A stretch of 64,000 nt of DNA from Nitrospira sp. (GTDB lineage Bacteria > Nitrospirota > Nitrospiria > Nitrospirales > Nitrospiraceae), in assembly GCA_022226935.1 (NCBI GenBank), contig CP092081.1, forward strand, positions 3,554,982 through 3,618,981, given 5' to 3'. The notes under the pieces were generated by a model. It worked only from the letters and a program-made list of their open reading frames with translations. It was not told where the DNA came from and searched no databases. Both the position numbers and the translations under genes were made by a program. Below are positions 1-64,000 of this stretch, piece by piece. Position 1 is the stretch's first letter, and each line of letters opens with the position of its first letter.

Positions 1-102
1 ATCTTCCGGCGCATGGGTCGGCACGCTAAACAAATTGAACAACAAAATCATGAACAGGCCGACCACGACCCAGAACAATAAATTCTTTACGCGTGAATTC
101 AT
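1..102 (-). CDS. ftsH: FtsH ATP-dependent zinc metalloprotease, N-terminus only
   Basis: Only the first 34 codons lie in the window; the gene runs off the left edge. The translated start reads MNSRVKNLLFWVVVGLF and continues as a hydrophobic segment, which is the usual FtsH N-terminus: a short basic stretch, then the first membrane helix. The start codon at 102-100 has an AGGAGAGG ribosome site just upstream. FtsH is a membrane-anchored AAA+ protease that degrades misfolded membrane proteins and regulators. The order tilS-hpt-ftsH is a widely conserved arrangement and supports the call. Without the AAA and HEXXH parts the identity rests on the leader and on synteny. Confidence 0.8.
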   Translation of the reverse strand, partial: MNSRVKNLLFWVVVGLFMILLFNLFSVPTHAPED

Positions 103-189
103 CCACCTCTCCTTTGAGGATATTAGGCAGACCGAAAATTAGCTAAGCCTGCAGAATGTTACCATAGGTTCCGCAGGGGGAACAACCTT

Positions 190-741
190 TCATGCGGACT
201 CCTGCTCCCCTTCCTCACCTTGGTCGAGCGCCGCCAGGTACGGGAGATTGCGGTACTCCTGCCGGTAATCGAGTCCATAGCCCACGACAAACTTATTGGG
301 AATTTTAAACCCGACATATTCCAGATCCACCTCGACTTGCCGCCGCTCCGGCTTGCTGAGCAGGGTGCAGACCTTCAACGATCGAGGTTTTCGTCGCGAC
401 AAGGTCTTCATGAGGTACTGCACCGTGAGCCCCGAATCGACAATGTCCTCCACCAAGAGGACATCCTTGCCCGCAATCGGTTCCGTCAGGTCAGAGATCA
501 ACTTGACCTTACCGGAGCTTCGCTTGCCGGCGCCGTAACTCGTCACCACGATAAATTCTACCCGCATCGGAATACGGATGGCCCGGGCCAGGTCGGCATA
601 AAAGGCATACGCTCCTTTGAGCACCCCTACCAGCACCAACTCTTTGCCGGCGTAGTCAGACGCGATCTGTCGGCCGAGCTCACGAATTCGAGTTCGCATC
701 TGTTCCTGCGTCACAATGGGGCGACCAAAAATGCGTTCCAT
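190..741 (-). CDS. hpt: Hypoxanthine(-guanine) phosphoribosyltransferase
   Basis: A 183-residue purine salvage enzyme that transfers phosphoribosyl from PRPP to hypoxanthine or guanine to give IMP or GMP, in the cytosol. The PRPP-binding signature VEDIVDSG is at residues 97-104, the LKGAY loop at 41-45, the SYGAG flexible loop near 69-73, and the purine-pocket stretch around KFVVGYGLDY follows near residue 155. Length is normal for the family. I chose the ATG at 741 because AAAGGAG precedes it within the last codons of tilS, whose stop (746-744) is only 2 bases upstream. A longer in-frame start at 990 would lie deep inside tilS and is rejected. It is probably translationally coupled to tilS. 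Confidence 0.95.
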   Translation of the reverse strand: MERIFGRPIVTQEQMRTRIRELGRQIASDYAGKELVLVGVLKGAYAFYADLARAIRIPMRVEFIVVTSYGAGKRSSGKVKLISDLTEPIAGKDVLLVEDIVDSGLTVQYLMKTLSRRKPRSLKVCTLLSKPERRQVEVDLEYVGFKIPNKFVVGYGLDYRQEYRNLPYLAALDQGEEGEQESA

Positions 742-743
742 TC

Positions 744-2228
744 CTACACGACTCCTTTCCGGCGTACGGGATGCGTCACACGAGCCAGGATAAATCGGGT
801 CGTCGAAGCGGTGGCCGCGAATCGGGCATCGATCCGTTGCCCCACGATCCAGGCGATGTGTTCTCGAGAGAGCAGCAGTGGGATGTGTTCTCGCATAGAC
901 CGACCCAGTTTTGCATCTGTGAAGTAATCTTGCAATTTCTTTCGTCGACCGGCCATGCCGGCGGGAAAAAAATAATCCCCCGGCCGCCACGATCGAGCCG
1001 TCAACGGCAACGACAGCTGCTCCGCATCAAAAATAGCGACTGTCGGGGAAGGCGTTTTCAGCAAGGCTCTTCCCCGTTCACGCGTCACCATCGTAATGCG
1101 AATCAAGGCCCCGGTTGGCGGCCATGGCAGGGTACAGGGCAAGGCGGACTGCGTGACCGCCTGAAGGGGGATACTGGATGCGGGCTGAAGATGCGCTTCT
1201 GTTTCCCGACGAGCGGAAGCGCCCACCGTGATTCGTACCTGTCCCTGTTCGGATGTCACCACCAGGGATCCCACCTTCCATGAACCGCCTGAGCGCCGCG
1301 TGGACACAGAGGCTAACAATGAGAGCAGCACATCGCCACGCGGTCCACCGACAGATGGTGAGAGCGCTTGCATCGCCTGCCTCAGCATGCGGCGCTGCAA
1401 GGCCGCATGCTGAGCAAGCAAGGCCCCCCGATCAAGGATAATTGTCTGTGAGTCTCGACTGAGTGTCGCCCGTACCAGGCGCCGATCAGCGAGGCGCTCC
1501 AATAGCCGGTCGTCCTCGCGCACAATGTCGGCCTGTCGCGCCAGCAGCCGGACCGCTGCCGGAGCCAGGGACCGCATTACAGGGAGCAGTTCATGCCGGA
1601 CTCGATTACGAAGATAGACGGATGCCGCATTGCTGGAATCGGTCCGAAAGGACAACCTCTTCGTTTCCAGATAGGACAGGATCTCACGCCGCGTGACAGT
1701 CAGGAGCGGGCGCACGAAGAGATTCCCTCGGCTATGCGGCATGCCGCCCAAACCGCGCAAGCCGGCCCCGCGCAACATCCGCAGCAACACCGTTTCAGCC
1801 TGATCATCCGCCGTATGCCCGAGCGCCACGCGATCGACGCCGAGTTCGGCGCTCAGGTCACGGAATAGCCGATAGCGCAGCTCCCGGGCACGCGCCTGCA
1901 ATGAGTTCGAACGACCCGGGCCACGCCCAGGAATAGAGAGAGACCTGACGATACAGGGAAGGGTCAGCCGTCGGCAGAGCTCGATGACAAAAGAGGCATC
2001 CCCGTCCGATTCGGCCCCCCGCAACCCATAGTTGCAATGGACGACCGTCAGCGAAAAACTCCAGGCCGGCGCGAGCTCATGGAGAACGGAGAGCAAGGCC
2101 ACGGAATCCGGCCCCCCGGAAACGGCCACCAGCACAGATTGGCCCGGTTGAAGGAGTGCGCGCGCGCGGAGGGCCTGAGCAACTTTATTACGAAGCGAAT
2201 GCTGCAGCGCTGTGGAAGAACCTGCCAT
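744..2228 (-). CDS. tilS: tRNA(Ile)-lysidine synthase
   Basis: A 494-residue enzyme that attaches lysine to C34 of the CAU-anticodon tRNA-Ile, making it read AUA; it is an essential N-type ATP-pyrophosphatase. The PP-loop SGGPDS is at residues 37-42, followed by VHCNYGLRG and GHTADDQAET, both typical of TilS. The C-terminal third carries the TilS substrate-binding region (for example WRPGDYFFPAGM and KKLQDYF). It starts 3 bases after the ribF stop and ends 2 bases before hpt, so it is an internal gene of the operon. The long form with the C-terminal domain matches most Gram-negative TilS proteins. Confidence 0.95.
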   Translation of the reverse strand: MAGSSTALQHSLRNKVAQALRARALLQPGQSVLVAVSGGPDSVALLSVLHELAPAWSFSLTVVHCNYGLRGAESDGDASFVIELCRRLTLPCIVRSLSIPGRGPGRSNSLQARARELRYRLFRDLSAELGVDRVALGHTADDQAETVLLRMLRGAGLRGLGGMPHSRGNLFVRPLLTVTRREILSYLETKRLSFRTDSSNAASVYLRNRVRHELLPVMRSLAPAAVRLLARQADIVREDDRLLERLADRRLVRATLSRDSQTIILDRGALLAQHAALQRRMLRQAMQALSPSVGGPRGDVLLSLLASVSTRRSGGSWKVGSLVVTSEQGQVRITVGASARRETEAHLQPASSIPLQAVTQSALPCTLPWPPTGALIRITMVTRERGRALLKTPSPTVAIFDAEQLSLPLTARSWRPGDYFFPAGMAGRRKKLQDYFTDAKLGRSMREHIPLLLSREHIAWIVGQRIDARFAATASTTRFILARVTHPVRRKGVV

Positions 2229-2231
2229 CGC

Positions 2232-3194
2232 TCATGACTGGGAATGTGGGGGAGAGACGATATCCCATGCCGCCTCGCGCAACTGTGTGCGAGCAGCATC
2301 CACGTCCAATTCAATCTGTCTGGTCAACGCGTCTGCAGATGCGAACACTCGGTCCTCACGAACAAACCCCAGCAACTCCACACGGATCGTGTCGCCGTAA
2401 AGCTCCAGCCGTTCATCCAAGATCGACACTTCGAGCAATCGTTCACCGGCCCCAAACGTCGGCCTGGTGCCGATGTAGACGACCGAGTCCAAGGCACGCC
2501 CGCTCCAGAGCACCCTCGCTGCATACACGCCATCCGGCGGAATGACCCGTCCTTCAGGGAGGCGAAGATTGGCCGTGGGCCATCCCAGTTCCGTCCCGCG
2601 GTGAGCGCCGGGAATCACTGTCCCTTCGATGCGATAGGGTCTCCCGAGGAAACGAATCGCCTTCTGCAGGTCACCCGCTTGAATCATCTGGCGAATCCGC
2701 GTCGAGCTCACCACCTCGCCGTCGATCGTCACGGGCGGTGTCGGATGCACTCGAAAGCCAAGCTGCGCGCCGAGTTCAAGCAGATCCGCAATTCGACCGG
2801 CTCGCCCCTTCCCGAACGCAAAATGCTCTCCGACAAACAACTCCCGCGTGCCGATGCCATCGCAGAGCACCTGCTTCGCGAACTGTGCAGGGCTCAATGC
2901 GGCAAATGCGGTCGTAAATTCCAGAAACACCACTTCGTCGATGCCGGCGGCCTCGAAGCGAGCTAGTTTTTCTTCCGGCGTCGTGAGAAACATCAGATTG
3001 ACCTGAGGAGCCAGAATCTTGACCGGATGCGGATCGAACGTGAGCACCAACGCTGTGCCCGCCTCACGTCGAGCCGTCGACACCACCCGATCCAAGAGCG
3101 CCCGGTGGCCATGATGATGACCATCGAAATTGCCGATGGTCACCACCGAATAGGGCCTGGCGATGGACGGGGTCAGACCGCGCGAAATTTTCAT
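2232..3194 (-). CDS. ribF: Bifunctional riboflavin kinase / FAD synthetase
   Basis: A 320-residue enzyme that converts riboflavin to FMN and then FAD. The N-terminal nucleotidyltransferase domain (about 1-170) shows [12 protein letters not shown], the HIGH-like adenylyltransferase motif, and STRIRQMI near residue 165. The C-terminal flavokinase domain (about 180-310) shows [22 protein letters not shown] and a glutamate in LLEVSILD. It overlaps hemB by 4 bases (ATGA), so the two are translationally coupled, and it is followed 3 bases later by tilS. The motif reads HHHGH where many relatives have VHLGH, so the HxxH core is kept. Confidence 0.95.
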
Positions 3195-4174
3195 GCGTGC
3201 CGTGACTGAAGCAGGGCGGCCGCTTCTTTGGCAAAATAGGTCAGGATGATTTCCGCGCCGGCGCGTTTGATCGACAGCAGCGACTCCATCATGGCTCGAC
3301 GTTCATCCAGCCATCCCGCCTGCGCGGCGGCTTTGATCATGCTGTATTCGCCGCTCACCTGATAGGCGGCGATGGGCAAGAGCGTCCGCTTACGCGCCGC
3401 GCTGATGACATCCAAATAGGGCATGGCCGGCTTGACCATGATGATATCGGCGCCCTCTTCGACATCCAAATCGATTTCCCGTAACGCCTCCCGTTTGTTG
3501 GCGGGATCCATTTGATAGGACTGCCGGTCGCCGAACTGCGGGCTGGAGTTGGCGGCATCACGAAAGGGCGCATAAAAGCAGGACGCGAATTTCGCGGCAT
3601 AGGCCATGATCGGAATGTCGACGAATCCGGCACGATCCAGTTCATCCCGAATGGCGGCCACTCGCCCATCCATCATGTCTGACGGGGCGACCATATCGGC
3701 ACCCGCCTCGGCATGTGTCTTCGCCATGGCCCTCAGACAATCCAGCGTCTCGTCATTGACGATTTTCCCGTTGCGCACGATACCGCAATGACCATGGCTC
3801 GTATACTCGTCGATGCAGACGTCGGTAATCACGACCAACTCAGGAACCTGCTCTTTCAAGGCGCGAATGGCGCGCTGCACGATTCCATTCGGGTCGAATC
3901 CCGAGCTCCCTCGCTCGTCCTTTCGATCGGGAATGCCGAAGAGAATCACGGCAGGAATCCCCAAGGCCTTGACCTCCAGAGCCTCTTTGATCAGGAGATC
4001 AATAGAGACACGAGACTGCCCCGGCATCGAGCTGATCGGTTCGCGCCGCCCCTGTCCTTCGGTGACAAACACCGGATAGATGAAGTCATTCGGGGTCAGA
4101 GTCGTTTCTCGAACCATTCGCCGAAGCGGCTCGGTTTCCCGCGTTCGACGCATGCGCTGCATCGGAAAGGCCAT
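3191..4174 (-). CDS. hemB: Delta-aminolevulinic acid dehydratase (porphobilinogen synthase)
   Basis: A 327-residue enzyme that condenses two 5-aminolevulinate molecules to porphobilinogen. The two active-site lysines are K195 (in AYAAKFAS) and K248 (in [11 protein letters not shown]). The metal-site segment is [13 protein letters not shown], giving C120, D122 and C130. E. coli has three cysteines at the equivalent positions, while magnesium types have none, so this is a mixed C-D-C site. I chose the ATG at 4174, 4 bases downstream of the CBS-protein stop codon, over a longer upstream frame that overlaps that protein. The gene overlaps ribF by 4 bases. Confidence 0.96.
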
Positions 4175-4178
4175 GCGC

Positions 4179-4571
4179 TTACTTCCTCGGCAAGTTGGTG
4201 AGGAAGACCACCAAATCACGCACCGAAATCATGCCGACCAGTTGCCCGTCCTTCGTCACCCCGAGATGGCGAAGATGCGTTTGAGCCATTAGATCGTTCG
4301 CGTCCAGCAACGTCTTATGCTCTTCGATCGTCACGAGCGGCGCCGACATGATTTGTTCAACCGTCGTCTTCGTCATATCGGCCCCGGTCGCCACAACCCG
4401 CCGAACCATATCCGTGTCCGTAATGATGCCGATGACATCCTTGCCATTGGTGACGAACAAGCTGCCGATGTTGCGATCCCGCATGACGCGGCCCGCCGTG
4501 CGCACATCCACATCGCGCTCCACGGTGATGAACTTGTCTTTCGGAACCATGAATGACTTGACTGGAACCAT
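4179..4571 (-). CDS. Two-CBS-domain protein
   Basis: A 130-residue soluble protein made of two CBS motifs and little else (about 8-62 and 72-128), with the typical [13 protein letters not shown] and GMISVRDLV ends. Tandem CBS pairs bind adenosyl ligands and often act as energy sensors, but no partner is visible. It sits inside the heme operon between cobA-hemD and hemB, so it may sense adenylate or SAM status for tetrapyrrole synthesis; that is inference. The ATG at 4571 has a GGGAGG site. A second stand-alone CBS protein of the same build is at 27781-28215. Confidence 0.9.
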
Positions 4572-4623
4572 GCGGCATCCTCCCTGTTAAATAACGCCCA
4601 TCTTGCCGATCAACTGCCCATGA

Positions 4624-6192
4624 TCATCGATTCGCCGAGGCGGGCCGGTGATCACGCTGACTCTCCACATGCCGGACGATCGCTTCCGCCAATGCAGGAA
4701 TGGTGTTCTCCGCCGCCATGACATGCACCGTCAGGCCGGCTTCCCGGGCGGTGGCCGCCGTGATGGGACCGATGCAGGCAACCGTCGTCTCCCCGATCAG
4801 TCGCAACATGTCATCCTTCGAGGGAAATAATCCGACAAAGTTTCGTACCGTCGACGAACTGGTAAACGAAATCACGTCGATCTCTCCGGCCCCGAGCTGT
4901 CCAACCAGGCGATCCATCGCCACGGTGGGCAGAATAGTGCGATAGACCGGCACCACATCAACCTCTGCCCCCTGTGTACGCAACTGCTCCGGGAGCAGCT
5001 CCCGAGCCACCAGCGCGCGGGGAATCAGCACCTTGGCCCCGCGAAGCGGTCGTCCGGCCAACGAATCCAGAAGGCCCTCCGCCTGAAATTGTTCCGGAAT
5101 CACATCGGCACGTAAACCATAGGCAGCGAGCGCCTCAGCAGTGCGCGGACCGATGCAGCAGATGGTGAGACCGGCCAATGCGCGGACATCACGCTGCGTG
5201 CTAAGCAGGCGCGTCATGAATGGGCCGACGCCGTTCACACTGGTAAAGATTAACCAGTTGTAGGTAGACAATCGCGCGAGAGCCGCATCCAGAGGGGCCT
5301 GGTCCTCAGGGGGCACAATTTCGATGGTGGGGCATTCCACCGCCTCCCCACCCTGAGCCTGGATCAGATCGGAAAATTCGCCGGCTTGAGGCTTCGGTCT
5401 CGTGACGAGAATTCGTTTTCCGAACAGCGGACGCTGCTCAAACCAGTTTAACTGTGGCCGGAGACGCACCACCTCTCCCACCACGATCACGGTCGGCGGT
5501 TCCATATGAGCCGCTGCCGCTTTCTCCACAATATCGTCCAAGGTGCCCACAACCGTCCGCTGCGAGACACGCGTCCCCCACCGGATGACGGCCACCGGCG
5601 TCGTGCCATCCTTGCCCTCGGTCCGCAGGCATTGCACGATCTTCGGTAAATTGGTCATCCCCATGAGAAAGACCAGGGTACCATGGACGGTCGCCAAGCG
5701 AGTCCATTCGATGCTGCTGCGCTCTTTCGTAGGATCTTCATGGCCGGTGATAAAGGTCACCGTCGATGCGAGAGTCCGATGCGTGACGGGAATCCCGGCA
5801 TAGGCTGGGGCCGCTACGGCGGCGGTCACACCAGGCACCACTTCGTAGTCCAAACCAGCGGCGGCTACGGCCTCGGCCTCTTCGCCACCCCGCCCGAATA
5901 CGAACGGATCGCCGCCTTTCAACCGGACCACACATTTTCCGGCACGGGCCTGATCGATCAAGAGGCGATTGATCTCCGATTGATCACGATAATGGCCGCG
6001 ACCACGCCGACCGACGTACAGTCGTTCAGCCGTGTGGGGCACGTGTTGCAGCAGCGCTTCGTTCGCGAGGTAATCGTACAAGACGACATCGGCTTGCTCC
6101 AGACACTCCTTGCCGCGCAACGTCAGCAGCTTCGGATCACCGGGACCGGCGCCGACCAAATAGACGGTTCCTTTGCGCGTCGTCATGACCAT
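4624..6192 (-). CDS. cobA-hemD: Fused uroporphyrinogen-III C-methyltransferase / uroporphyrinogen-III synthase
   Basis: A 522-residue two-domain protein. Residues about 8-245 are the SAM-dependent methyltransferase (VYLVGAGPGDPKLLT, GGDPFVFGRGGEE, VPGVTAAVAAPAYAGIP, all CobA signatures). Residues about 256-505 are the HemD fold (ILVTRPKPQAGEFS, FTSVNGV, CIGPRTAEAL, FTSSSTVRNF, IGPITAATARE). HemD closes hydroxymethylbilane to uroporphyrinogen III and CobA methylates it to precorrin-2, at the branch to siroheme and B12. The start overlaps the hemC stop by one base (TAATG). A second ATG six bases downstream (6186) is also possible. The next step, precorrin-2 oxidation, is encoded separately at 22824-23480. 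Confidence 0.95.
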   Translation of the reverse strand: MVMTTRKGTVYLVGAGPGDPKLLTLRGKECLEQADVVLYDYLANEALLQHVPHTAERLYVGRRGRGHYRDQSEINRLLIDQARAGKCVVRLKGGDPFVFGRGGEEAEAVAAAGLDYEVVPGVTAAVAAPAYAGIPVTHRTLASTVTFITGHEDPTKERSSIEWTRLATVHGTLVFLMGMTNLPKIVQCLRTEGKDGTTPVAVIRWGTRVSQRTVVGTLDDIVEKAAAAHMEPPTVIVVGEVVRLRPQLNWFEQRPLFGKRILVTRPKPQAGEFSDLIQAQGGEAVECPTIEIVPPEDQAPLDAALARLSTYNWLIFTSVNGVGPFMTRLLSTQRDVRALAGLTICCIGPRTAEALAAYGLRADVIPEQFQAEGLLDSLAGRPLRGAKVLIPRALVARELLPEQLRTQGAEVDVVPVYRTILPTVAMDRLVGQLGAGEIDVISFTSSSTVRNFVGLFPSKDDMLRLIGETTVACIGPITAATAREAGLTVHVMAAENTIPALAEAIVRHVESQRDHRPASANR

Positions 6193-7121
6193 TACGCTCG
6201 CCCGTAGATCTCCTTGAGAATCACGTCTCCACCAGCCGACAAAAGCCGTTCCGCAAGCGTGGTGCCAAGTTGATGCGCCTCTGCGGCCAGACCATTGATG
6301 TGCTGCCTGATCACGCGCTTTCCATCCACGCTGGCGACAAGGCCATCCAGCTTCAAGGTGTCACCCTCCAGCAGAGCATGCGCGGCGATCGGAACCTGAC
6401 AGCCTCCTTCAAGCCTGTGCAACAAGGCCCGTTCGGCTGTCACCGTGATCCGGGTCGGTCGATCCTCAAAACGAGCTAACACATCGCGGACGAAGCTGTC
6501 GTCCCTGCGCGCCTCGATACCCAATGCGCCTTGCGCAATGGCGGGTAGGCTGAGTTCCACCGGAAGATACTCCGTAATCTCCGCGTTCCACCCCAGCCGC
6601 CGCAAACCCGCAGCAGCCAAGACGATGGCATCAAACTGTCCTTCGCGTAATTTCCTGAGACGCGTGTCCAAATTGCCGCGCAGCATCTCGATCACAAAAT
6701 CAGGGCGATGGTGCAGCAACTGGGCTTGCCTCCGGAGACTACTGGTGCCGATGCGGGCACCGGGCTTCAACTCATCTAGCCGGCATCCATCCCGCGTGAT
6801 CAGCGCATCGCGCGCATCCTCCCGCGGAGGCACGCAGAGAATATCCAAGCCATCCGGTAAAGCCGTCGGAACATCCTTCATGCTGTGGACGGCGAGGTCG
6901 ATCTCCCCGCTCAGGAGCGCATCTTCGATTTCCTTGACGAACAGCCCCTTGCCGCCGATTTTTGCCAGCGGCACATCAAGGATTTTGTCGCCTGAGGTTT
7001 GGATGCGCTTCAAGGAAATGGTGAGACCCGGGACCAGTTCTTGGAGACGCGCCTGAACCCACTCGCTTTGATGCACAGCTAACTTGCTGCCACGTGTCCC
7101 GAGAATAAGCGCGCGACTCAT
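6192..7121 (-). CDS. hemC: Hydroxymethylbilane synthase (porphobilinogen deaminase)
   Basis: A 309-residue enzyme that polymerises four porphobilinogens into hydroxymethylbilane. The dipyrromethane cofactor attaches to the cysteine of LEGGCQVPIA, residue 241, matching the E. coli position. Other family marks are GTRGSKLA near the start, IGGKGLFVKEIEDAL, AVHSMKDVP and GTSSLRRQAQL. An in-frame GTG six bases further upstream (7127) is an alternative start; no clear ribosome site separates them. It lies 86 bases downstream of hemA and abuts cobA-hemD by a one-base overlap. Confidence 0.95.
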   Translation of the reverse strand: MSRALILGTRGSKLAVHQSEWVQARLQELVPGLTISLKRIQTSGDKILDVPLAKIGGKGLFVKEIEDALLSGEIDLAVHSMKDVPTALPDGLDILCVPPREDARDALITRDGCRLDELKPGARIGTSSLRRQAQLLHHRPDFVIEMLRGNLDTRLRKLREGQFDAIVLAAAGLRRLGWNAEITEYLPVELSLPAIAQGALGIEARRDDSFVRDVLARFEDRPTRITVTAERALLHRLEGGCQVPIAAHALLEGDTLKLDGLVASVDGKRVIRQHINGLAAEAHQLGTTLAERLLSAGGDVILKEIYGRA

Positions 7122-7207
7122 CGGCACTCACAATCGGATCGGCTGGTCATGAATGATGGACCGGCTGTAACGGATAATCTGCTCATAGGGGATCACGGCG
7201 ATGCGGT

Positions 7208-8614
7208 TCAACTCACTCGCCGGCTTTGCTCCTTCGTTGTGTGCGGTACCAATGACGCCTCGGAAAATCGAGTGGCGCCGTTCCCGGCGCCGCTTTCCTC
7301 CGCTACATCCTGCACATCCGCCTGTGCGGGCGGGTACGCAGCGGGCGTATCCTCCAGGCTAAAAAACCGGCGGGCCGCGTCGACATAGGCCGCGCCGCTG
7401 GACGACGTGGCCTCGGCTTTCAACGTCACCATCGTGCCGTGCACCATTTTATTTACAATAGCCGACGCCAATGCTTCCACGGCGGCTCGATCTTCCGGGG
7501 ACAAATGCGCCAACCGTGCAAGGACCTTCTCGACCTCGCGCCGTTTGATTTCTTCGGTCCGGCCACGCAGGGCAACAATGGTCGGCGTCACTTCCAGCGA
7601 CTGCAGCCACTGTCCGAGCACGGCCACTTCTTCCACCACCATCTGCTCGGCCTTCGCCGCTTCGCGCAGTCGGTCTTCCCGGTTTTGCTCGACCCGCATG
7701 TGGAGATCGTCGATGTCGAAGAGGAACGCATCGTCGATCGGCCTCACCGCAGGATCAATGTTGCGCGGCACGGAGATATCGATCAAAAACATGGGACGAC
7801 TCATGCGTTGTCGCATCGCCCGCTGCACATCGTCGGCGGTGACCAGGTAATGTGACGCTCCGGTGGACACGAGCACAATATCCGCTCCGGCCAGCTCCGT
7901 TTTGTAGTCCTCAAACGGAACGGCGGTGCCGTTAAACTTCTGGGCCAACTCCAACCCATGCTGGAAGTTCCGGGTGGTGATCCTCACCTGGCGCACCCCA
8001 TTGGCAATGAGATGACGGGCCGCCAACTTCGCCATCTCCCCTGCTCCAATCAACAGCACCGTCTTCTCGGTCAAGTTCGAAAAGATTTTCTTGGCCAATT
8101 CGACTGCCGCGTAGCTCACGGAAACGGCCGTTTCGGCAATCTTGGTTTCGGTACGCACGCGTTTGGCGACCGAAATGGCTTTCTTGACGATCTTGTTCAG
8201 CAACAACCCGGAGGCCTTGTGCGTCAGGGCGACTTCGAACGCATCCTTGATCTGTCCGAGAATTTGGGACTCACCGACGATCATGGAATCGAGGCTGGAC
8301 GCGACGCGGAAGAGGTGGCTGATGGCACGATCGCCGGCATGCCAGTAGAGATGCGGGGTCAGATGTTCGGAAGACAGAGAGAGATGCGTATCAGCCAGGA
8401 ATTCCTGCACTCGCCCATAGCCGCTTTCCAAGTCTTCGACGACGGCGTACACTTCCACTCGATTACAGGTGGAGAGCAGCAACCCCTCGCGCACGCCTGG
8501 ATAGGTGCAGAGCCGACTGAGCGCTTCCCGGAGACGGCTTTCAGGAACGGCGAGCTTCTCCCGAATCTCGACAGGGGCGGTCTTATGGCTCAATCCGACA
8601 ACAATGACATGCAT
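7208..8614 (-). CDS. hemA: Glutamyl-tRNA reductase
   Basis: A 468-residue NADPH enzyme that reduces glutamyl-tRNA to glutamate-1-semialdehyde, the committed step of the C5 tetrapyrrole route. The catalytic cysteine is C50 in LLLSTCNRVEVY, followed by SLDSMIVGESQILGQIK and the nucleotide-binding VLLIGAGEMAKLAARHL. The C-terminal dimerisation helix is present, then a tail of about 50 polar residues that is less conserved. I chose the ATG at 8614, which overlaps the stop of the upstream hemX-like gene by one base; a longer frame to 8761 lies inside that gene. HemA levels are commonly controlled by heme feedback, but no such signal is visible here. Confidence 0.96.
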   Translation of the reverse strand: MHVIVVGLSHKTAPVEIREKLAVPESRLREALSRLCTYPGVREGLLLSTCNRVEVYAVVEDLESGYGRVQEFLADTHLSLSSEHLTPHLYWHAGDRAISHLFRVASSLDSMIVGESQILGQIKDAFEVALTHKASGLLLNKIVKKAISVAKRVRTETKIAETAVSVSYAAVELAKKIFSNLTEKTVLLIGAGEMAKLAARHLIANGVRQVRITTRNFQHGLELAQKFNGTAVPFEDYKTELAGADIVLVSTGASHYLVTADDVQRAMRQRMSRPMFLIDISVPRNIDPAVRPIDDAFLFDIDDLHMRVEQNREDRLREAAKAEQMVVEEVAVLGQWLQSLEVTPTIVALRGRTEEIKRREVEKVLARLAHLSPEDRAAVEALASAIVNKMVHGTMVTLKAEATSSSGAAYVDAARRFFSLEDTPAAYPPAQADVQDVAEESGAGNGATRFSEASLVPHTTKEQSRRVS

Positions 8615-9420
8615 CAGGACACCGACCCGTGACTTTTCAACACCACGCCGATCAGCGTCAGAATGACGCCGGCAAATCCGATGATGGTGAGATAGGCCGC
8701 TCGTTTCGCCCGCCAGCCGATGGTCAGCCGGCCGACCAGCACGACGAAGTAGAAGCCCCACGTCACCATGGCCCAGGTTTGTTCAGGGTTCCAGTTCACA
8801 TAGGTGCCTCGAACGATCTCCGCAGAAAATGCGCCGCTGATGATCCCGAGGGTCAAGAGGGGAAATCCCATCACAATCGATTGCTGATTCAGATGATCGA
8901 GATAGTCCAGGGCGGGCAGTTTTGCATACAGCACATTGAAACGTTTCGACTTGAGAAGACCGTCCTGAATGAGATACATCACCCCCGCAACAAAGGCGAC
9001 GGCAAACCCGACGGTCCCCAGCATACTGAGGGTGACATGCACCCATAGCGTTTTGAAGACCGGTTGCAGGCTAGACGCCCCATCCGAACGAAATGCCGCA
9101 GCGGTGACAAGGGAGACCAGCGCCAGTGGGACGATGAAGGAGCCGAGCACATGCAGTTGTCGCCGAAATTCTACAGCCAGAAACACCAAAATGAGCATCC
9201 AGGAGAAAAATGACAGGGCTTCGTGAAAGGTCGGCAGCTGGGCTTGGCTGGAATCGGCCATCCTGGCGACCAGCGCGACGGTATGCGTCGCGAAGCCGAC
9301 AGCAGTAATTCCAAGCGAGACTTTTGAGAGGGTTTCGGCACGGCGGAGCAAATAGGCCAGGTAACACACCGTGCTCACGAAATAGAGCCCCATCGTGAGC
9401 ATGAAGAAAACCGACGACAT
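8614..9420 (-). CDS. hemX: HemX/CcsA-type cytochrome c assembly membrane protein
   Basis: A 268-residue protein with about eight hydrophobic segments. It has the family's tryptophan-rich segment (VNWNPEQTWAMVTWGFYF) that resembles the heme-handling WWD region of CcsA/CcmC proteins. Small family members of this kind are encoded directly upstream of hemA in many bacteria (hemAXCDBL-type operons) and influence glutamyl-tRNA reductase levels. Larger CcsA proteins attach heme to apocytochrome c. Context favours the HemX role; the sequence alone cannot separate the two. It is the first gene of the minus-strand operon, so the promoter should lie in 9421-9485, shared with the divergent RsmI-like gene. 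Confidence 0.85.
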   Translation of the reverse strand: MSSVFFMLTMGLYFVSTVCYLAYLLRRAETLSKVSLGITAVGFATHTVALVARMADSSQAQLPTFHEALSFFSWMLILVFLAVEFRRQLHVLGSFIVPLALVSLVTAAAFRSDGASSLQPVFKTLWVHVTLSMLGTVGFAVAFVAGVMYLIQDGLLKSKRFNVLYAKLPALDYLDHLNQQSIVMGFPLLTLGIISGAFSAEIVRGTYVNWNPEQTWAMVTWGFYFVVLVGRLTIGWRAKRAAYLTIIGFAGVILTLIGVVLKSHGSVS

Positions 9421-9485
9421 ACTGCCCCTATCCTCGCAACAATTCAGCGCAAAGCCACTTTTTTTGGGAACTGGAAATTATATCG

Positions 9486-10235
9486 ATGCGAGGAGAACGG
9501 AGTCAAGAAAAGTGCGCTCAATCCCGCGCCCGTTCAGGGAGATTGTTCATCGTGGGTGTACCAATCGGGCATCCGGATGATCTCACGATTCGAGCGCGCT
9601 CGACGCTCCGGCAGGTCGATGTGATTGCCGCCAAAAATCCCCAATCTACCCAAGCACTGCTTTCGCATCACGGCATTCATGCCGTCGTCACCACGTATGA
9701 TCGGAAGAATGCCGCTGAGAAAGCGCCGGTGTTGCTGGAGCGTCTCAAACAAGGACTCCATATTGCCCTGGTTTCGGACTGCGGAATGCCTGCGATTTAC
9801 GACCCCGGCAGAGTGTTGATTTCCGCGGCATCCAAGGCCCACCTCCCTATCGAAGTGATTCCAGGAACGTCTGCCGTTGTTGCGGCAGTTGCGCTGTGCG
9901 GCATGGATGGCGACTCATTTGTCTTCGAAGGCCGTTGGTCCGGCGGGCTGCGCAAAATGACGCGTCGTCTTCAAGCACTCCGCACCGAGCCGCGCACTAT
10001 GATTTTTCTGCCTCCGGCGAAAACACTCCCCCATCTTCTTTCACTCATCATGGACACATTCGGGAATCGACGAGTGGTGGTAGCGCTGGACCTTACGAAA
10101 ACCACGCAGAACGTCGTTAGAGGACGAGTCCGTACGGTCCTAGCAAGGAATTCCTTTCACGACACTGCGTCGCAGATCACGTTAATTGTGGAGGGCCTGA
10201 AAAGACGGGGGCAGACAGCACAGGGAACGGTCTGA
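9486..10235 (+). CDS. Tetrapyrrole-methylase-fold protein, divergent RsmI-like
   Basis: A SAM-dependent methylase fold related to RsmI, which 2'-O-methylates C1402 of 16S rRNA. The opening RLFIVGVPIGHPDDLTIRA matches the RsmI start (TPIGNLxD). However, the usual AEDTR segment is replaced by AAKNPQST, and the GDAGTP-type motif by SDCGMPAIYDPG. The C-terminal RsmI-type tail is short. The start is uncertain: the first 19 or so residues before RLFIVG look untypical, and a TTG behind AGGGAGA inside that stretch could be the true start. It is transcribed divergently from the heme operon, so a tetrapyrrole substrate is a less likely alternative. RsmI-type function is the best guess. Confidence 0.7.
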   Translation: MRGERSQEKCAQSRARSGRLFIVGVPIGHPDDLTIRARSTLRQVDVIAAKNPQSTQALLSHHGIHAVVTTYDRKNAAEKAPVLLERLKQGLHIALVSDCGMPAIYDPGRVLISAASKAHLPIEVIPGTSAVVAAVALCGMDGDSFVFEGRWSGGLRKMTRRLQALRTEPRTMIFLPPAKTLPHLLSLIMDTFGNRRVVVALDLTKTTQNVVRGRVRTVLARNSFHDTASQITLIVEGLKRRGQTAQGTV

Positions 10236-10239
10236 GGAC

Positions 10240-10503
10240 TTATTCGTCGAGACGCTTTCGTATCATGACACGAAAAGACTGCTCGGCACGCTCCTGCGAG
10301 ACCACATCATGGCCGTCATCGCTGACACTGCGGGGCACATTGCGAATCGGGTCACCATCATCCAGGTGAACGAGGAGCAATTGCCCGGGAGCCATGCTCT
10401 CGAGCTTGAGCTTCGTCTTTACAAAATTGTAAGGGCAAATCACACCCCGAAGATCTAGTTCTTCGTCGGGCGTGTGAACCTTTATGAATGAGTCGGACAT
10501 CAT
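10240..10503 (-). CDS. tusA: TusA-family sulfurtransferase
   Basis: An 87-residue protein with the SirA/TusA fold. It shows the expected order DLRGVICPYNFVKTK (the CP motif holds the sulfur-carrying cysteine), then a beta strand LLLVHLDDGD, an IRNVPRSV loop and a final strand. TusA proteins pass persulfide sulfur between donors and acceptors for tRNA thiolation, cofactor synthesis or sulfur metabolism. The ATG pair at 10503/10500 is preferred over a longer frame to 10560 because the fold starts within 15 residues of it. It is convergent with the RsmI-like gene (4 bases between stops). Confidence 0.85.
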   Translation of the reverse strand: MMSDSFIKVHTPDEELDLRGVICPYNFVKTKLKLESMAPGQLLLVHLDDGDPIRNVPRSVSDDGHDVVSQERAEQSFRVMIRKRLDE

Positions 10504-10594
10504 TCCCGCTTTCACTAGACGTGATGTGGTGATGGTATCAAGGGTTTCCCACCGTTGCAACGGTGACTGAGAAAAAGACAGGGCAGAAAAGCAA

Positions 10595-10624
10595 AGCGGG
10601 GTGCTTCTTACGAAACACCCCGCT
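10595..10624 (-). terminator. Rho-independent terminator of the secreted-protein gene
   Basis: A 9-base-pair perfect stem (AGCGGGGTG with CACCCCGCT) around a 12-base loop, followed on the minus strand by a T-rich run (TTTGCTTTT). It lies 30 bases after the stop of the gene at 10655-11437. Confidence 0.8.
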
Positions 10625-10654
10625 CAACCATCGGCCCTCAGATGGCCTTAACTC

Positions 10655-11437
10655 TTAGTTGGTCCAGCCCTTCTGAAGATTGGGCTTGGCACCATCAGTT
10701 CCGTAGTCGGACTTATTCTGAACCTTGGTTTCAGGAGCGACCGTCTGGTAACCCCATCCCGGCTGCGGTTCACAATTCCAGCAGGGCGCAGTTCCCGTGA
10801 ACTCACCCACGGTGGTGGTCACCACACCGCTCGTGACCGTTCCAGGGAACACACCACCGACAGGGCCACCGGTGTTCGTGGCCGAGTTGGTCTCGATCCC
10901 GCGCTCCGTAGACGGAGCCGGACGCTGACCAAGACCACCAAATCCAGCCAATTTTTCGTTACCGCGGAACAGGTATACTTCTCGGACAAGCTTACGGCCA
11001 GTCCCGTATACACCCTGTTCAGCCCGTTGGTTTAACGGCTCCATGACTTGCACCGAAATATCATCACCGGCGTTCAACGCACGGATCTGGTCCAGATTGG
11101 TCTTCTCATCAAGATAAAGAGTGAGCGAGGACATCGCACCGGTTCCAGCCCGACCTTCATCATGAGAACTACCACCTGTCTCCAGGTGAAGCTTTCCACC
11201 CGGAATATCGATGGCCAGCACGCGACCGAAGACCGTTTCCGCTTGAGAGAGACGCTCCATAAATGCGGTCCGGTCAAATGCTGCGGTACGGCCGGAGTTA
11301 CCAGACACATCCCCGACTCCGGTGCCGACACCGAACCCTGATCCCGACGAGGACTGTGGCAAACGCTCTTGAGCGCCTGCAACACCAACAGAGCTGATAA
11401 AAAGCACCGCAGCTCCAAGTGCCAACACGTTACGCAT
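10655..11437 (-). CDS. Secreted hypothetical protein, Gly/Ser/Thr-rich
   Basis: A 260-residue protein that I do not recognise. It begins with a clear Sec signal peptide (MRNVLALGAAVLFISSVGVAGA, cleavage likely after AGA), then a glycine/serine-rich linker to about residue 48. A more structured stretch follows at about 55-160, with alternating strands (ETVFGRVLAIDIPGGKLHLET, LTLYLDEKTNL, DISVQVM), resembling small beta-barrel domains. The tail is rich in Gly, Thr and Pro, with one CxxC (PCWNCEP). The start has a GGAGG site (complement of CCTCC at 11448). It ends at its own terminator and is the only gene of its unit. A periplasmic or surface role is inferred. Confidence 0.8.
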   Translation of the reverse strand: MRNVLALGAAVLFISSVGVAGAQERLPQSSSGSGFGVGTGVGDVSGNSGRTAAFDRTAFMERLSQAETVFGRVLAIDIPGGKLHLETGGSSHDEGRAGTGAMSSLTLYLDEKTNLDQIRALNAGDDISVQVMEPLNQRAEQGVYGTGRKLVREVYLFRGNEKLAGFGGLGQRPAPSTERGIETNSATNTGGPVGGVFPGTVTSGVVTTTVGEFTGTAPCWNCEPQPGWGYQTVAPETKVQNKSDYGTDGAKPNLQKGWTN

Positions 11438-11713
11438 GTGCTGCCTCCTTAGTGAGTTGGAATTGATAAGAGATTGATGATGGACGACAATAAACTAACT
11501 GAGTCATAAGTATTCCACAGCAAATTCTGGCGAACTATAGGCTAACCCCCACATCATGTCAAGAGGTTTTCGGCTGTGACATCCACTATATGGTGTCGTC
11601 GTCAGTGACACGGCCCAATTCATTCCCGCTTCACTGCGATTCATTGCAACACTCTTTAGGATCGGGAGAGTACAGGCGAGGCGTCGTGAGCGGACTGTAG
11701 CAACATGAGGATT
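11438..11713. other. Non-coding region between the secreted-protein gene and tRNA-Leu
   Basis: No gene is supported here. It should contain the promoter of the minus-strand secreted-protein gene. Reading frames that span it also cross the tRNA and are not credible. Confidence 0.6.
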
Positions 11714-11800
11714 TGGTGCCCAGAGGGAGGGTCGAACTCCCACTCTCTTGCGAGAACCGGATTTTGAGTCCGGCGCGTCTGCCAGTTCCGCCATCCGGGC
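11714..11800 (-). tRNA. tRNA-Leu (anticodon CAA)
   Basis: An 87-base tRNA on the minus strand. The acceptor stem GCCCGGA pairs with TCTGGGC (one G-T pair), followed by an encoded ACCA end. The anticodon stem CCGGA/TCCGG encloses CTCAAAA, giving CAA. The long variable arm (TCTCGCAAGAGA) is the class II mark expected for leucine, and the T-arm contains GTTCGAC. It reads UUG codons. It is the only tRNA in the window. Confidence 0.97.
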
Positions 11801-11976
11801 ATCTGTCTCGTGATGCGACATTCGGCTTTCGATCCTCAAATTTTGAGGGGACGCATTTTTAGCATGAACCTGAGGGCCCGTCAATCTGTGAGCCCGACTC
11901 TTTTTTCTGAACAACATGGATGCTAGAATGGCGCGTGTCACAATGAAATCAGAACTCGCGGACTATGGAGGCAACC

Positions 11977-12258
11977 ATGGCGGATGTGCAGTGTGTCACC
12001 TGCGGCCAGGCAGGCGAAGCAATTACTGATATGCTATTCCTCGGAAAACTCGAATCTGAAATCAAGGCAAAGGTCTGCAAGCCCTGCTGGAAGAAGTGGG
12101 AAGGCATGCGAGTGATGGTCATCAATGAGTATCAGGTCAATCTCGGCGATGAAAGCGGCCGCGAACTCGTCAAAAAACAGATGAAGGCGTTCCTGAAGCT
12201 GGGGGAGCAAACCGACACGTCGAAGCTGGATCAGAACTTCCGGCCGGCCGGCACATAG
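11977..12258 (+). CDS. YggX-like Fe(2+)-trafficking family protein
   Basis: A 93-residue protein. The C-terminal two thirds match the YggX pattern (WKKWEGMRVMVINEYQVNLG then LVKKQMKAFL), as in E. coli, where W..W...TMLINE...LN...R..L...M..FL is seen. Unlike classical YggX, which has a single conserved cysteine, this version has two CxxC pairs (CVTCGQ at the N-terminus and CKPCWKK), suggesting a bound metal or cluster. YggX proteins protect iron-sulfur enzymes from oxidative damage. I chose the ATG at 11977 because GGAGG lies 5 bases upstream; the earlier ATG at 11965 overlaps that site. Confidence 0.8.
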   Translation: MADVQCVTCGQAGEAITDMLFLGKLESEIKAKVCKPCWKKWEGMRVMVINEYQVNLGDESGRELVKKQMKAFLKLGEQTDTSKLDQNFRPAGT

Positions 12259-12269
12259 GTTCCAAGAGA

Positions 12270-12307
12270 GATTGCCCGTCACCTGCATGACGTGCGAGGT
12301 GCACGGG
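12270..12307. other. Imperfect hairpin downstream of the YggX-like gene
   Basis: GCCCGT-CACCT-GCA is followed by TGC-GAGGTG-CACGGGC, giving a long stem with single-base bulges. There is no T run after it, so it may be a weak or Rho-assisted end of the YggX-like transcript rather than an intrinsic terminator. Confidence 0.35.
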
Positions 12308-12477
12308 CGGCTCCGCTCTCATCAGTCGAGCTTTCACCGCCGAAAGATGTGCCGTCTACTTCACAGTTCCTCTCCCGCTCCATTCTGACACTGAATTCAT
12401 TGACACTCTGATTTCGGAAGTGATAGAGTGCCCTATTCTTGAGGTTTTTGGCCGACATCGGGAAGGATACTCCCGCC

Positions 12478-12933
12478 GTGATTACACAAATGCGGGTCAA
12501 GGGGCTGATCTTCGACCCCTATAACAACGCGTATATAGTGGTGTTGCGAGACGAAGAGCATTCAGACATGCTGCCGATCTGGGTGGGAAAGTCGGAAGCC
12601 AGCGCCATCGGCCTCGCGCTCGAAAGCGTAACCGCGCCGCGTCCCATGACCCACGATTTGATGAAATCATTTTTAGAAACATTCGATGCCAAAATCATCA
12701 GCGTGGTCATTACAGATCTGACCGACAACACCTACTTCGCCACGATTCATTTGATGTACGAAGATTCTGAATACACCGTCGACTCCCGCCCCAGCGATGC
12801 GATTGCCCTGGCCCTGCGAACCAGCGCACCGATCTTTGCCAGCGAGAAGGTGATCAAGAAACAGTCGTCCGAAGAGCTTGAGCAATGGCTTGAAAACCTG
12901 AAGCCCGAAGACTTCGGCAAACTGGATACGTAA
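12478..12933 (+). CDS. DUF151 bifunctional nuclease family protein (first of a pair)
   Basis: A 151-residue single-domain protein. It has the DUF151 signatures LPIWVGKSEASAI, RPMTHDLMKSFL and the highly conserved SRPSDAIALALR. Family members have been described with nuclease activity on RNA and DNA, and many are found in bacteria with no assigned role. I chose the GTG at 12478, which follows a GGAAGGA stretch and gives a family-like N-terminus (MITQMRVKGLIFDPYNN). A TTG at 12439 would add 13 residues. It is followed 2 bases later by a paralogue, so both are probably co-transcribed. Confidence 0.88.
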   Translation: MITQMRVKGLIFDPYNNAYIVVLRDEEHSDMLPIWVGKSEASAIGLALESVTAPRPMTHDLMKSFLETFDAKIISVVITDLTDNTYFATIHLMYEDSEYTVDSRPSDAIALALRTSAPIFASEKVIKKQSSEELEQWLENLKPEDFGKLDT

Positions 12934-12935
12934 TC

Positions 12936-13424
12936 ATGGATGCCGCCGCGCCACAGAATACAGCCTCGGAACTGGTTGCACTGTTCGTCAAGCAAGTGCT
13001 GGACGACGGAAACACCGATACCCGCATTATCGTCCTTAAAAGTGAGGATGCCAGCGTGACCCTCCCGATTTGGGTAGGCTCTGCAGAAGGCAATGCCATT
13101 CGCCTCGCTATGGAACATGTCGTGACGCCCAGACCCATGAGCCACGATCTCATCCGGAGCTTCGCGGATCACCTCGGCGTTCGTATCGAGCGGGTCGTGA
13201 TTACGGACGTGAAGAGTAGTACGTACTATGCGAGCATCGCATTTGCCTCCAAGGGACTTCATCGAACCTTGGATGCCAGACCCAGCGATGCCATTGCCCT
13301 CGCGCTTCGCGCCGGGTGCCCGATTTATGCGACACAGGATGTACTCAACCGGCGGACCGCCGTGCATTTGGACGCATGGATCAATAAGCTGGACGCCAAC
13401 AATACCGAAACCCAACAGGCGTGA
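12936..13424 (+). CDS. DUF151 bifunctional nuclease family protein (second of a pair)
   Basis: A 162-residue paralogue of the preceding gene, with the same order of motifs: LPIWVGSAEGNAI, RPMSHDLIRSFAD and ARPSDAIALALR. The N-terminal 12 residues and the C-terminal helix differ from the neighbour. It begins 2 bases after the first DUF151 stop and lies 50 bases before rplM, so it may be read through into the rplM-rpsI unit. Tandem copies could form a heterodimer; that is inference. Confidence 0.88.
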   Translation: MDAAAPQNTASELVALFVKQVLDDGNTDTRIIVLKSEDASVTLPIWVGSAEGNAIRLAMEHVVTPRPMSHDLIRSFADHLGVRIERVVITDVKSSTYYASIAFASKGLHRTLDARPSDAIALALRAGCPIYATQDVLNRRTAVHLDAWINKLDANNTETQQA

Positions 13425-13474
13425 GGCCTCATTCCTCACATTAGAATCCTTTCGTGCAGGAGTAGATGGAGACC

Positions 13475-13906
13475 ATGACAAAAACGTATCTTGAGAAACC
13501 CGCTGATGTGCAACGAAAATGGTACCTCGTAGACGCCGAGGGCAAGACACTTGGCCGCCTGGCGGCAAAAGTCGCCACCCTGCTGCGAGGGAAACATAAG
13601 CCGACCTTTACGCCCCATGTCGATACCGGAGACCATGTCGTCATTGTGAATGCCGAGAAGGTCGTGCTCACCGGCAACAAAATGGAGAATAAGACCTATT
13701 CGACGCACAGCGGATTTCCTGGCGGCTTGAAGACCCTCACCGCAGAACATGTCCACAGGAAGGACCCGACCAAATTGTTGACGAAAGCTATCGAGGGCAT
13801 GTTGCCGAAGAATCCACTCGGCAACCATATGGCGAAGAAGTTGCGCGTGTATGCCGGCGCAACCCACCCGCACCAAGCACAAAAGCTGGAATCACTCTCG
13901 TTGTGA
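13475..13906 (+). CDS. rplM: 50S ribosomal protein L13
   Basis: A 143-residue large-subunit protein. It shows the L13 sequence order: [40 protein letters not shown]-like [29 protein letters not shown]. The start is ambiguous. An in-frame ATG at 13466 has AGGAG only 3 bases upstream. The ATG at 13475 gives the family-like MTKTYLEKP, with AGGAG 12 bases upstream. I prefer the second. It forms an operon with rpsI, 42 bases downstream. Confidence 0.96.
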
Positions 13907-13948
13907 TTTCTATTTATCGAATTCGATCAGTGAAGGAGACCGCCTGAT

Positions 13949-14341
13949 ATGGCCGCAATGACGCAGTACGCAACCGGAAAGAGAAAAAGCGCGATCGCGC
14001 GCGCATGGGTCACCGCAGCCGCTGGTGACATCGTCGTCAACGAGAAGCCGCTGGAAAAAGCATTTCCCCGCCCGACGCTGCGGAATGTGATTCAATTTCC
14101 GTTTGAATTGGCCGGAGTGGCGGGCAAATATTCCGTCCGCGCCACCGTTTATGGCGGTGGTCCCGCCGGCCAGGCCGGAGCTCTTCGCCATGCCATCTCA
14201 AAAGCGCTGGTCATCATGAGTGCGGCGTTCCGCGGTCCCATCAAGAAGGAAGGCCTCCTGACTCGCGATTCTCGCGTCAAGGAACGTAAGAAGTACGGTC
14301 AGAAGGGCGCCAGAAAGCGCTTCCAATACTCGAAGCGGTAA
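13949..14341 (+). CDS. rpsI: 30S ribosomal protein S9
   Basis: A 130-residue small-subunit protein. It has the S9 features YATGKRKSAIARAWV, YGGGPAGQAGALRHAISKAL, TRDSRVKERKKYGQKGARKRFQYSKR. The C-terminal KR reaches the ribosomal P site in the family. AGGAG sits 11 bases before the ATG. It is the last gene of the rplM-rpsI unit, ending at a strong terminator. Confidence 0.97.
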   Translation: MAAMTQYATGKRKSAIARAWVTAAAGDIVVNEKPLEKAFPRPTLRNVIQFPFELAGVAGKYSVRATVYGGGPAGQAGALRHAISKALVIMSAAFRGPIKKEGLLTRDSRVKERKKYGQKGARKRFQYSKR

Positions 14342-14365
14342 CGATCGACTGGAGCGACAGGGTTC

Positions 14366-14397
14366 AAAAGGGAAGGCTCCGCAGCCTTCCCTTTTTT
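14366..14397 (+). terminator. Rho-independent terminator after rpsI
   Basis: A 9-base-pair GC-rich stem (GGGAAGGCT with AGCCTTCCC) and a CCGC tetraloop, preceded by AAAA and followed by TTTTTT. It lies 25 bases after the rpsI stop and separates the ribosomal unit from argC. Confidence 0.93.
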
Positions 14398-14447
14398 ATT
14401 GGCTCTCTGTAGACAGGCAACAATTTGTCATGGGCCGGGAGGCGAAG

Positions 14448-15521
14448 ATGACGTCGGTACGAGTAGCGGTAGCAGGAGCCAGCGGATATACCGGAGCGGA
14501 ACTAGTGCGGCTGCTCTCTCAACATCCCCACGTACAACTCACAGCGGTCACCTCGGAAAAGTCAGCCGGTGCGGCTATTTCCGCCGTGTACCCTCATCTG
14601 CAGGGAATCGTGCCGCTGTCATTTGAAGCGTTGGCACCGCAAGCCTTGGCGGAGCGAGCCGATGTCCTGTTTCTGGCACTCCCCCACACCAAATCCATGG
14701 GGCCGGTGGCAAGCTGCATGAAAGCCGGCAAGCGTGTCATCGATTTGAGCGCAGACTTCCGCCTCAAAGATCCCGCGACGTATGAAACCTGGTACCAGAC
14801 CGCACATGCGCAGCCCCAACTGATCAAGGATGCCGTGTATGGCTTGCCGGAACTTCACCGCTCTGCCATCGCACAGGCCCGACTCGTCGCTTCGCCGGGA
14901 TGTTACCCCACAGCCGCTATCCTCCAACTGGCCCCCTTGATCGCCCATGGACTGGTGACGGCTGACAGCATTGTGATCGACGCGAAATCCGGCATCTCCG
15001 GCGCGGGAAGAAGCCCAGCTCTCCCCTACCACTTCCCTGAAGCCCACGAGTCGCTGGAGCCGTACAAGATCGGCCAGCATCGTCACATCCCCGAAATCGA
15101 GCAGGAACTCAGCGGATTAGCCGGCACGAAGGCAGGAGCGGCAGGCCGTCAACAGGGTCCCGTCACCGTGGCCTTCACCCCGCACCTGGTTCCCATGAAC
15201 CGAGGCATCCTCAGTACCGCCTATGCCCGGATGAAGGGGCAGCCCGACGTCGCCGAGTTACGGAATCTCTATCGGGAGTTTTATAAGGGTGAACGATTTG
15301 TGCGACTCCTCGAAGGCGCCATGCCGAATCCCCGCCACGTGCGAGGCGCCAACTATTGCGACATCGCCGTGCACACCGATCGGCGGGCCGGATGGATCGT
15401 CACCGTGTCGGCCATTGATAACTTGATCAAAGGGGCAGCCGGGCAAGCGATTCAAGCGATGAACCTGATGCTGGGGTATCCGGAAGAAACCGGACTCGTG
15501 GCCCCTGGCATCTATCCCTAG
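14448..15521 (+). CDS. argC: N-acetyl-gamma-glutamyl-phosphate reductase
   Basis: A 357-residue NADPH enzyme, third step of arginine synthesis. The dinucleotide motif AGASGYTGAELVRLL is at residues 10-24 and the catalytic cysteine is C152 in VASPGCYPTA. SGISGAGR and HRHIPEIEQEL are further family marks. I chose the ATG at 14448, which has GGGAGG five bases upstream; an earlier ATG at 14430 would add six residues ahead of the fold. It is 57 bases upstream of argJ, with which it probably forms an operon. Confidence 0.96.
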   Translation: MTSVRVAVAGASGYTGAELVRLLSQHPHVQLTAVTSEKSAGAAISAVYPHLQGIVPLSFEALAPQALAERADVLFLALPHTKSMGPVASCMKAGKRVIDLSADFRLKDPATYETWYQTAHAQPQLIKDAVYGLPELHRSAIAQARLVASPGCYPTAAILQLAPLIAHGLVTADSIVIDAKSGISGAGRSPALPYHFPEAHESLEPYKIGQHRHIPEIEQELSGLAGTKAGAAGRQQGPVTVAFTPHLVPMNRGILSTAYARMKGQPDVAELRNLYREFYKGERFVRLLEGAMPNPRHVRGANYCDIAVHTDRRAGWIVTVSAIDNLIKGAAGQAIQAMNLMLGYPEETGLVAPGIYP

Positions 15522-15578
15522 CGCGCACAGGCATGAGCCTATCGGGCCGGATCAATTTCATCTCACATAGGAAAAGCG

Positions 15579-16790
15579 ATGAAGACAATTTCTGGAGGCG
15601 TGACCGCGCCGATCGGGTTTCGGGCCGCCGGTGCCTACAGCGGCATCAAGAAGAAAAAAAAGCAGCAGCTCGACCTCGCCTTGCTCGTGTCAGACCGTGA
15701 AGGTCCGGTCGCCGGAGTATTCACCAAGAATCAAGTTGTGGCGGCCCCGGTCATCCTTGATCGCCTGCACCTCAAGCAGGGCGTCGGGCGGGCCTTCCTC
15801 GTCAATAGCGGGAACGCCAACGCCTGTACCGGGCCGGAAGGCATGCAGGCGGCCAAGGAGATGGCGAAGCTGGCGGCAACCGCCCTCAATTGCGCCCCAC
15901 ATACTATCTTCGTTGGTTCGACTGGAGTCATAGGGCAGCCCCTGCCGATTGCGTGCATCAGAAAGGCGCTTCCCGCGTTGTCCGCACGCGTGACACGCCG
16001 GGGCGGAGCCGAAGCAGCCGCGGCCATCATGACCACCGATCTCAAACCTAAACACGTCGCCGTCCGTGCTCTACTCGGCGGGAAAATGGTGACCGTCGGC
16101 GGCATGGCCAAGGGCTCTGGCATGATTCATCCCAACATGGCCACGATGCTGGGCTATCTCACAACCGACGCAGCCATCGGGCAACGCGCCCTCCAATCGG
16201 CGCTCCGGCAGGCGGTGGATCAGTCATTCAACTGTATCACCGTCGACGGCGACACGAGCACCAACGACACCGTGCTCTGCCTGGCCAACGGAATGGCCGG
16301 CAATCGCTCCATCACACCGGGCTCGGCCGACTTCACGCGATTCTGCGCGATGCTCGAAACGGTCTGCCGCACTCTGGCACTGAAAATCTGCTGGGACGGT
16401 GAAGGCGTCACCAAAGTCGTACGGATCGAGGTCACACGAGCCCGGTCCACGAAGGCGGCCAAACAAATCGCGCAAACGGTGGCGACCTCAAACCTCGTCA
16501 AAACTGCGCTCTTCGGCGGCGATGCCAATTGGGGGCGCGTCATGGCGGCGCTCGGACGCGCAGGAGTGCCCATCGATCCTTCCCGCATCAGCCTGAAATT
16601 TGGCGGGGTGCCGATGGTGCGCAGGGGACAAGGACTTGGACGATCAGCCGAACGGCAACTGACCAAGGTCTTCAAAGCCAAGGAGTTCACGATTCTCATC
16701 GATCTGGCTCAAGGCAAAGCCGGAGCGCACATGTGGACCACGGATTTGTCTTACGAATACGTGCGGATCAACGCGAGTTATCGCTCATAA
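15579..16790 (+). CDS. argJ: Glutamate N-acetyltransferase / amino-acid acetyltransferase
   Basis: A 403-residue self-cleaving enzyme that recycles acetyl groups between N-acetylornithine and glutamate in arginine synthesis. The autoproteolysis site is in KGSGMIHPNMATMLGY, with the nucleophile T189 that becomes the N-terminus of the beta chain. DGDTSTNDTV and GDANWGRVMAALGRAG are also diagnostic. A lysine-rich KKKKK run at residues 24-28 is unusual next to related proteins. The C-terminus is YVRINASYRS, close to the family ending. Whether it is bifunctional (also using acetyl-CoA) cannot be told from sequence. Confidence 0.95.
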   Translation: MKTISGGVTAPIGFRAAGAYSGIKKKKKQQLDLALLVSDREGPVAGVFTKNQVVAAPVILDRLHLKQGVGRAFLVNSGNANACTGPEGMQAAKEMAKLAATALNCAPHTIFVGSTGVIGQPLPIACIRKALPALSARVTRRGGAEAAAAIMTTDLKPKHVAVRALLGGKMVTVGGMAKGSGMIHPNMATMLGYLTTDAAIGQRALQSALRQAVDQSFNCITVDGDTSTNDTVLCLANGMAGNRSITPGSADFTRFCAMLETVCRTLALKICWDGEGVTKVVRIEVTRARSTKAAKQIAQTVATSNLVKTALFGGDANWGRVMAALGRAGVPIDPSRISLKFGGVPMVRRGQGLGRSAERQLTKVFKAKEFTILIDLAQGKAGAHMWTTDLSYEYVRINASYRS

Positions 16791-17018
16791 GCGGCCTCAC
16801 GCGGTTGCAAAATCGCGGCCACTATGCTAGCGTTCGGGCGTTTCGCGCAATGAACGGTCGGTCCCATCATTCACAGCGCGGCATCCAAAACCAGGGACAT
16901 CTTATTTAAATCCACACCAGCGTGTTGCGCACGCTGCGCAGCCTGAGAATAAGGGGGACATCCCCCTCGCCGTCGCGTTCGCCACGGCGCTCTGCAGGCT
17001 TCGGAGGGAGGTGAAGGT
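16791..17018 (+). promoter_or_regulatory. rpsB leader region
   Basis: This 228-base gap carries the promoter and untranslated leader of the rpsB operon. It contains a short stem near 16952 (GGGGGA-CAT-TCCCCC-like) and several GC-rich inverted segments. rpsB leaders are often autoregulated by S2, but I cannot fit a described structure here by eye. I see no confident promoter hexamers with correct spacing. Confidence 0.35.
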
Positions 17019-17792
17019 ATGGGAGTAGTTGCAATCAAGGAATTACTGGAAGCCGGCGTCCACTTCGGACACCAGACGAACCGTTGGAACCCGAAAATGA
17101 AGCGATTTCTGTTCGGGGAACGGAACGGCGTCTACATTATCGACCTTCAACAGACGGTCGAGCGCATGGAACAAGCCTATGCCTTCGCGCGCGACACCGT
17201 GGCAGCCGGTGACTCCGTCCTGTTCGTCGGCACGAAGCGCCAAGCGGCCGAAATTCTGGAAGAAGAGGCCAAGCGGGCCAATCAGTTCTACATCAACCAA
17301 CGCTGGTTAGGCGGCATGCTGACGAACTTCCAGACCATCCGCCGCAGCATCGACAAAATGAAGAAAATGGAAGCGACCCTCGCCGATCCGACGCATCAGG
17401 GCCATACGAAAAAAGAGCTCGGACAGATGCAGAAGGAAGTCGTCAAACTGCAGAAGAACTTGTCGGGTATCCGTAACATGCGCGCCCTCCCCGGTGCGGT
17501 GTTTATTCTGGATACGCGTATCGAGCACATCGCCATCCTCGAGGCCAGCCGCCTGGAAATTCCCGTCATTGCCATCGTCGATTCGAACTGTGATCCCGAT
17601 CACATTCAATATCCGATCCCAGGTAACGACGACGCGATTCGTTCCATCAAGCTGATCATCTCCCGGATTGCGGACGCCTGCCTCGAAGGCGCCCATCTCC
17701 GTGCCCAACAGGAAGAAACGGAGTTTGCATCGGCACCGGCCGGCGGCGCCGGCAAAGCGGCGGCAAAATTGGCCGGCGTGTCTGCCTCCTAA
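17019..17792 (+). CDS. rpsB: 30S ribosomal protein S2
   Basis: A 257-residue small-subunit protein. Motifs are [62 protein letters not shown] and [25 protein letters not shown] ribosome site precedes the ATG. The last 25 residues are an Ala/Gly-rich tail typical of variable S2 C-termini. It heads the run rpsB-tsf-pyrH-frr. Confidence 0.97.
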
Positions 17793-17842
17793 GAGCCGCA
17801 TGTCGCAGATGACATTGTTCTATTCGATTAACTGAGGAAGCC

Positions 17843-18439
17843 ATGGCAAGTTTGAGTGAGTTGGTAAAAGAGTTGCGTGAAAAAACCGGGGCCGGCATTC
17901 TGGATTGCCAGAAAGCCTTAACCGAAAACGGAAACAGCATCGATAAAGCGATCGACTACCTTCGGCAGAAGGGGTTGGCGGCTGCGCAGAAAAAGGCCGG
18001 ACGGGAAACCAACCAGGGTCTGATTCACGCGTACATCCATGCCGGAGGAAAAATCGGCGTGCTCATCGAAGTGAACTGCGAAACCGATTTCGTGGCGCGC
18101 AACGAGCAATTTAAAGCCTTCGTGAACGATCTGGCCCTGCAGGTGGCAGCCGCAAGCCCGTCCTACGTGAGACGGGAAGAAATCGCGGCTGATGTGGTCG
18201 CCAAGGAACGAAGCATTTACGAGGGGCAAGCGAAGGAACTCGGCAAGCCGCCAGCCGCCTGGCCAAAGATTGTCGAAGGCAAACTCGAAAAGTTCTACCA
18301 AGAGAATTGCCTGCTCGAGCAGGCGTTCATCAAGGATTCCTCCGTCGTGATCAAGGATCTCCTGGCGCAACAAATTGCCACGATCGGCGAGAACATGAAC
18401 ATCCGCCGGTTTACGCGCTTCCAATTAGGCCAAGCATGA
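17843..18439 (+). CDS. tsf: Elongation factor Ts, short form
   Basis: A 198-residue nucleotide-exchange factor for EF-Tu. The N-terminal UBA-like module is clear ([20 protein letters not shown]), followed by [15 protein letters not shown], the core contact with EF-Tu, and a C-terminal INRRFTRF-like end ([11 protein letters not shown]). E. coli Ts is about 283 residues, so this is the compact type with one core subdomain, as in many other phyla. The stop overlaps the pyrH start by 4 bases (ATGA). Confidence 0.96.
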
Positions 18440-19161
18440 GTTCTGCTCACTACCGCCGCATCCTGCTGAAAGTCAGCGGAGAAATGCTGGCCGGTGAGCA
18501 GGGCTATGGCATCCAACCCTCGATTCTCGAAGGGCTGGCAGAAGAAATTGCCGACGTCGTCGCGATGGATGTCGAAGTCGCCGTCGTCATCGGCGGCGGC
18601 AATATCTTCCGCGGCCTGGCTGCCAGCGCCCGTGGTATGGAACGAGCATCCGCCGATTACATGGGCATGCTTGCCACCGTGTTGAATGCGCTGGCGCTTC
18701 AAAACGCGCTGGAAGGCCGTGGCGTCAGTACCCGCGTTCAGTCGGCGATCGAGATGCGTCAGTTGGCTGAAGGGTACATTCGCCGGCGCGCCATCCGCCA
18801 CTTGGAAAAGAAACGTGTCGTGATCTTTGCCGGAGGAACGGGCAACCCCTATTTCTCCACTGACACTGCCGCGTCACTCAGGGCGATGGAAATCGGCGCA
18901 CAGGTCATCATGAAAGGCACCAAGGTCGACGGCATTTACGACAGCGATCCGGTCAAAAATCCGCAAGCCAAAAAGTACAATGAGATTCCGTTTCTCTCGA
19001 TTCTCACCCAGAATCTCAAAGTCATGGATTCGACCGCCATCAGCCTGTGCATGGACAACCGCTTGCCGTTGATCGTCTTCAACTTGAAAGAAAAGGGCAA
19101 TTTCAAACGTGTCGTCCAGGGTGATCCGATCGGAACCCTGGTCACCGTAGAAAGCCGCTAA
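18436..19161 (+). CDS. pyrH: UMP kinase
   Basis: A 241-residue amino-acid-kinase-fold enzyme phosphorylating UMP to [59 protein letters not shown] and [10 protein letters not shown] are standard bacterial PyrH signatures. The start is fixed by the 4-base overlap with tsf; a longer frame from 18307 lies inside tsf. It is followed by frr after 11 bases. Confidence 0.97.
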
Positions 19162-19172
19162 GGGAGAGACCG

Positions 19173-19736
19173 ATGTCGACGGCGCAGGAAGTGAAACAGC
19201 GTGTCACCGAAAAAATGGACCATGCGATCGAGCATCTGAAACGCGACTTGGCCGGAATTCGCACCGGTCGCGCCTCAGTGGCACTCCTCGACGGCATCAA
19301 AGTCGACTATTACGGCACGCTGACACCCTTGAAACAGGTGGCAAACGTGGCCACACCGGAAGCCCGCCTCATCACGATTCAGCCGTGGGAACAGAACCTG
19401 ATCCGGGAAATTGAAAAGGCGATTCAAATGTCCGACCTCGGATTGACGCCCTCGAACGACGGCAAGATGATTCGCATTCCGCTTCCTCCGCTGACCGAAG
19501 AGCGCCGCAAGGATCTCATCAAGGTTTGCAAGAAACACGGCGAAGAAATGAAGGTGCAGATTCGTGGCTTTCGTCGCGACGGCAATGAAGAGCTGAAGAA
19601 GTTGCAGAAAGACGCCAAGCTGACCGAAGATGAACTGCGAAAGTCGGAAACAGAGATTCAAAAATTCACCGACCAGTATGTGCAAAAGATTGACGACATG
19701 ATGAAGAAAAAAGAAGGCGAGATTCTGGAAGTTTAG
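19173..19736 (+). CDS. frr: Ribosome recycling factor
   Basis: A 187-residue factor that, with EF-G, splits post-termination ribosomes. It has the typical start (MDHAIEHLKRDLAGIRTGRAS), VDYYGTLTPLKQVANV, PWEQNLIREIEKAI and the C-terminal helix LQKDAKLTEDE. Length is exactly as expected. GGGAGAG lies before the ATG. It closes the rpsB-tsf-pyrH-frr group, with alr 27 bases downstream. Confidence 0.97.
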   Translation: MSTAQEVKQRVTEKMDHAIEHLKRDLAGIRTGRASVALLDGIKVDYYGTLTPLKQVANVATPEARLITIQPWEQNLIREIEKAIQMSDLGLTPSNDGKMIRIPLPPLTEERRKDLIKVCKKHGEEMKVQIRGFRRDGNEELKKLQKDAKLTEDELRKSETEIQKFTDQYVQKIDDMMKKKEGEILEV

Positions 19737-19763
19737 CGCCCCAATCCTGTTGTCAGATACTGC

Positions 19764-20927
19764 GTGTACCAGCCGTCCGAATCCTCCTCAACCTCCGCCT
19801 CCGTCGATCTGACCGCCCTTGCTCAGAATGTTGCCCACGTGCGGAGACTCGCTCCCCGTGCCGATGTACTGGCCGTCGTGAAAGCCAATGCGTACGGACA
19901 TGGCGCGGTCGAAATCACCCGCGCCTTGCAACAGCTGGCCGTCCACCGGTTCGGCGTGGCTACGGTGGACGAAGGCGTCGAGCTCCGCCGGTCTGGCATC
20001 CAGGATGCCATCGTCGTGTTAGGCGCGACCATGCCGGCTCAATTTCCGGATCTGGTCGCTCACTGGCTGACACCCGTTCTCTATCGGACCGACTTGGTCT
20101 CAGCCTTTGCCGCAGCGGTCGAGACTGATACCGCACCCTATCCCATCCACATCAAAGTCGAAACCGGAATGGGACGCTTGGGAGTGGAGCCGCGCGAGCT
20201 ACCCGAACTTATTTCCAGGTCGGAACTACGCGGCCCTCTGCGCCTGGAAGGGCTCATGACCCATCTGGCTGACGCAGACAATCAGGATGCAGGACAGACC
20301 GAGGAACAACTCGCGCGATTTCAGCTAGTCCTCAATCAATTACAGGAACGCCGGCTCGCAATTCCGCTGATTCACGTGGCCAATAGCGCAGGCATCATCA
20401 AATATCCCACCAGCCTGCACTCACTCGTGCGCCCCGGGATCATGCTCTATGGCTACCATACTCTCTCAAACGACACGCAGGCTCCCGAGTTGCAACCGAT
20501 CCTTACCTGGAAGACGACCATCGCGCATGTGCATACGATTTCACGGGGAAGCAGTGTCAGTTACAACCGGACTTTCATCGCGTCGCGCCCAACGCGTGTG
20601 GCGGTGCTGCCTGTCGGGTATGCCGATGGGTACAACCGGCTGCTCTCGAATCGCGGACAGGTACTGATCGGCGGACAGCGAGTGCCGGTGATCGGACGAG
20701 TGTGCATGGATATGACGATGGTCGACGTCACGGACGTGCACGGCGTTCAAGTTGGAAACGAGGCAATCCTGATCGGACAACAGGAAACCGAGCGCATCAC
20801 CGCAGCCGACCTCGCCGCCTGGCAACAAACCATTCCCTACGAGATTCTCTGCGCCATCGGTTCCCGCGTGCCGCGTCGCTATCGCCCGCTCATTTCGCCG
20901 GCCGATACAGCGGCTCAAACGAACTAA
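19764..20927 (+). CDS. alr: Alanine racemase
   Basis: A 387-residue PLP enzyme interconverting L- and D-alanine for peptidoglycan. The PLP lysine is K40 in AVVKANAYGHG. The second catalytic base is the tyrosine in GSSVSYNRTF. VEKGMGRLG-like VETGMGRLGV, VRPGIMLYG and GRVCMDMTMVDVT are family marks. The start is a GTG. No clear ribosome site is visible, which fits coupling to frr. It is the only amino-acid racemase in the window. Confidence 0.95.
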   Translation: MYQPSESSSTSASVDLTALAQNVAHVRRLAPRADVLAVVKANAYGHGAVEITRALQQLAVHRFGVATVDEGVELRRSGIQDAIVVLGATMPAQFPDLVAHWLTPVLYRTDLVSAFAAAVETDTAPYPIHIKVETGMGRLGVEPRELPELISRSELRGPLRLEGLMTHLADADNQDAGQTEEQLARFQLVLNQLQERRLAIPLIHVANSAGIIKYPTSLHSLVRPGIMLYGYHTLSNDTQAPELQPILTWKTTIAHVHTISRGSSVSYNRTFIASRPTRVAVLPVGYADGYNRLLSNRGQVLIGGQRVPVIGRVCMDMTMVDVTDVHGVQVGNEAILIGQQETERITAADLAAWQQTIPYEILCAIGSRVPRRYRPLISPADTAAQTN

Positions 20928-21071
20928 CACTTACAGCACAGAGCACAGGTCTTTGCCCCATAGCCAGGCATCCGCTTGCCTTCCCTGCCCCGGTTCCCTC
21001 ATAGTCGTTACGTAGCCGCAACAGCTCAGTCTGATCACAATCCATCTCGCATAGGGCATGAGGATATGAAT

Positions 21072-22493
21072 ATGACCTCCTGGATCCCGTTGACGCAGCG
21101 CCACCTGATTCGATGGTGCGCCCTCATTCTGCTCGCCACCCCGATCACACCGGCCGTGGCTGCAGGCACGGAAGCCTCGAGACCTGCGGGAAGCAAACCC
21201 TCCGCCATGACTATCCACATTCCGATTCCGGTCACATCGCTTGCAGAATTGTATGGAAACGTCAATCAACAACTGGCGGTCCATCGCAGCCGCGGTCGTG
21301 AGTGGGTCACGTTGGGAGGCGGCAGCGGCTTTCTCAAGTACCGGCTCTGGCCTGACGAACAGGGCTCGACCACGACGGGAGACCGACTGCTGTCCCACAG
21401 CACCGTGCCGTTCGGGGTGGAATATGCGAAACAGATCAAAGGGTCCATGACCAAAATCGCCGAATGCGGACAGCGCGATGCCTCCACAGGAACAGGTCGG
21501 CTTTCTGTCACCGTGGCGACGATGTTCAAGCAGGGCCGCAGCTATACGGTGCTCCCCTCCAGTCAGGTCAGCGCCGTGCAGTCCGCCCAGTCCTGTATAT
21601 TGTCCGAACAAAGCGTGGACGCCAGCCCATTGATGGTGCAAGTCTATCGAAGCGACTTAATGGAAGTCCTACCCGCAATCGATCGTAAAGCTGCCGGTCT
21701 CGTTCCCGTAAAACCGGCAGTCACTCGCATCTGGAACGATCTTCAGGAACCGTTGCTGCTGGATGAGACGGAACAGCTGTGGCTGATGCTGAATCCTGAC
21801 ACCACCGCCGCCGCCGGAGTCGCGCCGCTGTCCGGAAGTCCCGCAGCCGGGTATGGTGTCCTCGCAAGGCCCACGGTGGTACGCGGCACAAAACCCACGT
21901 CACGCCATCTGCCGCTCCCTGAACCACAGGATCACTTCCATGACGACGGATTTCACGTCGATTTCGCCCTGCAAGTACCGATCGAAGAAGCGAATCAACG
22001 GCTGCGTGAAGCCGTCATCGGACAGGAATGGTCGCTGGGCGTCGGGACGATCAAGATCGTCAATGCGACGCTCTATCCATTGGGCCATCAGGTGGGAGTG
22101 GAATTGGTCCTTCGAGGGCTGTTACCGCTGACACTTCGCCTCAAGGGGACACCGGCCTATGACGAATCGGCAGGACGCATCCTATTCCGGGAGGTGGATT
22201 ACACCATCAAGGAACGCACTCCAGCCACGGACCTGGCGGAAGAGTGGCTCCATGAACCGCTGCGGGAAGAGCTGGCCGGCAGGCTGTCCCTGCCGATTCG
22301 TGAGGAATTGGATCTGATGCGACAGGCACTCGAAAAAGGGCTCAACCGCGAGCTGACCGGTGGACGGTTGCGCGGAACGGTCAGCCAGTTGTCGCTGGAA
22401 GATCTCGCAGTGCAGGCCGCAAGCCTATCAGTCCGCTTCAAGACCGAAGGCACGCTGCGCTATGACGCCCGTCCCGACGTCACCGCGCCATGA
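21072..22493 (+). CDS. DUF4403-like secreted or periplasmic protein
   Basis: A 473-residue protein with a Sec signal peptide (IRWCALILLATPITPAVAAG). It consists of two similar halves. The first contains IHIPIPVTSLAELYGNVNQQL and a beta-rich region. The second contains FHVDFALQVPIEEANQRL followed by a lipid-binding-type long sheet and a C-terminal amphipathic helix pair (LAEEWLHEPLREELAGRL). This pattern fits DUF4403, a family thought to have a lipid-binding tubular fold in the Gram-negative envelope. The role is unknown. The ATG at 21072 has a GAGG site 8 bases upstream; an ATG six bases earlier is also possible. Confidence 0.72.
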   Translation: MTSWIPLTQRHLIRWCALILLATPITPAVAAGTEASRPAGSKPSAMTIHIPIPVTSLAELYGNVNQQLAVHRSRGREWVTLGGGSGFLKYRLWPDEQGSTTTGDRLLSHSTVPFGVEYAKQIKGSMTKIAECGQRDASTGTGRLSVTVATMFKQGRSYTVLPSSQVSAVQSAQSCILSEQSVDASPLMVQVYRSDLMEVLPAIDRKAAGLVPVKPAVTRIWNDLQEPLLLDETEQLWLMLNPDTTAAAGVAPLSGSPAAGYGVLARPTVVRGTKPTSRHLPLPEPQDHFHDDGFHVDFALQVPIEEANQRLREAVIGQEWSLGVGTIKIVNATLYPLGHQVGVELVLRGLLPLTLRLKGTPAYDESAGRILFREVDYTIKERTPATDLAEEWLHEPLREELAGRLSLPIREELDLMRQALEKGLNRELTGGRLRGTVSQLSLEDLAVQAASLSVRFKTEGTLRYDARPDVTAP

Positions 22494-22497
22494 GAGT

Positions 22498-22806
22498 TTA
22501 GACCTTCAGCTTCCGCTTGAGTTGAGTTTCGACACTGGAGACTTTGCCGGCCAGCCGCCCCTTCGGCCCCTTGCGATAGTCGATCTTGATGCTGCAGGAC
22601 ACGCGATTACAATCCTTGCGCATGCGCATGTAGCATTTCTTGACCACCGCCATGACCTCGTCCCACTCCCCTTCCAGCACTGTCCCCATCGGATTCAACC
22701 GGTAATCCACTCCACTCTTGTCGATGATGTCCAGCGAGCGCGCGACATATTTGCTGACACTTTCGCCCTTACCCAGCGGCGACATGCTGAATTCCAATAA
22801 CACCAT
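22498..22806 (-). CDS. MTH1187-family thiamine-binding protein
   Basis: A 102-residue protein of the DUF77/YqgV group. The signature is EFSMSPLGKGESVSKYVARSLDIID, then YRLNPMGTVLEGEWDEVMAVVKKC. Family structures are tetramers of a ferredoxin-like fold that bind thiamine. The C-terminal half here is longer and more basic than usual (KGPKGRLAGKV). It lies 17 bases downstream of the precorrin-2 dehydrogenase gene and is probably co-transcribed with it. Confidence 0.87.
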   Translation of the reverse strand: MVLLEFSMSPLGKGESVSKYVARSLDIIDKSGVDYRLNPMGTVLEGEWDEVMAVVKKCYMRMRKDCNRVSCSIKIDYRKGPKGRLAGKVSSVETQLKRKLKV

Positions 22807-22823
22807 GTCTCTGCCCGTCCTTC

Positions 22824-23480
22824 CTATGGCGTCGCCGGCGATGCGGCGGTCTGCTGTTTGGCACGATGCTCGGTCCAGACTTTTGGGTACTGCACCTTCC
22901 CCAACAGGCGGAACCCGTCCAACGCTTCACGCAAGAGTGCGCGGCGCTTCTCGGCATCCGGCTCATTGGCCTTCGCCTGCTCCCGAAGCTGAGCGAGCCA
23001 ATCGACGAAGGCGGCGAATTCGCTATCCAAAATCCGCTCCAGATCTTCTTTCATGAATCCGGACAAGGCCGGCGCTTGCCCGCTCGAACTGATCGCCACG
23101 CGAACATGGCCGGAGCTGACGACGGCAGGCATCACGACGTTCGAGACATCGGGCTGGTCGACCGACCAGAGCAGGAATTTCTGTTCGCGAGCCAATCGCA
23201 TCAGCGAGTGCGCGAGTTCGCGATCATCGCGCAAGGTGTTCAAGACCAGAATGACGCTCTCCAGATCATTGGCGCGAAAATGTCTTCCTCGATGAATGAT
23301 CTTCGCGGACGCCGCCAGTTTGCGGAGTATTTCGTGGAGCGTGGGACTGACGACCGTCACCTTGGCGCCGGCATCCAACAGCCGCTGTACCTTGTCAGCC
23401 GCCTCTTCATTGCCCCCGATGACGAGGACCGGCCACCCGCGCACATCGAGTGAAATTTGAAACCCGGAATTTGCAGCCAT
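22824..23480 (-). CDS. Precorrin-2 dehydrogenase (siroheme synthase N-terminal type)
   Basis: A 218-residue Met8/CysG-N protein that oxidises precorrin-2 to sirohydrochlorin with NAD and may insert iron. The nucleotide-binding motif is VLVIGGNEEAADKVQRLLDAGAKVTVVSP near residues 18-46. ISSSGQAPALSGFMKEDLE matches the catalytic region of the family. I chose the ATG at 23480 because GGAGG lies seven bases upstream; a longer frame to 23786 has no such site. It completes siroheme synthesis together with cobA-hemD at 4624-6192, though the two are 17 kb apart. Confidence 0.9.
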   Translation of the reverse strand: MAANSGFQISLDVRGWPVLVIGGNEEAADKVQRLLDAGAKVTVVSPTLHEILRKLAASAKIIHRGRHFRANDLESVILVLNTLRDDRELAHSLMRLAREQKFLLWSVDQPDVSNVVMPAVVSSGHVRVAISSSGQAPALSGFMKEDLERILDSEFAAFVDWLAQLREQAKANEPDAEKRRALLREALDGFRLLGKVQYPKVWTEHRAKQQTAASPATP

Positions 23481-23651
23481 GATTGATCTTCCTCCAACAA
23501 GCCGACAACAACGTGAACGCATATCATACAACAGGGGATTTCGCAGGGTAAACCGTCCATGCCATTCCCCTTTCCGCCGTGAGCTGGGTATAATGCGCCC
23601 GCAGTTCGAGACGGAACGCGTCACGCGCTCGCGCCAACAAAGGAGTGTATT

Positions 23652-24104
23652 GTGGCTGGATATACAGGACGGTCCCTCGCGATGGCCGGCGGGATCATCG
23701 GCCTGGCGGCCGTGGCAGCCTATTTTGGTATCGCCCACATCGGGGAGCCGGATCAGGGCGCAGGATCGATCGCCGGACAAGTGCAAATCGCGCCCAATCT
23801 GGCCGACCAGGTCAAACCGACGGATGTGTTGTTTGTGATCGTGCGTCGCCCGACCGGCCCGCCACGCCCCATCGCGGCCAAACGATTCGACGGACCGAAG
23901 TTTCCGGTGCAGTTCGAGATCACGAACGACGACGTGATGGTGAAGGGCAGTGAGCTGAAAGGGATGGTCGATGTGATTGCTCGCCTGGATCGCGATGGCC
24001 AGGCCGGGCCGCCGCAGCCGGGCGATATCGAAGGGCGTTATCCGAAGAATCCGACGCTACCGGGCGGGAAGGACGTGAACATCACCATCGATAAAGTGTA
24101 CTGA
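23652..24104 (+). CDS. CcmI (CycH) C-terminal-domain protein
   Basis: A 150-residue protein with an N-terminal membrane anchor (LAMAGGIIGLAAVAAYFGIA) and one periplasmic domain. GSIAGQVQIAPNLADQVKPTDVLFVIVRR, then a strand-rich stretch ending GQAGPPQPGDIEG, resembles the C-terminal domain of the cytochrome c maturation protein CcmI. The TPR part of full CcmI is missing, so it is a stand-alone version. In CcmI this domain helps hold apocytochrome c. The start is a GTG after AAAGGAG. It is convergent with the HNH gene. CcmI-like function is inferred from the domain alone. Confidence 0.75.
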   Translation: MAGYTGRSLAMAGGIIGLAAVAAYFGIAHIGEPDQGAGSIAGQVQIAPNLADQVKPTDVLFVIVRRPTGPPRPIAAKRFDGPKFPVQFEITNDDVMVKGSELKGMVDVIARLDRDGQAGPPQPGDIEGRYPKNPTLPGGKDVNITIDKVY

Positions 24105-24117
24105 TCCGGGGAAAGAG

Positions 24118-24663
24118 TTACGGCTCGGCCGGATCGGCGTCCAACTCGAGATTCCAATACAGATAGTCCCGCCAGCTTTCCGGCGTGTTGCGAATCCCGA
24201 TGGTAATGGTGACCGTGGGGCTCCACCGCGGCTTCACGGGTTTTTTGATCAGGCGCATGTTGGCTTCTTCCGGCGTCCGTCCGCTCTTCCGGTTGTTGCA
24301 TCGCCAACAGGCCGTCACGATGTTTTCCCACGTCTTGCGCCCGCCTTTCGCGATGGGCACGACATGGTCGAAGGTCAGTTCTTCGGTGCGGAATTTGTGT
24401 TTGCAATATTGGCAGCAGTAGCCGTCCCGCGTGAAAATATTGATGCGGGAGAATTTGACGGCGCGATGACTGTCCTTGAGCTTGACCAGCTTCAGGAGCC
24501 GCATCACCGAGGGGAGCTTGATCGAGATCGAGATGCCGTGGATTTGACGGTCGTAAACTTCGAGGACTTCGACCTTCCCCTGCCAGAGCAAGGTAATGGC
24601 CTTTTGCCAATGCAGGACACGCAGCGGTTCATAGGTGGAGTTGAGCAACAAGGTCATTTCCAT
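24118..24663 (-). CDS. HNH endonuclease family protein
   Basis: A 181-residue protein. The N-terminal part (LLLNSTYEPLRVLHWQKAITLLWQGKVEVLE) is typical of the common bacterial HNH family of unknown role. The HNH core has CCQYCKHKF, then FDHVVPIAKGGRKTWENIVTACWRCNNRK, with two CxxC zinc pairs and the catalytic DH and N positions. The C-terminal 40 residues contain no motif. These stand-alone proteins are core-like in many phyla rather than homing endonucleases; no intron or intein is seen nearby. Confidence 0.88.
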   Translation of the reverse strand: MEMTLLLNSTYEPLRVLHWQKAITLLWQGKVEVLEVYDRQIHGISISIKLPSVMRLLKLVKLKDSHRAVKFSRINIFTRDGYCCQYCKHKFRTEELTFDHVVPIAKGGRKTWENIVTACWRCNNRKSGRTPEEANMRLIKKPVKPRWSPTVTITIGIRNTPESWRDYLYWNLELDADPAEP

Positions 24664-24861
24664 AGTGGCTCCGGCGGTCTCCTATGAGAACACTATTTAA
24701 AGCATAGCAAATGACGGCGCTGTGATGACCCTTCCCTGAACATTCTTGCCTTCATCTATGCCATATGCCACTAATGAAATCAAGCGCTTAGGCTCTAGCG
24801 CCCACAATGTTACTCCGTAGTACGACAATCTCTATCATTCGGTAACGTACGCAGAGACCGC
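24664..24861. other. Divergent promoter region between HNH and Rieske genes
   Basis: A 198-base divergent gap, with AT-rich stretches (CTATTTAAAGCATAGC near 24691-24706). It must carry promoters for both flanking genes, but no hexamer pair is convincing. Confidence 0.3.
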
Positions 24862-25188
24862 ATGGATTCTTACGCCGGTTATGTCACCGTGGCCCAGGTC
24901 GAGGATGTTCCACCTGGCACCTGTCGCACCGTGGAAGTCGACGGCATCTTCCTCGCGCTCTGCAATGTCGATGGAACGTTTCGCGCCGTGGACAACACCT
25001 GCCCACACGCAGGCGGACCGCTGGGCGAAGGCTGCCTGGAAGGTGAGCTCATCGAATGCCCCTGGCATGGGTGGCGGTTCAATGTCCGCACGGGTGAGCG
25101 GCCGGAGAACCCGGAAATCCGTGTCCCTTGCGTGGAGGTGCGTGTAGAAGGGACCAATGTGCAGGTGAAGGTACCGCTTACATTGTAG
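24862..25188 (+). CDS. Rieske [2Fe-2S] domain protein
   Basis: A 108-residue soluble Rieske ferredoxin. The cluster motifs are CPHAGGPLGEG and CPWHGWRF, giving two Cys and two His ligands with normal spacing. There is no membrane anchor, so it resembles NirD or the ferredoxin components of oxygenases. It has no oxygenase or nitrite reductase partner beside it. It overlaps the convergent hypothetical gene by 11 bases at its 3' end. Its electron partner is unknown. Confidence 0.9.
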   Translation: MDSYAGYVTVAQVEDVPPGTCRTVEVDGIFLALCNVDGTFRAVDNTCPHAGGPLGEGCLEGELIECPWHGWRFNVRTGERPENPEIRVPCVEVRVEGTNVQVKVPLTL

Positions 25189-25633
25189 GAGGGAACGGTG
25201 GCGCACCGGCGGGAGGCGTTCCTGGGCGTCCGTTTTCCGGACCTTCAGGCATCAATCCATCAGCCGGCAGGGAGGCGGCATTGACGCGCTTGGTGCCGAG
25301 ATCCACGTGCCAAATAAAATCACGCTCGAACCACTGCGTCGTCCCCTGCTCACGCATGTAGATGCGAACTTCGTACCGCTGCTCATCCTGCTTGATCACT
25401 TTCCATTCCCCTAGTCGCAGGCCCAATTTGCGGTCCGCTAGAATTCGCGCTCGTTCGTTGAACGCCTGAAGGATTGTTGGATAGCCGGCAGCGCGATGCG
25501 TCTGCACCAGCGCCAACGCCTCGACCGCACGCGGATCGGTGATCGGGTCGATGCCGGGAGGCTTCATCCACCAATAGACCAGGCCCCCGACGACAAGCAG
25601 CAGGAGGACCGCGTAATGAATGACTTTACTCAT
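25178..25633 (-). CDS. Membrane-anchored hypothetical protein
   Basis: A 151-residue protein that I do not recognise. It has an N-terminal membrane segment (VIHYAVLLLLVVGGLVYWW), then a soluble region of about 100 residues with a helix and a strand set (GEWKVIKQDEQRYEVRIYMRE, FERDFIWHVDLGTKRVNAAS), and a proline/glycine-rich tail (GRPGTPPAGAPPFPPTM). The fold hints at a small NTF2-like or cystatin-like sheet, but this is not secure. The tail overlaps the convergent Rieske gene. Confidence 0.75.
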   Translation of the reverse strand: MSKVIHYAVLLLLVVGGLVYWWMKPPGIDPITDPRAVEALALVQTHRAAGYPTILQAFNERARILADRKLGLRLGEWKVIKQDEQRYEVRIYMREQGTTQWFERDFIWHVDLGTKRVNAASLPADGLMPEGPENGRPGTPPAGAPPFPPTM

Positions 25634-25762
25634 AAGCTATGACAATTACTGTCGATGTGTGGTGAAGGAACTGGTCACTATATGTGGCAGGTGATTCTAC
25701 TGTCAATTGGGCGAGGCTCGCGGAGTATACAGCAACCGGGAAACGGAGCGCCCTCGCCGCGC

Positions 25763-25793
25763 TTGACAAGGCTGCGCAGCGCTGTGGTACAAG
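25763..25793 (+). promoter_or_regulatory. Possible sigma-70-like promoter for the gamma-glutamylcyclotransferase-like gene
   Basis: A perfect TTGACA at 25763-25768 is followed 19 bases later by TACAAG (25788-25793), weak as a -10 and with slightly long spacing. It lies 43 bases before the ATG at 25836. Confidence 0.3.
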
Positions 25794-25835
25794 TACCGGT
25801 CAACCTACAAGACACCATGGGAGCCTCACCGTTCA

Positions 25836-26279
25836 ATGAAGTTCTTCTTTTACGCGGACAATTTGAACCCGTCCCAACTGAAGCGTCGCGCCCCGGAACA
25901 TAAGTTTCTCTTCACGGCCTATCTGCCCGACCATAGTGTGCAGTTCTGCCGTTGGTCGACGCAGTGGCGCTGCGGCCTGGCAAGCGTCGTTCCCTCGCCG
26001 GGTGAGAAAGTCTGGGGAGCCGTCTTTGAAATCACCGATGAAGATCTCAAGATCCTCGATGAGTTCGAAGACGATGTGCCACAAGGGGCCTATCGACACC
26101 TACCGGTCACAGTGGTCACCGAAGAGGGTGAAAAGGTATTGGTCACGACCCATGCGGCCAATCCCATCGGCAAGTTCAAGCCGAAGGAACATTATATCGA
26201 CTGGGTGCTCAAGGGCATCAAACAATGGAAGTTGCCCAAAGAATGCAGCGAGCAGTGGAAAGCCTATAAGCCAGCCTGA
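25836..26279 (+). CDS. Gamma-glutamylcyclotransferase-like protein
   Basis: A 147-residue GGCT-fold protein. The N-terminal FFFYADNLNPSQLKRRAPEH replaces the usual YGSNL with YADNL, and WGAVFEITDEDLKILDEFE carries the catalytic glutamate of the family (LDxxE). Family activities include cleaving gamma-glutamyl amino acids or trimming antibiotic and cofactor precursors. The substrate is not predictable. It is followed 42 bases later by the ferredoxin-like gene. Confidence 0.8.
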   Translation: MKFFFYADNLNPSQLKRRAPEHKFLFTAYLPDHSVQFCRWSTQWRCGLASVVPSPGEKVWGAVFEITDEDLKILDEFEDDVPQGAYRHLPVTVVTEEGEKVLVTTHAANPIGKFKPKEHYIDWVLKGIKQWKLPKECSEQWKAYKPA

Positions 26280-26321
26280 CCAACGCCACAGATCGTCACT
26301 TACCCATACATTGAGGTCACG

Positions 26322-26648
26322 ATGCCAAAGCCAAAACATCATATCCTTGTCTGCACCAACGCCCGCCCGCCGGGCCACCCGAAACCGTCCTGCGGCGGCC
26401 AGGGTTCCGCGCAATTGCTCATGAACTTCAACATGGGTCTTATGCAACGCGGCATCATGCCGGGCGAAGTGCTCGTCACCGGTTCTTCCTGCCTGGGTCC
26501 TTGCGAGCAGGGACCGACCGTGGTCGTTTATCCCGAAGGCACCTGGTATTCCAAAGTGACGGAAGCTGATGTCGCGACCATCCTCGATGAACACATCAAA
26601 GGCGGGAAGCCGGCAGAAAAACTGAATCCGGACAGCATCTGGAAATAA
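26322..26648 (+). CDS. Thioredoxin-like [2Fe-2S] ferredoxin
   Basis: A 108-residue ferredoxin of the thioredoxin-fold type. Cysteines are in CTNARPPGHPKPSC and SSCLGPCEQGP, giving four ligands in the C-x12-C ... C-x3-C arrangement expected for this class. These proteins donate electrons or act in cluster transfer. It lies on the same strand as the cyclotransferase-like gene and is followed by a palindromic repeat (26691-26812). Confidence 0.9.
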   Translation: MPKPKHHILVCTNARPPGHPKPSCGGQGSAQLLMNFNMGLMQRGIMPGEVLVTGSSCLGPCEQGPTVVVYPEGTWYSKVTEADVATILDEHIKGGKPAEKLNPDSIWK

Positions 26649-26690
26649 AGCTATCAGCGACCAGCGTTCAGCTATCAGCTCGTTTTTTTG

Positions 26691-26812
26691 AGGGTAATCA
26701 AAATGCCTTTCCAGCAAGGCCGCAGGCGACTCAAACCCGGAGGCGTACCCTTAGGGGTACGTTGAGGAGTTTGTGGAGCTGAGAACGATGCTGGAAGGCA
26801 TTTTCATCATCC
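26691..26812. repeat. Palindromic 3'-end repeat, copy A (full length, 122 bp)
   Basis: Its ends are imperfect inverted repeats of about 25 bases (left AGGGTAATCAAAATGCC, right complement AGGATGATGAAAATGCC). The centre has CAAGGCCGCAGG and a nested palindrome CGTACCCTTAGGGGTACG. The whole could fold as a long branched hairpin. It fills the gap between the ferredoxin gene and moaB, ending 7 bases before the moaB ATG. Related copies are at 27567-27648, 27657-27780, 29426-29506 and 30613-30734. Confidence 0.85.
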
Positions 26813-26819
26813 TGTTACC

Positions 26820-27332
26820 ATGAGCACCCCAAGCCACAAAGAGCACAAACACCACGCCCCCCGCTCGGTCGGTTGCATGATCATCACCTGCAGTGATACC
26901 CGCACACCCGACACCGATACCAGCGGCCAATTGATTCAGAAGCTCCTCACTGAGAAGGGGCATACGATCGCGGCCTACCACCTCCTGAAAGATGAACCGG
27001 CCGAGATCAAAGCGCGGATCACCGAGGGAGTAGGAAACGACTCCGTCCAGGCCATCATTATCAATGGCGGAACAGGAATCTCCCGGCGTGACTCCACGTT
27101 TGAAGCTGTCGACGGGATGCTCGAAAAACGGCTGGATGGATTCGGTGAAGTGTTCCGCTACCTGACCTATCAAGAGATCGGCTCACCGGCCATCATGAGC
27201 CGGGCCACCGCCGGCATCATTAAAGGCCGCGTGCTCTTCTCCACCCCGGGATCCGAAAACGCCGTGCGCCTGGCGATGGAGAAACTCATCCTCCCCGAAC
27301 TCGGTCACCTGGTCAAAGAACTCACGAAATAG
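26820..27332 (+). CDS. moaB: Molybdopterin adenylyltransferase-type protein (MoaB/MogA family)
   Basis: A 170-residue enzyme of molybdenum-cofactor synthesis, which adenylates molybdopterin. It shows ITCSDTRTPDTDTSGQLI, the INGGTGISRRDSTFEAV loop, then GFGEVFRYLTYQEIGSPAIMSRA and PGSENAVRLAMEKLILPEL, close to E. coli MoaB. The first 17 residues are His/Lys-rich and not part of the fold. A repeat element ends 7 bases upstream, so transcription must pass through or start in it. No other Moco gene lies nearby except the MOSC protein at 36727. Confidence 0.93.
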   Translation: MSTPSHKEHKHHAPRSVGCMIITCSDTRTPDTDTSGQLIQKLLTEKGHTIAAYHLLKDEPAEIKARITEGVGNDSVQAIIINGGTGISRRDSTFEAVDGMLEKRLDGFGEVFRYLTYQEIGSPAIMSRATAGIIKGRVLFSTPGSENAVRLAMEKLILPELGHLVKELTK

Positions 27333-27438
27333 TTCGTCGTTAGCATTCAGCAATCAGCCTGCAGCTTTTGGGGTCGCCCAGAACTGCATGCTGCGAGCTG
27401 ATGCTGCTTGTTGCTCGCTAGCGGCTAGTCCCGCCGAG
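27333..27438. repeat. Low-complexity 'CAGC' sequence after moaB
   Basis: Short reiterations of TTCAGCAATCAGC type (for example AGCATTCAGCAATCAGCC) occur here and again at 26650-26682 (AGCTATCAGC). They look like a dispersed low-complexity intergenic repeat, separate from the palindromic element. Confidence 0.45.
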
Positions 27439-27559
27439 GAGATTCGAAATGACTTTCAAGCAGAGCCACAGGTGAAGCACAGCGAGAGCGTACCCGCAGG
27501 AGTGCATTCAGGATTTTGATGAAATGGGAAGGAAACCGGAAGCCGTTTTCTCCAGCCGG
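27439..27559. repeat. Palindromic 3'-end repeat, copy B (degenerate)
   Basis: A weak relative of the family: it keeps TTTCAAGCAGAGCCACAGG and a GAGCGTACCCGCAGGAGTG-like centre, and ends AAGCCGTTTTCTCCAGCC. It lies directly upstream of copies C and D in a tandem array. Confidence 0.55.
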
Positions 27560-27566
27560 TTGATCA

Positions 27567-27648
27567 AGGATGCTCAAAACGGTGTGCCAACCAGGCCGCA
27601 GGAAGCACAGCGATCGAGAACGAAGTTGGAGCCCGTTTTCAGCATCCG
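27567..27648. repeat. Palindromic 3'-end repeat, copy C (short, 82 bp)
   Basis: Ends match as inverted repeats (AGGATGCTCAAAACGG against complement CGGATGCTGAAAACGG). It keeps CAGGCCGCAGG and GAGAACGAAGTTGGAG but lacks the inner GTACCC palindrome. Confidence 0.8.
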
Positions 27649-27656
27649 CTCTATGA

Positions 27657-27780
27657 AGGATGTTCAAAATGGCCGTCCAGCAAGGCCGCAGGCGAAGCAA
27701 AACCGGAGGCGTACCCCTCAGGGGTACGTTGAGGATTTCGATGAGCCGAGAACGCTGCTGGAGGCCATTTTCAACATCCG
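27657..27780. repeat. Palindromic 3'-end repeat, copy D (full length, 124 bp)
   Basis: The best preserved copy. Left AGGATGTTCAAAATGGCC and right complement CGGATGTTGAAAATGGCC pair over about 25 bases with few mismatches, and the centre has GTACCCCTCAGGGGTAC. Its last base is directly before the stop codon of the minus-strand CBS gene (27783-27781). Confidence 0.88.
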
Positions 27781-28215
27781 TTAGTCTTGGCCGATTTTGG
27801 GTTCGGAGTACACCTGCTTATCCGCCAATCTCGATTGCGCGTACCGCTTGTAGTGCATCAACAAATCGCGGACCGACACGACGCCGACGATCGATCCGCC
27901 TTTGGTCACCGCCAGATGGCGCACGCCGAGATCGCCCATCATATCCTGGGCATCATCAACTGCTTGACTGCTTTCGATGGTGCATAGCGGGGAGGTCATC
28001 ACCTGTTCGACGGTCAGCTTGCCCACGTCCTGATTGGTGGCCAATCCTTTCCGAACCAGATCCGTGTCGGTCACGATCCCGACATGGTTCTTCCCCTTCT
28101 TGATCAAGAGGGAACTGACCCGCAAGCTGCGCATCTTCTTCGCCGCACCGCGAATGGAAGTCGTCGGACCAACGCTCTGAGGTTTCTTATTCATGATTTG
28201 CGCAACAGTCGCCAT
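27781..28215 (-). CDS. Two-CBS-domain protein
   Basis: A 144-residue tandem CBS protein, similar in plan to the one at 4179-4571. The first motif ends GIVTDTDLVRKGLAT and the second GVVSVRDLLMHYKRY, followed by a 19-residue tail. It probably binds an adenosyl ligand. It is 50 bases downstream of the alcohol dehydrogenase gene on the same strand, so the pair may be co-transcribed. A palindromic repeat abuts its stop codon. Confidence 0.88.
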   Translation of the reverse strand: MATVAQIMNKKPQSVGPTTSIRGAAKKMRSLRVSSLLIKKGKNHVGIVTDTDLVRKGLATNQDVGKLTVEQVMTSPLCTIESSQAVDDAQDMMGDLGVRHLAVTKGGSIVGVVSVRDLLMHYKRYAQSRLADKQVYSEPKIGQD

Positions 28216-28265
28216 GTCACATACCTTTCTGCCCGTTGGGACAAGAGAGCCGATAATGAAGCTGC

Positions 28266-29297
28266 TTACGAAACAGTCAGCACGATTTTACCAAAAAATT
28301 TCCGATTCAAAAGATATTCTTGCGCGCCTTTGGCCTCAGACAGCGGAAAGGTCCGATCGATCACCGGTCTCAACTTGCCCTCGCCGATGAGATGCGCGGC
28401 TTTCAGCAACTCACTTTGAGATCCCATGTACGAGCCCTTGATCGTCAGCTGCCGCGAATACACATAGCGTAAATCGAGCTTGACCTCCGCACCCGTCGTC
28501 GCGCCGCAGGTGACCAGCCGTCCGCCCTTCGCCAATGAATCGATGCACTGCGTCCAGACCTCCGGGCCGATGTGTTCGATCACCACGTCCACGCCGCGGC
28601 GCTGCGTCAGTTCCCGCACTCGCTGATTGACTTGCTCGCGGCTGTGGATGATGACCTCATCCGCGCCCAGCGCTTTGGCTTTCGGAACTTTGTCATCGCT
28701 CCCGACCGTGGTCAAGACACGCGCGCCGGCCAGCTTGGCCATTTGGATCGCCATGTGGCCCACCCCACTGCCCGCGCCCATGATCAATACGTCGTCGCCG
28801 GGCCGCACCTCCGCTAACCCAAACAACATATGCCAGGCAGTGACGGAGACCAACGGAAAGGCGGCAGCCTGCTCGAAGGACAACGCGCCAGGAATCGGGC
28901 GCACGTTCCGCGCCGGCACCTTGACGTAGTCTGCGTAGCCGCCATGGCACATCGCCCCGATCAAGCCATAGGAGCGGCACATATTGTCGCGACCGGCCAG
29001 ACATTGCTCGCACTTCCCGCATCCCACACCGGGAGACACGTAGATCCGCTCTCCCACGGCCACCCCGTCCACCTGTGAGCCGATCTGGTGCACCACGCCG
29101 GCGATGTCCGAACCGAGGATGTGCGGGAGCGGCATCGGATAGGCCGGACTCCCCTGCCGGATCCAGATATCCAGATGATTCAACGCGCAGGCTTTCACCT
29201 GCACAAGGACTTCGTCGACGCCGATCGTGGGCATCGGCATCTCCTGGTATTGCAATTTCCCGGGCCCGCCATGCTCATGAAATACGACCGCATTCAT
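28266..29297 (-). CDS. Zinc-type alcohol dehydrogenase / quinone oxidoreductase family protein
   Basis: A 343-residue medium-chain dehydrogenase. The catalytic domain has the structural zinc cysteines in GCGKCEQCLAGRDNMC. The nucleotide-binding domain has VLIMGAGSGVGHMAIQMAKLAGA near residue 170. Substrate is unknown; related proteins act on quinones, enals or alcohols. Its relative position suggests co-transcription with the CBS gene downstream. The start at 29297 follows AGGTGTT, a modest ribosome site. Confidence 0.88.
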   Translation of the reverse strand: MNAVVFHEHGGPGKLQYQEMPMPTIGVDEVLVQVKACALNHLDIWIRQGSPAYPMPLPHILGSDIAGVVHQIGSQVDGVAVGERIYVSPGVGCGKCEQCLAGRDNMCRSYGLIGAMCHGGYADYVKVPARNVRPIPGALSFEQAAAFPLVSVTAWHMLFGLAEVRPGDDVLIMGAGSGVGHMAIQMAKLAGARVLTTVGSDDKVPKAKALGADEVIIHSREQVNQRVRELTQRRGVDVVIEHIGPEVWTQCIDSLAKGGRLVTCGATTGAEVKLDLRYVYSRQLTIKGSYMGSQSELLKAAHLIGEGKLRPVIDRTFPLSEAKGAQEYLLNRKFFGKIVLTVS

Positions 29298-29425
29298 AAC
29301 ACCTCAGTATGACAAAACCGTGTTGAGTGGTGAGTCTTGAATTCCCGGAGACGAAGCGCGTAGCTCTCAATGCATTTCCATCGCACAACTCATGACTACA
29401 TGTTCTGCCAAGCCCCATTCTTCAC

Positions 29426-29506
29426 AGGATGATCAAAACGCCATGCCACCAGGCCGCAGGGAGTCGTACGACTGAGAACGCCGTGAGATGGCGCTTTCAT
29501 CATCCT
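29426..29506. repeat. Palindromic 3'-end repeat, copy E (short, 81 bp)
   Basis: Ends AGGATGATCAAAACGCCAT and complement AGGATGATGAAAGCGCCAT pair well. CAGGCCGCAGG and GAGAACGCCG are kept, and the inner part is reduced to GTCGTACGAC. It ends one base before the stop codon of the phzF-like gene (29510-29508). Confidence 0.82.
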
Positions 29507-29507
29507 G

Positions 29508-30437
29508 CTAGAAACTGAGCACGCCTTCCACAACCATCACCGCCTCTCCGCCAACCATCACCCCTTGGATCGCGTCGTCGTCGGAGTTTACCTGAATCAG
29601 AATACGGGACGGGCGATCGATCTCGTACCCCTGTTCAGCGGTAATCTCGGTCTCCGGCCTGATATCCACGACGCCATGTTGCACGAGATAGGCGCCCAAC
29701 GCGCCACTGGCGCTGCCGGTCGCCGGATCTTCCACGATGCCGATCAATGGCGCGAACATACGGGTGTGCACACTCGAAGACTGTTCAACCGTCATCGTGC
29801 TGAAGACCATCATGCCATTGGCGCCATACTGTTGGGACAACTCGGCGATGGCCGCCACATCGGGCACAATCGAACGCACCGCCGTCAGCGTGCGCACCGG
29901 CACGATGATGACCGGAAGCCCCGTCGAGACCACCTGCACGGGAAAGCGGCTTTCCGTGATCGCAGACTTGGTGATACCCAGAGAGCGGGCGATGGCGAAC
30001 AACGCCTCCGGCTCCTCGATCACATCCAAAAACTCCGGGCTCGGTTGCGCCATGACCACCCGTTCGATCACGCCGTCATGCGAGTGGATATCGACGGGAA
30101 ACAACCCCAAATTACATTCCTGCAGCACCCGCGTCACCGGCTCCCGGAGCGCAAGACGGTCCAATGTCCCCAACACGAAAAAGGTCCCGATGACCGGATG
30201 GCCGGCGAAGGGAATTTCCTGCGTCGGCGTGAAAATGCGCATCTTGACGACGGCGGCCTGGTCAGTGGGCGGAAACACAAATACGGTTTCGGAGAGATTC
30301 ATCTCGCGAGCAATCTGCTGCAATTCAACGTCGGTCAACCCATCTGCGTCGGGAAACACCGCCACCGGGTTCCCGCCGAAGGGTTCATCGGTGAAGACGT
30401 CGGCTTGATAAAACTGCAATCGCCGTTGCCCGGCCAT
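29508..30437 (-). CDS. PhzF-family isomerase
   Basis: A 309-residue protein with the PhzF/diaminopimelate-epimerase-like two-domain fold. Marks are FYQADVFTDEPFGGNPVAVFPDADGL, NLSETVFVFPP, IFTPTQEIPFAGHPVIGT and EDPATGSASGALGAYL. Phenazine PhzF isomerises a dihydro-anthranilate, but most bacterial homologues are stand-alone and of unknown substrate; no phenazine genes are here. The name should be taken as family only. It ends against repeat copy E. Confidence 0.9.
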   Translation of the reverse strand: MAGQRRLQFYQADVFTDEPFGGNPVAVFPDADGLTDVELQQIAREMNLSETVFVFPPTDQAAVVKMRIFTPTQEIPFAGHPVIGTFFVLGTLDRLALREPVTRVLQECNLGLFPVDIHSHDGVIERVVMAQPSPEFLDVIEEPEALFAIARSLGITKSAITESRFPVQVVSTGLPVIIVPVRTLTAVRSIVPDVAAIAELSQQYGANGMMVFSTMTVEQSSSVHTRMFAPLIGIVEDPATGSASGALGAYLVQHGVVDIRPETEITAEQGYEIDRPSRILIQVNSDDDAIQGVMVGGEAVMVVEGVLSF

Positions 30438-30507
30438 ACATTCCTCGAGAAGATGCTGGCGGCATGTTGCCCCGAGTCAGTATTTTTTGCAAGAGGCGAT
30501 GGAGCTA

Positions 30508-30535
30508 TAAGAAGGTAAGAATAAGAAGGTAAGAA
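30508..30535. repeat. Perfect 14-bp tandem duplication
   Basis: TAAGAAGGTAAGAA occurs twice head to tail (30508-30521 and 30522-30535), just upstream of the phzF-like start on the other side of a short gap. It could be a slippage product. Confidence 0.7.
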
Positions 30536-30612
30536 TTTGGGAGGCGCACTGTTCAGCAGACAGCCGGACAGTGCGTAGAACGGGCGCTGATCTATGACAA
30601 TCTGTGATTCAC

Positions 30613-30734
30613 AGGCTGGTCAAAATGGCATGTGCCAAGGCCGCAGGGAGGGTGATGACTGAGGCGTACCCTTGGGGTACGTTGAGGATTGTGGCGAGCC
30701 GAGAACGAAGTTGGAGGTCGTTTTCACGAGCCGA
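30613..30734. repeat. Palindromic 3'-end repeat, copy F (full length, 122 bp)
   Basis: AGGCTGGTCAAAATGGCATG at the left and complement CGGCTCGTGAAAACGACC at the right. The inner GTACCCTTGGGGTAC palindrome and GAGCCGAGAACG are kept. Its right arm overlaps the last four codons of the radical SAM gene, so the stop TGA (30726-30724) lies inside the repeat. Confidence 0.83.
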
Positions 30735-31986
30735 CTAATACGGGGCGGGGGATGGCCTCATATGCACCCCTCAACGGATGGTTGAGGTATTGCTCGACGT
30801 AGTTCTGCAGCGAGCCATGCCGGTAGAGCTGTTGATTGGCGAAGCGGGTGTCGATCTTGTGCAATACTTTCACGCGCACACCGGTCTTCTTGGTGAACTG
30901 CTCCAGGCTCACGCCGGTAATATCGGTATAGGGACCGCGCCCCGACTGCATGATGCATTTCGGCACGTGGATGACTTTTTCCTTCGTCAGCCGCCGCGTG
31001 ATATCATCGAACGTCAGCAGCACCGTGCAATCCGAATCACCGCTGAGCAAGGCATTGGGCACATAGAGAAACTTCGCGCGATTCTTCCGGAACATGGTGA
31101 GGATCTTGTGAACACTCCCCGCCATCACCACCGTGTCTTTCTTTTCCAATTCCAACGCATCGAATAGGCTCACGATGCGCCGGCGGCTCAAGAACGCCGT
31201 GGTATACGACTCCGTATGAATGGTCTGCAGATTCGGTAAGCCCAAGTGATAGATTCGCGTCGCTTCATCCGGCAGGAACTTCCGGCCCTGTCGCATGAGC
31301 GAAGCCGTCTCTTCCTTCAGCCCACGCACCGGGGTGAGCGTTCCCATCCACAACACACATTGTTGATTGATCGCGGAAATCGTCGCCGCATCCTTCGACA
31401 TCGTATGCTGGTCGAAGGCGTAAAAGTTGGCGGACGACACGGCCGGTCCATCCAATACCTTCATGAGATGTTTGATGGACGGCGCATGCGGCATCAACCG
31501 CTGCCGATAGTCGCTCAGCGTGATGACCGACAACTCGAAATTGATTCGGCCCGGATACTGTGCCGCCAGTTGATGGATCTTCGGCACGTGCACAAAGCCG
31601 ACGGTAAAAAACTGAATGCTCTTGTCGGTGTACTTGAGAAAATCTTCCACCCACTCCATCGCCTTGGGATGGAGAAACAGATCGGTCCATTCCATGAACT
31701 CGTTCCCGCCAAGACACCAGAACTGCGTCGGGTCGGTCGGTTTCCGGCTGATGTACTCGAGGATGAACTTCCAATCCTCGTCACTGGTCTTGGGTGGATC
31801 GAGCGTTTCGCGGTAGGAATGGTCGAGCTCGTAGCAAAACTCGCATTTGACCGGGCAGTCACGGCCGAGACTTAAGGGAATTTTCCCCGCGTCCATTTCC
31901 CTGATGAGCACCTGCCGATAGTCGGTGCGATCCTTGAAGATCGGGGTCGGTTGAAAAATCGGAAGGGTTGTAGGCACGGGTGACAT
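30724..31986 (-). CDS. Radical SAM protein of unknown function
   Basis: A 420-residue protein with a classical CX3CX2C cluster motif (C44, C48, C51 in DCPVKCEFCYE). No B12 domain precedes it. The partial barrel runs to about residue 230, with TVGFVHVPKI and FELSVITLSDYRQRL. The C-terminal 190 residues are not recognised. It is the downstream member of a block of three minus-strand radical SAM genes. The stop codon is provided by a palindromic repeat, which suggests that the repeat's arrival may have set the current C-terminus. Confidence 0.85.
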   Translation of the reverse strand: MSPVPTTLPIFQPTPIFKDRTDYRQVLIREMDAGKIPLSLGRDCPVKCEFCYELDHSYRETLDPPKTSDEDWKFILEYISRKPTDPTQFWCLGGNEFMEWTDLFLHPKAMEWVEDFLKYTDKSIQFFTVGFVHVPKIHQLAAQYPGRINFELSVITLSDYRQRLMPHAPSIKHLMKVLDGPAVSSANFYAFDQHTMSKDAATISAINQQCVLWMGTLTPVRGLKEETASLMRQGRKFLPDEATRIYHLGLPNLQTIHTESYTTAFLSRRRIVSLFDALELEKKDTVVMAGSVHKILTMFRKNRAKFLYVPNALLSGDSDCTVLLTFDDITRRLTKEKVIHVPKCIMQSGRGPYTDITGVSLEQFTKKTGVRVKVLHKIDTRFANQQLYRHGSLQNYVEQYLNHPLRGAYEAIPRPVLVGS

Positions 31987-32056
31987 CCTTGCCTGTCGCC
32001 GGGCGGCGACAACGGCTCCATTGACAACATCAGGATCGAACCGGGAAACTTCCGCT

Positions 32057-32299
32057 ATGACCGACGACCGGCTGGCACAGGCTCTGGCGCTCTTCGCACT
32101 CTCGCAACCCTATACCCTCGAACAACTCAATCGGCAGCGCGACACCCTGCTCCACACCTGGACCCCTCGGCGCTTTGCCAATCTCACGAACAACCCGAAG
32201 AAATATATGCAGGCTTATACGAAAGCCGAAGAGATGACCCGTAAGATTGAGGAGGCCCACCTGTTACTGACGGCTGCACTCGATCACCAGAGAAGCTAA
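32057..32299 (+). CDS. Small J-domain-like protein
   Basis: An 80-residue soluble protein. YTLEQLNRQRDTLLHTWTPRRF and then KYMQAYTKAEEMTRKIEEAHLLL has the helix spacing of a J domain (helix II, loop, helix III, final LL). The HPD triplet that activates Hsp70 is replaced by HTW, so it is a J-like protein unlikely to act as a standard co-chaperone. The ATG at 32057 is preferred to one at 32021, which gives an untypical leader. It is transcribed opposite to, and lies between, the radical SAM genes. Confidence 0.6.
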   Translation: MTDDRLAQALALFALSQPYTLEQLNRQRDTLLHTWTPRRFANLTNNPKKYMQAYTKAEEMTRKIEEAHLLLTAALDHQRS

Positions 32300-32386
32300 T
32301 GACCGAAGACTTGCGGTCGATTGCAGGAGGTTGCCTACTGCAGGATTTACCTCGCTTGTGCTAGAAGCACCAGGCTTGTCTCCCGG

Positions 32387-34345
32387 CTATCCCAAGCCGT
32401 GGGAGACGACGCGGCTCATCCCTTCCTTGCCTTCATCCCCTTCACCCATTGCCACTGGCCATGTCACCAATCCCGACACACCTTCCGCTGTCGCGCCATC
32501 CTTCGTGGCCGCATAAATCTGCGGCAGCTTGTTGGTTCCGAACTTGGAGATGTACAGGAAGACGTGTTCACGGCTGTTGACTCGCACGGCCCAGGGTTGA
32601 AAATCGTTCTTATAAAATTCTTCGCAGAGTTGCATCGCATCGAGACAGGAAATGCCCACCGGTTCATTCAGCGTGTAATAGTAATCCAGCGGCAAGTCGT
32701 ACTCTTCCTGCTTATGGATCGTGATGCCGAACTTGTCCGGATTGCGCACCATCGGCGTGTGGCGATAAGCCACGAAGTAAAACAGCTCGACCGAATGGAT
32801 CACCGGCTGATTGTCGATGACGAACTGTCGCGTCTCCAGCGCCTCGTCGCGCGTTTCGCCCGGGAAGCCGTAAAACGCCATCACATGGTTCCAGATCCCC
32901 GCCTTGGCCGCCTGATGCAGATTGTTCTGGATCACGCTCTTCCGCGCATGTTTGTCCATGAGATTCAACACGCGCTCGTTCGCCGACTCCATGCCGTAGT
33001 ACAAGGTGCAGCAGCCGGCTTTCGCCGCCAGGTCCCAAATCGCCTGATCCTGTAAGGTCTCCTCGAAACGGATCAACGTCGTCCACTTGATGCCGACGTT
33101 CCGATCCACCAGCAACTGCGACACCTTCTTGAACAGCGCGGGCGGATAGGATTCGTCGGAAAACAGGAAGTGGCGGCAGTTGTACTTATCCCGCAACGCC
33201 GTCACCTGCTCCACCACATGCTGCGCCGTCATCCCGCGATATTGATCGAAGTACCCCTGACCGTGATCGCAGAAGGTGCACCGGCCCCAATAACAGCCGC
33301 GTGTGGCCAGATAAGGAATGATGCGCTCGGGCACGAAATAGCGATCCAGCGGCAGCCCGTCGAAGTCCGGCAATGGCAGCGCCGCGGTTTTCTCCGTGTA
33401 GACTTCCTTACTCTGCTTCACGCCGTCCGCATCGCGATACATGAGATTTGGCACCTGCTCCATCGCCCGTTGACCGTTCACGGCCTCCAGGAACCACAGC
33501 AGCGCATGCTCGCCTTCATACAAAATGGCCGCGTCGAACACCTCGGTGAAGAACCGCTCATGGTGCGCCCATTCTTCCTGCAATCGGGTCACGACGTTCC
33601 CGCCGACCACGACGCGAATCTCCGGAAAACTCTCCTTGATCATCTTGCAGAACGTGAGGCCGGCCATCAGCTGCATTTGCGTGCCGATGGAGATGCCGAT
33701 CACCGCCGGCTTTTCCTTGCTCACGCTGGGCAACACCAATTGATTGCAGATGTCGCGGTAGACGTTGACCTGCTCGTCATCGAGACAGGCGAAGACTTCC
33801 TTCGAGACCCCGGGTCGATAGCCGAGGTTGCTTTCCATGGGGTAGAACACGAGCGAGGCCGGATAGTAGGCGGCAGAAATGTACTGCATCGCCTCGCGAA
33901 ACGTATTGAGCGCGCGCTCAAGCTTTTCGGCCTCGTAAAACCGCTCGCCGCGCACGACCAACTTGGCATCTTCCGCCCGCTCCGCGAGGTCGAACACATC
34001 CACGGCATAGGCGTCTTCCAGCACCGCTTTCTGGCTGGCCTCCTGGTCGGTGAGTGTCCCGGCCTTTTCCTTGTCCTGGAGCGGTTTGAGGTGCATGCCC
34101 AGGCGGCCCTTCACCCAGATGAGGAACTCCATGCTAAAGAAGTGATCGTACATCTCGATGTTGATGTCGCGCTGCACGACGGTATGCCCGGCTTCGCGCA
34201 ACACGGCGGTCAGCGAAGGCAACGCGAGATAAGGCGCCGTCGGCACCCACTCGGGCGGAAAGAGCAACATCACCTTCGACTGCTTCCGATCTTCCTTCTT
34301 GATCGGCGTCAGGCCATCGATCTGGACGAGACCATTACTACTCAT
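32387..34345 (-). CDS. Radical SAM protein with N-terminal B12-binding-like domain
   Basis: A 652-residue protein. Residues about 22-60 (KVMLLFPPEWVPTAPYLALPSLTAVLREAG) and 215-280 (AVIGISIGTQMQLMAGL, IRVVVGGN) resemble a cobalamin-binding Rossmann domain without the DxHxxG motif. A helical insert of about 130 residues lies between. The cluster motif is at C351, C356 and C359 in TRGCYWGRCTFCDHG, so CX4CX2C rather than CX3CX2C. FSDESYPP and YGMESANERVLNLMDKH follow as barrel motifs. It is a paralogue of the next upstream gene. Substrate unknown; cobalamin-dependent methylation or ring chemistry is plausible. Confidence 0.85.
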   Translation of the reverse strand: MSSNGLVQIDGLTPIKKEDRKQSKVMLLFPPEWVPTAPYLALPSLTAVLREAGHTVVQRDINIEMYDHFFSMEFLIWVKGRLGMHLKPLQDKEKAGTLTDQEASQKAVLEDAYAVDVFDLAERAEDAKLVVRGERFYEAEKLERALNTFREAMQYISAAYYPASLVFYPMESNLGYRPGVSKEVFACLDDEQVNVYRDICNQLVLPSVSKEKPAVIGISIGTQMQLMAGLTFCKMIKESFPEIRVVVGGNVVTRLQEEWAHHERFFTEVFDAAILYEGEHALLWFLEAVNGQRAMEQVPNLMYRDADGVKQSKEVYTEKTAALPLPDFDGLPLDRYFVPERIIPYLATRGCYWGRCTFCDHGQGYFDQYRGMTAQHVVEQVTALRDKYNCRHFLFSDESYPPALFKKVSQLLVDRNVGIKWTTLIRFEETLQDQAIWDLAAKAGCCTLYYGMESANERVLNLMDKHARKSVIQNNLHQAAKAGIWNHVMAFYGFPGETRDEALETRQFVIDNQPVIHSVELFYFVAYRHTPMVRNPDKFGITIHKQEEYDLPLDYYYTLNEPVGISCLDAMQLCEEFYKNDFQPWAVRVNSREHVFLYISKFGTNKLPQIYAATKDGATAEGVSGLVTWPVAMGEGDEGKEGMSRVVSHGLG

Positions 34346-34351
34346 GAAAAT

Positions 34352-34497
34352 CTTTCGTGAAACGTGAGACGTAAAACGTGAAACGCCCGAGGAGAATGCC
34401 CGCCGAGTGGCTCTTATCGCACGTGTTACGCGTTGGGTGTGACGGTGTTCGTTTCACAAACTATTACCTTTCACATTTCACCTTTCACGTCTCACGC
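34352..34497. repeat. Low-complexity 'GTGAAACGTGAGAC' inverted repeats
   Basis: The gap between the two B12-type radical SAM genes holds ACGTGAGACGTAAAACGTGA at the left and TTTCACCTTTCACGTCTCAC at the right, which are imperfect inverted copies of one another. The gap could fold as a stem. It lies just after the stop of the upstream gene on the minus strand. Confidence 0.6.
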
Positions 34498-34499
34498 GC

Positions 34500-36398
34500 C
34501 TACATTTTCCCCGCCAGCGTCGGCGACGCTCCGATGATTTTTGCCGACCGATACTGCAGATCCGGCAACTTCTGCAAACCGAAGCGCGCGATGTAGAGGA
34601 AGATATATTCGCGGATGAACAGCCGCAGGTCCCAACCCGGATTGTGATTCCGCTCGAATTCTTCGAACACACGCTCCGCCTCTTCGATGCTCAAGCCCTG
34701 CTTCACGGTAAAGTAATAATCCAGCGCCAGATCCCACTCGGGGTTCTTATAGGCGGTCACGCCGAACTTCTCGGGGTGTTTCGCCACCGGATTGTGCCGG
34801 CCGAGGTCGAACGTGCCAAACCCCAGCGAATGGACGTAGTCCTTGTTTTGCTCCAGGAACTCCACGGACGACCAGGCCTCCTCGCGCGTCTCACCGGGAA
34901 AGCCGAAGAACCCCATGCAGTGATTCCAGATCCCGGCTTCAGCCGTGCGCTTGAGATGTTCGGTCATGATGGCGGTCGTGGTCGCCTTATCCATCAGCTT
35001 CAGCACCCGTTCGTTGCCCGACTCGTAGCCAAAGTGGAGATACTTGCAACCAGACTCCTTTGCATCCTGCCAGACCTGATCTTCCAGCAAGCTTTTTTCA
35101 AACCGCATATGAGTCGTCCAGACGATTCCCATATTGCTGTCGATCAGGCCGCGCGCGAGCTTTCGGAAGAGGGCCGGTGGATAGGATTCATCGGTGAAAT
35201 GAAAGTGCCGAGCCCCATACTTGTCACGCAGGTACGTGATCTCTGCCAGCACGTCTTGAATTTTCTTCGACCGGTAGCCCGCCGTGTAGCCTTCGCCGTG
35301 ATCGCAGAATTCACAACGCCCCCAATAACAGCCGCGCGTGGCCAGGTACGGGAGGATCTTGGTCGGGACGAAATATTTCTCCAGTGGTAGACCGTCGAAA
35401 TCCGGCGGCGGCAAGGTCTGCATGTCTTCAGCGAAACTCGTCGTGGAGACATGCACGCCGGTCGCGTCCTTATAGATGGTGTTGGGCACATCAGCCAGGC
35501 TCTGCTTCGCGCCGACCGCCGACACGAGTTGCACGAACGCCGTCTCCCCTTCATACACCACGGCGCTGTCGAAGTATTGGAACAGCGGCGACTCCGGGAG
35601 CACGTCGCGCAACCGCGTGACCGTGTTGCCGCCGATCGTCACATGAATGTGGGGGAAGTGCTGCTTGATGAGCGCGCAAAACGTCATCGAGGAAAACATC
35701 TGCTGCTGCAACACGATGGAGATGCCGATCACGTCCGGTTGCTCCGCCTCGATGGCCGGCTTCACCAGCTGCCCGAACACATCGCGATAGATGTTCACCT
35801 GGGTGTCGTTGACCGCCTCAATGACTTCGCTGGACACGAACACCTTATAGGAGAGGTTGGTCTCCATGGGCGGCATGCAGATCCGCGCCGGTGCATACAC
35901 CAGGGAGATCACGGCCGTGACTTCACGAAAAACTTGAATGGCCCACTCTAACTGATCGATTTCGTAAAAGACTTCTCCACGAATGATCGCCTTGGCCTTT
36001 TCCGCTTTCTTGATCAGATCGTCGATCCGCTGGCGACTCACTTCGCAGAGCTGGAGCTGGAGATCCTGCTCCCAGTCTTCCAACTCGCGCTTCTTCGCCA
36101 GCTTCCGGAGGCGATCGAGCTGCTGCGGCACCTTGCGCAAGACCTTCTTGAGAAAGTCTTCGCTGAAGTACCAATCCCACATCTCGAGATTGATGTCTTT
36201 TTGAACGACCTGGTGACCGGCTTGGCGGAGGACGGCAGTGAGGGAAGGAAGACTCAGATAGGGTTCGGACGGAAACCAGTCGGGCGGAAAGATGAGCATG
36301 ACCTTCATCTTCCGGCCGGCGGCAGCTTCGGACGACCGGCGCTGGAGCATAATCAGCTCGCGCGACGCCCGCTCGCCTTTTGTGTACTCAACCCGCAT
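34500..36398 (-). CDS. Radical SAM protein with N-terminal B12-binding-like domain (paralogue)
   Basis: A 632-residue paralogue of the neighbour at 32387-34345. It shares VMLIFPPDWFPSEPYLSLPSLTAVLRQAGHQVVQKDIN, the long helical insert, VIGISIVLQQQMFSSMTF, VTIGGNTVTRL and the cluster motif TRGCYWGRCEFCDHGEGY (again CX4CX2C). FTDESYPP and FGYESGNERVLKLMDK follow. The start at 36398 has no good ribosome site; ATG codons at 36350 and slightly downstream are alternatives. With its neighbours it forms a three-gene radical SAM cluster. Confidence 0.85.
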   Translation of the reverse strand: MRVEYTKGERASRELIMLQRRSSEAAAGRKMKVMLIFPPDWFPSEPYLSLPSLTAVLRQAGHQVVQKDINLEMWDWYFSEDFLKKVLRKVPQQLDRLRKLAKKRELEDWEQDLQLQLCEVSRQRIDDLIKKAEKAKAIIRGEVFYEIDQLEWAIQVFREVTAVISLVYAPARICMPPMETNLSYKVFVSSEVIEAVNDTQVNIYRDVFGQLVKPAIEAEQPDVIGISIVLQQQMFSSMTFCALIKQHFPHIHVTIGGNTVTRLRDVLPESPLFQYFDSAVVYEGETAFVQLVSAVGAKQSLADVPNTIYKDATGVHVSTTSFAEDMQTLPPPDFDGLPLEKYFVPTKILPYLATRGCYWGRCEFCDHGEGYTAGYRSKKIQDVLAEITYLRDKYGARHFHFTDESYPPALFRKLARGLIDSNMGIVWTTHMRFEKSLLEDQVWQDAKESGCKYLHFGYESGNERVLKLMDKATTTAIMTEHLKRTAEAGIWNHCMGFFGFPGETREEAWSSVEFLEQNKDYVHSLGFGTFDLGRHNPVAKHPEKFGVTAYKNPEWDLALDYYFTVKQGLSIEEAERVFEEFERNHNPGWDLRLFIREYIFLYIARFGLQKLPDLQYRSAKIIGASPTLAGKM

Positions 36399-36726
36399 GT
36401 ATCTATGACTCAACCCCGAAGGCGGGGCCAAATATCCTGTTGAGATCGTGCATCACGCCCAGGAATCGCGTCATTGTACGGGCCTGGGAGAAACAGGGTC
36501 AAGAGGTGAAGGCTGGACACCCCTGTGACTCTCTTGCTCCCGGAACGCGCGCCCTGGGAAGGACCTCGTTCGACGGGCGCACTAGGAGTCACAGGAGTGC
36601 CCCGGATGGGGAGACGAGGAAGAATACTGGAGCAAATAATCGATGAACTGACTGTCGGTGTTGAGCCGAGGGGCTTGTTGGCCGCTGCTCTGGTCGCCGT
36701 CACGGCAATCAATTTCAGCTAACCTC
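36399..36726. other. Intergenic region, no supported gene
   Basis: It must contain the promoter of the radical SAM cluster and the end of the MOSC gene. Small frames on both strands show no recognisable motif. Confidence 0.5.
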
Positions 36727-37272
36727 TTACCCTGGCATCAGCCGGTAGCTTTCGAGGACGGTCATGTGTTGGTCATCGCGGGCAACCTGTTCCCATCTAT
36801 CGCCCGGGCCAACCTCCCCTTCCTGAAGCACGCCGAGATAGAAGCCGCAGCGACCGCTCGCATGGAATCGTTTCACCGCATCAGGCTTGCCGAGTCGGAT
36901 GCCGAGTTTGAAACAAGGCATGCGCGGCTGGGTCACCACGACCAAGGCACCGCCGATCCGGAATTGATCGCCGATGCACACCATCCGTTCATCCAACCCC
37001 TCGGTGGTGAAATTCTCGCCGAACCATCCCGGCTGAAACGGCAGGTCGGGATACTCTGTCCGCCAGAACGGATAATGCTCCGACGGATACACGTACACCG
37101 CCTTGTCTCTGCCGCCGTGCACAGTCAGGTCAGCCTGTTCGTCGCCCTTCAGATTAAAGAGATGAAGCAGGAGGCGACCCTCAACCGGATTCTTATAGAT
37201 CCCGGTCGACACAACTTTGCCATGCCATTTGACGGTTCGGGGACGTCCCACTTGCACGGAGAGGAGTTTCAT
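36727..37272 (-). CDS. MOSC-domain protein, YiiM type
   Basis: A 181-residue protein. Marks are [71 protein letters not shown] and [13 protein letters not shown], where the cysteine is the conserved MOSC residue thought to carry sulfur or bind molybdenum. YiiM-type proteins use the molybdenum cofactor to reduce N-hydroxylated compounds. It needs Moco, to whose synthesis moaB at 26820 belongs. AGGAGG-like complement of GCCTCC at 37275 serves the ATG. Confidence 0.9.
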
Positions 37273-37454
37273 GGAAGCCTCCTATGGGCTTAAACGCTTC
37301 ACCAAACTCTTGCACACCCGCCAGCTGGAATGATCTCATACCGAAGCCTTGGCTTGCCATTGAACTGCCTTGGCTCGCTCACATCGCTTGCAACGCGTGC
37401 CGTGACTCAAACGAACCGACGAATGTGTACCAGAAGAACCCTGCGGAGAATCAG

Positions 37455-37781
37455 ATGCTCATTACACAATCCATAGCCCTGTTCGTGCTGGCGGGTCTGT
37501 TCGAAATCGGCGGCGGGTATTTAATCTGGCAATGGTGGCGGAGCGGCAGCCACTGGAGCGTCGGCCTGCTGGGTGCAGTCATTTTGATTCTCTATGGCAT
37601 CGTGCCGACCTTTCAGCCGTCGCACTTCGGCCGCGTGTATGCCGCATACGGCGGCTGGTTCATCGTCCTCTCGATACTCTGGGGGTGGCTGGTCGATCAC
37701 GTCAAGCCGGATCGGTTTGATGTAATCGGGGCAATGGTGTGCCTGGTGGGCGTAGCGGTGATGATGTATTGGCCGAGATGA
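37455..37781 (+). CDS. YnfA-family (UPF0060) small membrane protein
   Basis: A 108-residue protein with four hydrophobic helices. [52 protein letters not shown] and [21 protein letters not shown] match UPF0060, a relative of small multidrug-resistance transporters. The ATG at 37455 follows GGAGAA and gives the usual short leader; a longer frame from 37284 does not. Transport substrate unknown. Confidence 0.92.
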
Positions 37782-38008
37782 GGCACGCAAGATCGCGCCA
37801 GCTTCGACAGATAGAGGAAATGAATGAAATGATGCCATCGCTACACCGGAATACTTTACCGTTGATTTCCTAAACCACGAGGCATAGGTAATGGCGCGGA
37901 TATTACAAGGAATTGGTTGCACCTAGAGCACTATGCATGGGAAAGACTATCACGCCTGAGGGCAATAGCTAAATAAATGCAAAGCTGGTCACCAGCAGAG
38001 GGCTAGAA
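37782..38008. other. AT-richer gap before the SIR2 gene
   Basis: A 227-base gap with base composition more like the downstream SIR2-STAND gene than its left neighbour, so it is probably part of the transferred segment and holds its promoter. No hexamer pair is convincing. Confidence 0.4.
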
Positions 38009-40456
38009 ATGCCTGTAGAGATCGCAAGACTGGTCGATACAATAACCCCAGAGAAGACCGTTATTCTATTCGGGTCCGGCTCATCTGTGCCATCTGGTCT
38101 GCCAAACGCAAGTGAGCTCGCAGATCACCTGGCTAAGATGATAGGACTAAGTTCCGATGACTACTCTCTTAGTGAAATTGCTGGCCTGGTGGAACAGCGC
38201 ACTACACGCCGAGAGCTTATAGATAGCATCCGTTCAAGACTGCGTGGGGCCCGTCCAACAGGAGGTTTACTCAACCTACCTTTCTACAACTGGAAGTCGA
38301 TCTATACCACAAACTACGACGACCTGATAGAACGATCCTACCAGCGAGTCAATCATGACTTGATTGTCTATTCGTCTGACTTCGACTTCACCGTACACGA
38401 CAATTCGCAGGCCACCAAACTCTTCAAACTGCATGGGACAATCGAAAAGGACATCGCAGATGGCAACTCTTCTCGACTGATACTCACCGAAACTGACTAT
38501 GACCAATCGGGAAACTATCGAAATAGCCTTTTCGATCGGCTTAAGGGCGACATGATCGGTGGTCACCTCGTTATAATTGGCCAATCTCTGCAGGACAGAG
38601 ATATCCGCGACCTTGTCAATCGAGCTGCTGACCTCGGATCTAAAGCACCTGGAGCCTGGAAGCTGTCCTTGTTTCTATACATCCGAGATGAGAACCGTGC
38701 TCAGTTGTTCGAAAAGCGAGGATTCACGGTTTGCTTCGGTGGCATAGATGACTTCTTCGCAGAACTCTCGAGAAAGCTCCCCACAGCGTCCAACAACAAT
38801 AGCTCCGAAGATCCCCTGGATTTAGTTCCAGCTCTTCGGCCTGTCACAGTTGATGTAAACCACGCATCAACCGCCACTGCAAACTTCGAGGCCATGTTTA
38901 ATGGTTGGCCAGCAACACACTCAGATATTTTAGCGAATCTAACATTTGAGAGGACGGCTGCCGAAGAAATTGATCAGCTACTTCGAGAACCCGACGTGCT
39001 GTGCACAATTCTTTTAGGTGCGAGTGGCGTTGGCAAAACCACTGCAGCTCGCCAAGCCATCCAGCGCTTACGACAACATAGCCGATTATGCTGGGAGCAC
39101 CAAATCGACCACAGTCTAAACGTACAAGCATGGGTGGAAGTTGCTCGGGCACTGTCCATACAAAGTCTTAATGCAATCCTCCTAATTGACGAAGCGCATC
39201 TCCACCTTCAGCAGATCAATCAGCTTATTGAGGCTCTCACAGCCGAAAAGCACTCCAGCCTGAAACTGATATGCGTTTCGACGAGGAATCATTGGAACCC
39301 GCGAATCAAAACGCCATATCTTTTTAAGGCAGGCAAAGTATTGAAATTAGGACGCCTCGAAGCTCAAGAAATTGATCGCTTACTCAACCTGGTCGATAGC
39401 AATAGCTTAGTTCGTACTTTAGTAGAAAAAACCTTTAGTGGCTTCTCTCGCCATGAGCGGCGGAGGAGGCTAGTGGACCGGTGTGAGTCGGAGATGTTCG
39501 TATGTCTGAGGAACATCTTTGCATCGGAGAAGTTTGACGACATTATCCTTAGAGAATATGCCAGCCTAGATGGTGGATACCAGGAAATGTACAAGATCGT
39601 TGCAGCGCTTGAGAGCGCTGGCATTAGGGTACATAGGCAATTTGTAATACGGCTGCTAGGAATCCCAGCAGATCACGTTAGCGCTGCCCTAGCAAATCTA
39701 ACAGACATCATTCACGAATATACCATCAACGAGCGGGAAGGGCTTTACGGTTGGCGGTGCCGGCACCATGTTATTGCGGCGATCATTGCTCGCTACAAAT
39801 TTCCACAGGTCCAGCAGCTTGCAGACCTTTTCTCACTTGTGATTGATCATCTCTCTCCCACATATGACGTTGAGGTGCTGAGTATGCGGGAATTGTGCAA
39901 CGTAGAATCCGGCATTCCCAGCATTCCAGATAAACAAGTCCAGAACACTCTCTTGCGAAAAATCATCTCTACCGTGCCCGGAGAGCGCGTCCCGCGACAC
40001 AGGCTAATCCGAAACCTCATTGAGATGGGAGAATTCGAGAAGGCCGAGATGGAAATTCGCATTTTTGAGAAGGACTTCCGACGAGATGGGCCAGTCGCGC
40101 GATACAAAGTCGCTCTGCTTACGGCTCGTGCGAGAACAACGCCGGGAATAATGGCAGAAGATCGACTGGCTATCCTTGAGCAAGCTCGCGGACTTGCCAC
40201 CACATCCATCCAGCAATTTCCTTACAATAAGAGCCTGCTAACTGCCTATTGCGAGGTAGGACTCGAAATTTATAGAAGAACCGGGAACTACACAGTACAC
40301 AACGACGCGATTGCTCAGCTTAGGGCTGCGGAAGACAGAATCGGTGACCCAGATATTCCAAGACTCATTTCACGCTATGAAAGCCGACTGCTTGGGCACC
40401 AAGTAGTTATAGCTGAGGATGATAGCGACGCAGAAGCCACGGATAGCGATGAATAA
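38009..40456 (+). CDS. SIR2-STAND NTPase, likely anti-phage defence protein (Avs5-like)
   Basis: An 815-residue protein of three parts. Residues about 10-260 are a SIR2-like NAD-hydrolase domain (FGSGSSVPSG 21-30, TTNYDDLIE 100-108 with N102, LHG 141-143 with H142, IGQSLQDRDIR 190-200). Residues about 300-560 are a P-loop NTPase (Walker A GASGVGKTT 337-345; Walker B AILLIDEAH 389-397). The C-terminal 250 residues are helical and TPR-like, probably the sensor. This is the layout of SIR2-STAND defence proteins, in which phage-protein recognition triggers NAD depletion. Base composition is lower in GC than neighbours (40-52% in three 60-base stretches counted by hand), suggesting transfer. No partner gene is next to it. 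Confidence 0.87.
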   Translation: MPVEIARLVDTITPEKTVILFGSGSSVPSGLPNASELADHLAKMIGLSSDDYSLSEIAGLVEQRTTRRELIDSIRSRLRGARPTGGLLNLPFYNWKSIYTTNYDDLIERSYQRVNHDLIVYSSDFDFTVHDNSQATKLFKLHGTIEKDIADGNSSRLILTETDYDQSGNYRNSLFDRLKGDMIGGHLVIIGQSLQDRDIRDLVNRAADLGSKAPGAWKLSLFLYIRDENRAQLFEKRGFTVCFGGIDDFFAELSRKLPTASNNNSSEDPLDLVPALRPVTVDVNHASTATANFEAMFNGWPATHSDILANLTFERTAAEEIDQLLREPDVLCTILLGASGVGKTTAARQAIQRLRQHSRLCWEHQIDHSLNVQAWVEVARALSIQSLNAILLIDEAHLHLQQINQLIEALTAEKHSSLKLICVSTRNHWNPRIKTPYLFKAGKVLKLGRLEAQEIDRLLNLVDSNSLVRTLVEKTFSGFSRHERRRRLVDRCESEMFVCLRNIFASEKFDDIILREYASLDGGYQEMYKIVAALESAGIRVHRQFVIRLLGIPADHVSAALANLTDIIHEYTINEREGLYGWRCRHHVIAAIIARYKFPQVQQLADLFSLVIDHLSPTYDVEVLSMRELCNVESGIPSIPDKQVQNTLLRKIISTVPGERVPRHRLIRNLIEMGEFEKAEMEIRIFEKDFRRDGPVARYKVALLTARARTTPGIMAEDRLAILEQARGLATTSIQQFPYNKSLLTAYCEVGLEIYRRTGNYTVHNDAIAQLRAAEDRIGDPDIPRLISRYESRLLGHQVVIAEDDSDAEATDSDE

Positions 40457-40469
40457 CCACCATCGACGC

Positions 40470-40805
40470 ACTCACTCGGCAAAGAACCCGCACTTTTACC
40501 TCCCCTTTCGCGACTCTCTTTCCAGATCAGCACAGCAGCAATAACCGCCAGCGGCAACAGCAGCAAGAGCCGGATTGAGAGGCTGTAATATGGCGCGCCG
40601 AGCAAGCTCGAGTTACGAGAATGGAGATATTCCCACCCCGCTGGCCGCGATGAACGATGCCACCAGCACGCCAACGAAGGAGATCACGACCATGCGCAGC
40701 AGCCACCCTCCCCCGGCAGATAGGCCGCCAGAAATGTGAGGGAATCCCAGCTAACGGAATCGCAAGCAGGATTGTTTCCGGGAACCCAGCCGCCTGCACC
40801 CACAC
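40470..40805 (-). pseudogene. Remnant of a small membrane protein, three frameshifts
   Basis: Reading the minus strand and switching frame three times gives a continuous match to the protein encoded at 47483-47900: FPETILLAIPLAGIP, then LTFLAAYLPGEGG, then MVVISFVGVLVASFIAASGVG, then NSSLLGAPYYSLSIRLLLLLP and a charged tail. The counterpart there reads ETLWVAIPLVGIP, FTFITAYFRRGGE, VTSCIGATVASFMATSGVT, ENSALMAA. The breaks lie near 40740, 40708 and 40622. The N-terminus is not recovered. It lies between the SIR2 gene and the VPxP-CTERM gene. Confidence 0.78.
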
Positions 40806-40837
40806 GATTAATTAAGTCGGTGCGTCGGGACTTGTAT

Positions 40838-41548
40838 TCAGGATTGAGAGCCGCGGCGGCCACGTCGGCCGGCTGCTCGGAGAGCGGCCAACAGCGTCAC
40901 GCCGGTACCGAATAATAGAAAAGCCGGCGGGATGGGTACGAGCGAGAGCGAGGTGAGCCTACCCTCCACGGAACCAAAACCTAGAAAATTGCCCAAGGCA
41001 TCTCGATTCGTGAAGGCAAAATTGGCCGACCGTTGCGCAAACGAACTGAGACTCGGAGGAGTGCTGGGCAAGGTATCATTGCTAAATACACTTTGAGACG
41101 GATCCAACAGATCCATGCTCACCTGCCGGAATTGCCAGCCCGCGACTTCGGGCCCTGACCCAAATGCAGATAACGAGTAGCGGTCCTGGATGGCCCCTTC
41201 ATTATTGAAGACACGAATGCCATTCGATGGATTAGTTGATGCTTGAGCGGGTACGATGACCTGTCCGGCCATGTTGATGCCGAAGGAGGTTAATCCGCGA
41301 TAATTGCCCGTGCTCGGAGAGGGAGATGAATCCGGCGATGTCCCTTCGAAAGTATAGAATCCAGAAAAAGATTGGCCTGAGTTGAAGCCTCGTGCAGCGC
41401 CAAGTGCTGGCGTGACGCTGGTAATTTCACCGGTGAAACGAAAGGTCACAGGAGCCGCTTCTGCTGACACGGCAGGCGCTCCCATCCACAGTAGGCCATA
41501 AACCATTGGAACGATGATCAGGAACCAGATGCGGTGCGTCATGTTCAT
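40838..41548 (-). CDS. VPxP/PEP-CTERM secreted protein (exosortase substrate)
   Basis: A 236-residue protein with a Sec signal peptide (FLIIVPMVYGLLWMGAPAVSAEA) and a C-terminal sorting signal: VPIPPAFLLFGTGVTLLAAL, then a basic cluster RAAGRRGRRG. That triad (VPxP, membrane helix, arginine run) is the PEP-CTERM-like mark for exosortase cleavage in the inner membrane. The middle is Ser/Thr-rich with strands (FRFTGEITSVTPALG, FSGFYTFEG). No exosortase gene is in this window. GAGGG precedes the ATG at 41548. Confidence 0.83.
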   Translation of the reverse strand: MNMTHRIWFLIIVPMVYGLLWMGAPAVSAEAAPVTFRFTGEITSVTPALGAARGFNSGQSFSGFYTFEGTSPDSSPSPSTGNYRGLTSFGINMAGQVIVPAQASTNPSNGIRVFNNEGAIQDRYSLSAFGSGPEVAGWQFRQVSMDLLDPSQSVFSNDTLPSTPPSLSSFAQRSANFAFTNRDALGNFLGFGSVEGRLTSLSLVPIPPAFLLFGTGVTLLAALRAAGRRGRRGSQS

Positions 41549-41960
41549 TCAATCCCTCAGAAAGTTCGACACGGATGTCCAATGCGACGGCTCTTCCTGA
41601 TGCCAAAAATTGGCACCTTTGTAGCACGTGATACGTATTCACTCAAGGCATTTTAAAGGCCAATGTTCGCGTCCGACAGCACGGCCACGCCACCTGAGTC
41701 GGCGCGGCCAGCATTTAGGATTGTGAACGGAGCTACCAACGTGAAGTGGCGGCGTGCCGGGGTGCGCCCCATCGCAATTCATCGTTCCTGCAGCATTCGT
41801 TTCCCTGTCTCAGATGGTGACGAACGTGATAGATGACGCCCCGTTCTGCGCAGAAGACTGACTTTAAGATGGTTCAGTGAGCTTGCCCTGTCATACGATA
41901 GCTCGCATCAAGCTCACAGTTACGCACTGATTGCAGTCTTCTTGATGAAGGGAGGCAGGT
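41549..41960. other. Divergent intergenic region, no gene seen
   Basis: A 412-base gap between the divergent VPxP-CTERM and SRPBCC genes. Neither strand shows a conserved protein fragment. An 11-base stretch CCAAAAATTGG (41604-41614) is palindromic and could be an operator for the minus-strand gene, 56 bases before its ATG. Confidence 0.35.
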
Positions 41961-42389
41961 ATGAACAAGAACCTGATTGCTCGCTCTACCATCGATATCG
42001 ACGCTCCCACGGAAAAGGTCTGGCATGCCCTGGTGAGCCCCGACGCCATCAAGCAGTACATGTTCGGCACGACCGTCGTGTCGGCCTGGCGCGAAGGCAC
42101 TCCGATCGTCTGGAAAGGAGAGTGGCAGGGAAAATCGTATGAAGATAAAGGAACGATTCTTCAGCTCCAGCCACAACGGACACTCCAATACACTCATTTT
42201 AGCTCGCTTTCCGGGCTTCCCGACGTTCCTGACAATCACCACACGGTCACCATCGAATTATCGCCGTCCGAAGGCCTCACGCGCATCTCGCTTACCCAAG
42301 ACAACAATCGGAACGAAGAGGCTCGCGCGCATTCCGAAAAGAACTGGGGCATGATGCTGGTGAGGCTGAAACAATTCCTGGAACGATAA
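41961..42389 (+). CDS. SRPBCC/AHSA1-type protein
   Basis: A 142-residue protein of the START-like fold. IARSTIDIDAPTEKVWHALVSPDAIKQYMFG, then GEWQGKSYEDKGTILQLQPQRTLQYTHFSSLSG and the C-terminal helix NWGMMLVRLKQFLE are typical of the AHSA1 (Aha1-like) branch. These bind small hydrophobic ligands or act in stress responses; the ligand is unknown. AGGGAGGCAGGT precedes the ATG. It stands alone. Confidence 0.87.
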   Translation: MNKNLIARSTIDIDAPTEKVWHALVSPDAIKQYMFGTTVVSAWREGTPIVWKGEWQGKSYEDKGTILQLQPQRTLQYTHFSSLSGLPDVPDNHHTVTIELSPSEGLTRISLTQDNNRNEEARAHSEKNWGMMLVRLKQFLER

Positions 42390-42813
42390 ACCGCGGTCCT
42401 AAACAGGCTGACCGATCGCCCTGCAGCTCGCCAGCTCCCAGAATATGTCGTTCAAGTCTCGCTGTATTCAACGGCCCCTGCGGGACGATTACCCTTTAAG
42501 CCATGACGATGGAACCGCTTCCAGACGAACAGCTCACAAGGGGCCTGATTGCTGACTTAGGGAATCACTTCGACCGATGTTCTACCTAGGCTGCCGGAAG
42601 TAACGACCAATGCCGGACGACATACGCACACTCACAAGACGAGAGCTATAGCGCCTGGAAGAGTGTGTATTTCGACGTGGGAAGCATTCACTCCCCCGCC
42701 AATGAATCAGATCTGCTACTATCCGCCCCAAGTGACAAGGCGACCGTTGCGCTGCCCACAACAGCACGGCTGCTCGGTCCCTGAGAATCAGCACAACATC
42801 GGAGTATCAATTC
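42390..42813. other. Intergenic region with one possible 28-codon frame
   Basis: A 424-base gap. A plus-strand frame 42502-42588 begins MTMEPLPDEQLTRGLIADLG and stops after 28 codons; it may be the start of a lost gene, but nothing recognisable follows. The rest shows nothing. The promoter of the symporter gene must be here. Confidence 0.3.
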
Positions 42814-44058
42814 GTGGACGACAACGCCCTGAAGAACACGGCCATCGGCACCCCTCACACGGGCCTGGTTGCACGGTGGCAGCAGATCCCGCTGTATGGG
42901 CGCATCATCATCGGCGTGGTACTAGGCGTGGCGGCAGGACTCGCACTGGGAAGCCAGGCGGCCTTTTTGGCGACCCCCGGCAAGTTGGTGCTTCGTCTGT
43001 TGGGCGCGCTTGCACCGCCGCTGATCCTTGCCGCAATTGTGCACACCTTCATGACCACGCATCTCGGCGGTCCACTGGCCGCACGCCTCCCCCGATTGCT
43101 GCTGATGAATACGCTGGTGGCGATCACCGTTGGACTGACCGTCGCCAACGTGATCCAGCCGGGACGAGGTGCGGGGCTCGCGCCTGCAGAGCCCTCGGTG
43201 GAAACAACCCATACGGCCAATCCGCTCGTGGCGTTTATTGAGAATGTTCCCAAGAGCCTGCTGGGGCCGCTGGGTGACGATGGTAAGGTGATCGGGGTGA
43301 TTTTCGTCGCAGTGGCCTTCGGTATGGCTCTGCGCAAGGAACGTCACCGCCCGCTTGGAACGGTCGAGCATCTCGTCGAACTGATTCTGGAATCATTGAT
43401 TAAGATTTTGCACTGGATCATCGCCGTGATACCGATCGCCGTGTTCGGTATCGTGGCGAGCATTATAGGCACGGAGGGCTTCGCGCAGTTCGAGGCGCTG
43501 GGCGTCTTTGTGCTCAGCGTACTGCTCGCCCTCACAATTCAGGCCGTCTATTACCTCGTCCGCGTCCGCTTCGGATCGTGGGTCCGGCCGAGCGAGTTGC
43601 TTCGCGGTGGACGCGACGCGCTGGTCATGGCGTTCTCCACGGCGAGTTCGACCGCCACGATGCCGGTGACTTATGCGGCCCTCAAGGATCGCATAGGCCT
43701 GCGTGAGCAATCCGCCAGCATGGGCGCCCTGGTCGGAGCGAATTTTAACAACGATGGCACGGCGCTCTACGAGGCCATGGCGGCCCTATTTATCGCGCAA
43801 ATGATCGGGATTGATCTAAGTATGCACCAACAAGTGATGATCGTGTTGACGAGCATCATTGCCTCAGTAGGTGCAGCCGGCATTCCCGAAGCCGGTCTCG
43901 TCACCATGACCATGGTCTTCACGGCCGTGGGCCTCCCCGTACAGTTCATTCCTGTTTTGCTCACCGTGGATTGGTTTCTCGACCGCTGCCGGACGGCCAT
44001 CAATGTCATGGGTGACATGAATGTGAGTTGCTTGCTGGATGGGAAGCAGAAGGGATGA
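42814..44058 (+). CDS. Dicarboxylate/amino acid:cation symporter (DAACS family)
   Basis: A 414-residue inner-membrane transporter with about eight helices. FSTASSTATMPVTYAALKDRIGLREQSASMGALVGANFNNDGTALYEAMAALFIAQ is the substrate-binding hairpin and helix-7 region; the usual NMDGT motif is NNDGT here. IASVGAAGIPEAGLVTMTMVF is the second hairpin. It takes up glutamate, aspartate or C4-dicarboxylates with Na or protons; which cannot be told. The start is a GTG at 42814 and the N-terminal 20 residues are not family-like. A 3' fragment resembling its C-terminus lies at 44815-44862. Confidence 0.93.
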   Translation: MDDNALKNTAIGTPHTGLVARWQQIPLYGRIIIGVVLGVAAGLALGSQAAFLATPGKLVLRLLGALAPPLILAAIVHTFMTTHLGGPLAARLPRLLLMNTLVAITVGLTVANVIQPGRGAGLAPAEPSVETTHTANPLVAFIENVPKSLLGPLGDDGKVIGVIFVAVAFGMALRKERHRPLGTVEHLVELILESLIKILHWIIAVIPIAVFGIVASIIGTEGFAQFEALGVFVLSVLLALTIQAVYYLVRVRFGSWVRPSELLRGGRDALVMAFSTASSTATMPVTYAALKDRIGLREQSASMGALVGANFNNDGTALYEAMAALFIAQMIGIDLSMHQQVMIVLTSIIASVGAAGIPEAGLVTMTMVFTAVGLPVQFIPVLLTVDWFLDRCRTAINVMGDMNVSCLLDGKQKG

Positions 44059-44131
44059 CCTGGGCATCTCCGTCTAAGGCCGATCTGATCAGAAATAACT
44101 GCACACCTCAGCGAAAAACGAGCCGATAGCC

Positions 44132-44707
44132 ATGCATTTTGCTGCGATATGTCCGAAAGCCTATTCAGGTGAAATCATGACCGCGCGGAAAGGCATTCTC
44201 TCCCGCTGGGGTGCCACGTCGATCGACCAACACAGCTCCGCGCTTGATTGCGGCCACTACATTGGCATGTTTCGGAATGAGGATAGCAAGGAGCTCATTG
44301 GATTCAGTGAATACTATCTCTACCGAGATCTGGAAGATGGGTATGGCGCGTCGTACATCCAGCAGCACGTTAATTTAAGGACCATAGGCCGGGTCGAAAC
44401 CATGGCCCATATCAGAACGATCTATCTCACGCCTTCCTACAGGAGACGATTCGGAGATTACGTGAGCCTGTATGCCTACACGGCACAGGATGCCATCATC
44501 CATGGCATCGAACAGACGACGCTGAGCACGCACCTCCACGACACCGAGCTTCAACGTCTGTATGTACGCATGGGGGGAACGCGGATCGCGACGTTCAACC
44601 AACCCCAGCTACTTGATGGAATCACGGTGTATGTCCTGCACCTCGCTGATCTTCTCTCACAACCAGTCGCCAGACGGTGCATGCGCAAAGTGGGCCCGAG
44701 TCGATAG
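44132..44707 (+). CDS. Hypothetical protein, possibly GNAT-like fold
   Basis: A 191-residue protein. The segment HIRTIYLTPSYRRRFGDYVSLYAYTAQDAIIHGIEQTTLSTHLHDTELQRLYVRMGGTRI has the acetyltransferase sequence order (strand, R-R-x-G-like turn, helix, strand, small helix), but the acetyl-CoA loop is not canonical (RRRFGDYVS). It may be an autoinducer-synthase or N-acyl amino acid synthase relative, because LIGFSEYYLYRDLEDGYGASYI precedes it. Function is unknown. It starts 74 bases after the symporter gene and may be in the same unit. Confidence 0.6.
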   Translation: MHFAAICPKAYSGEIMTARKGILSRWGATSIDQHSSALDCGHYIGMFRNEDSKELIGFSEYYLYRDLEDGYGASYIQQHVNLRTIGRVETMAHIRTIYLTPSYRRRFGDYVSLYAYTAQDAIIHGIEQTTLSTHLHDTELQRLYVRMGGTRIATFNQPQLLDGITVYVLHLADLLSQPVARRCMRKVGPSR

Positions 44708-44814
44708 GTATCTGAGGCTGGTCTGTCGGGAAATGGTCCTGCTGCGATGAATCATTTCAAATCATTGATGGCCGGCCTGCGTCATGGCGTGTCTTGTGGT
44801 ACAGCCTTCGAGCC

Positions 44815-44862
44815 GACATGAATGTGGGCTGGGTATTGGAAAGGAAGCAGACGGGAGGAACC
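44815..44862 (+). pseudogene. Possible relic of a symporter C-terminus
   Basis: GACATGAATGTGGGCTGGGT and the following GGAAGCAGACGGGAGG resemble the last codons of the symporter gene (GACATGAATGTGAGTTG ... GGGAAGCAGAAGGGATGA at 44020-44058). The peptide DMNVGWVLERKQTGG matches DMNVSCLLDGKQKG. It may mark an old tandem duplication, or be a coincidence of about 45 bases. Confidence 0.4.
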
Positions 44863-44875
44863 CAGTGCCAGTCGC

Positions 44876-45922
44876 TCAATGGTCAACGCCGCGTGCGCCC
44901 TCCGCGCGCTGTCTCCGTTCTGAGTGGTGTTTCGAGGACCACAACGTCTTGATCGCGAGACCGGCACCCACCAGGGCGGCCCCCGTCAACATAGGATGCA
45001 GGGATGCGGTGGTGTAGAGGCTCGATTCTGACACATGGCCTTGGTAATCCCCTCGCTGCCGCAAGTCTCCGGATGGGCGGTCCAAGGCATTATCTCGACG
45101 CGGCCTGGCAGGGGGACGATCCGACTGTTGTTGACGAGCGAACAACGTTTCCATCAGCAGGTCGGCCAGCCTGGGAGCGTAGTACCCCATCATGCCTATG
45201 CCTTTCCCCCCGGCCCCGACGTAGACATGGCGCTCTCTATTCTCGGCGCAGTACAGAATCGTCTTCGCTACCGTTTCGGGTGAGTAGACGGGCGGCGGGT
45301 TCGTGGGTTCCGTTTTCATAAAATTTTTGGCATGTTGAGAATAGGGCGTCGCGATGGCGCCCGGTTGAGATGGGAATATGATCCATCTCCACCTCCATGC
45401 GGAGCGCATCGGTAAACGCTTTGGCGGCATGCTTGGATGCGGAATACATCCCCCGCAATACCAGGGCGCGGTCCGACAGAGTGCTCCCTACGTTAATAAT
45501 GGCCCCGGCTTGATCGCGCTCTTTGAAGTACCGGGCTGCTTCCAGGGATCCGTAGACCAGTCCCCAGAAATTGGTCTCGAACAACCGCCGCATATCTTCG
45601 ATCAGTTCGTCCAGGAGTCGCCCGTACATCGACACGCCCGCATTGTTGATCCACGTGTCGAATCCTCCGAACATCTGTCGCGCGACACGTGAAATTCGTT
45701 GCACATCGGCGGGTTTCCCGACGTCTGCCGTCACGGTCACGGCGCGATCCCCGCCGCGCGACAATTCCCGCTCGAGCTCAATGAGCGCTCCTTCACTTCG
45801 CCCTGCCAGAACGAGCCGCGCCCCTCGTCGTGCCGCCATCCTCGAGGTGGTCAGTCCGATGCGGATGTCGCACCGGTGGTGACGATGATTTGCTGACGAA
45901 GAGGTTTGAGCGAGAAAGCCAT
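44876..45922 (-). pseudogene. Decayed SDR oxidoreductase (copy of 56094-57149)
   Basis: The intact paralogue at 56094-57149 aligns across the whole length, but this copy has two lesions. Near 45861 one base is missing in the nucleotide-binding loop (GATSGIG), so the frame from the ATG at 45922 stops after 23 codons. Near 45370 about 14 bases are missing, removing AVTLI before QPGAIATP. Between and after, the reading is well kept (VTVTADVGKPADVQRI, NNAGVSMYGRL, INVGSTLSDRA, MYSASKHA, YVGAGGKGIGMMGYYAPRLADLLMETLFARQQ). It is divergent from the decayed catalase-like copy, as in the intact locus. Confidence 0.9.
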
Positions 45923-46405
45923 CATGAGAGGTTCCTTTCTCTCGTTGTGTCGGTGTGCCGGTAGCGCGTCCGCTTACAGGCATGGAGTGAGTCGCTACGT
46001 ATGGGATCGAAAACAAGCCGCAAGGTAGGCTGAACCCGCCGTCGCTCCGAGGCTATTCTACGCATTCTTTACATAAGGCCGACTGGTAATACCCCTGGAA
46101 TCACGCGAGCGGCGGGGCCGTCAGAGGTGTGGCTCAGGCGAGCTGATCTAAGACCTTGTAGGAGTTTATCAATTCAGGTGATTGACCCGAAATAGATCGT
46201 GGCTGCCACGGCCCCGGCTTCTGCGCATCTTAGGCCGGTCTGCCTTTCATCGATCTGGTGTCATCGTCCCATTGACTCAATTGACACGCAGGAGTAGGGT
46301 TTCATCGCTCCCTCGACCCACCTCCCTCGCAGTTCACAGGCTTGAGAGATGCCCTGCATGCCGCTCGGCCAGCCGAATATCTCGTTATTCAGGAGGAACA
46401 GACCT
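45923..46405. promoter_or_regulatory. Shared intergenic region of the decayed SDR/catalase pair
   Basis: The stretch 46053-46162 matches 57240-57350 in the intact locus: TATTCTACGCA, GGCCGACTGG, ACCCCTGGAA and TGTAGGAGTTTA-like segments occur in the same order. The same non-coding block is thus kept in both copies, suggesting that the divergent promoters lie in it. It shows that duplication covered the whole divergent unit. Confidence 0.6.
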
Positions 46406-47411
46406 ATGTGGAGATCACGTATAGCCACTGCCACGCTTGCCGTTGCCCTGATGGGGCCCTTTCCAGTCCTCGCTGAAGAACCGCCCGCTAATCCAAAATC
46501 CCTGGCGGAGTAACTCGTCGATGCCTTCAATGGCGTGTTCGGGGTACATCCAGGCATGCGTGCCAATCACCCGAAGGGAATCGTCCTGGAAGGCACGTTC
46601 ACGCCAACCGCTGCGGCCGCTTCGGTCAGCAAGGCGGCTCACTTGCACAAGAAGAAAACGCCCATCCCGGTAACCGTGCGGTTTTCTGCCGGCTCCGGGC
46701 AACCGATGGTGCCGGATACCAGCCAGATGCCTCGGGGGATGGCCGTCAAATTTTCCCTGCCCGACGGGTCCAAAACGGATCTCGTCGTACTCTCGTTCAA
46801 CGGATTTCCTGTGGCCACGGCGGAAGAGTTCAGAGATTTTCTGCTCGCGGTCGGGGCCAGCGGACCCGATGCCCCTAAGCCTTCTCCCATCGAGCAGTTC
46901 ATGGGCGCCCACCCCGCGGCAAAACATTTCGTGGAGACACCCAAGCCTCAGCCGGTCAGTTATGCCACCCTGCCCTATTTCGAAATCAACGCCTTCAAAT
47001 TCACGAATGCGAAGGGGCACGTCACCTTCGGTCGTTACCAGCTTCGACCCGTGGGGGGCGAGCACTTTCTCACCCAGGAACAACTCGCCGCGATGGAACC
47101 AAATTATCTGAGCACGGAGATTCGCGAACGATTGCGCCGTGGTCCCGGCCAAGTTCAGACTTCTCCTCCAGGTGGCGGAAAAAAGCGACAAGATCGATGA
47201 TCCCTCGATCCCATGGCCGGACAGCCGTAGGCAGATCGAGTTAGGCACGATCAGCACCACGAAGGCGGTGGCGGATAGTCGGGCGGCCGAGAAGAAGTTG
47301 CTCTTCATGCCGGGAGCGTTGGTACCTGGAATCGAAGCGGCCGATCCGATGATCGCCGCTCGGTCGGCCTCCTACGTGGTCTCCCTCTCGCCGCGGGCCC
47401 AGCCTCAATGA
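46406..47411 (+). pseudogene. Decayed catalase-family peroxidase (copy of 57509-58513)
   Basis: It starts with a good signal peptide (MWRSRIATATLAVALMG) after AGGAGG, but codon 36 is TAA at 46511-46513, where the intact copy has CAA (SLAEQLV against SLAE-stop-LV). From there the frame runs on (FNGVFGVHPGMRANHPKG, TVRFSAGSGQP, PRGMAVKFSLPDGSKTD) until one extra G near 47146-47148 shifts it. The remaining codons are intact in the other frame (FRLLLQVAEKSDKIDDPSI to ARSASYVVSL). At least these two lesions make it a pseudogene unless restarted at an internal codon. Confidence 0.9.
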
Positions 47412-47482
47412 GACTGGCGACACAATATGAATTGCGGCACTAATGTGACACGAAGAGCAACACAACTGGACGGTGCTCTGAC

Positions 47483-47900
47483 GTGATAATGGCGCGCTTG
47501 TTCCGGTTCTGGCTGAGGCCTGAAGGACTGTGGTTGGTGATCAGTCTGGCGGTGTACGTTGCCGCCACGATGAATCAACCGTCGCCCCCGGCAGGGAACG
47601 ATCTTCTAGAAACCCTCTGGGTAGCCATTCCATTGGTCGGCATTCCCTTCACCTTCATAACAGCCTATTTTCGGAGAGGCGGAGAATGGTGGCGGTTGGC
47701 CCATGCCATGGTGACCTCCTGTATCGGTGCGACGGTCGCCTCGTTCATGGCAACGAGCGGAGTGACTACCACGATTCCCGAAAACTCCGCCCTGATGGCC
47801 GCCTTTTTATCGTCTCACGATCTGGCTCCTGCTGCTGCTTCCCCTCACCATTCTCGCTGGCCTGCTTTGGAACAAGCCGCGCGGAACGTTGATCCCCTAG
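47483..47900 (+). pseudogene. Small membrane protein with a single frameshift
   Basis: The frame from 47483 reads MIMARLFRFWLRPEGLWLVISLAVYVAATM, ETLWVAIPLVGIPFTFITAYF, VTSCIGATVASFMATSG, ENSALMAAF. After the T5 run at 47804-47808 it becomes non-hydrophobic. Removing one T joins it to YRLTIWLLLLLPLTILAGLLWNKPRG, ending at TAG 47898-47900. That joined tail matches the relative at 40470-40805 (YYSLSIRLLLLLPLAVIAAVLIW). The family is not recognised; four helices are expected. Either a recent mutation or a homopolymer sequencing error explains it. Confidence 0.75.
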
Positions 47901-48090
47901 CACTGTGACGACGCGATTTTGCGTTGACGCAAGATGACCGCTAGGGCTTCACCCAGTGGACCTGAAACATCACTGCAGTAGGATTGCGTTGAGTGGGTGC
48001 GTCTGTGACGTAACGTACAGTGACCTTCTGATCGAGGAACGCCTACCCTTCATGCGCCCGGAAGAATAACACCGGACCACGGACCTGATA

Positions 48091-49461
48091 GTGAACCACC
48101 CAACCAAATCGATTCTTCTTCCTCATACAACGACTCACGATACGGTGTGCCTTCTCGAAGCGTTGCTGGAGCATTGCCACCCACGCAATTTCAGAATCCG
48201 CTTATGGGATGGCACGACCTGGCACCCCGACCCTGGCGTAGGGTCTCACTTCACGCTCATTCTCCGAAATCCTTCCGTCCTGCGGAACATGCTTTGGCAC
48301 GCCAATGAACTTTCGTTGGCTGAAGCCTTTATCTCGGGGGAATTGGATATCGAAGGTGATCTCGAGCAAGCCATGCCTCTCGCCGAATATCTCTCACATC
48401 ACACTGCGACATGGGGAAGCCGGTTGCGATTAGGTTTCAAATTGTTGAATTGGCCTTCGAGCAATTTCTCAAAGGCCGATGGGCTGACCGCACGAGTTAC
48501 GGGTGACCACCATTCATTGCACCGGGACAAACAGGCCATCGCGCACCATTACGATCACCCGGCGGAATTCTATGCCGGCTGGCTGGATCGGCAGATGGTA
48601 TATTCGTGCGCGTACTTTTCCTCCACTGATGACCTCGATACCGCGCAGGTCAAAAAACTCGATTACATCTGCAAGAAGCTACGCCTCCGACCGGGCGAAC
48701 GGTTGTTGGACGTAGGGTGCGGCTGGGGCGCGCTGATCGTTCATGCGGCTCGGCATTATGGGGTCCATGCCTGCGGCATCACGTTGAGCGCGAGGCAGGC
48801 CGAATTTGCAGATGCGCGCATTGCAGAAAATGGTCTCATGGATCGATGCCGGGTTGAACTACGCGATTATCGTCAACTGGACAATCCCGAGAGTTTTGAC
48901 AAGATCGTCAGTGTCGGCATGGTCGAGCATGTTGGAGAGGCTCAACTCCCGGGATATTTTCGCCATATCCGGACACTACTGAAAGCGGGAGGGATCTTTC
49001 TCAACCATGGTATCGGGATTCGCCATGGAGAGCGTTGCGCGTTAGGGCCATTTTTTAACACGTATATTTTTCCAGATGCCGAGTTGGTTCCCATCTCAAC
49101 CACCACCGGCTTGGCTGAAACCGCCGGTTTTGAAGTGAGGGACATCGAGTGTTTGCGGGAACATTATGTCCTCACGCTTCGGCAGTGGCGACAGCGCCTG
49201 GAGCACAACGTGCCGCCCATCAATCGCACGATGGACGAGTCCACCTGGCGATTGTGGCGCCTGTATCTTGCGAGCGCCGCCCATGGTTTCGCCATAGGCA
49301 AGCTCAATCTCTATCAAACCTTGCTCGCGAAAACGCAGGATGGTGCGACGGAGCTGCCGTTAACGCGGGACGACTGGTATGACACCCGTTCAACGATTGA
49401 TTCGCGCGGTCAGCAGGATGGCATTGGATCTGAGAACGCTGCTTCCCCTCACCGCCCCTGA
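48091..49461 (+). CDS. cfa: Cyclopropane-fatty-acyl-phospholipid synthase family protein
   Basis: A 456-residue SAM-dependent enzyme that adds methylene (or methyl) groups to double bonds of membrane lipids. The N-terminal domain has LSLAEAFISGELDIEGDLEQAM, then FYAGWLDRQMVYSCAYF (active-site region), LLDVGCGWGALIVHAARHYGV (SAM site), SVGMVEHVGEAQLPGYF and FFNTYIFPDAELVPIS. The start is a GTG. Length is longer than E. coli Cfa (382), with extra residues at both ends. It lies alone after the decayed region. Confidence 0.9.
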   Translation: MNHPTKSILLPHTTTHDTVCLLEALLEHCHPRNFRIRLWDGTTWHPDPGVGSHFTLILRNPSVLRNMLWHANELSLAEAFISGELDIEGDLEQAMPLAEYLSHHTATWGSRLRLGFKLLNWPSSNFSKADGLTARVTGDHHSLHRDKQAIAHHYDHPAEFYAGWLDRQMVYSCAYFSSTDDLDTAQVKKLDYICKKLRLRPGERLLDVGCGWGALIVHAARHYGVHACGITLSARQAEFADARIAENGLMDRCRVELRDYRQLDNPESFDKIVSVGMVEHVGEAQLPGYFRHIRTLLKAGGIFLNHGIGIRHGERCALGPFFNTYIFPDAELVPISTTTGLAETAGFEVRDIECLREHYVLTLRQWRQRLEHNVPPINRTMDESTWRLWRLYLASAAHGFAIGKLNLYQTLLAKTQDGATELPLTRDDWYDTRSTIDSRGQQDGIGSENAASPHRP

Positions 49462-49523
49462 CCTGCTGCTGTGGAAGACACCTGCGCGAGGTGTTCGATG
49501 AACCTGAAGCGTTCACACGTCGC

Positions 49524-50363
49524 CTACGGGACGAGATACGATTCCCAGAAAGACCGGTCATAACGAGGCCATGCATGACAACCGAACGGCAAGGCGCGAT
49601 GATTCAGTTCAAAACACCGCCTCGGAACAACTTCAAAAGCAAAACGCAGCCCTACGTCAAACGGCGCCACCTTGAACTGCGGATCATAGTGAACCGCCCG
49701 GTCCGACCAAAAATGGTCTTCATTTTTCGTGCCATCCGGTCTCAACGGCCAGAGCGCCACTTCTCGCTGCACGCCATTGAACCGTTTAATGTACTTGAAC
49801 CACTTTCGAGGGAGCTGAGCGCATCGCCGGTACCAGGGTCTGCTTGTCGCGATGCGCTGCCAGTATTCGTCTGGATGGATCCAATACATGTCCGATGACA
49901 AGACCCGCAGAAAGCTCTCCACCTTCCTGAGCGAGAATCCGCCGTTTCCGACACGAGGCGTCCCAACCCAGGGGCTGTCGATACTCGGCAGCCAGGGAGG
50001 GCCGATATAATCCAAGTCTGTGGCACACCATTCCAGCAGGCGATCCGAAAAGACCAAGGCATCGAGATGGTAAATGAGGATGTATCGATACCGTTGAAAC
50101 GCTTGGTAAAACGCCGGCGACAGCATCAATTTATTGTTCGCGGCCGCGCTTCCGAAGTACGTATCCGCAAACCGCTGCAGCCGATAGCCCGATCGTTCAA
50201 TCGATAAACTTTGCGGCACGACGAGAAACTTATCGTATGGCGCCAAAACATGTTCCAGTTGCCGAAAGGAGATGTGCTCATCCTCTGTGAATTCGGCCCT
50301 ATGGTATCCCGGCACAACCACTGCCACGCTTTTCGGAGTCAATCCATTCACGTCAATCTCCAT
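49524..50363 (-). CDS. DUF5672 glycosyltransferase-like protein
   Basis: A 279-residue protein. VAVVVPGYHRAEFTEDEHISFRQLEHVL, then RYRYILIYHLDALVFSDRLLEWCATDLDYIGPPWL and VGTPRVGNGGFSLRKVE are typical of DUF5672, a GT-A-like family found in surface-polysaccharide loci. The LDALVF segment holds the metal-binding D-x-x-x-F-like site. ATG 50363 follows AGGCAG; a GTG at 50384 is an alternative. It is divergent from the epimerase gene, and the two may share a promoter and act on the same glycan. Confidence 0.82.
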   Translation of the reverse strand: MEIDVNGLTPKSVAVVVPGYHRAEFTEDEHISFRQLEHVLAPYDKFLVVPQSLSIERSGYRLQRFADTYFGSAAANNKLMLSPAFYQAFQRYRYILIYHLDALVFSDRLLEWCATDLDYIGPPWLPSIDSPWVGTPRVGNGGFSLRKVESFLRVLSSDMYWIHPDEYWQRIATSRPWYRRCAQLPRKWFKYIKRFNGVQREVALWPLRPDGTKNEDHFWSDRAVHYDPQFKVAPFDVGLRFAFEVVPRRCFELNHRALPFGCHAWPRYDRSFWESYLVP

Positions 50364-50464
50364 CTTTTTTTGCTGCCTGATCACATGTCAAGGGATCGTG
50401 CAAACCGGATCGTGCCGGCGAAAATACAATTAAATACGTATATCACCCATGAACATGTTCAATT

Positions 50465-51553
50465 ATGAGCACCGAGCAGAAAGTGTTTGCAATGGAACGA
50501 AAAGATAGCCTATGGTGTCTTATGGCTTCAACATTCTGGTTCGGCAAAACAGTGTTGGTGGCGGGAGCCACCGGATTTTTGGGTGGCTGGCTCGTGCGCC
50601 GCCTGCTGAAGTATGGCGCTCGCGTCGTGGCAATCGTGCGCTCGCAAAAACCCGAATCGCAGTTCTTCCTGGAATCCATGGACGCTCGCGTGTCGGTCGA
50701 ATGGGGCAGCGTCGACGATGAGCATTTGATTCAGGATATATTCGAGCGACACCCGATTGATTTCTTTTTTCATGTTGCATACGGTGCGGATGTCAATCGC
50801 GTTCTTGATGAGCCATTGGAATGTTTCAGATCCTCCGCCCTCAGCACCTGGCAGATCCTCGACTTTCTCAAGAATCACAGACCGCAATGTGTTTCCGTGA
50901 TCAGTTCAACCGACAAAGTCTATGGCAATCAGGACATTCCGTACCGGGAGGCTATGCCGCTGAGTCCCCTCCATCCTTACGAAGCCGCGAAGGCGGCGCA
51001 GGACATCGCGGCGCAGTCCTATGGCAAGGTATTTCAGTGCCCGGTCGCCATCACTCGATGCGGAAATTATTTCGGCGGTTACGATTTTAACCTCACCCGC
51101 CTGATTCCGGGAGTCGTGCGCAGCATTATGCGTGGCACTCCTCCCGTCCTTCGTTCCAACGGGCGATTCACCCGAGACTTTCTGTACATCGAAGATGCGG
51201 TCGACGTGCAATTACTGCTGGCCCAGCGACTCTCCAAAGACCCCACCCTCTACGGGGAGGCCTTCAACTTCTCCTATGGCGAGCGCCTGGAAGTTCTCGA
51301 TATCGTGCACCGGATCTGTCGGTTGTTGGACGCCCCGTTTGCCCCTGTCGTAAACGAGACGGTGACCGCCGAAATCCCACACATTGAGCTGTCGTCTGAG
51401 AAGGCAAGGCACGTGTTGAATTGGGCACCTGCGCATGGCTTCGACAAAGGTCTCGAACGCACGGTCCAATGGTACCGAGAGTATTTCGCTCAACAGCGAG
51501 ACGATTCGGACCATCTCCACGACTCCCGTCTTTTGGACCAAAAAACTTCGTGA
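50465..51553 (+). CDS. NAD-dependent epimerase/dehydratase, nucleotide-sugar type
   Basis: A 362-residue extended SDR. The dinucleotide loop VLVAGATGFLGGWLVRRL starts near residue 30. SVISSTDKVYGNQDIPYREAMPLSPLHPYEAAKAAQD has the catalytic triad (Ser/Thr, Tyr, Lys), and RFTRDFLYIEDAVDVQLLLAQ follows. It is closest in pattern to CDP-glucose 4,6-dehydratase-type enzymes (STDKVYGN), so a dehydratase of a nucleotide sugar is likely. Starts at 50492 and 50522 are also possible, the latter giving the more usual short leader. Confidence 0.85.
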   Translation: MSTEQKVFAMERKDSLWCLMASTFWFGKTVLVAGATGFLGGWLVRRLLKYGARVVAIVRSQKPESQFFLESMDARVSVEWGSVDDEHLIQDIFERHPIDFFFHVAYGADVNRVLDEPLECFRSSALSTWQILDFLKNHRPQCVSVISSTDKVYGNQDIPYREAMPLSPLHPYEAAKAAQDIAAQSYGKVFQCPVAITRCGNYFGGYDFNLTRLIPGVVRSIMRGTPPVLRSNGRFTRDFLYIEDAVDVQLLLAQRLSKDPTLYGEAFNFSYGERLEVLDIVHRICRLLDAPFAPVVNETVTAEIPHIELSSEKARHVLNWAPAHGFDKGLERTVQWYREYFAQQRDDSDHLHDSRLLDQKTS

Positions 51554-51884
51554 TCCGCGGACAAACTAACCCGACCATCCAGTGACTTGAATCACACAGC
51601 TCGCTCTTGCTGCTCGAAGGCCTCCGAGCGCTGATAGCCCTGCCCCGGTTGCTCTTATCGTTCTCGCTGCCCTACTCATCCGGGAGAAACGCCACAGAGG
51701 GGTGGTGATCCCCCGAGCCAGGTTGCGCGCCGGCAACGAACCTTCCGTCGCAGCATTGTTTCGCAAGCCCCTTCACGACATCAGCATCGGATCCTGCAAA
51801 ATGCTTGCGGGGATCATGGAAGAACGCTAGCCTGGCAATGACCGGTATCGAATGCCTTGTCTATTTCCGTCAGGGAACACTGCA
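51554..51884. other. Intergenic region, no supported gene
   Basis: A 331-base gap. A short plus-strand frame ending near 51830 reads DISIGSCKMLAGIMEER before its stop; it is a possible relic without a recognisable family. Nothing else is seen. Confidence 0.35.
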
Positions 51885-52238
51885 ATGAAGCGGGACACCT
51901 GGCTCTCTGTGATAGCGGTGACAGGGGGAGGCGTCGTGTGGGCTCTGGTTTCCTTTTTTTCTCACAAGCGCGAGGCGTGGGATTCGGATCTGTATTTCAC
52001 CTTCGGCTTGCCAGTAGTCTGCCTGCTATCCGCCGTTTTAGGCTACCTTGAGCCCGGCAAACCTTGGCGCTGGGGGCTGGCTCCTTTCGCCGGGCAAGGC
52101 GCCTGGATACTGCTCACACAAGGCCCAGGGAATCTTCTGCCGATGGGGATCGTGATGTTCGGGATTCTTTCCCTGCCTTCGATCGTCACCGCGAAGCTGG
52201 GAGCCCTTGCGGCAAAGAGGAGCAGATTCGAGGCGTAA
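51885..52238 (+). CDS. Small hypothetical membrane protein
   Basis: A 117-residue protein that I do not recognise, with about four hydrophobic helices: LSVIAVTGGGVVWALVSFF, YFTFGLPVVCLLSAVLGYL, WGLAPFAGQGAWILL, and GIVMFGILSLPSIVTAKLGAL. The ATG at 51885 follows AGGGAA. Its C-terminus (GALAAKRS) recurs as a short fragment at 56029-56056, suggesting it too was once duplicated. Role unknown. Confidence 0.75.
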   Translation: MKRDTWLSVIAVTGGGVVWALVSFFSHKREAWDSDLYFTFGLPVVCLLSAVLGYLEPGKPWRWGLAPFAGQGAWILLTQGPGNLLPMGIVMFGILSLPSIVTAKLGALAAKRSRFEA

Positions 52239-52452
52239 GGGCCAGGCGGAAAATCGGGAGAATTGCGTCGGTGCCTGCCCGCAGTCTCAGCATACATACC
52301 TCGCAACCCGGTTCCCGGCTCCAGCCTTGATCAAGCCGTCCGCTCTTGTGAAATACTCGCGCTGCGCCCTACAATGCCTCACTCGCACACGACCGGCGCA
52401 TTGAATACGGCTCACCCATAGGGCGTTGCCCTGACAGGAAAGACTCTGATCC

Positions 52453-53139
52453 ATGCATCACTCTTTGAAACTTTCTCTCTGTCTGAATGTCATCCTTCTG
52501 GGATTCCTGCTTACCGGCTACGTCGGCCCAAGCGTGAAGACGACCTTCATGCCGGAGGTAGAAGCGCCGGTCATCGGCAAACACACCCGAATTCACCCGC
52601 TCGGCATCGTCATCGGGTCGGTCACGCTTGGTGATCGAGTGTTCGTGGCGCCGGCCGCCTCGGTCCGGGGCGACGAAGGCCGGCATATCCGAATCGGCAA
52701 TGACAGCAACGTCCAAGATGGCGTGGTCGTTCACGGCTTGGAAACGTTCGAAGGCGACCATGAACTCCCCGAGAATGAAGTCGAAGTGGACGGCATCAAG
52801 TACTCCGTGTACATCGGCAACCGCGTGTCGCTCGCGCATCAGTCGCAGGTGCATGGTCCGGCGCGAATCGGCAATGATACCTTCGTCGGCATGCAGGCGT
52901 TGGTCTTCCGTGCGGAATTGGGAGATCGCGTGGTCGTCGAACCTGGCGCCAAGATTATCGGCGTCAAGATTGCCTCAGGCCGCTACGTTCCCGCCCTGTC
53001 TGTGGTGACGACTCAAGACGTGGCCGACAGCCTGCCGCTCATTACGGATCGCTATCCTTACCGGAATCTCAATGAAGGGGTCGTTCGCGTCAACATCCAA
53101 CTCGCTGAAGCCATTCAACCCCAGGCCATCGGGCGGTAG
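52453..53139 (+). CDS. Gamma-class carbonic anhydrase, Cam type, secreted
   Basis: A 228-residue left-handed beta-helix trimeric enzyme that interconverts CO2 and bicarbonate. Zinc ligands are H94 (VVVHG), H129 and H134 (LAHQSQVHG). The catalytic glutamates are E75 (RGDEG) and E97 (LETFEGD). The acidic loop between (HELPENEVEVDGIKY) is that of true Cam enzymes of Methanosarcina type and is absent from CamH. An N-terminal signal or anchor (LCLNVILLGFLLTGYVG) places it outside the cytoplasm. It may supply bicarbonate for carbon fixation or pH balance; that is inference. Confidence 0.92.
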   Translation: MHHSLKLSLCLNVILLGFLLTGYVGPSVKTTFMPEVEAPVIGKHTRIHPLGIVIGSVTLGDRVFVAPAASVRGDEGRHIRIGNDSNVQDGVVVHGLETFEGDHELPENEVEVDGIKYSVYIGNRVSLAHQSQVHGPARIGNDTFVGMQALVFRAELGDRVVVEPGAKIIGVKIASGRYVPALSVVTTQDVADSLPLITDRYPYRNLNEGVVRVNIQLAEAIQPQAIGR

Positions 53140-53193
53140 GCATCCGGCGGATCATGGATCGCACGGCGACCTCCCCTCACATTGAATGCCAGC

Positions 53194-54075
53194 TTATCCC
53201 TTCTTTCCGCCGCGCGCCGCAATGCGTGACTCGGCCGATGCCCAACCGGCGTCGAAGGGATGGCCGGCGGTGTCCAGGTCGATGACCAGCGGGGCATGAT
53301 CCGAGGGCAACGGTTTCCCCTTCCGCGCCGCGCGATCGATTTCGGCCCAGAGCAAGCGGTCCTTCAACGGCGCGCTCACGAGCAGGTGATCGATCCGCAT
53401 GCCGATGTTCTTGTGGAAATGTCCGGCACGGTAGTCCCACCACGTGTATCGTCCTAGTTCCGGGTGCCGCAATCGGTACGCATCGACGAATCCCACGTTC
53501 ACAATCCGCTCGAACGCCTGTCGCTCGCGTTCGGAGACGTGCGTGCCGCCGAGACAGGCGGCCGGGTCCCACACGTCGAGATCCTGAGGCGCTATGTTGA
53601 AATCACCCCCGATGACACAGGGTGTGTGCGGTGCGCGCGTCTGCGTGATCCATCGCGCCAGCTTGTCGAACCAGAACAGCTTCGCGTGATAGAACGGCGA
53701 ATCGACCTCGCGGCCGTTCGGCGCATAAATGCAGATGATGCGCAGGCCGCCGCAGTCGGCAGCCAGCATCCTTGCCTCGGCCAGCGGCTCGTCGTCACCC
53801 GTGTCAGTCGACCGTGCCGGCCGTAACGGCTCTCCGAAATTGGTGATCACGTTGCCGATGCCGCAGCGGCTCGCGATCGCGACACCGTTCCATCGACCTT
53901 CACCATGGTGCGCCAGCTCGTATCCGGCCTGTGTGAATGCCTCGACCGGCGCATCTGCATCCGCCAGCTTCGTTTCCTGCATCAGCAACACATCCGGCTT
54001 GGCTCGATCCAACCACCACATGACCTTTTCAAGCCGGGCCTTCAACGAGTTGACATTCCACGTCGCAATCCGCAT
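53194..54075 (-). CDS. xthA: Exodeoxyribonuclease III
   Basis: A 293-residue AP endonuclease and 3'-5' exonuclease of base-excision repair. Active-site motifs are MRIATWNVNSLKARL, LLMQETKL (metal-binding E), IYAPNGR, VIGGDFNIAP, and SDHAPLVIDL near the C-terminus. I chose the ATG at 54075 because the family starts MRIATWN; a longer frame to 54132 is not family-like. A 37-residue insert (TDTGDDEPLAEARMLAADC) is slightly longer than in E. coli. It lies 60 bases downstream of the GH13 gene on the same strand. Confidence 0.94.
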   Translation of the reverse strand: MRIATWNVNSLKARLEKVMWWLDRAKPDVLLMQETKLADADAPVEAFTQAGYELAHHGEGRWNGVAIASRCGIGNVITNFGEPLRPARSTDTGDDEPLAEARMLAADCGGLRIICIYAPNGREVDSPFYHAKLFWFDKLARWITQTRAPHTPCVIGGDFNIAPQDLDVWDPAACLGGTHVSERERQAFERIVNVGFVDAYRLRHPELGRYTWWDYRAGHFHKNIGMRIDHLLVSAPLKDRLLWAEIDRAARKGKPLPSDHAPLVIDLDTAGHPFDAGWASAESRIAARGGKKG

Positions 54076-54135
54076 GCCGTACCGTATCCTATTTCGATCG
54101 AAGCGTGCCCCAAAAAACACGCGGTGAGCCACTGC

Positions 54136-55788
54136 TTACTGTACGCTCACCACAATCCCTTCGTCGGGGCCAAGGTAAAAGTCGTCGGCGGTCCAAGGGT
54201 CTCCGGCTCTCTGTGGATCCGTGGACAGAATCAGCCGGCCCGTACGCGTCAGCTCGGAGAAGGCCGTCGGAAGCGAAATCTTGCGCGCCTGCGCGCTGAA
54301 GTTGACGGCGATCAGGAGGGATTCTCTCTGGCCTTCCATGTGGAATTCTCGTCTGAATAACAGACACTCCTGGGGCCCTCCGTCGATCGGATGATAGGTT
54401 CCGACGGTGAGCGCCTTCGAGCCTTTCTTCAGCCGGATCAGCCGCTTGTACAGCGATAACATCGACCCGGGATCCTGCTGCTCGGATGCAACATTGGTCT
54501 GCCGCCAACCTTGTGAGAGCGGCAGCCAGGGTGCGCCGCTCGTGAAACCGGCCTGCGGGCTGTCGTCCCACGGCATGGGAGTCCTGGCCGGATCGCGACC
54601 GATCTTCCACGGCCAATAGCGGATTGTGTAAGGATCCCGCAGATGTGATCGTTTCAGTCTTCCATCCCGAAGGCCCAATTCTTCTCCGTAATAGAGGAAC
54701 GGCGTGCCGCGGAGCGTGAGCAGCAGCAGAGCCGCGGCCCTGGCGCGACCGATGGGATCGCCGCCTGCGCCGTAGCGATCGATATGCCGGGACTGATCAT
54801 GGTTGCTGAACACCACCGGAGGCCAGCCGCCCTCTGGCACGGCGCGGTCGCTTTCCAGAATCAGCCGGCGAAAGGCCTCCGGGTGCCACGTAGATCGAAG
54901 CAGGCGAAAGTCGAACACCTCGTGCAGTTCGTTCGACCCGTCCCCGTAGAATGCCGCTGGCCCGCCGGGGGTGTCCGACGAAGTCTCCCCGACAAGGAGA
55001 ATGTCGCCTCGATCTTTGAGCGAGGCTCGGAGCGCCCGGAGCGCCTCATGGGTATGCGGCTGATCACGGTCGTAGCGATGGACTTGCCGGTAGTAGCTGC
55101 GCCACGCCAGACGGCGGGGATTGTCCGGCCAGCTGGTCTCTTTCCCCAGCCAATTGATCGCATCCAAACGGAAACCGTCGACGCCGCGCGCGAGCCAGAA
55201 CCGGACGACATCAAAGACCGCCTCGCGCACAGCGGGATTGGTCCAATTCAGGTCCGGCTGTTCCGGCAAGAACGAATGCAAGTAGTACTGATCGGTATGC
55301 CGGTCATGCGCCCACACCGATCCTCCGAACCGCGCGGCCCAATTGTTGGGAGGACGCCGGCGGCCTTTGCCGTCGGCCCAGTAGTACCAGTCGCGCTTTG
55401 CGGAAGTTCGGGACGCGCGCGATTCTATGAACCAGGGATGCTGGTCGGACGTGTGATTCAGGACGAGATCCATGACGACTCGTATGCCACGGTGATGGGC
55501 TTCGGAGATGAGGCGGTCGAAGTCCGCCATGGTTCCGAATCGCGGATCAATATCGCAGTAGTCCTGCACGTCATAGCCGAAATCATGCATGGGCGAAGGA
55601 TAGATCGGGGACAACCAGATCGCATCCACGCCGAGCGAGTCGGCTGACCCGTTGAGATAATCGAGTCGGCCGAGGATGCCCGGCAGATCACCGATTCCAT
55701 CTCCGTTGGAATCCTGAAAAGACCAAGGATAGATCTGATACACGATGGCCGATTGCCACCAGGAAGGATTGGACTGCAGCAGGGTCAT
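54136..55788 (-). CDS. Alpha-glucosidase / oligo-1,6-glucosidase (GH13)
   Basis: A 550-residue cytosolic glycoside hydrolase. The conserved regions are WWQSAIVYQIYPWSFQDSNGDGIGDLPGI, DLVLNHTSDQHPWF, GFRLDAINWL (nucleophile D), LLVGETSSD (acid/base E), VVFSNHDQSR (third D) and LRGTPFLYYGEELGL. Length and order match oligo-1,6-glucosidases and trehalose-6-phosphate hydrolases. Which sugar it cuts is not clear; glycogen or trehalose breakdown is plausible. It may be co-transcribed with xthA. Confidence 0.92.
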   Translation of the reverse strand: MTLLQSNPSWWQSAIVYQIYPWSFQDSNGDGIGDLPGILGRLDYLNGSADSLGVDAIWLSPIYPSPMHDFGYDVQDYCDIDPRFGTMADFDRLISEAHHRGIRVVMDLVLNHTSDQHPWFIESRASRTSAKRDWYYWADGKGRRRPPNNWAARFGGSVWAHDRHTDQYYLHSFLPEQPDLNWTNPAVREAVFDVVRFWLARGVDGFRLDAINWLGKETSWPDNPRRLAWRSYYRQVHRYDRDQPHTHEALRALRASLKDRGDILLVGETSSDTPGGPAAFYGDGSNELHEVFDFRLLRSTWHPEAFRRLILESDRAVPEGGWPPVVFSNHDQSRHIDRYGAGGDPIGRARAAALLLLTLRGTPFLYYGEELGLRDGRLKRSHLRDPYTIRYWPWKIGRDPARTPMPWDDSPQAGFTSGAPWLPLSQGWRQTNVASEQQDPGSMLSLYKRLIRLKKGSKALTVGTYHPIDGGPQECLLFRREFHMEGQRESLLIAVNFSAQARKISLPTAFSELTRTGRLILSTDPQRAGDPWTADDFYLGPDEGIVVSVQ

Positions 55789-56093
55789 GATCTGGCTTAG
55801 ACCCTACCTCAAGTTGTCCGCCGGCACAAGGAGGGGGTCGCAATCTCTGGCCGGTGACGTGTCAGCAAGCGATGACTTAGTCACTCCTTGGGGAGGCAAT
55901 GGGATGTGAACTCTATGCCGGCAGTAACAGAACGCAGATACAGAGACTATTGGCCGCAAACCGATTGGGTGTTCGATCTGTATTGTACGGTCGCCTTCCA
56001 GCGGTGCCACGCCTACGATATACCTCCCCAAAATAGGAGCCCTTGCGGCAAAGAAAGATGCGCGGAACCCTTGCCTTCAAGGGCAATCGATAA
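55789..56093. other. Intergenic region with a short gene relic
   Basis: The stretch 56029-56056 reads AATAGGAGCCCTTGCGGCAA on the plus strand and, in frame, IGALAAKKD, matching the C-terminus of the small membrane protein at 51885-52238 (LGALAAKRS). The rest of the gap shows nothing. It suggests a lost copy of that gene beside the SDR. Confidence 0.45.
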
Positions 56094-57149
56094 TTAATCC
56101 CGCTGCGTGCGGCGTGGGCTCTGTCTCCGCTCTGAAGTGGTTCTTGATGGCCACAAGGTTTTCACGGCGAGCCCGGCACCGACGAGCGCAGCTCCTGTCA
56201 GCATGGGATGCAAGGATGCGGTGGTGTAGAGACTCGATTCCGAGACATGGCCCTGATAGTCGCCCCGCTCTTGCAAATTTCCGGATGGACGATCCAATGC
56301 GTTCTCGCCACGAGGCCTGGCGGGAGGACGATTCGTCTGCTGCTGTCTGGCAAACAGCGTTTCCATCAGCAGGTCGGCAAGCCGGGGAGCATAATAACCC
56401 AGCATCCCAATGCCTTTTCCGCCGGCCCCGACATAGACATTCCGCTCTCTGTTCTCCGCGCAGTGCAGGATCGCCTGCGCGACCGTTTCTGGAGCATAGA
56501 TGGGTGGAGGATTCGTGGGTTCCGTCTCCATATAATTTTTGGCATGCTGGGGATAGGGCGTCGCGATCGCGCCGGGTTGAATCAACGTCACCGCGATCGG
56601 AATGCCGTCCATCTCCACTTCCATGCGGAGCGCATCGGTAAACGCTTTCACGGCATGCTTGGAAGCGGAATACATTCCCTGGAGGACCAAAGCCCGGTCC
56701 GAGAGGGTACTGCCTACGTTGATGATGGATCCGGGTTGATCATGTTCCCTGAAGTACCGGGCCGCTTCCATCGATCCATACACCAATCCCCAAAAGTTGG
56801 TCTCGAACAATCGCCGCATATCATCGATCGGTTCATTCAGGAGTCGCCCGTAAATCGACACTCCCGCATTGTTGACCCACGTGTCGAATCCCCCGAACAT
56901 CTGCCGTGCGATACGCGATATCCGTTGTACGTCTGCGGGCTTTCCTACATCTGCCGTGACGGTCACGGCGCGATGCCGGCCGTTTGACAATTCCCGCTCG
57001 AGCTCGATCAACGCGTCCTCCCTTCGAGCGGCCAGGACAAGGCGCGCTCCGCGTCGAGCCGCCATGCGCGCGGTCGTAAGACCGATCCCTGAAGTCGCGC
57101 CGGTGATGACGATGATCTGATGACGGAGTGGTTTGAGCCGCAAGGCCAT
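56094..57149 (-). CDS. Short-chain dehydrogenase/reductase with C-terminal membrane segment
   Basis: A 351-residue SDR. The cofactor loop is VITGATSGIGLTTARMAARRGA near residue 15, NNAGVSIYGRL near 92, and the catalytic S-Y-K set is in INVGSTLSDRA and MYSASKHAVKAF. After the usual fold (to about 260) there is a 90-residue tail with LLMETLFARQQQTNRP and a hydrophobic segment (TTASLHPMLTGAALVGAGLAVKTLW), so it is probably membrane-attached. The ATG at 57149 follows AAAGGA. It is divergent from the catalase-like gene, and a decayed copy is at 44876-45922. Confidence 0.92.
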   Translation of the reverse strand: MALRLKPLRHQIIVITGATSGIGLTTARMAARRGARLVLAARREDALIELERELSNGRHRAVTVTADVGKPADVQRISRIARQMFGGFDTWVNNAGVSIYGRLLNEPIDDMRRLFETNFWGLVYGSMEAARYFREHDQPGSIINVGSTLSDRALVLQGMYSASKHAVKAFTDALRMEVEMDGIPIAVTLIQPGAIATPYPQHAKNYMETEPTNPPPIYAPETVAQAILHCAENRERNVYVGAGGKGIGMLGYYAPRLADLLMETLFARQQQTNRPPARPRGENALDRPSGNLQERGDYQGHVSESSLYTTASLHPMLTGAALVGAGLAVKTLWPSRTTSERRQSPRRTQRD

Positions 57150-57508
57150 AACGACATTCCTTTCTCGCGGGTTCTCATCGAATAATGAGTATTGTCGAAG
57201 ACAGTCGCAGGAGGAAGGCCCGACCAACCCTCTCTCACGATATTCTACGCAACTCTGACATCCGGCCGACTGGGAAGACCCCTGGAACGACGAGAAACAA
57301 AGGCGCTGTCCGCCATGTTCCGAGCTGGTTGATCAGCATCGTGTAGGAGTTCACGCAAATGCTGTGAGGCAGTGCCACGGGTTCTTCCCTCTCGCACACC
57401 CACGCCTCACTATGGCAGTGCCGGCGATTGACTGATTCGGCATGGAGGCGTAGGGTTTTCACTCCTCTCCCAACCGATATCCCTATGGATCCCAGGAGGA
57501 GGAGACTT
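57150..57508. promoter_or_regulatory. Divergent intergenic region of the intact SDR/catalase pair
   Basis: A 359-base region holding both promoters. The block 57240-57350 is kept in the decayed copy at 46053-46162. CATGGAGGCGTAGGGTTTTC near 57440 also has a counterpart (CGCAGGAGTAGGGTTTC near 46290). No regulator site is recognised. Confidence 0.55.
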
Positions 57509-58513
57509 ATGTGGAGATCCTGCGCACCCCTCACCATCCTCGCCGTTGTCCTGGTTACCCCGCTTTCGGTCGTGGCTCAAGGATGTCCAACCAGTCAGAC
57601 ATCGTTGGCTGAACAACTCGTCAATGCGTTCAACGGCGTCTTTGGCGTCCATCCCGGAATGCGGGCGAACCATCCGAAGGGCGTCGTGCTGGAAGGCACG
57701 TTCATTCCAACCGCTGAAGCGGCCTCAGTAAGTAAGGCCGCTCATTTGCAAAAGAAACAGGCCTCAATTCCGGTGACGGTGCGATTCTCTGCCGGTTCTG
57801 GACAACCGAACGTCCCGGACACCAGTCAGATGCCGCGCGGGATGGCCGTCAAATTTTCACTGCCCGACGGATCGAAGACCGATCTTGTGGTCCTGTCCTT
57901 CAACGGCTTTCCCGTGGCTACGGCGGAAGAGTTCAGGGATTTTCTGCTCGCCGTGGGCGCGAGCGGACCAGACGCTCCCAAACCCACCGCCATCGAGAAG
58001 TTTCTCGAGGCTCACCCGGCTGCCAAACATTTCGTGGAGAGTCCGAAGCCCCAACCGGTGAGTTATGCCACCCTGCCCTATTTCGGGATCAACGCGTTCA
58101 AGTTCACGAATGCGAAAGGAGCCGTTACCGTCGGCCGCTACCAGCTCCGACCAATGGCCGGCGAGCACTTCCTCACTCAGGAGCAACTGGCCACGATGGG
58201 GCCGGATTATCTGAGCAGTGAGATTCGCAAACGGGTGCGCCGCGGTCCCGCTCAGTTCAAACTATTGCTGCAAGTGGCTGAGAAAGCCGACAAGATCGAC
58301 GATCCTTCCATCGCGTGGCCGGACAGTCGCAAACAGATCGAGTTGGGCACGATCACCATCACCAAGGCCGTGGCGGACAGCCAAGCGGCAGAAAAGAACT
58401 TGCTCTTCATGCCCGGAGCTTTGGTGCCTGGTATCGAAGCAGCTGATCCGATGATCGCCGCCCGTTCGGCGTCCTATATCGTGTCCCTGTCGCGCCGAGC
58501 TCAGGCCCAATAA
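57509..58513 (+). CDS. Catalase-family peroxidase, secreted (SrpA-like)
   Basis: A 334-residue small catalase-fold heme peroxidase. A Sec signal peptide (LTILAVVLVTPLSVVAQG) puts it in the periplasm. NGVFGVHPGMRANHPKGVVLEGTF holds the distal histidine, VRFSAGSGQPNVPDTSQMPRGMAVKF the following helix and strand, FNGFPVATAEEFRDFLLAV the next, and DPMIAARSASYIVSLSRR the proximal tyrosine. It lacks the C-terminal domains of large catalases. The ATG at 57509 follows AGGAGGAGG. Likely role is peroxide defence of the envelope, with the divergent SDR as possible partner. Confidence 0.9.
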   Translation: MWRSCAPLTILAVVLVTPLSVVAQGCPTSQTSLAEQLVNAFNGVFGVHPGMRANHPKGVVLEGTFIPTAEAASVSKAAHLQKKQASIPVTVRFSAGSGQPNVPDTSQMPRGMAVKFSLPDGSKTDLVVLSFNGFPVATAEEFRDFLLAVGASGPDAPKPTAIEKFLEAHPAAKHFVESPKPQPVSYATLPYFGINAFKFTNAKGAVTVGRYQLRPMAGEHFLTQEQLATMGPDYLSSEIRKRVRRGPAQFKLLLQVAEKADKIDDPSIAWPDSRKQIELGTITITKAVADSQAAEKNLLFMPGALVPGIEAADPMIAARSASYIVSLSRRAQAQ

Positions 58514-58549
58514 AGGCGGGGGATTGATGTTGACCTTTTCATGCTGTTC

Positions 58550-58813
58550 CTAGCGGCGGGGCCCTTTCCGCACCAGCTCCTTCTTACCCCGTGGCAGGTG
58601 AAAGTCGCACATCAACCGGCGGAAGAATTCCGCGCCTTGCAGCCGTGCGAGGTCGGCCGGTATCGCCACTTCCTTCAACGACTGCCCTTTCATCGGCTCG
58701 ATCTGGATATGCACCGGTTTCCCCTTGTGATCCTTGCCGGGAGCCAGGATACCTCCTCCCACGATCGTACCCTTTTTATCCGTCAGTACATGCATGGTTC
58801 GTTTCGCTTTCAC
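58550..58813 (-). CDS. Small hypothetical protein
   Basis: An 87-residue basic, soluble protein that I do not recognise. A strand-rich N-terminal half (TMHVLTDKKGTIVGGGILAPG, PVHIQIEPMKGQSLKEVAIP) is followed by a helix and a basic tail (LPRGKKELVRKG). The GTG at 58813 is preceded by AAGGAGG with good spacing. It starts 21 bases after the stop of the upstream minus-strand hypothetical, with which it is probably co-transcribed. Its stop is convergent with the catalase-like gene. Confidence 0.7.
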   Translation of the reverse strand: MKAKRTMHVLTDKKGTIVGGGILAPGKDHKGKPVHIQIEPMKGQSLKEVAIPADLARLQGAEFFRRLMCDFHLPRGKKELVRKGPRR

Positions 58814-58834
58814 GTACGGCCTCCTTCGGAACGC

Positions 58835-59137
58835 TTACACGTTCCCCCCGCCCTGAATCGTAAAATGCGCCAGTTCTCCGCCGATGTTGGTCACGGTCAC
58901 CGAATAGACGATCGGACTCGGTGAACCCGGATGTTGGCGGATCGGCTTCTTCTCCTTGGTATGCTCGCTGACCATGAGCCGCACCGGGTTGATCCCCACG
59001 CCATCGGCCATGATCCACTGGGCTCCGAAATCATGCCCGCCCCATTCCACTTCGTCGATCAAGCCTCCGAGAGCAAGATGGATACGGGTGGATTCACCGG
59101 GCGCCAGCCAGAAATCTCCGACCTGATTGAATGCCAT
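58835..59137 (-). CDS. Small hypothetical protein
   Basis: A 100-residue soluble protein with a beta-sandwich-like pattern (VGDFWLAPGESTRIHLALGG, WGGHDFGAQWIMADG, PIVYSVTVTNIGGELAHFTIQGGG). AGGAGG lies 6 bases before the ATG. It is unlike any family I can name. It is the first of two small minus-strand genes. Confidence 0.7.
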   Translation of the reverse strand: MAFNQVGDFWLAPGESTRIHLALGGLIDEVEWGGHDFGAQWIMADGVGINPVRLMVSEHTKEKKPIRQHPGSPSPIVYSVTVTNIGGELAHFTIQGGGNV

Positions 59138-59254
59138 CACGCGCCTCCTCTCTAAAAGTTCGGCGCATTATAGCGGACAGGTACAGGCGATGGAATCCAG
59201 CCGGCATCGAATCTCCAGTGGATTTCTTTTCCGCATAGACCGACAATAGCCTTC

Positions 59255-59710
59255 ATGGAAATGGTCGACCGCGGTCGATCGATGACGAAGATCGATCCCC
59301 GCATGCATGAATGGGCAGAGATTGCACGGCTGATCGTCTTCGATGGCCTGTGCAACTGGTGCAATACCTGGGTCGATCATACGATGGCCCGCGACCGTGG
59401 CCGGTTTCATTTCGCAACGCTGCAATCCGACAAGGGGCAAGAACTGCTCAAACTGGTAGGATTACCCACCCAGAATTTCGAGACGTTTCTCCTGTTGGAG
59501 CGAGGCCGGGTATTTACGAAATCCACCGCGGCCTTGAGAATCGTGAGGCAATTTTCCGGCGCTTGGCCGTTACTCTCTCTTTTTCTCCTCGTACCTCGCT
59601 CATTACGGGACATCCTCTACGACTACGTGGCACGCCACCGGTACCGGCTGATGGGCAAGGCGCATACCTGCCGCAGCCCCAGCGCCACAGAACGAGACCG
59701 GTTCGTCTAA
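59255..59710 (+). CDS. DCC-family thiol-disulfide oxidoreductase (DUF393)
   Basis: A 151-residue thioredoxin-like protein. LIVFDGLCNWCNTWVDHTMARD holds the DGxCxxC active site of the DCC family. RFHFATLQSDKGQELL, VFTKSTAALRIVRQFSGAWPLLSLFLLVPRSLRDILYDYVARHRYRLMGK are also typical (YuxK-like). The electron partner is unknown. The ATG at 59282 is an alternative start. It overlaps the convergent DUF2945-like gene by 4 bases. Confidence 0.87.
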   Translation: MEMVDRGRSMTKIDPRMHEWAEIARLIVFDGLCNWCNTWVDHTMARDRGRFHFATLQSDKGQELLKLVGLPTQNFETFLLLERGRVFTKSTAALRIVRQFSGAWPLLSLFLLVPRSLRDILYDYVARHRYRLMGKAHTCRSPSATERDRFV

Positions 59711-59931
59711 CCCGATCGCGCAGCGATTCTTCTGAGTGCGCGTCCCTTATGCATCGCCAGATGGCCCGTCTTGTCGCTTTTCACGAGATACTGCGGCTCC
59801 TCCTTGGAGGCTCGGGCGACATAGGTTTTGAACTTCGTGGGAGCCGTGATCTTCTTCTGAATCGTCCCGCGAATGCGGCCGGCCTCGGAGTTCCAACTCA
59901 CATGGTCACCCACATTGAAGCTTCGATCCAT
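59707..59931 (-). CDS. DUF2945-like small protein (hypervirulence-associated TUDOR type)
   Basis: A 74-residue basic protein. FNVGDHVSWNSEAGRIRGTIQKK, YVARASKEEPQYLVKSDKTGHLAMHKGRALRRI matches the small TUDOR-like domain of DUF2945. The role is unknown. GGAGGG precedes the ATG at 59931; a longer frame up to 60051 is not supported. Its stop overlaps the DCC gene's stop. Confidence 0.82.
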   Translation of the reverse strand: MDRSFNVGDHVSWNSEAGRIRGTIQKKITAPTKFKTYVARASKEEPQYLVKSDKTGHLAMHKGRALRRIAARSG

Positions 59932-60071
59932 GACGATCCCTCCGGATTGCGTGAGTTGACATAGTGCCTGCTTTTTGGCAACTCCCATACTGGGAGAGTC
60001 CCCAGATGAATCGCCCCTCGAAAAGATCGGTATAATGAGCGACTTGTTCAAGACTCAGGAGTGACCTCACG

Positions 60072-60590
60072 ATGGATATTGTGTCCCACGGTTTATGGGG
60101 AGCCTTGGCCTTTGGTCGCAAGAATCGCACGAGTTTTTGGTTGGCATTCTTGATCGGCTTGGCGCCGGACCTGTTTTCGTTCGGCATCTTGTGGGTGGCC
60201 GCTACGCTAGGGCTGTCGCCGAAGCCGGATTTCAGTCATGGCACGCCGCCGGAATCCACCATTCCACCCTACGTGCATCATCTGTATGATGTGACGCATA
60301 GCTTCATCGTATTCCTCGCCGTGTTTGCCCTCCTCTGGATTGTGACCAAGCGGCCGGTCTGGGAACTCGGCGCGTGGGGCTTGCATGTGTTGGTGGACAT
60401 CCCAACCCATTCGTTTGCGTTTTTCCCCACGCCCTTTCTCTGGCCGCTCTCGGATTGGAAATTCGATGGCTGGCCATGGAATCAATCGACCATTCTCATT
60501 CCGAACTTCACGATCCTGTTGCTGCTCTACGGCTGGTTTCTAGTGCAGCAGGGACGGCCCGTTCTCAAGCCGGAACGGGCGCGTGACTGA
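60072..60590 (+). CDS. Membrane protein, YdjM-like putative metal-dependent hydrolase
   Basis: A 172-residue protein with about four helices and repeated histidines and aspartates at helix ends: DIVSHGLWGALAF, LIGLAPDLFSF, YDVTHSFIVFLAVFALLW, LHVLVDIPTHSFAFFPTPFLWPLSDW. This spacing (H...PD...H...H..D.PTH) is that of YdjM/DUF457-type putative hydrolases. Function unknown. AGGAGTGACCTCACG precedes the ATG. Confidence 0.75.
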   Translation: MDIVSHGLWGALAFGRKNRTSFWLAFLIGLAPDLFSFGILWVAATLGLSPKPDFSHGTPPESTIPPYVHHLYDVTHSFIVFLAVFALLWIVTKRPVWELGAWGLHVLVDIPTHSFAFFPTPFLWPLSDWKFDGWPWNQSTILIPNFTILLLLYGWFLVQQGRPVLKPERARD

Positions 60591-60734
60591 GCCGGACCGG
60601 CAGACGCCCGCGTGACAATCATCCTCCCTGCTCTCTTCGCTCAGACCACAGAGCCATAGACCGCTATGAGACAAGCGGTCTACAATGCGCCGGTTTCTGT
60701 CGCATGACTTTCCCCTTCACATCGGAGTCCATCC

Positions 60735-61475
60735 ATGGCAATGAGCCAAACCTATACCGTGACCGTTTTGTTGGATGTGAACGAGACCCAGGATGTCGAT
60801 GATCGGGCGGAAAGCCGCAGTTATATTGTGGCAGATCGCGAATCGGGCCAGGCCGTCATCATCGATGCCGTGCGTGAGAACATCGAACGCGATGTGAAAA
60901 TTCTGAAGGAACTTGGCCTGACCCTGCTCTTTGCGGTCGAAACTCATGTGCATGCCGACCACATCACCGCAGCCTCGCTGCTCAAGGATCGCACCGGCGC
61001 GCAGATCGTATACGGGGGTGGCGCAGCCGGTACAGTGACAGGAGCCGATCTGTTTCTGTCTGAGGGGCAGGAACTCCGGTTCGGCCAAAGTTCGTTGAAG
61101 GCGCTGGCGACACCCGGTCACACGGACGGTTGCACCAGTTATGTCTTGACTGGTGCGGTATTTACCGGCGATGCGTTGTTCATACGAGGGAATGGCCGAA
61201 CGGATCTCCAAGGGGGGTCCGCCGCCACGCTCTTCGACTCGGTGCGCCAGAAGCTCTTCGCGCTGCCGGACGACACGATGGTCTATCCCGGCCACGACTA
61301 TCAGGGCAGGGTCTCTTCCACCGTCGGCGAGGAAAAGCGGTTCAATGAACGGCTCAATCTCTCGATCGACAAGGACAGCTTCATCGAACTGATGAACAGG
61401 CGTCAGCAGCCAATGCCGGCCAAAATCGATATCGCGGTTCCGGCCAATCTACGGGCCGGCCGTCTGGCGCAATGA
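60735..61475 (+). CDS. MBL-fold persulfide dioxygenase (ETHE1-like)
   Basis: A 246-residue metallo-beta-lactamase-fold enzyme. ETHVHADHITAASLLKDRTGAQIVYG, ATPGHTDGCTSYVL, FTGDALFIRGNGRTDLQGGSAATLFDSV and YPGHDYQGRVSSTVGEEKRFN match ETHE1, which oxidises glutathione persulfide to sulfite with non-heme iron. The second histidine pair expected of full hydrolases is reduced, as in ETHE1. It may work with TusA-type sulfur carriers in sulfide detoxification. Confidence 0.9.
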   Translation: MAMSQTYTVTVLLDVNETQDVDDRAESRSYIVADRESGQAVIIDAVRENIERDVKILKELGLTLLFAVETHVHADHITAASLLKDRTGAQIVYGGGAAGTVTGADLFLSEGQELRFGQSSLKALATPGHTDGCTSYVLTGAVFTGDALFIRGNGRTDLQGGSAATLFDSVRQKLFALPDDTMVYPGHDYQGRVSSTVGEEKRFNERLNLSIDKDSFIELMNRRQQPMPAKIDIAVPANLRAGRLAQ

Positions 61476-61788
61476 CGATGATCGGCTTGCTGCGAACGGG
61501 AGCGTGATTCCAGTTTCCAAGTTTTCGCCGTATCCCTTTCGATACTCACGGTATCGCTGTAGATACTCTCCTCTCAGTATTCTTCTCCCAAGAATTGTTT
61601 GCAGCCTAGAACCTCCTGCGAAATTAACAATAATTTTCGAAGAAGCACAAGGGCACAGTATTTGCCGATGCTCGTAGTAGAGCGATCGCATCAGGATGAG
61701 ATGATGTCGGATAGCTTGAAACTGTAGGTCTTAAAAAAATACCTGCTTTTGGAAAATCTCTGCCGAACATTCCACGGGGAGGGAGACA
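61476..61788. other. AT-richer intergenic region, no supported gene
   Basis: A 313-base gap with AATTAACAATAATTTTCG near 61622-61639 and TTAAAAAAATACC near 61731. It must hold the promoter of the large secreted protein. Minus-strand frames here show no motif. Confidence 0.5.
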
Positions 61789-64000
61789 ATGGATACGTTG
61801 ACTCGAGTCAGCATGCGGAACACCCCTTTCAGCCATGTTTCCTTGATCCTGACCATTGGCTTGATGCCTTTCTTGAGCGGTTATACGTTCCACGTCAATA
61901 GCGTGACGGATCTACCGGATTCCAACCCAGGCGATCATATATGCGAAGGGGTGGGCACCGGCGGCGGGTGCACCTTGCGCGCAGCAATAATGGAATCGAT
62001 CTCAACACGCGGCATCGACACGATTGACGTCCCCAGCGGGCTCTACATCTTGGATCCAAGCCGAGGCCCTCTCGTGATCACTGATGAGGTGAAGATTGAA
62101 GGCAGCAGTCCCGCTTCCACCGTGATTGAGGGCTGGGATAAAACACGCAGCACTCAGATACTCCGTGTGACACAAGGCGGATACCTCGTAGCCAATAATC
62201 TCACCCTCCAGCGGGGAGAAGCCTATGCAGGTGGAGGCATCGAGGTTCTCGACGGCGGAGCTGAGTTGAATAATGTCGTCATCCGTGACAACAGCTCTGT
62301 CCATGGTGGCGGCGGAATCTACATCGCCGAACGAGGAACAGTCCGGATGTGGCGTAGCAGCGTTCTGAGCAATTCCGGAGGCAATTTCGGAGGAGGAATT
62401 TTGAACGCTGGGGATCTGGGAGTGTTCGAGTCCACCATTGCGAACAATAGGGCCAATAGGGCCGGTGGAATACAAAACGATGGCAGATTGAACCTTCGCA
62501 ATTCGACCATAAGCGAGAACGTCGTACTCTCCACACTAGCGGGAACGGGAGGTATCTATCAGAACAATGTCGCGGTGCTGAACAACGTGACCATCACCGA
62601 CAATAGTGGTTTTGGAAATAACCCTGATAACCGTGGCGGTGGACTTCATGTCGTGAGTGGCACACTCACGGTGATCACAAACAGCATCATCGCAGGCAAT
62701 CATGGTAACGGGGGCCCGAATGATTGCGACGGGGCATTGAGTGTTGGCAGCAAGTACAATCTCATCCAAAATCCCAACGGCTGCACCATCCCCTCGCAAG
62801 GTGCTGAGACATTCCGCCTAAACGTCGATCCTCGACTAGCGCCATTGGCTGACAATGGCGGTCCAACACAGACCCATCTTCCACAACCAATACCGTCCCC
62901 TCCGACTATCTTTGACCCTACGGCTCATAGATTCACAGTGGTTACCGGCTGCGAGACACATGACCAGCGTGGCGTGACCCGATCTAGCAGCACAGGCCCC
63001 TGCGACATGGGTGCGGTTGAGATGACTCGTGCTGACTTTTCTATTACCCGGTTCATCCTTGTTAACGCAGCATCCGACAAAGACATACGTCCACTACGGC
63101 AGGGTGACAGCCTCGTGTTAGATCAACTTCCGCCTCAACTGTCCATCCGGGCAGAGATTGTGGGATCACTGGACGGAATAGACTTCGACTATGACGGAGT
63201 CCGGACAAGCAACACGAACGTCCCATACTCACTGGGCGGAGATACTGCCGGCGACTATGCGCCCTTTTCCTTTACAACCGGTTATCATCGTCTCACCGCT
63301 ACCCCATATGCATCTACGAGAGGCAGAAGAATCGAAGGCGTGGAACTGATGCTCGACTTCACAGTCCAACATACAGAGGGCGCGTCGAACACCTGGGAGA
63401 CCGGACACATCGAAATCATGAAACCGGCTCACAATCTCACCCTTGTAGACCCAACAACACCAAAACTCGTCCTCAATCAGAACAACGCCACAAATCTGCT
63501 GATCAGAACAGACGAAGGAACTTCACACCAGAGGGAAGTGACAGGGCTGATGTCAACGAACCTGAACACATTGATGGCAGACCTTGGCGTGCCCGTCGGC
63601 ACCCACACCGTCACGGCGCACGGTGATGTACCATGCTGGTATTGCACCGGCGGGACACGACATGTGAGGGCTTCACACACGTTCACGCTACTCCCCGCTG
63701 CCGCACCCTGTACCCGTACAGACGGCAATCTCGTGAGGACGATCCCCGCCTCTGGCATAACGGTAGGCCAACAGCCCGGTAGGCAGACGATTGCAACGCC
63801 GCTGCTCAATGGCACTGATTCCGTGCTAATTACTATCGACGACGCTCCCGACCTCCAACAGAACCAGATAAGGGTGGAACTGGATCTCAATCCGGATCAG
63901 GGCGTTGATTGGAACAAGGCGATCGAAGCCTGGGGTGCCTGTCGGACTGGTTCGCGGGTAGCTTTGGCAGAAGCATCTATGCAGGGAGGGTTCGGCGTGG
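61789..64000 (+). CDS. Large secreted CSLREA / choice-of-anchor-Q beta-helix protein, C-terminus outside window
   Basis: At least 737 codons are open to the right edge, with no stop. GGGAGG lies before the ATG. A signal peptide (VSLILTIGLMPFLSG) is followed by a CSLREA-type domain with FHVNSVTDLPDSNPGD and CTLRAAIMES (residues about 61-70). Right-handed parallel beta-helix repeats follow, about residues 90-300 (NNVVIRDNSSVHGGGGIYI, FGGGILNAGDLGVFESTIANN, NSTISEN). Then comes the choice-of-anchor-Q region (LADNGGPTQTHLPQP, CDMGAVE) at about 350-415 and further unidentified beta-rich domains. It is likely exported and may act as a surface adhesin. The C-terminal anchor cannot be seen. Confidence 0.85.
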   Translation, partial: MDTLTRVSMRNTPFSHVSLILTIGLMPFLSGYTFHVNSVTDLPDSNPGDHICEGVGTGGGCTLRAAIMESISTRGIDTIDVPSGLYILDPSRGPLVITDEVKIEGSSPASTVIEGWDKTRSTQILRVTQGGYLVANNLTLQRGEAYAGGGIEVLDGGAELNNVVIRDNSSVHGGGGIYIAERGTVRMWRSSVLSNSGGNFGGGILNAGDLGVFESTIANNRANRAGGIQNDGRLNLRNSTISENVVLSTLAGTGGIYQNNVAVLNNVTITDNSGFGNNPDNRGGGLHVVSGTLTVITNSIIAGNHGNGGPNDCDGALSVGSKYNLIQNPNGCTIPSQGAETFRLNVDPRLAPLADNGGPTQTHLPQPIPSPPTIFDPTAHRFTVVTGCETHDQRGVTRSSSTGPCDMGAVEMTRADFSITRFILVNAASDKDIRPLRQGDSLVLDQLPPQLSIRAEIVGSLDGIDFDYDGVRTSNTNVPYSLGGDTAGDYAPFSFTTGYHRLTATPYASTRGRRIEGVELMLDFTVQHTEGASNTWETGHIEIMKPAHNLTLVDPTTPKLVLNQNNATNLLIRTDEGTSHQREVTGLMSTNLNTLMADLGVPVGTHTVTAHGDVPCWYCTGGTRHVRASHTFTLLPAAAPCTRTDGNLVRTIPASGITVGQQPGRQTIATPLLNGTDSVLITIDDAPDLQQNQIRVELDLNPDQGVDWNKAIEAWGACRTGSRVALAEASMQGGFGV

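Follow-up and report, generated by a model that had tools for sequence, protein, structure and literature searches.

The window analysed here, a stretch of 64,000 nucleotides from a Nitrospira genome, carries several copies of a hairpin-forming repeat. The Nitrospira copies of this repeat are probably non-autonomous mobile hairpins that belong to a trans-phylum superfamily including the enterobacterial ERIC. The superfamily is a previously unrecognised one, and within a type of element already known, the Nitrospira element forms a new branch that is deep and widespread. ERIC-PCR has been in use for decades, and ERIC is regarded as a gamma-proteobacterial repeat; we know of no enzyme that mobilises it. 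With distant relatives across phyla in which the inner core, the folded strand and the stop-codon position are all conserved, two questions about ERIC, what mobilises it and why it lies behind stops, become addressable by comparative genomics.

A hairpin family in the window and the genus

A covariance model built from 41 long-form copies (R1) matched five positions in the window, all on the + strand and at E < 1e-8. Copies A (26692..26812, 119 bits), D (27658..27779, 127.7 bits) and F (30614..30732, 100 bits) are long forms, and copies C (27568..27647, 67.7 bits) and E (29427..29505, 49.5 bits) are short forms. Four of them folded far better than shuffled sequences (A, z = −5.9; C, −2.8; D, −6.2; E, −4.0), and F was less clear (z = −1.6). 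A further + strand stretch with the layout of a long form, copy B (27438..27557), reached a score of 22 bits, correctly registered, in a search of that stretch alone. Its folding was no better than that of shuffles, and it was therefore read as a decayed copy. The first-pass annotation had grouped five clear copies and a degenerate B into one family, and had separated long forms from short forms without the inner GTACCC palindrome; the model matches bear out this grouping, and both forms are real. The common core it described applies to part of the family, as an exact copy of the 12-mer CAAGGCCGCAGG is found in A, D and F alone, and C and E have CCAGGCCGCAGG at this place.

The copies in the window lie close to genes and to one another. 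C and D are separated by 10 nt. On its 3′ side D ends 1 nt short of the stop codon of a CBS-domain gene (27781-28215, − strand), and F includes the stop of a radical-SAM-like gene (30724-31986, − strand), both as previously described. The distance from the 3′ end of E to the stop of a phzF-like gene (29508-30437, − strand) is 2 nt rather than 1 nt. Copy A ends 7 nt ahead of the ATG (26820) of a + strand ORF.

Confinement to the window would have spoken against a dispersed element; instead, R1 matched the 4.23 Mb source genome 78 times at E ≤ 0.1. Stretches of this genome searched on both strands contained 74 matches at E < 1e-3, 31 on the + strand and 43 on the − strand, and the single orientation noted earlier is thus a property of the window and not of the genome. 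Full-length copies measure 118–123 bp and short forms about 80 bp, and the element ends in CAGGATG..CATCCTG. A survey of 29 genomes of the genus found 32–108 copies in 28 of them, with the highest number, 108, in G023, and one copy in the remaining genome, G004. Dispersed across the genome and tied to gene ends, the copies support the MITE-like reading proposed at first pass. The repeat had no match to any curated structured RNA family in Rfam.

Some copies in the source genome are clustered (205362-206315 and 876860-886305), in places following one another head to tail at a spacing of about 130 bp. Longer copies were also observed. Those of the source genome, at 547925-548092, 2906121-2906284 and 2824730-2824914, have an inner insert; others lie at loci L106, L109, L119, L175 and L184, and in all of these but L119 a different repeat, containing ACCCGCCCACCCC..GCGCGCCGAGACGCGCC, takes the place of the left arm.

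The predicted hairpin is supported by covariation. Pairing holds for 94% of the cells of alignment A2, and two-sided changes occur in 144 cells versus 40 in shuffles. The covariation score was 0.362, compared with 0.150 ± 0.009 for shuffled alignments and at most 0.099 for slid partners. The outer stem keeps a C.C mismatch, and conservation extends to two internal loops, AAGGCCGCA / GAGAACG and GGAGG / TTGAGG. Stems on the + strand favour G.T over A.C, by 109 to 63 in source-genome copies and by 18 columns to 4. The + strand also had the lower folding energy in 58/73 source-genome copies (one tie excluded), in 56/58 outgroup copies and in all 14 ERICs. Shuffled source-genome copies lean to the + strand as well (51/74), and base composition therefore contributes to the folding advantage in this genome. 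We read the + strand as the strand whose fold is kept.

Placement behind stop codons

Nitrospira genes were called with our own simple codon-usage caller. An opposite-strand gene lies on the 3′ side of 59/74 copies, and in 47/74 the element's 3′ end is within 9 nt of the opposite-strand stop, mostly at 1–4 nt and most often at 1, 2 or 4 nt. When copies were redistributed at random within their gaps and oriented at random, 5.5 such cases were expected versus 46 of 73 seen, and the maximum in 100,000 simulations was 16. The 5′ end behaves differently: none of 34 facing stops lay within 8 nt of it. The placement is thus biased by orientation, with 47 stops at the 3′ end versus 0 at the 5′ end among the 74 copies. 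The same bias was found at other Nitrospirota loci, where 82 copies have 37 stops at the 3′ end versus 5 at the 5′ end. Together with the survey of the 29 genomes, these counts confirm and sharpen the link to gene ends suggested at first pass; the strand specificity of placement, the spread over phyla and the kinship with ERIC are new to the present analysis.

About one third of the copies adjoin no stop. When the gene downstream of the 3′ end is on the same strand, its start is often 4–19 nt away, and at two loci a tRNA-Leu gene lies close to the 3′ end (L114:7130-7213 and L173:1729-1812). The 3′ end therefore tends to face a gene boundary.

The stops adjoined are rich in TAG and poor in TGA (TAG 24, TAA 12 and TGA 8, versus 48, 63 and 85 elsewhere; p = 2e-4). 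The trinucleotide YTA occurs at the 3′ flank with no mirror at the 5′ flank, and it is also present at the 3′ end of 7/27 non-adjoining copies. The stop-codon bias and the YTA of these non-adjoining copies together indicate a TA-containing target. On this view an enzyme supplied in trans would insert the element wherever a site contains TA; a copy that disrupted a coding or start region would be lost, and those behind stops would remain.

Alternatively, the position might not result from a loosely defined TA target followed by selection; insertion might instead be steered to stops by a dedicated mechanism, either a recombinase that reads the stop codon or YTA or a link between insertion and translation termination. 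The tight, one-sided spacing of 1–4 nt at all three stop codons favours such steering, as do the room available elsewhere in the same gaps and the recurrence of the pattern in several phyla. We nevertheless regard it as unlikely: the preference for TAG and TAA over TGA fits a TA-type target, YTA is found at copies away from stops too, and elements of Vampirovibrio and of G053 adjoin stops less often.

A position directly behind stops would also suit a non-mobile transcription terminator or transcript-end element that is selected there, and in alignment A2 either strand shows a GC-rich stem and, after it, TTTT. However, a scan for consensus intrinsic terminators found 3 sites versus 5.7 in shuffles, with a single weak site within the copies, in copy A, so that the proposed use as a transcript end is not upheld. 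The better-folding strand is moreover the antisense one. Presence or absence at orthologous sites, copy numbers ranging from 1 to 108 between genomes, and tandem copies (C–D and the 205–206 kb cluster) all fit mobility, and we consider a terminator very unlikely.

Relatives in other phyla and kinship with ERIC

The search across phyla used a pattern of the inner core only. Many of the matches listed come from Nitrospirota, and the list further includes Desulfuromonadales, Rokubacteria, Methylomirabilota, Vampirovibrio/Melainabacteria, Clostridia and other groups; 77% of the matches have features lying outside the search pattern, versus 4% of control positions. Counted over whole genomes, many of the genomes concerned have 5–25 cores, and a reversed control pattern gave zero. 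Multiple copies with the same inner core are present in desulfuromonadial (Desulfuromonadia), rokubacterial, Vampirovibrio-like and clostridial genomes. The copies within one genome have common boundaries and outer arms, and the arms differ between taxa. Outside Nitrospirota several records come from metagenome bins, but misbinning is made less likely by the taxon-specific arms and by the presence of more than one copy per genome. Some single matches outside Nitrospirota, in Omnitrophota, Actinomycetes and Armatimonadetes, may be chance matches to the pattern. Adjacency to stops recurs among these relatives, strongly in Rokubacteria (G047) and G054 and more weakly in Vampirovibrio and G053. 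In a plasmid copy from Trichlorobacter lovleyi, the 3′ end falls on the stop annotated for a DUF2149 gene.

Kinship with ERIC was detected in both directions with covariance models, whose E-values for R2 and R3 are rough. R2 was built from 23 copies and contains neither Nitrospira-genus nor enterobacterial sequences. It recovered copies A, D and F with E-values around 1e-11 (D, 2e-11; F, 7e-11), and in enterobacterial loci totalling 43.7 kb the seven best matches were ERICs (E from 7e-5 to 1.2) in exact register and strand. Conversely, R3, a model of 14 ERIC copies that are not independent of each other, was run on 36 outgroup loci, where its top 14 matches, from E = 0.001, were full-length elements. 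In the window its best match was D, end to end (27657-27780, E = 0.05), and A ranked third. The ERIC consensus matches E. coli ERICs at 91%.

The Nitrospira element resembles ERIC (also named IRU or RU-1) in several respects. ERIC is a non-coding imperfect palindrome of about 120–127 bp; with a length near 127 bp it forms one long imperfect hairpin, comparable with the Nitrospira element of 118–123 nt plus CA/TG ends. The two have the same inner layout, AAGGCGGCAAG .. TAC-loop-GTA .. GCCAACG, and the same better-folding strand, and both place the 3′ end behind stops in the same orientation. ERICs lie 0–6 nt behind the annotated stops of ybhI, potI, speB, a transaminase gene and a Rahnella solute-binding gene. 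The stop-adjoining ERICs match the Nitrospira orientation, and the other ERICs examined do not adjoin stops. In Yersinia, ERICs reportedly lie next to stops with an orientation bias, a finding ascribed to De Gregorio et al. (2005).

The two also differ. ERIC ends in TATACCC..GGGTATA whereas the Nitrospira element ends in CAGGATG..CATCCTG, and the Nitrospira element, unlike ERIC, has a short form without the inner hairpin. ERIC duplicates TA on insertion; no target duplication could be read in Nitrospira from several aligned orthologous gaps, which are too diverged or, at L399 and L401, may hold a remnant of the element. ERIC has been recorded in Enterobacteriaceae and Vibrionaceae (PMC10969869). 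The Nitrospira element, in contrast, occurs in Nitrospirota and its relatives in other phyla, and because these hosts lie outside the two families, it is classed as a relative of ERIC and not as ERIC.

The likeness to ERIC and to the elements of other phyla could instead reflect convergence of palindromes, the Nitrospira copies being a MITE restricted to Nitrospira and trimmed from a local insertion sequence. The variation of outer arms between taxa is in line with this, as is the lack of BLAST-level similarity to ERIC, and searches of phages and plasmids with copy D returned no match. Against it, the inner sequence is shared beyond the search pattern, the covariance models match reciprocally in exact register, and length, fold polarity and stop geometry are all common with ERIC; the genome moreover lacks Y1 and DDE_3 transposase domains. 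We consider such a local origin quite unlikely. The relation to ERIC is significant at the profile level only, and each score by itself is modest. Homology is nevertheless the better reading when the scores are weighed together with register, strand, length, the reciprocity of the matches and the placement common to both elements.

A broader proposal goes beyond this homology: ERIC would be one branch of a bacteria-wide hairpin family, and a widely shared enzyme would target the ends of reading frames in fixed orientation, with stops as the true target and not a by-product of selection. To us this is a speculative minority view.

Mobility and consequences for transcripts

Comparison of orthologous gaps suggests gain or loss of the element. 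At the 2656 kb locus it is present between a stop and the next start in the source genome and in L361, L362 and L363, and only a few bases occupy that spacer in L365, L366, L367 and L372.

Dispersed extragenic palindromes near gene ends are also known as REP/BIME elements, which RAYT (Y1) transposases spread (PMC3733652, PMC2817692). The Nitrospira repeat shares its dispersal and its frequent proximity to stops with them, and a GTAG REP is often the source of a TAG stop (PMC3733652). It is, however, three to five times longer (118–123 bp versus 20–40 bp), and the GTAG/CGTC tag is absent from its consensus (PMC3733652). Y1_Tnp had no match in the source genome despite its 74 copies at E < 1e-3, and control genomes were positive. 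The REP-type label given at first pass is accordingly not supported, and spread by a RAYT is extremely improbable; for the source genome that reading is already refuted unless a lost or unrecognised RAYT exists.

RUP and Correia/NEMIS elements provide another parallel, with lengths of about 100–150 bp, terminal inverted repeats, TA termini and no transposase gene (PMC2229807). The ends of RUP match IS630-Spn1, whereas the Nitrospira genome is without DDE_3. An IS630-derived MITE was thus rejected, as the DDE_3 (IS630-type) domain had 0 matches in the source genome. With neither Y1 nor DDE_3 domains, no mobilising enzyme was found there. Resemblance to integron attC sites, which also concerns a hairpin behind genes with the antisense strand folded, was considered as well. 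The attC candidate was set aside, as the repeat has no AAC/GTT core boxes and forms no arrays.

If the Nitrospira copies are mobile hairpins related to ERIC, as we favour, their position may affect the adjoining transcripts. The mRNA of an adjoining gene would carry the weaker-folding strand, 1–4 nt past the stop and within the footprint of the terminating ribosome. Hairpin formation under the control of that ribosome would adjust transcript stability, as proposed for Yersinia ERIC, which destabilises mRNA depending on its orientation (PMC2229807, PMC10969869). An effect of the Nitrospira element on mRNA stability is inferred by analogy.

G004 belongs to the same genus, is a single contig and 99% complete, and has one R1 match at E ≤ 1e-6. 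Set against the 28 other genomes of the genus, it offers a natural contrast for the mobiliser search: genomes with 100 copies can be compared with this near relative for a gene that tracks the element. At two loci orthologous to the source 3195546 locus (L399 and L401, in G004 and G007), the element-free gap contains TTGAGCATTCGATTA. This sequence resembles an element end, and the gap may be the remnant of a deletion rather than an empty site.
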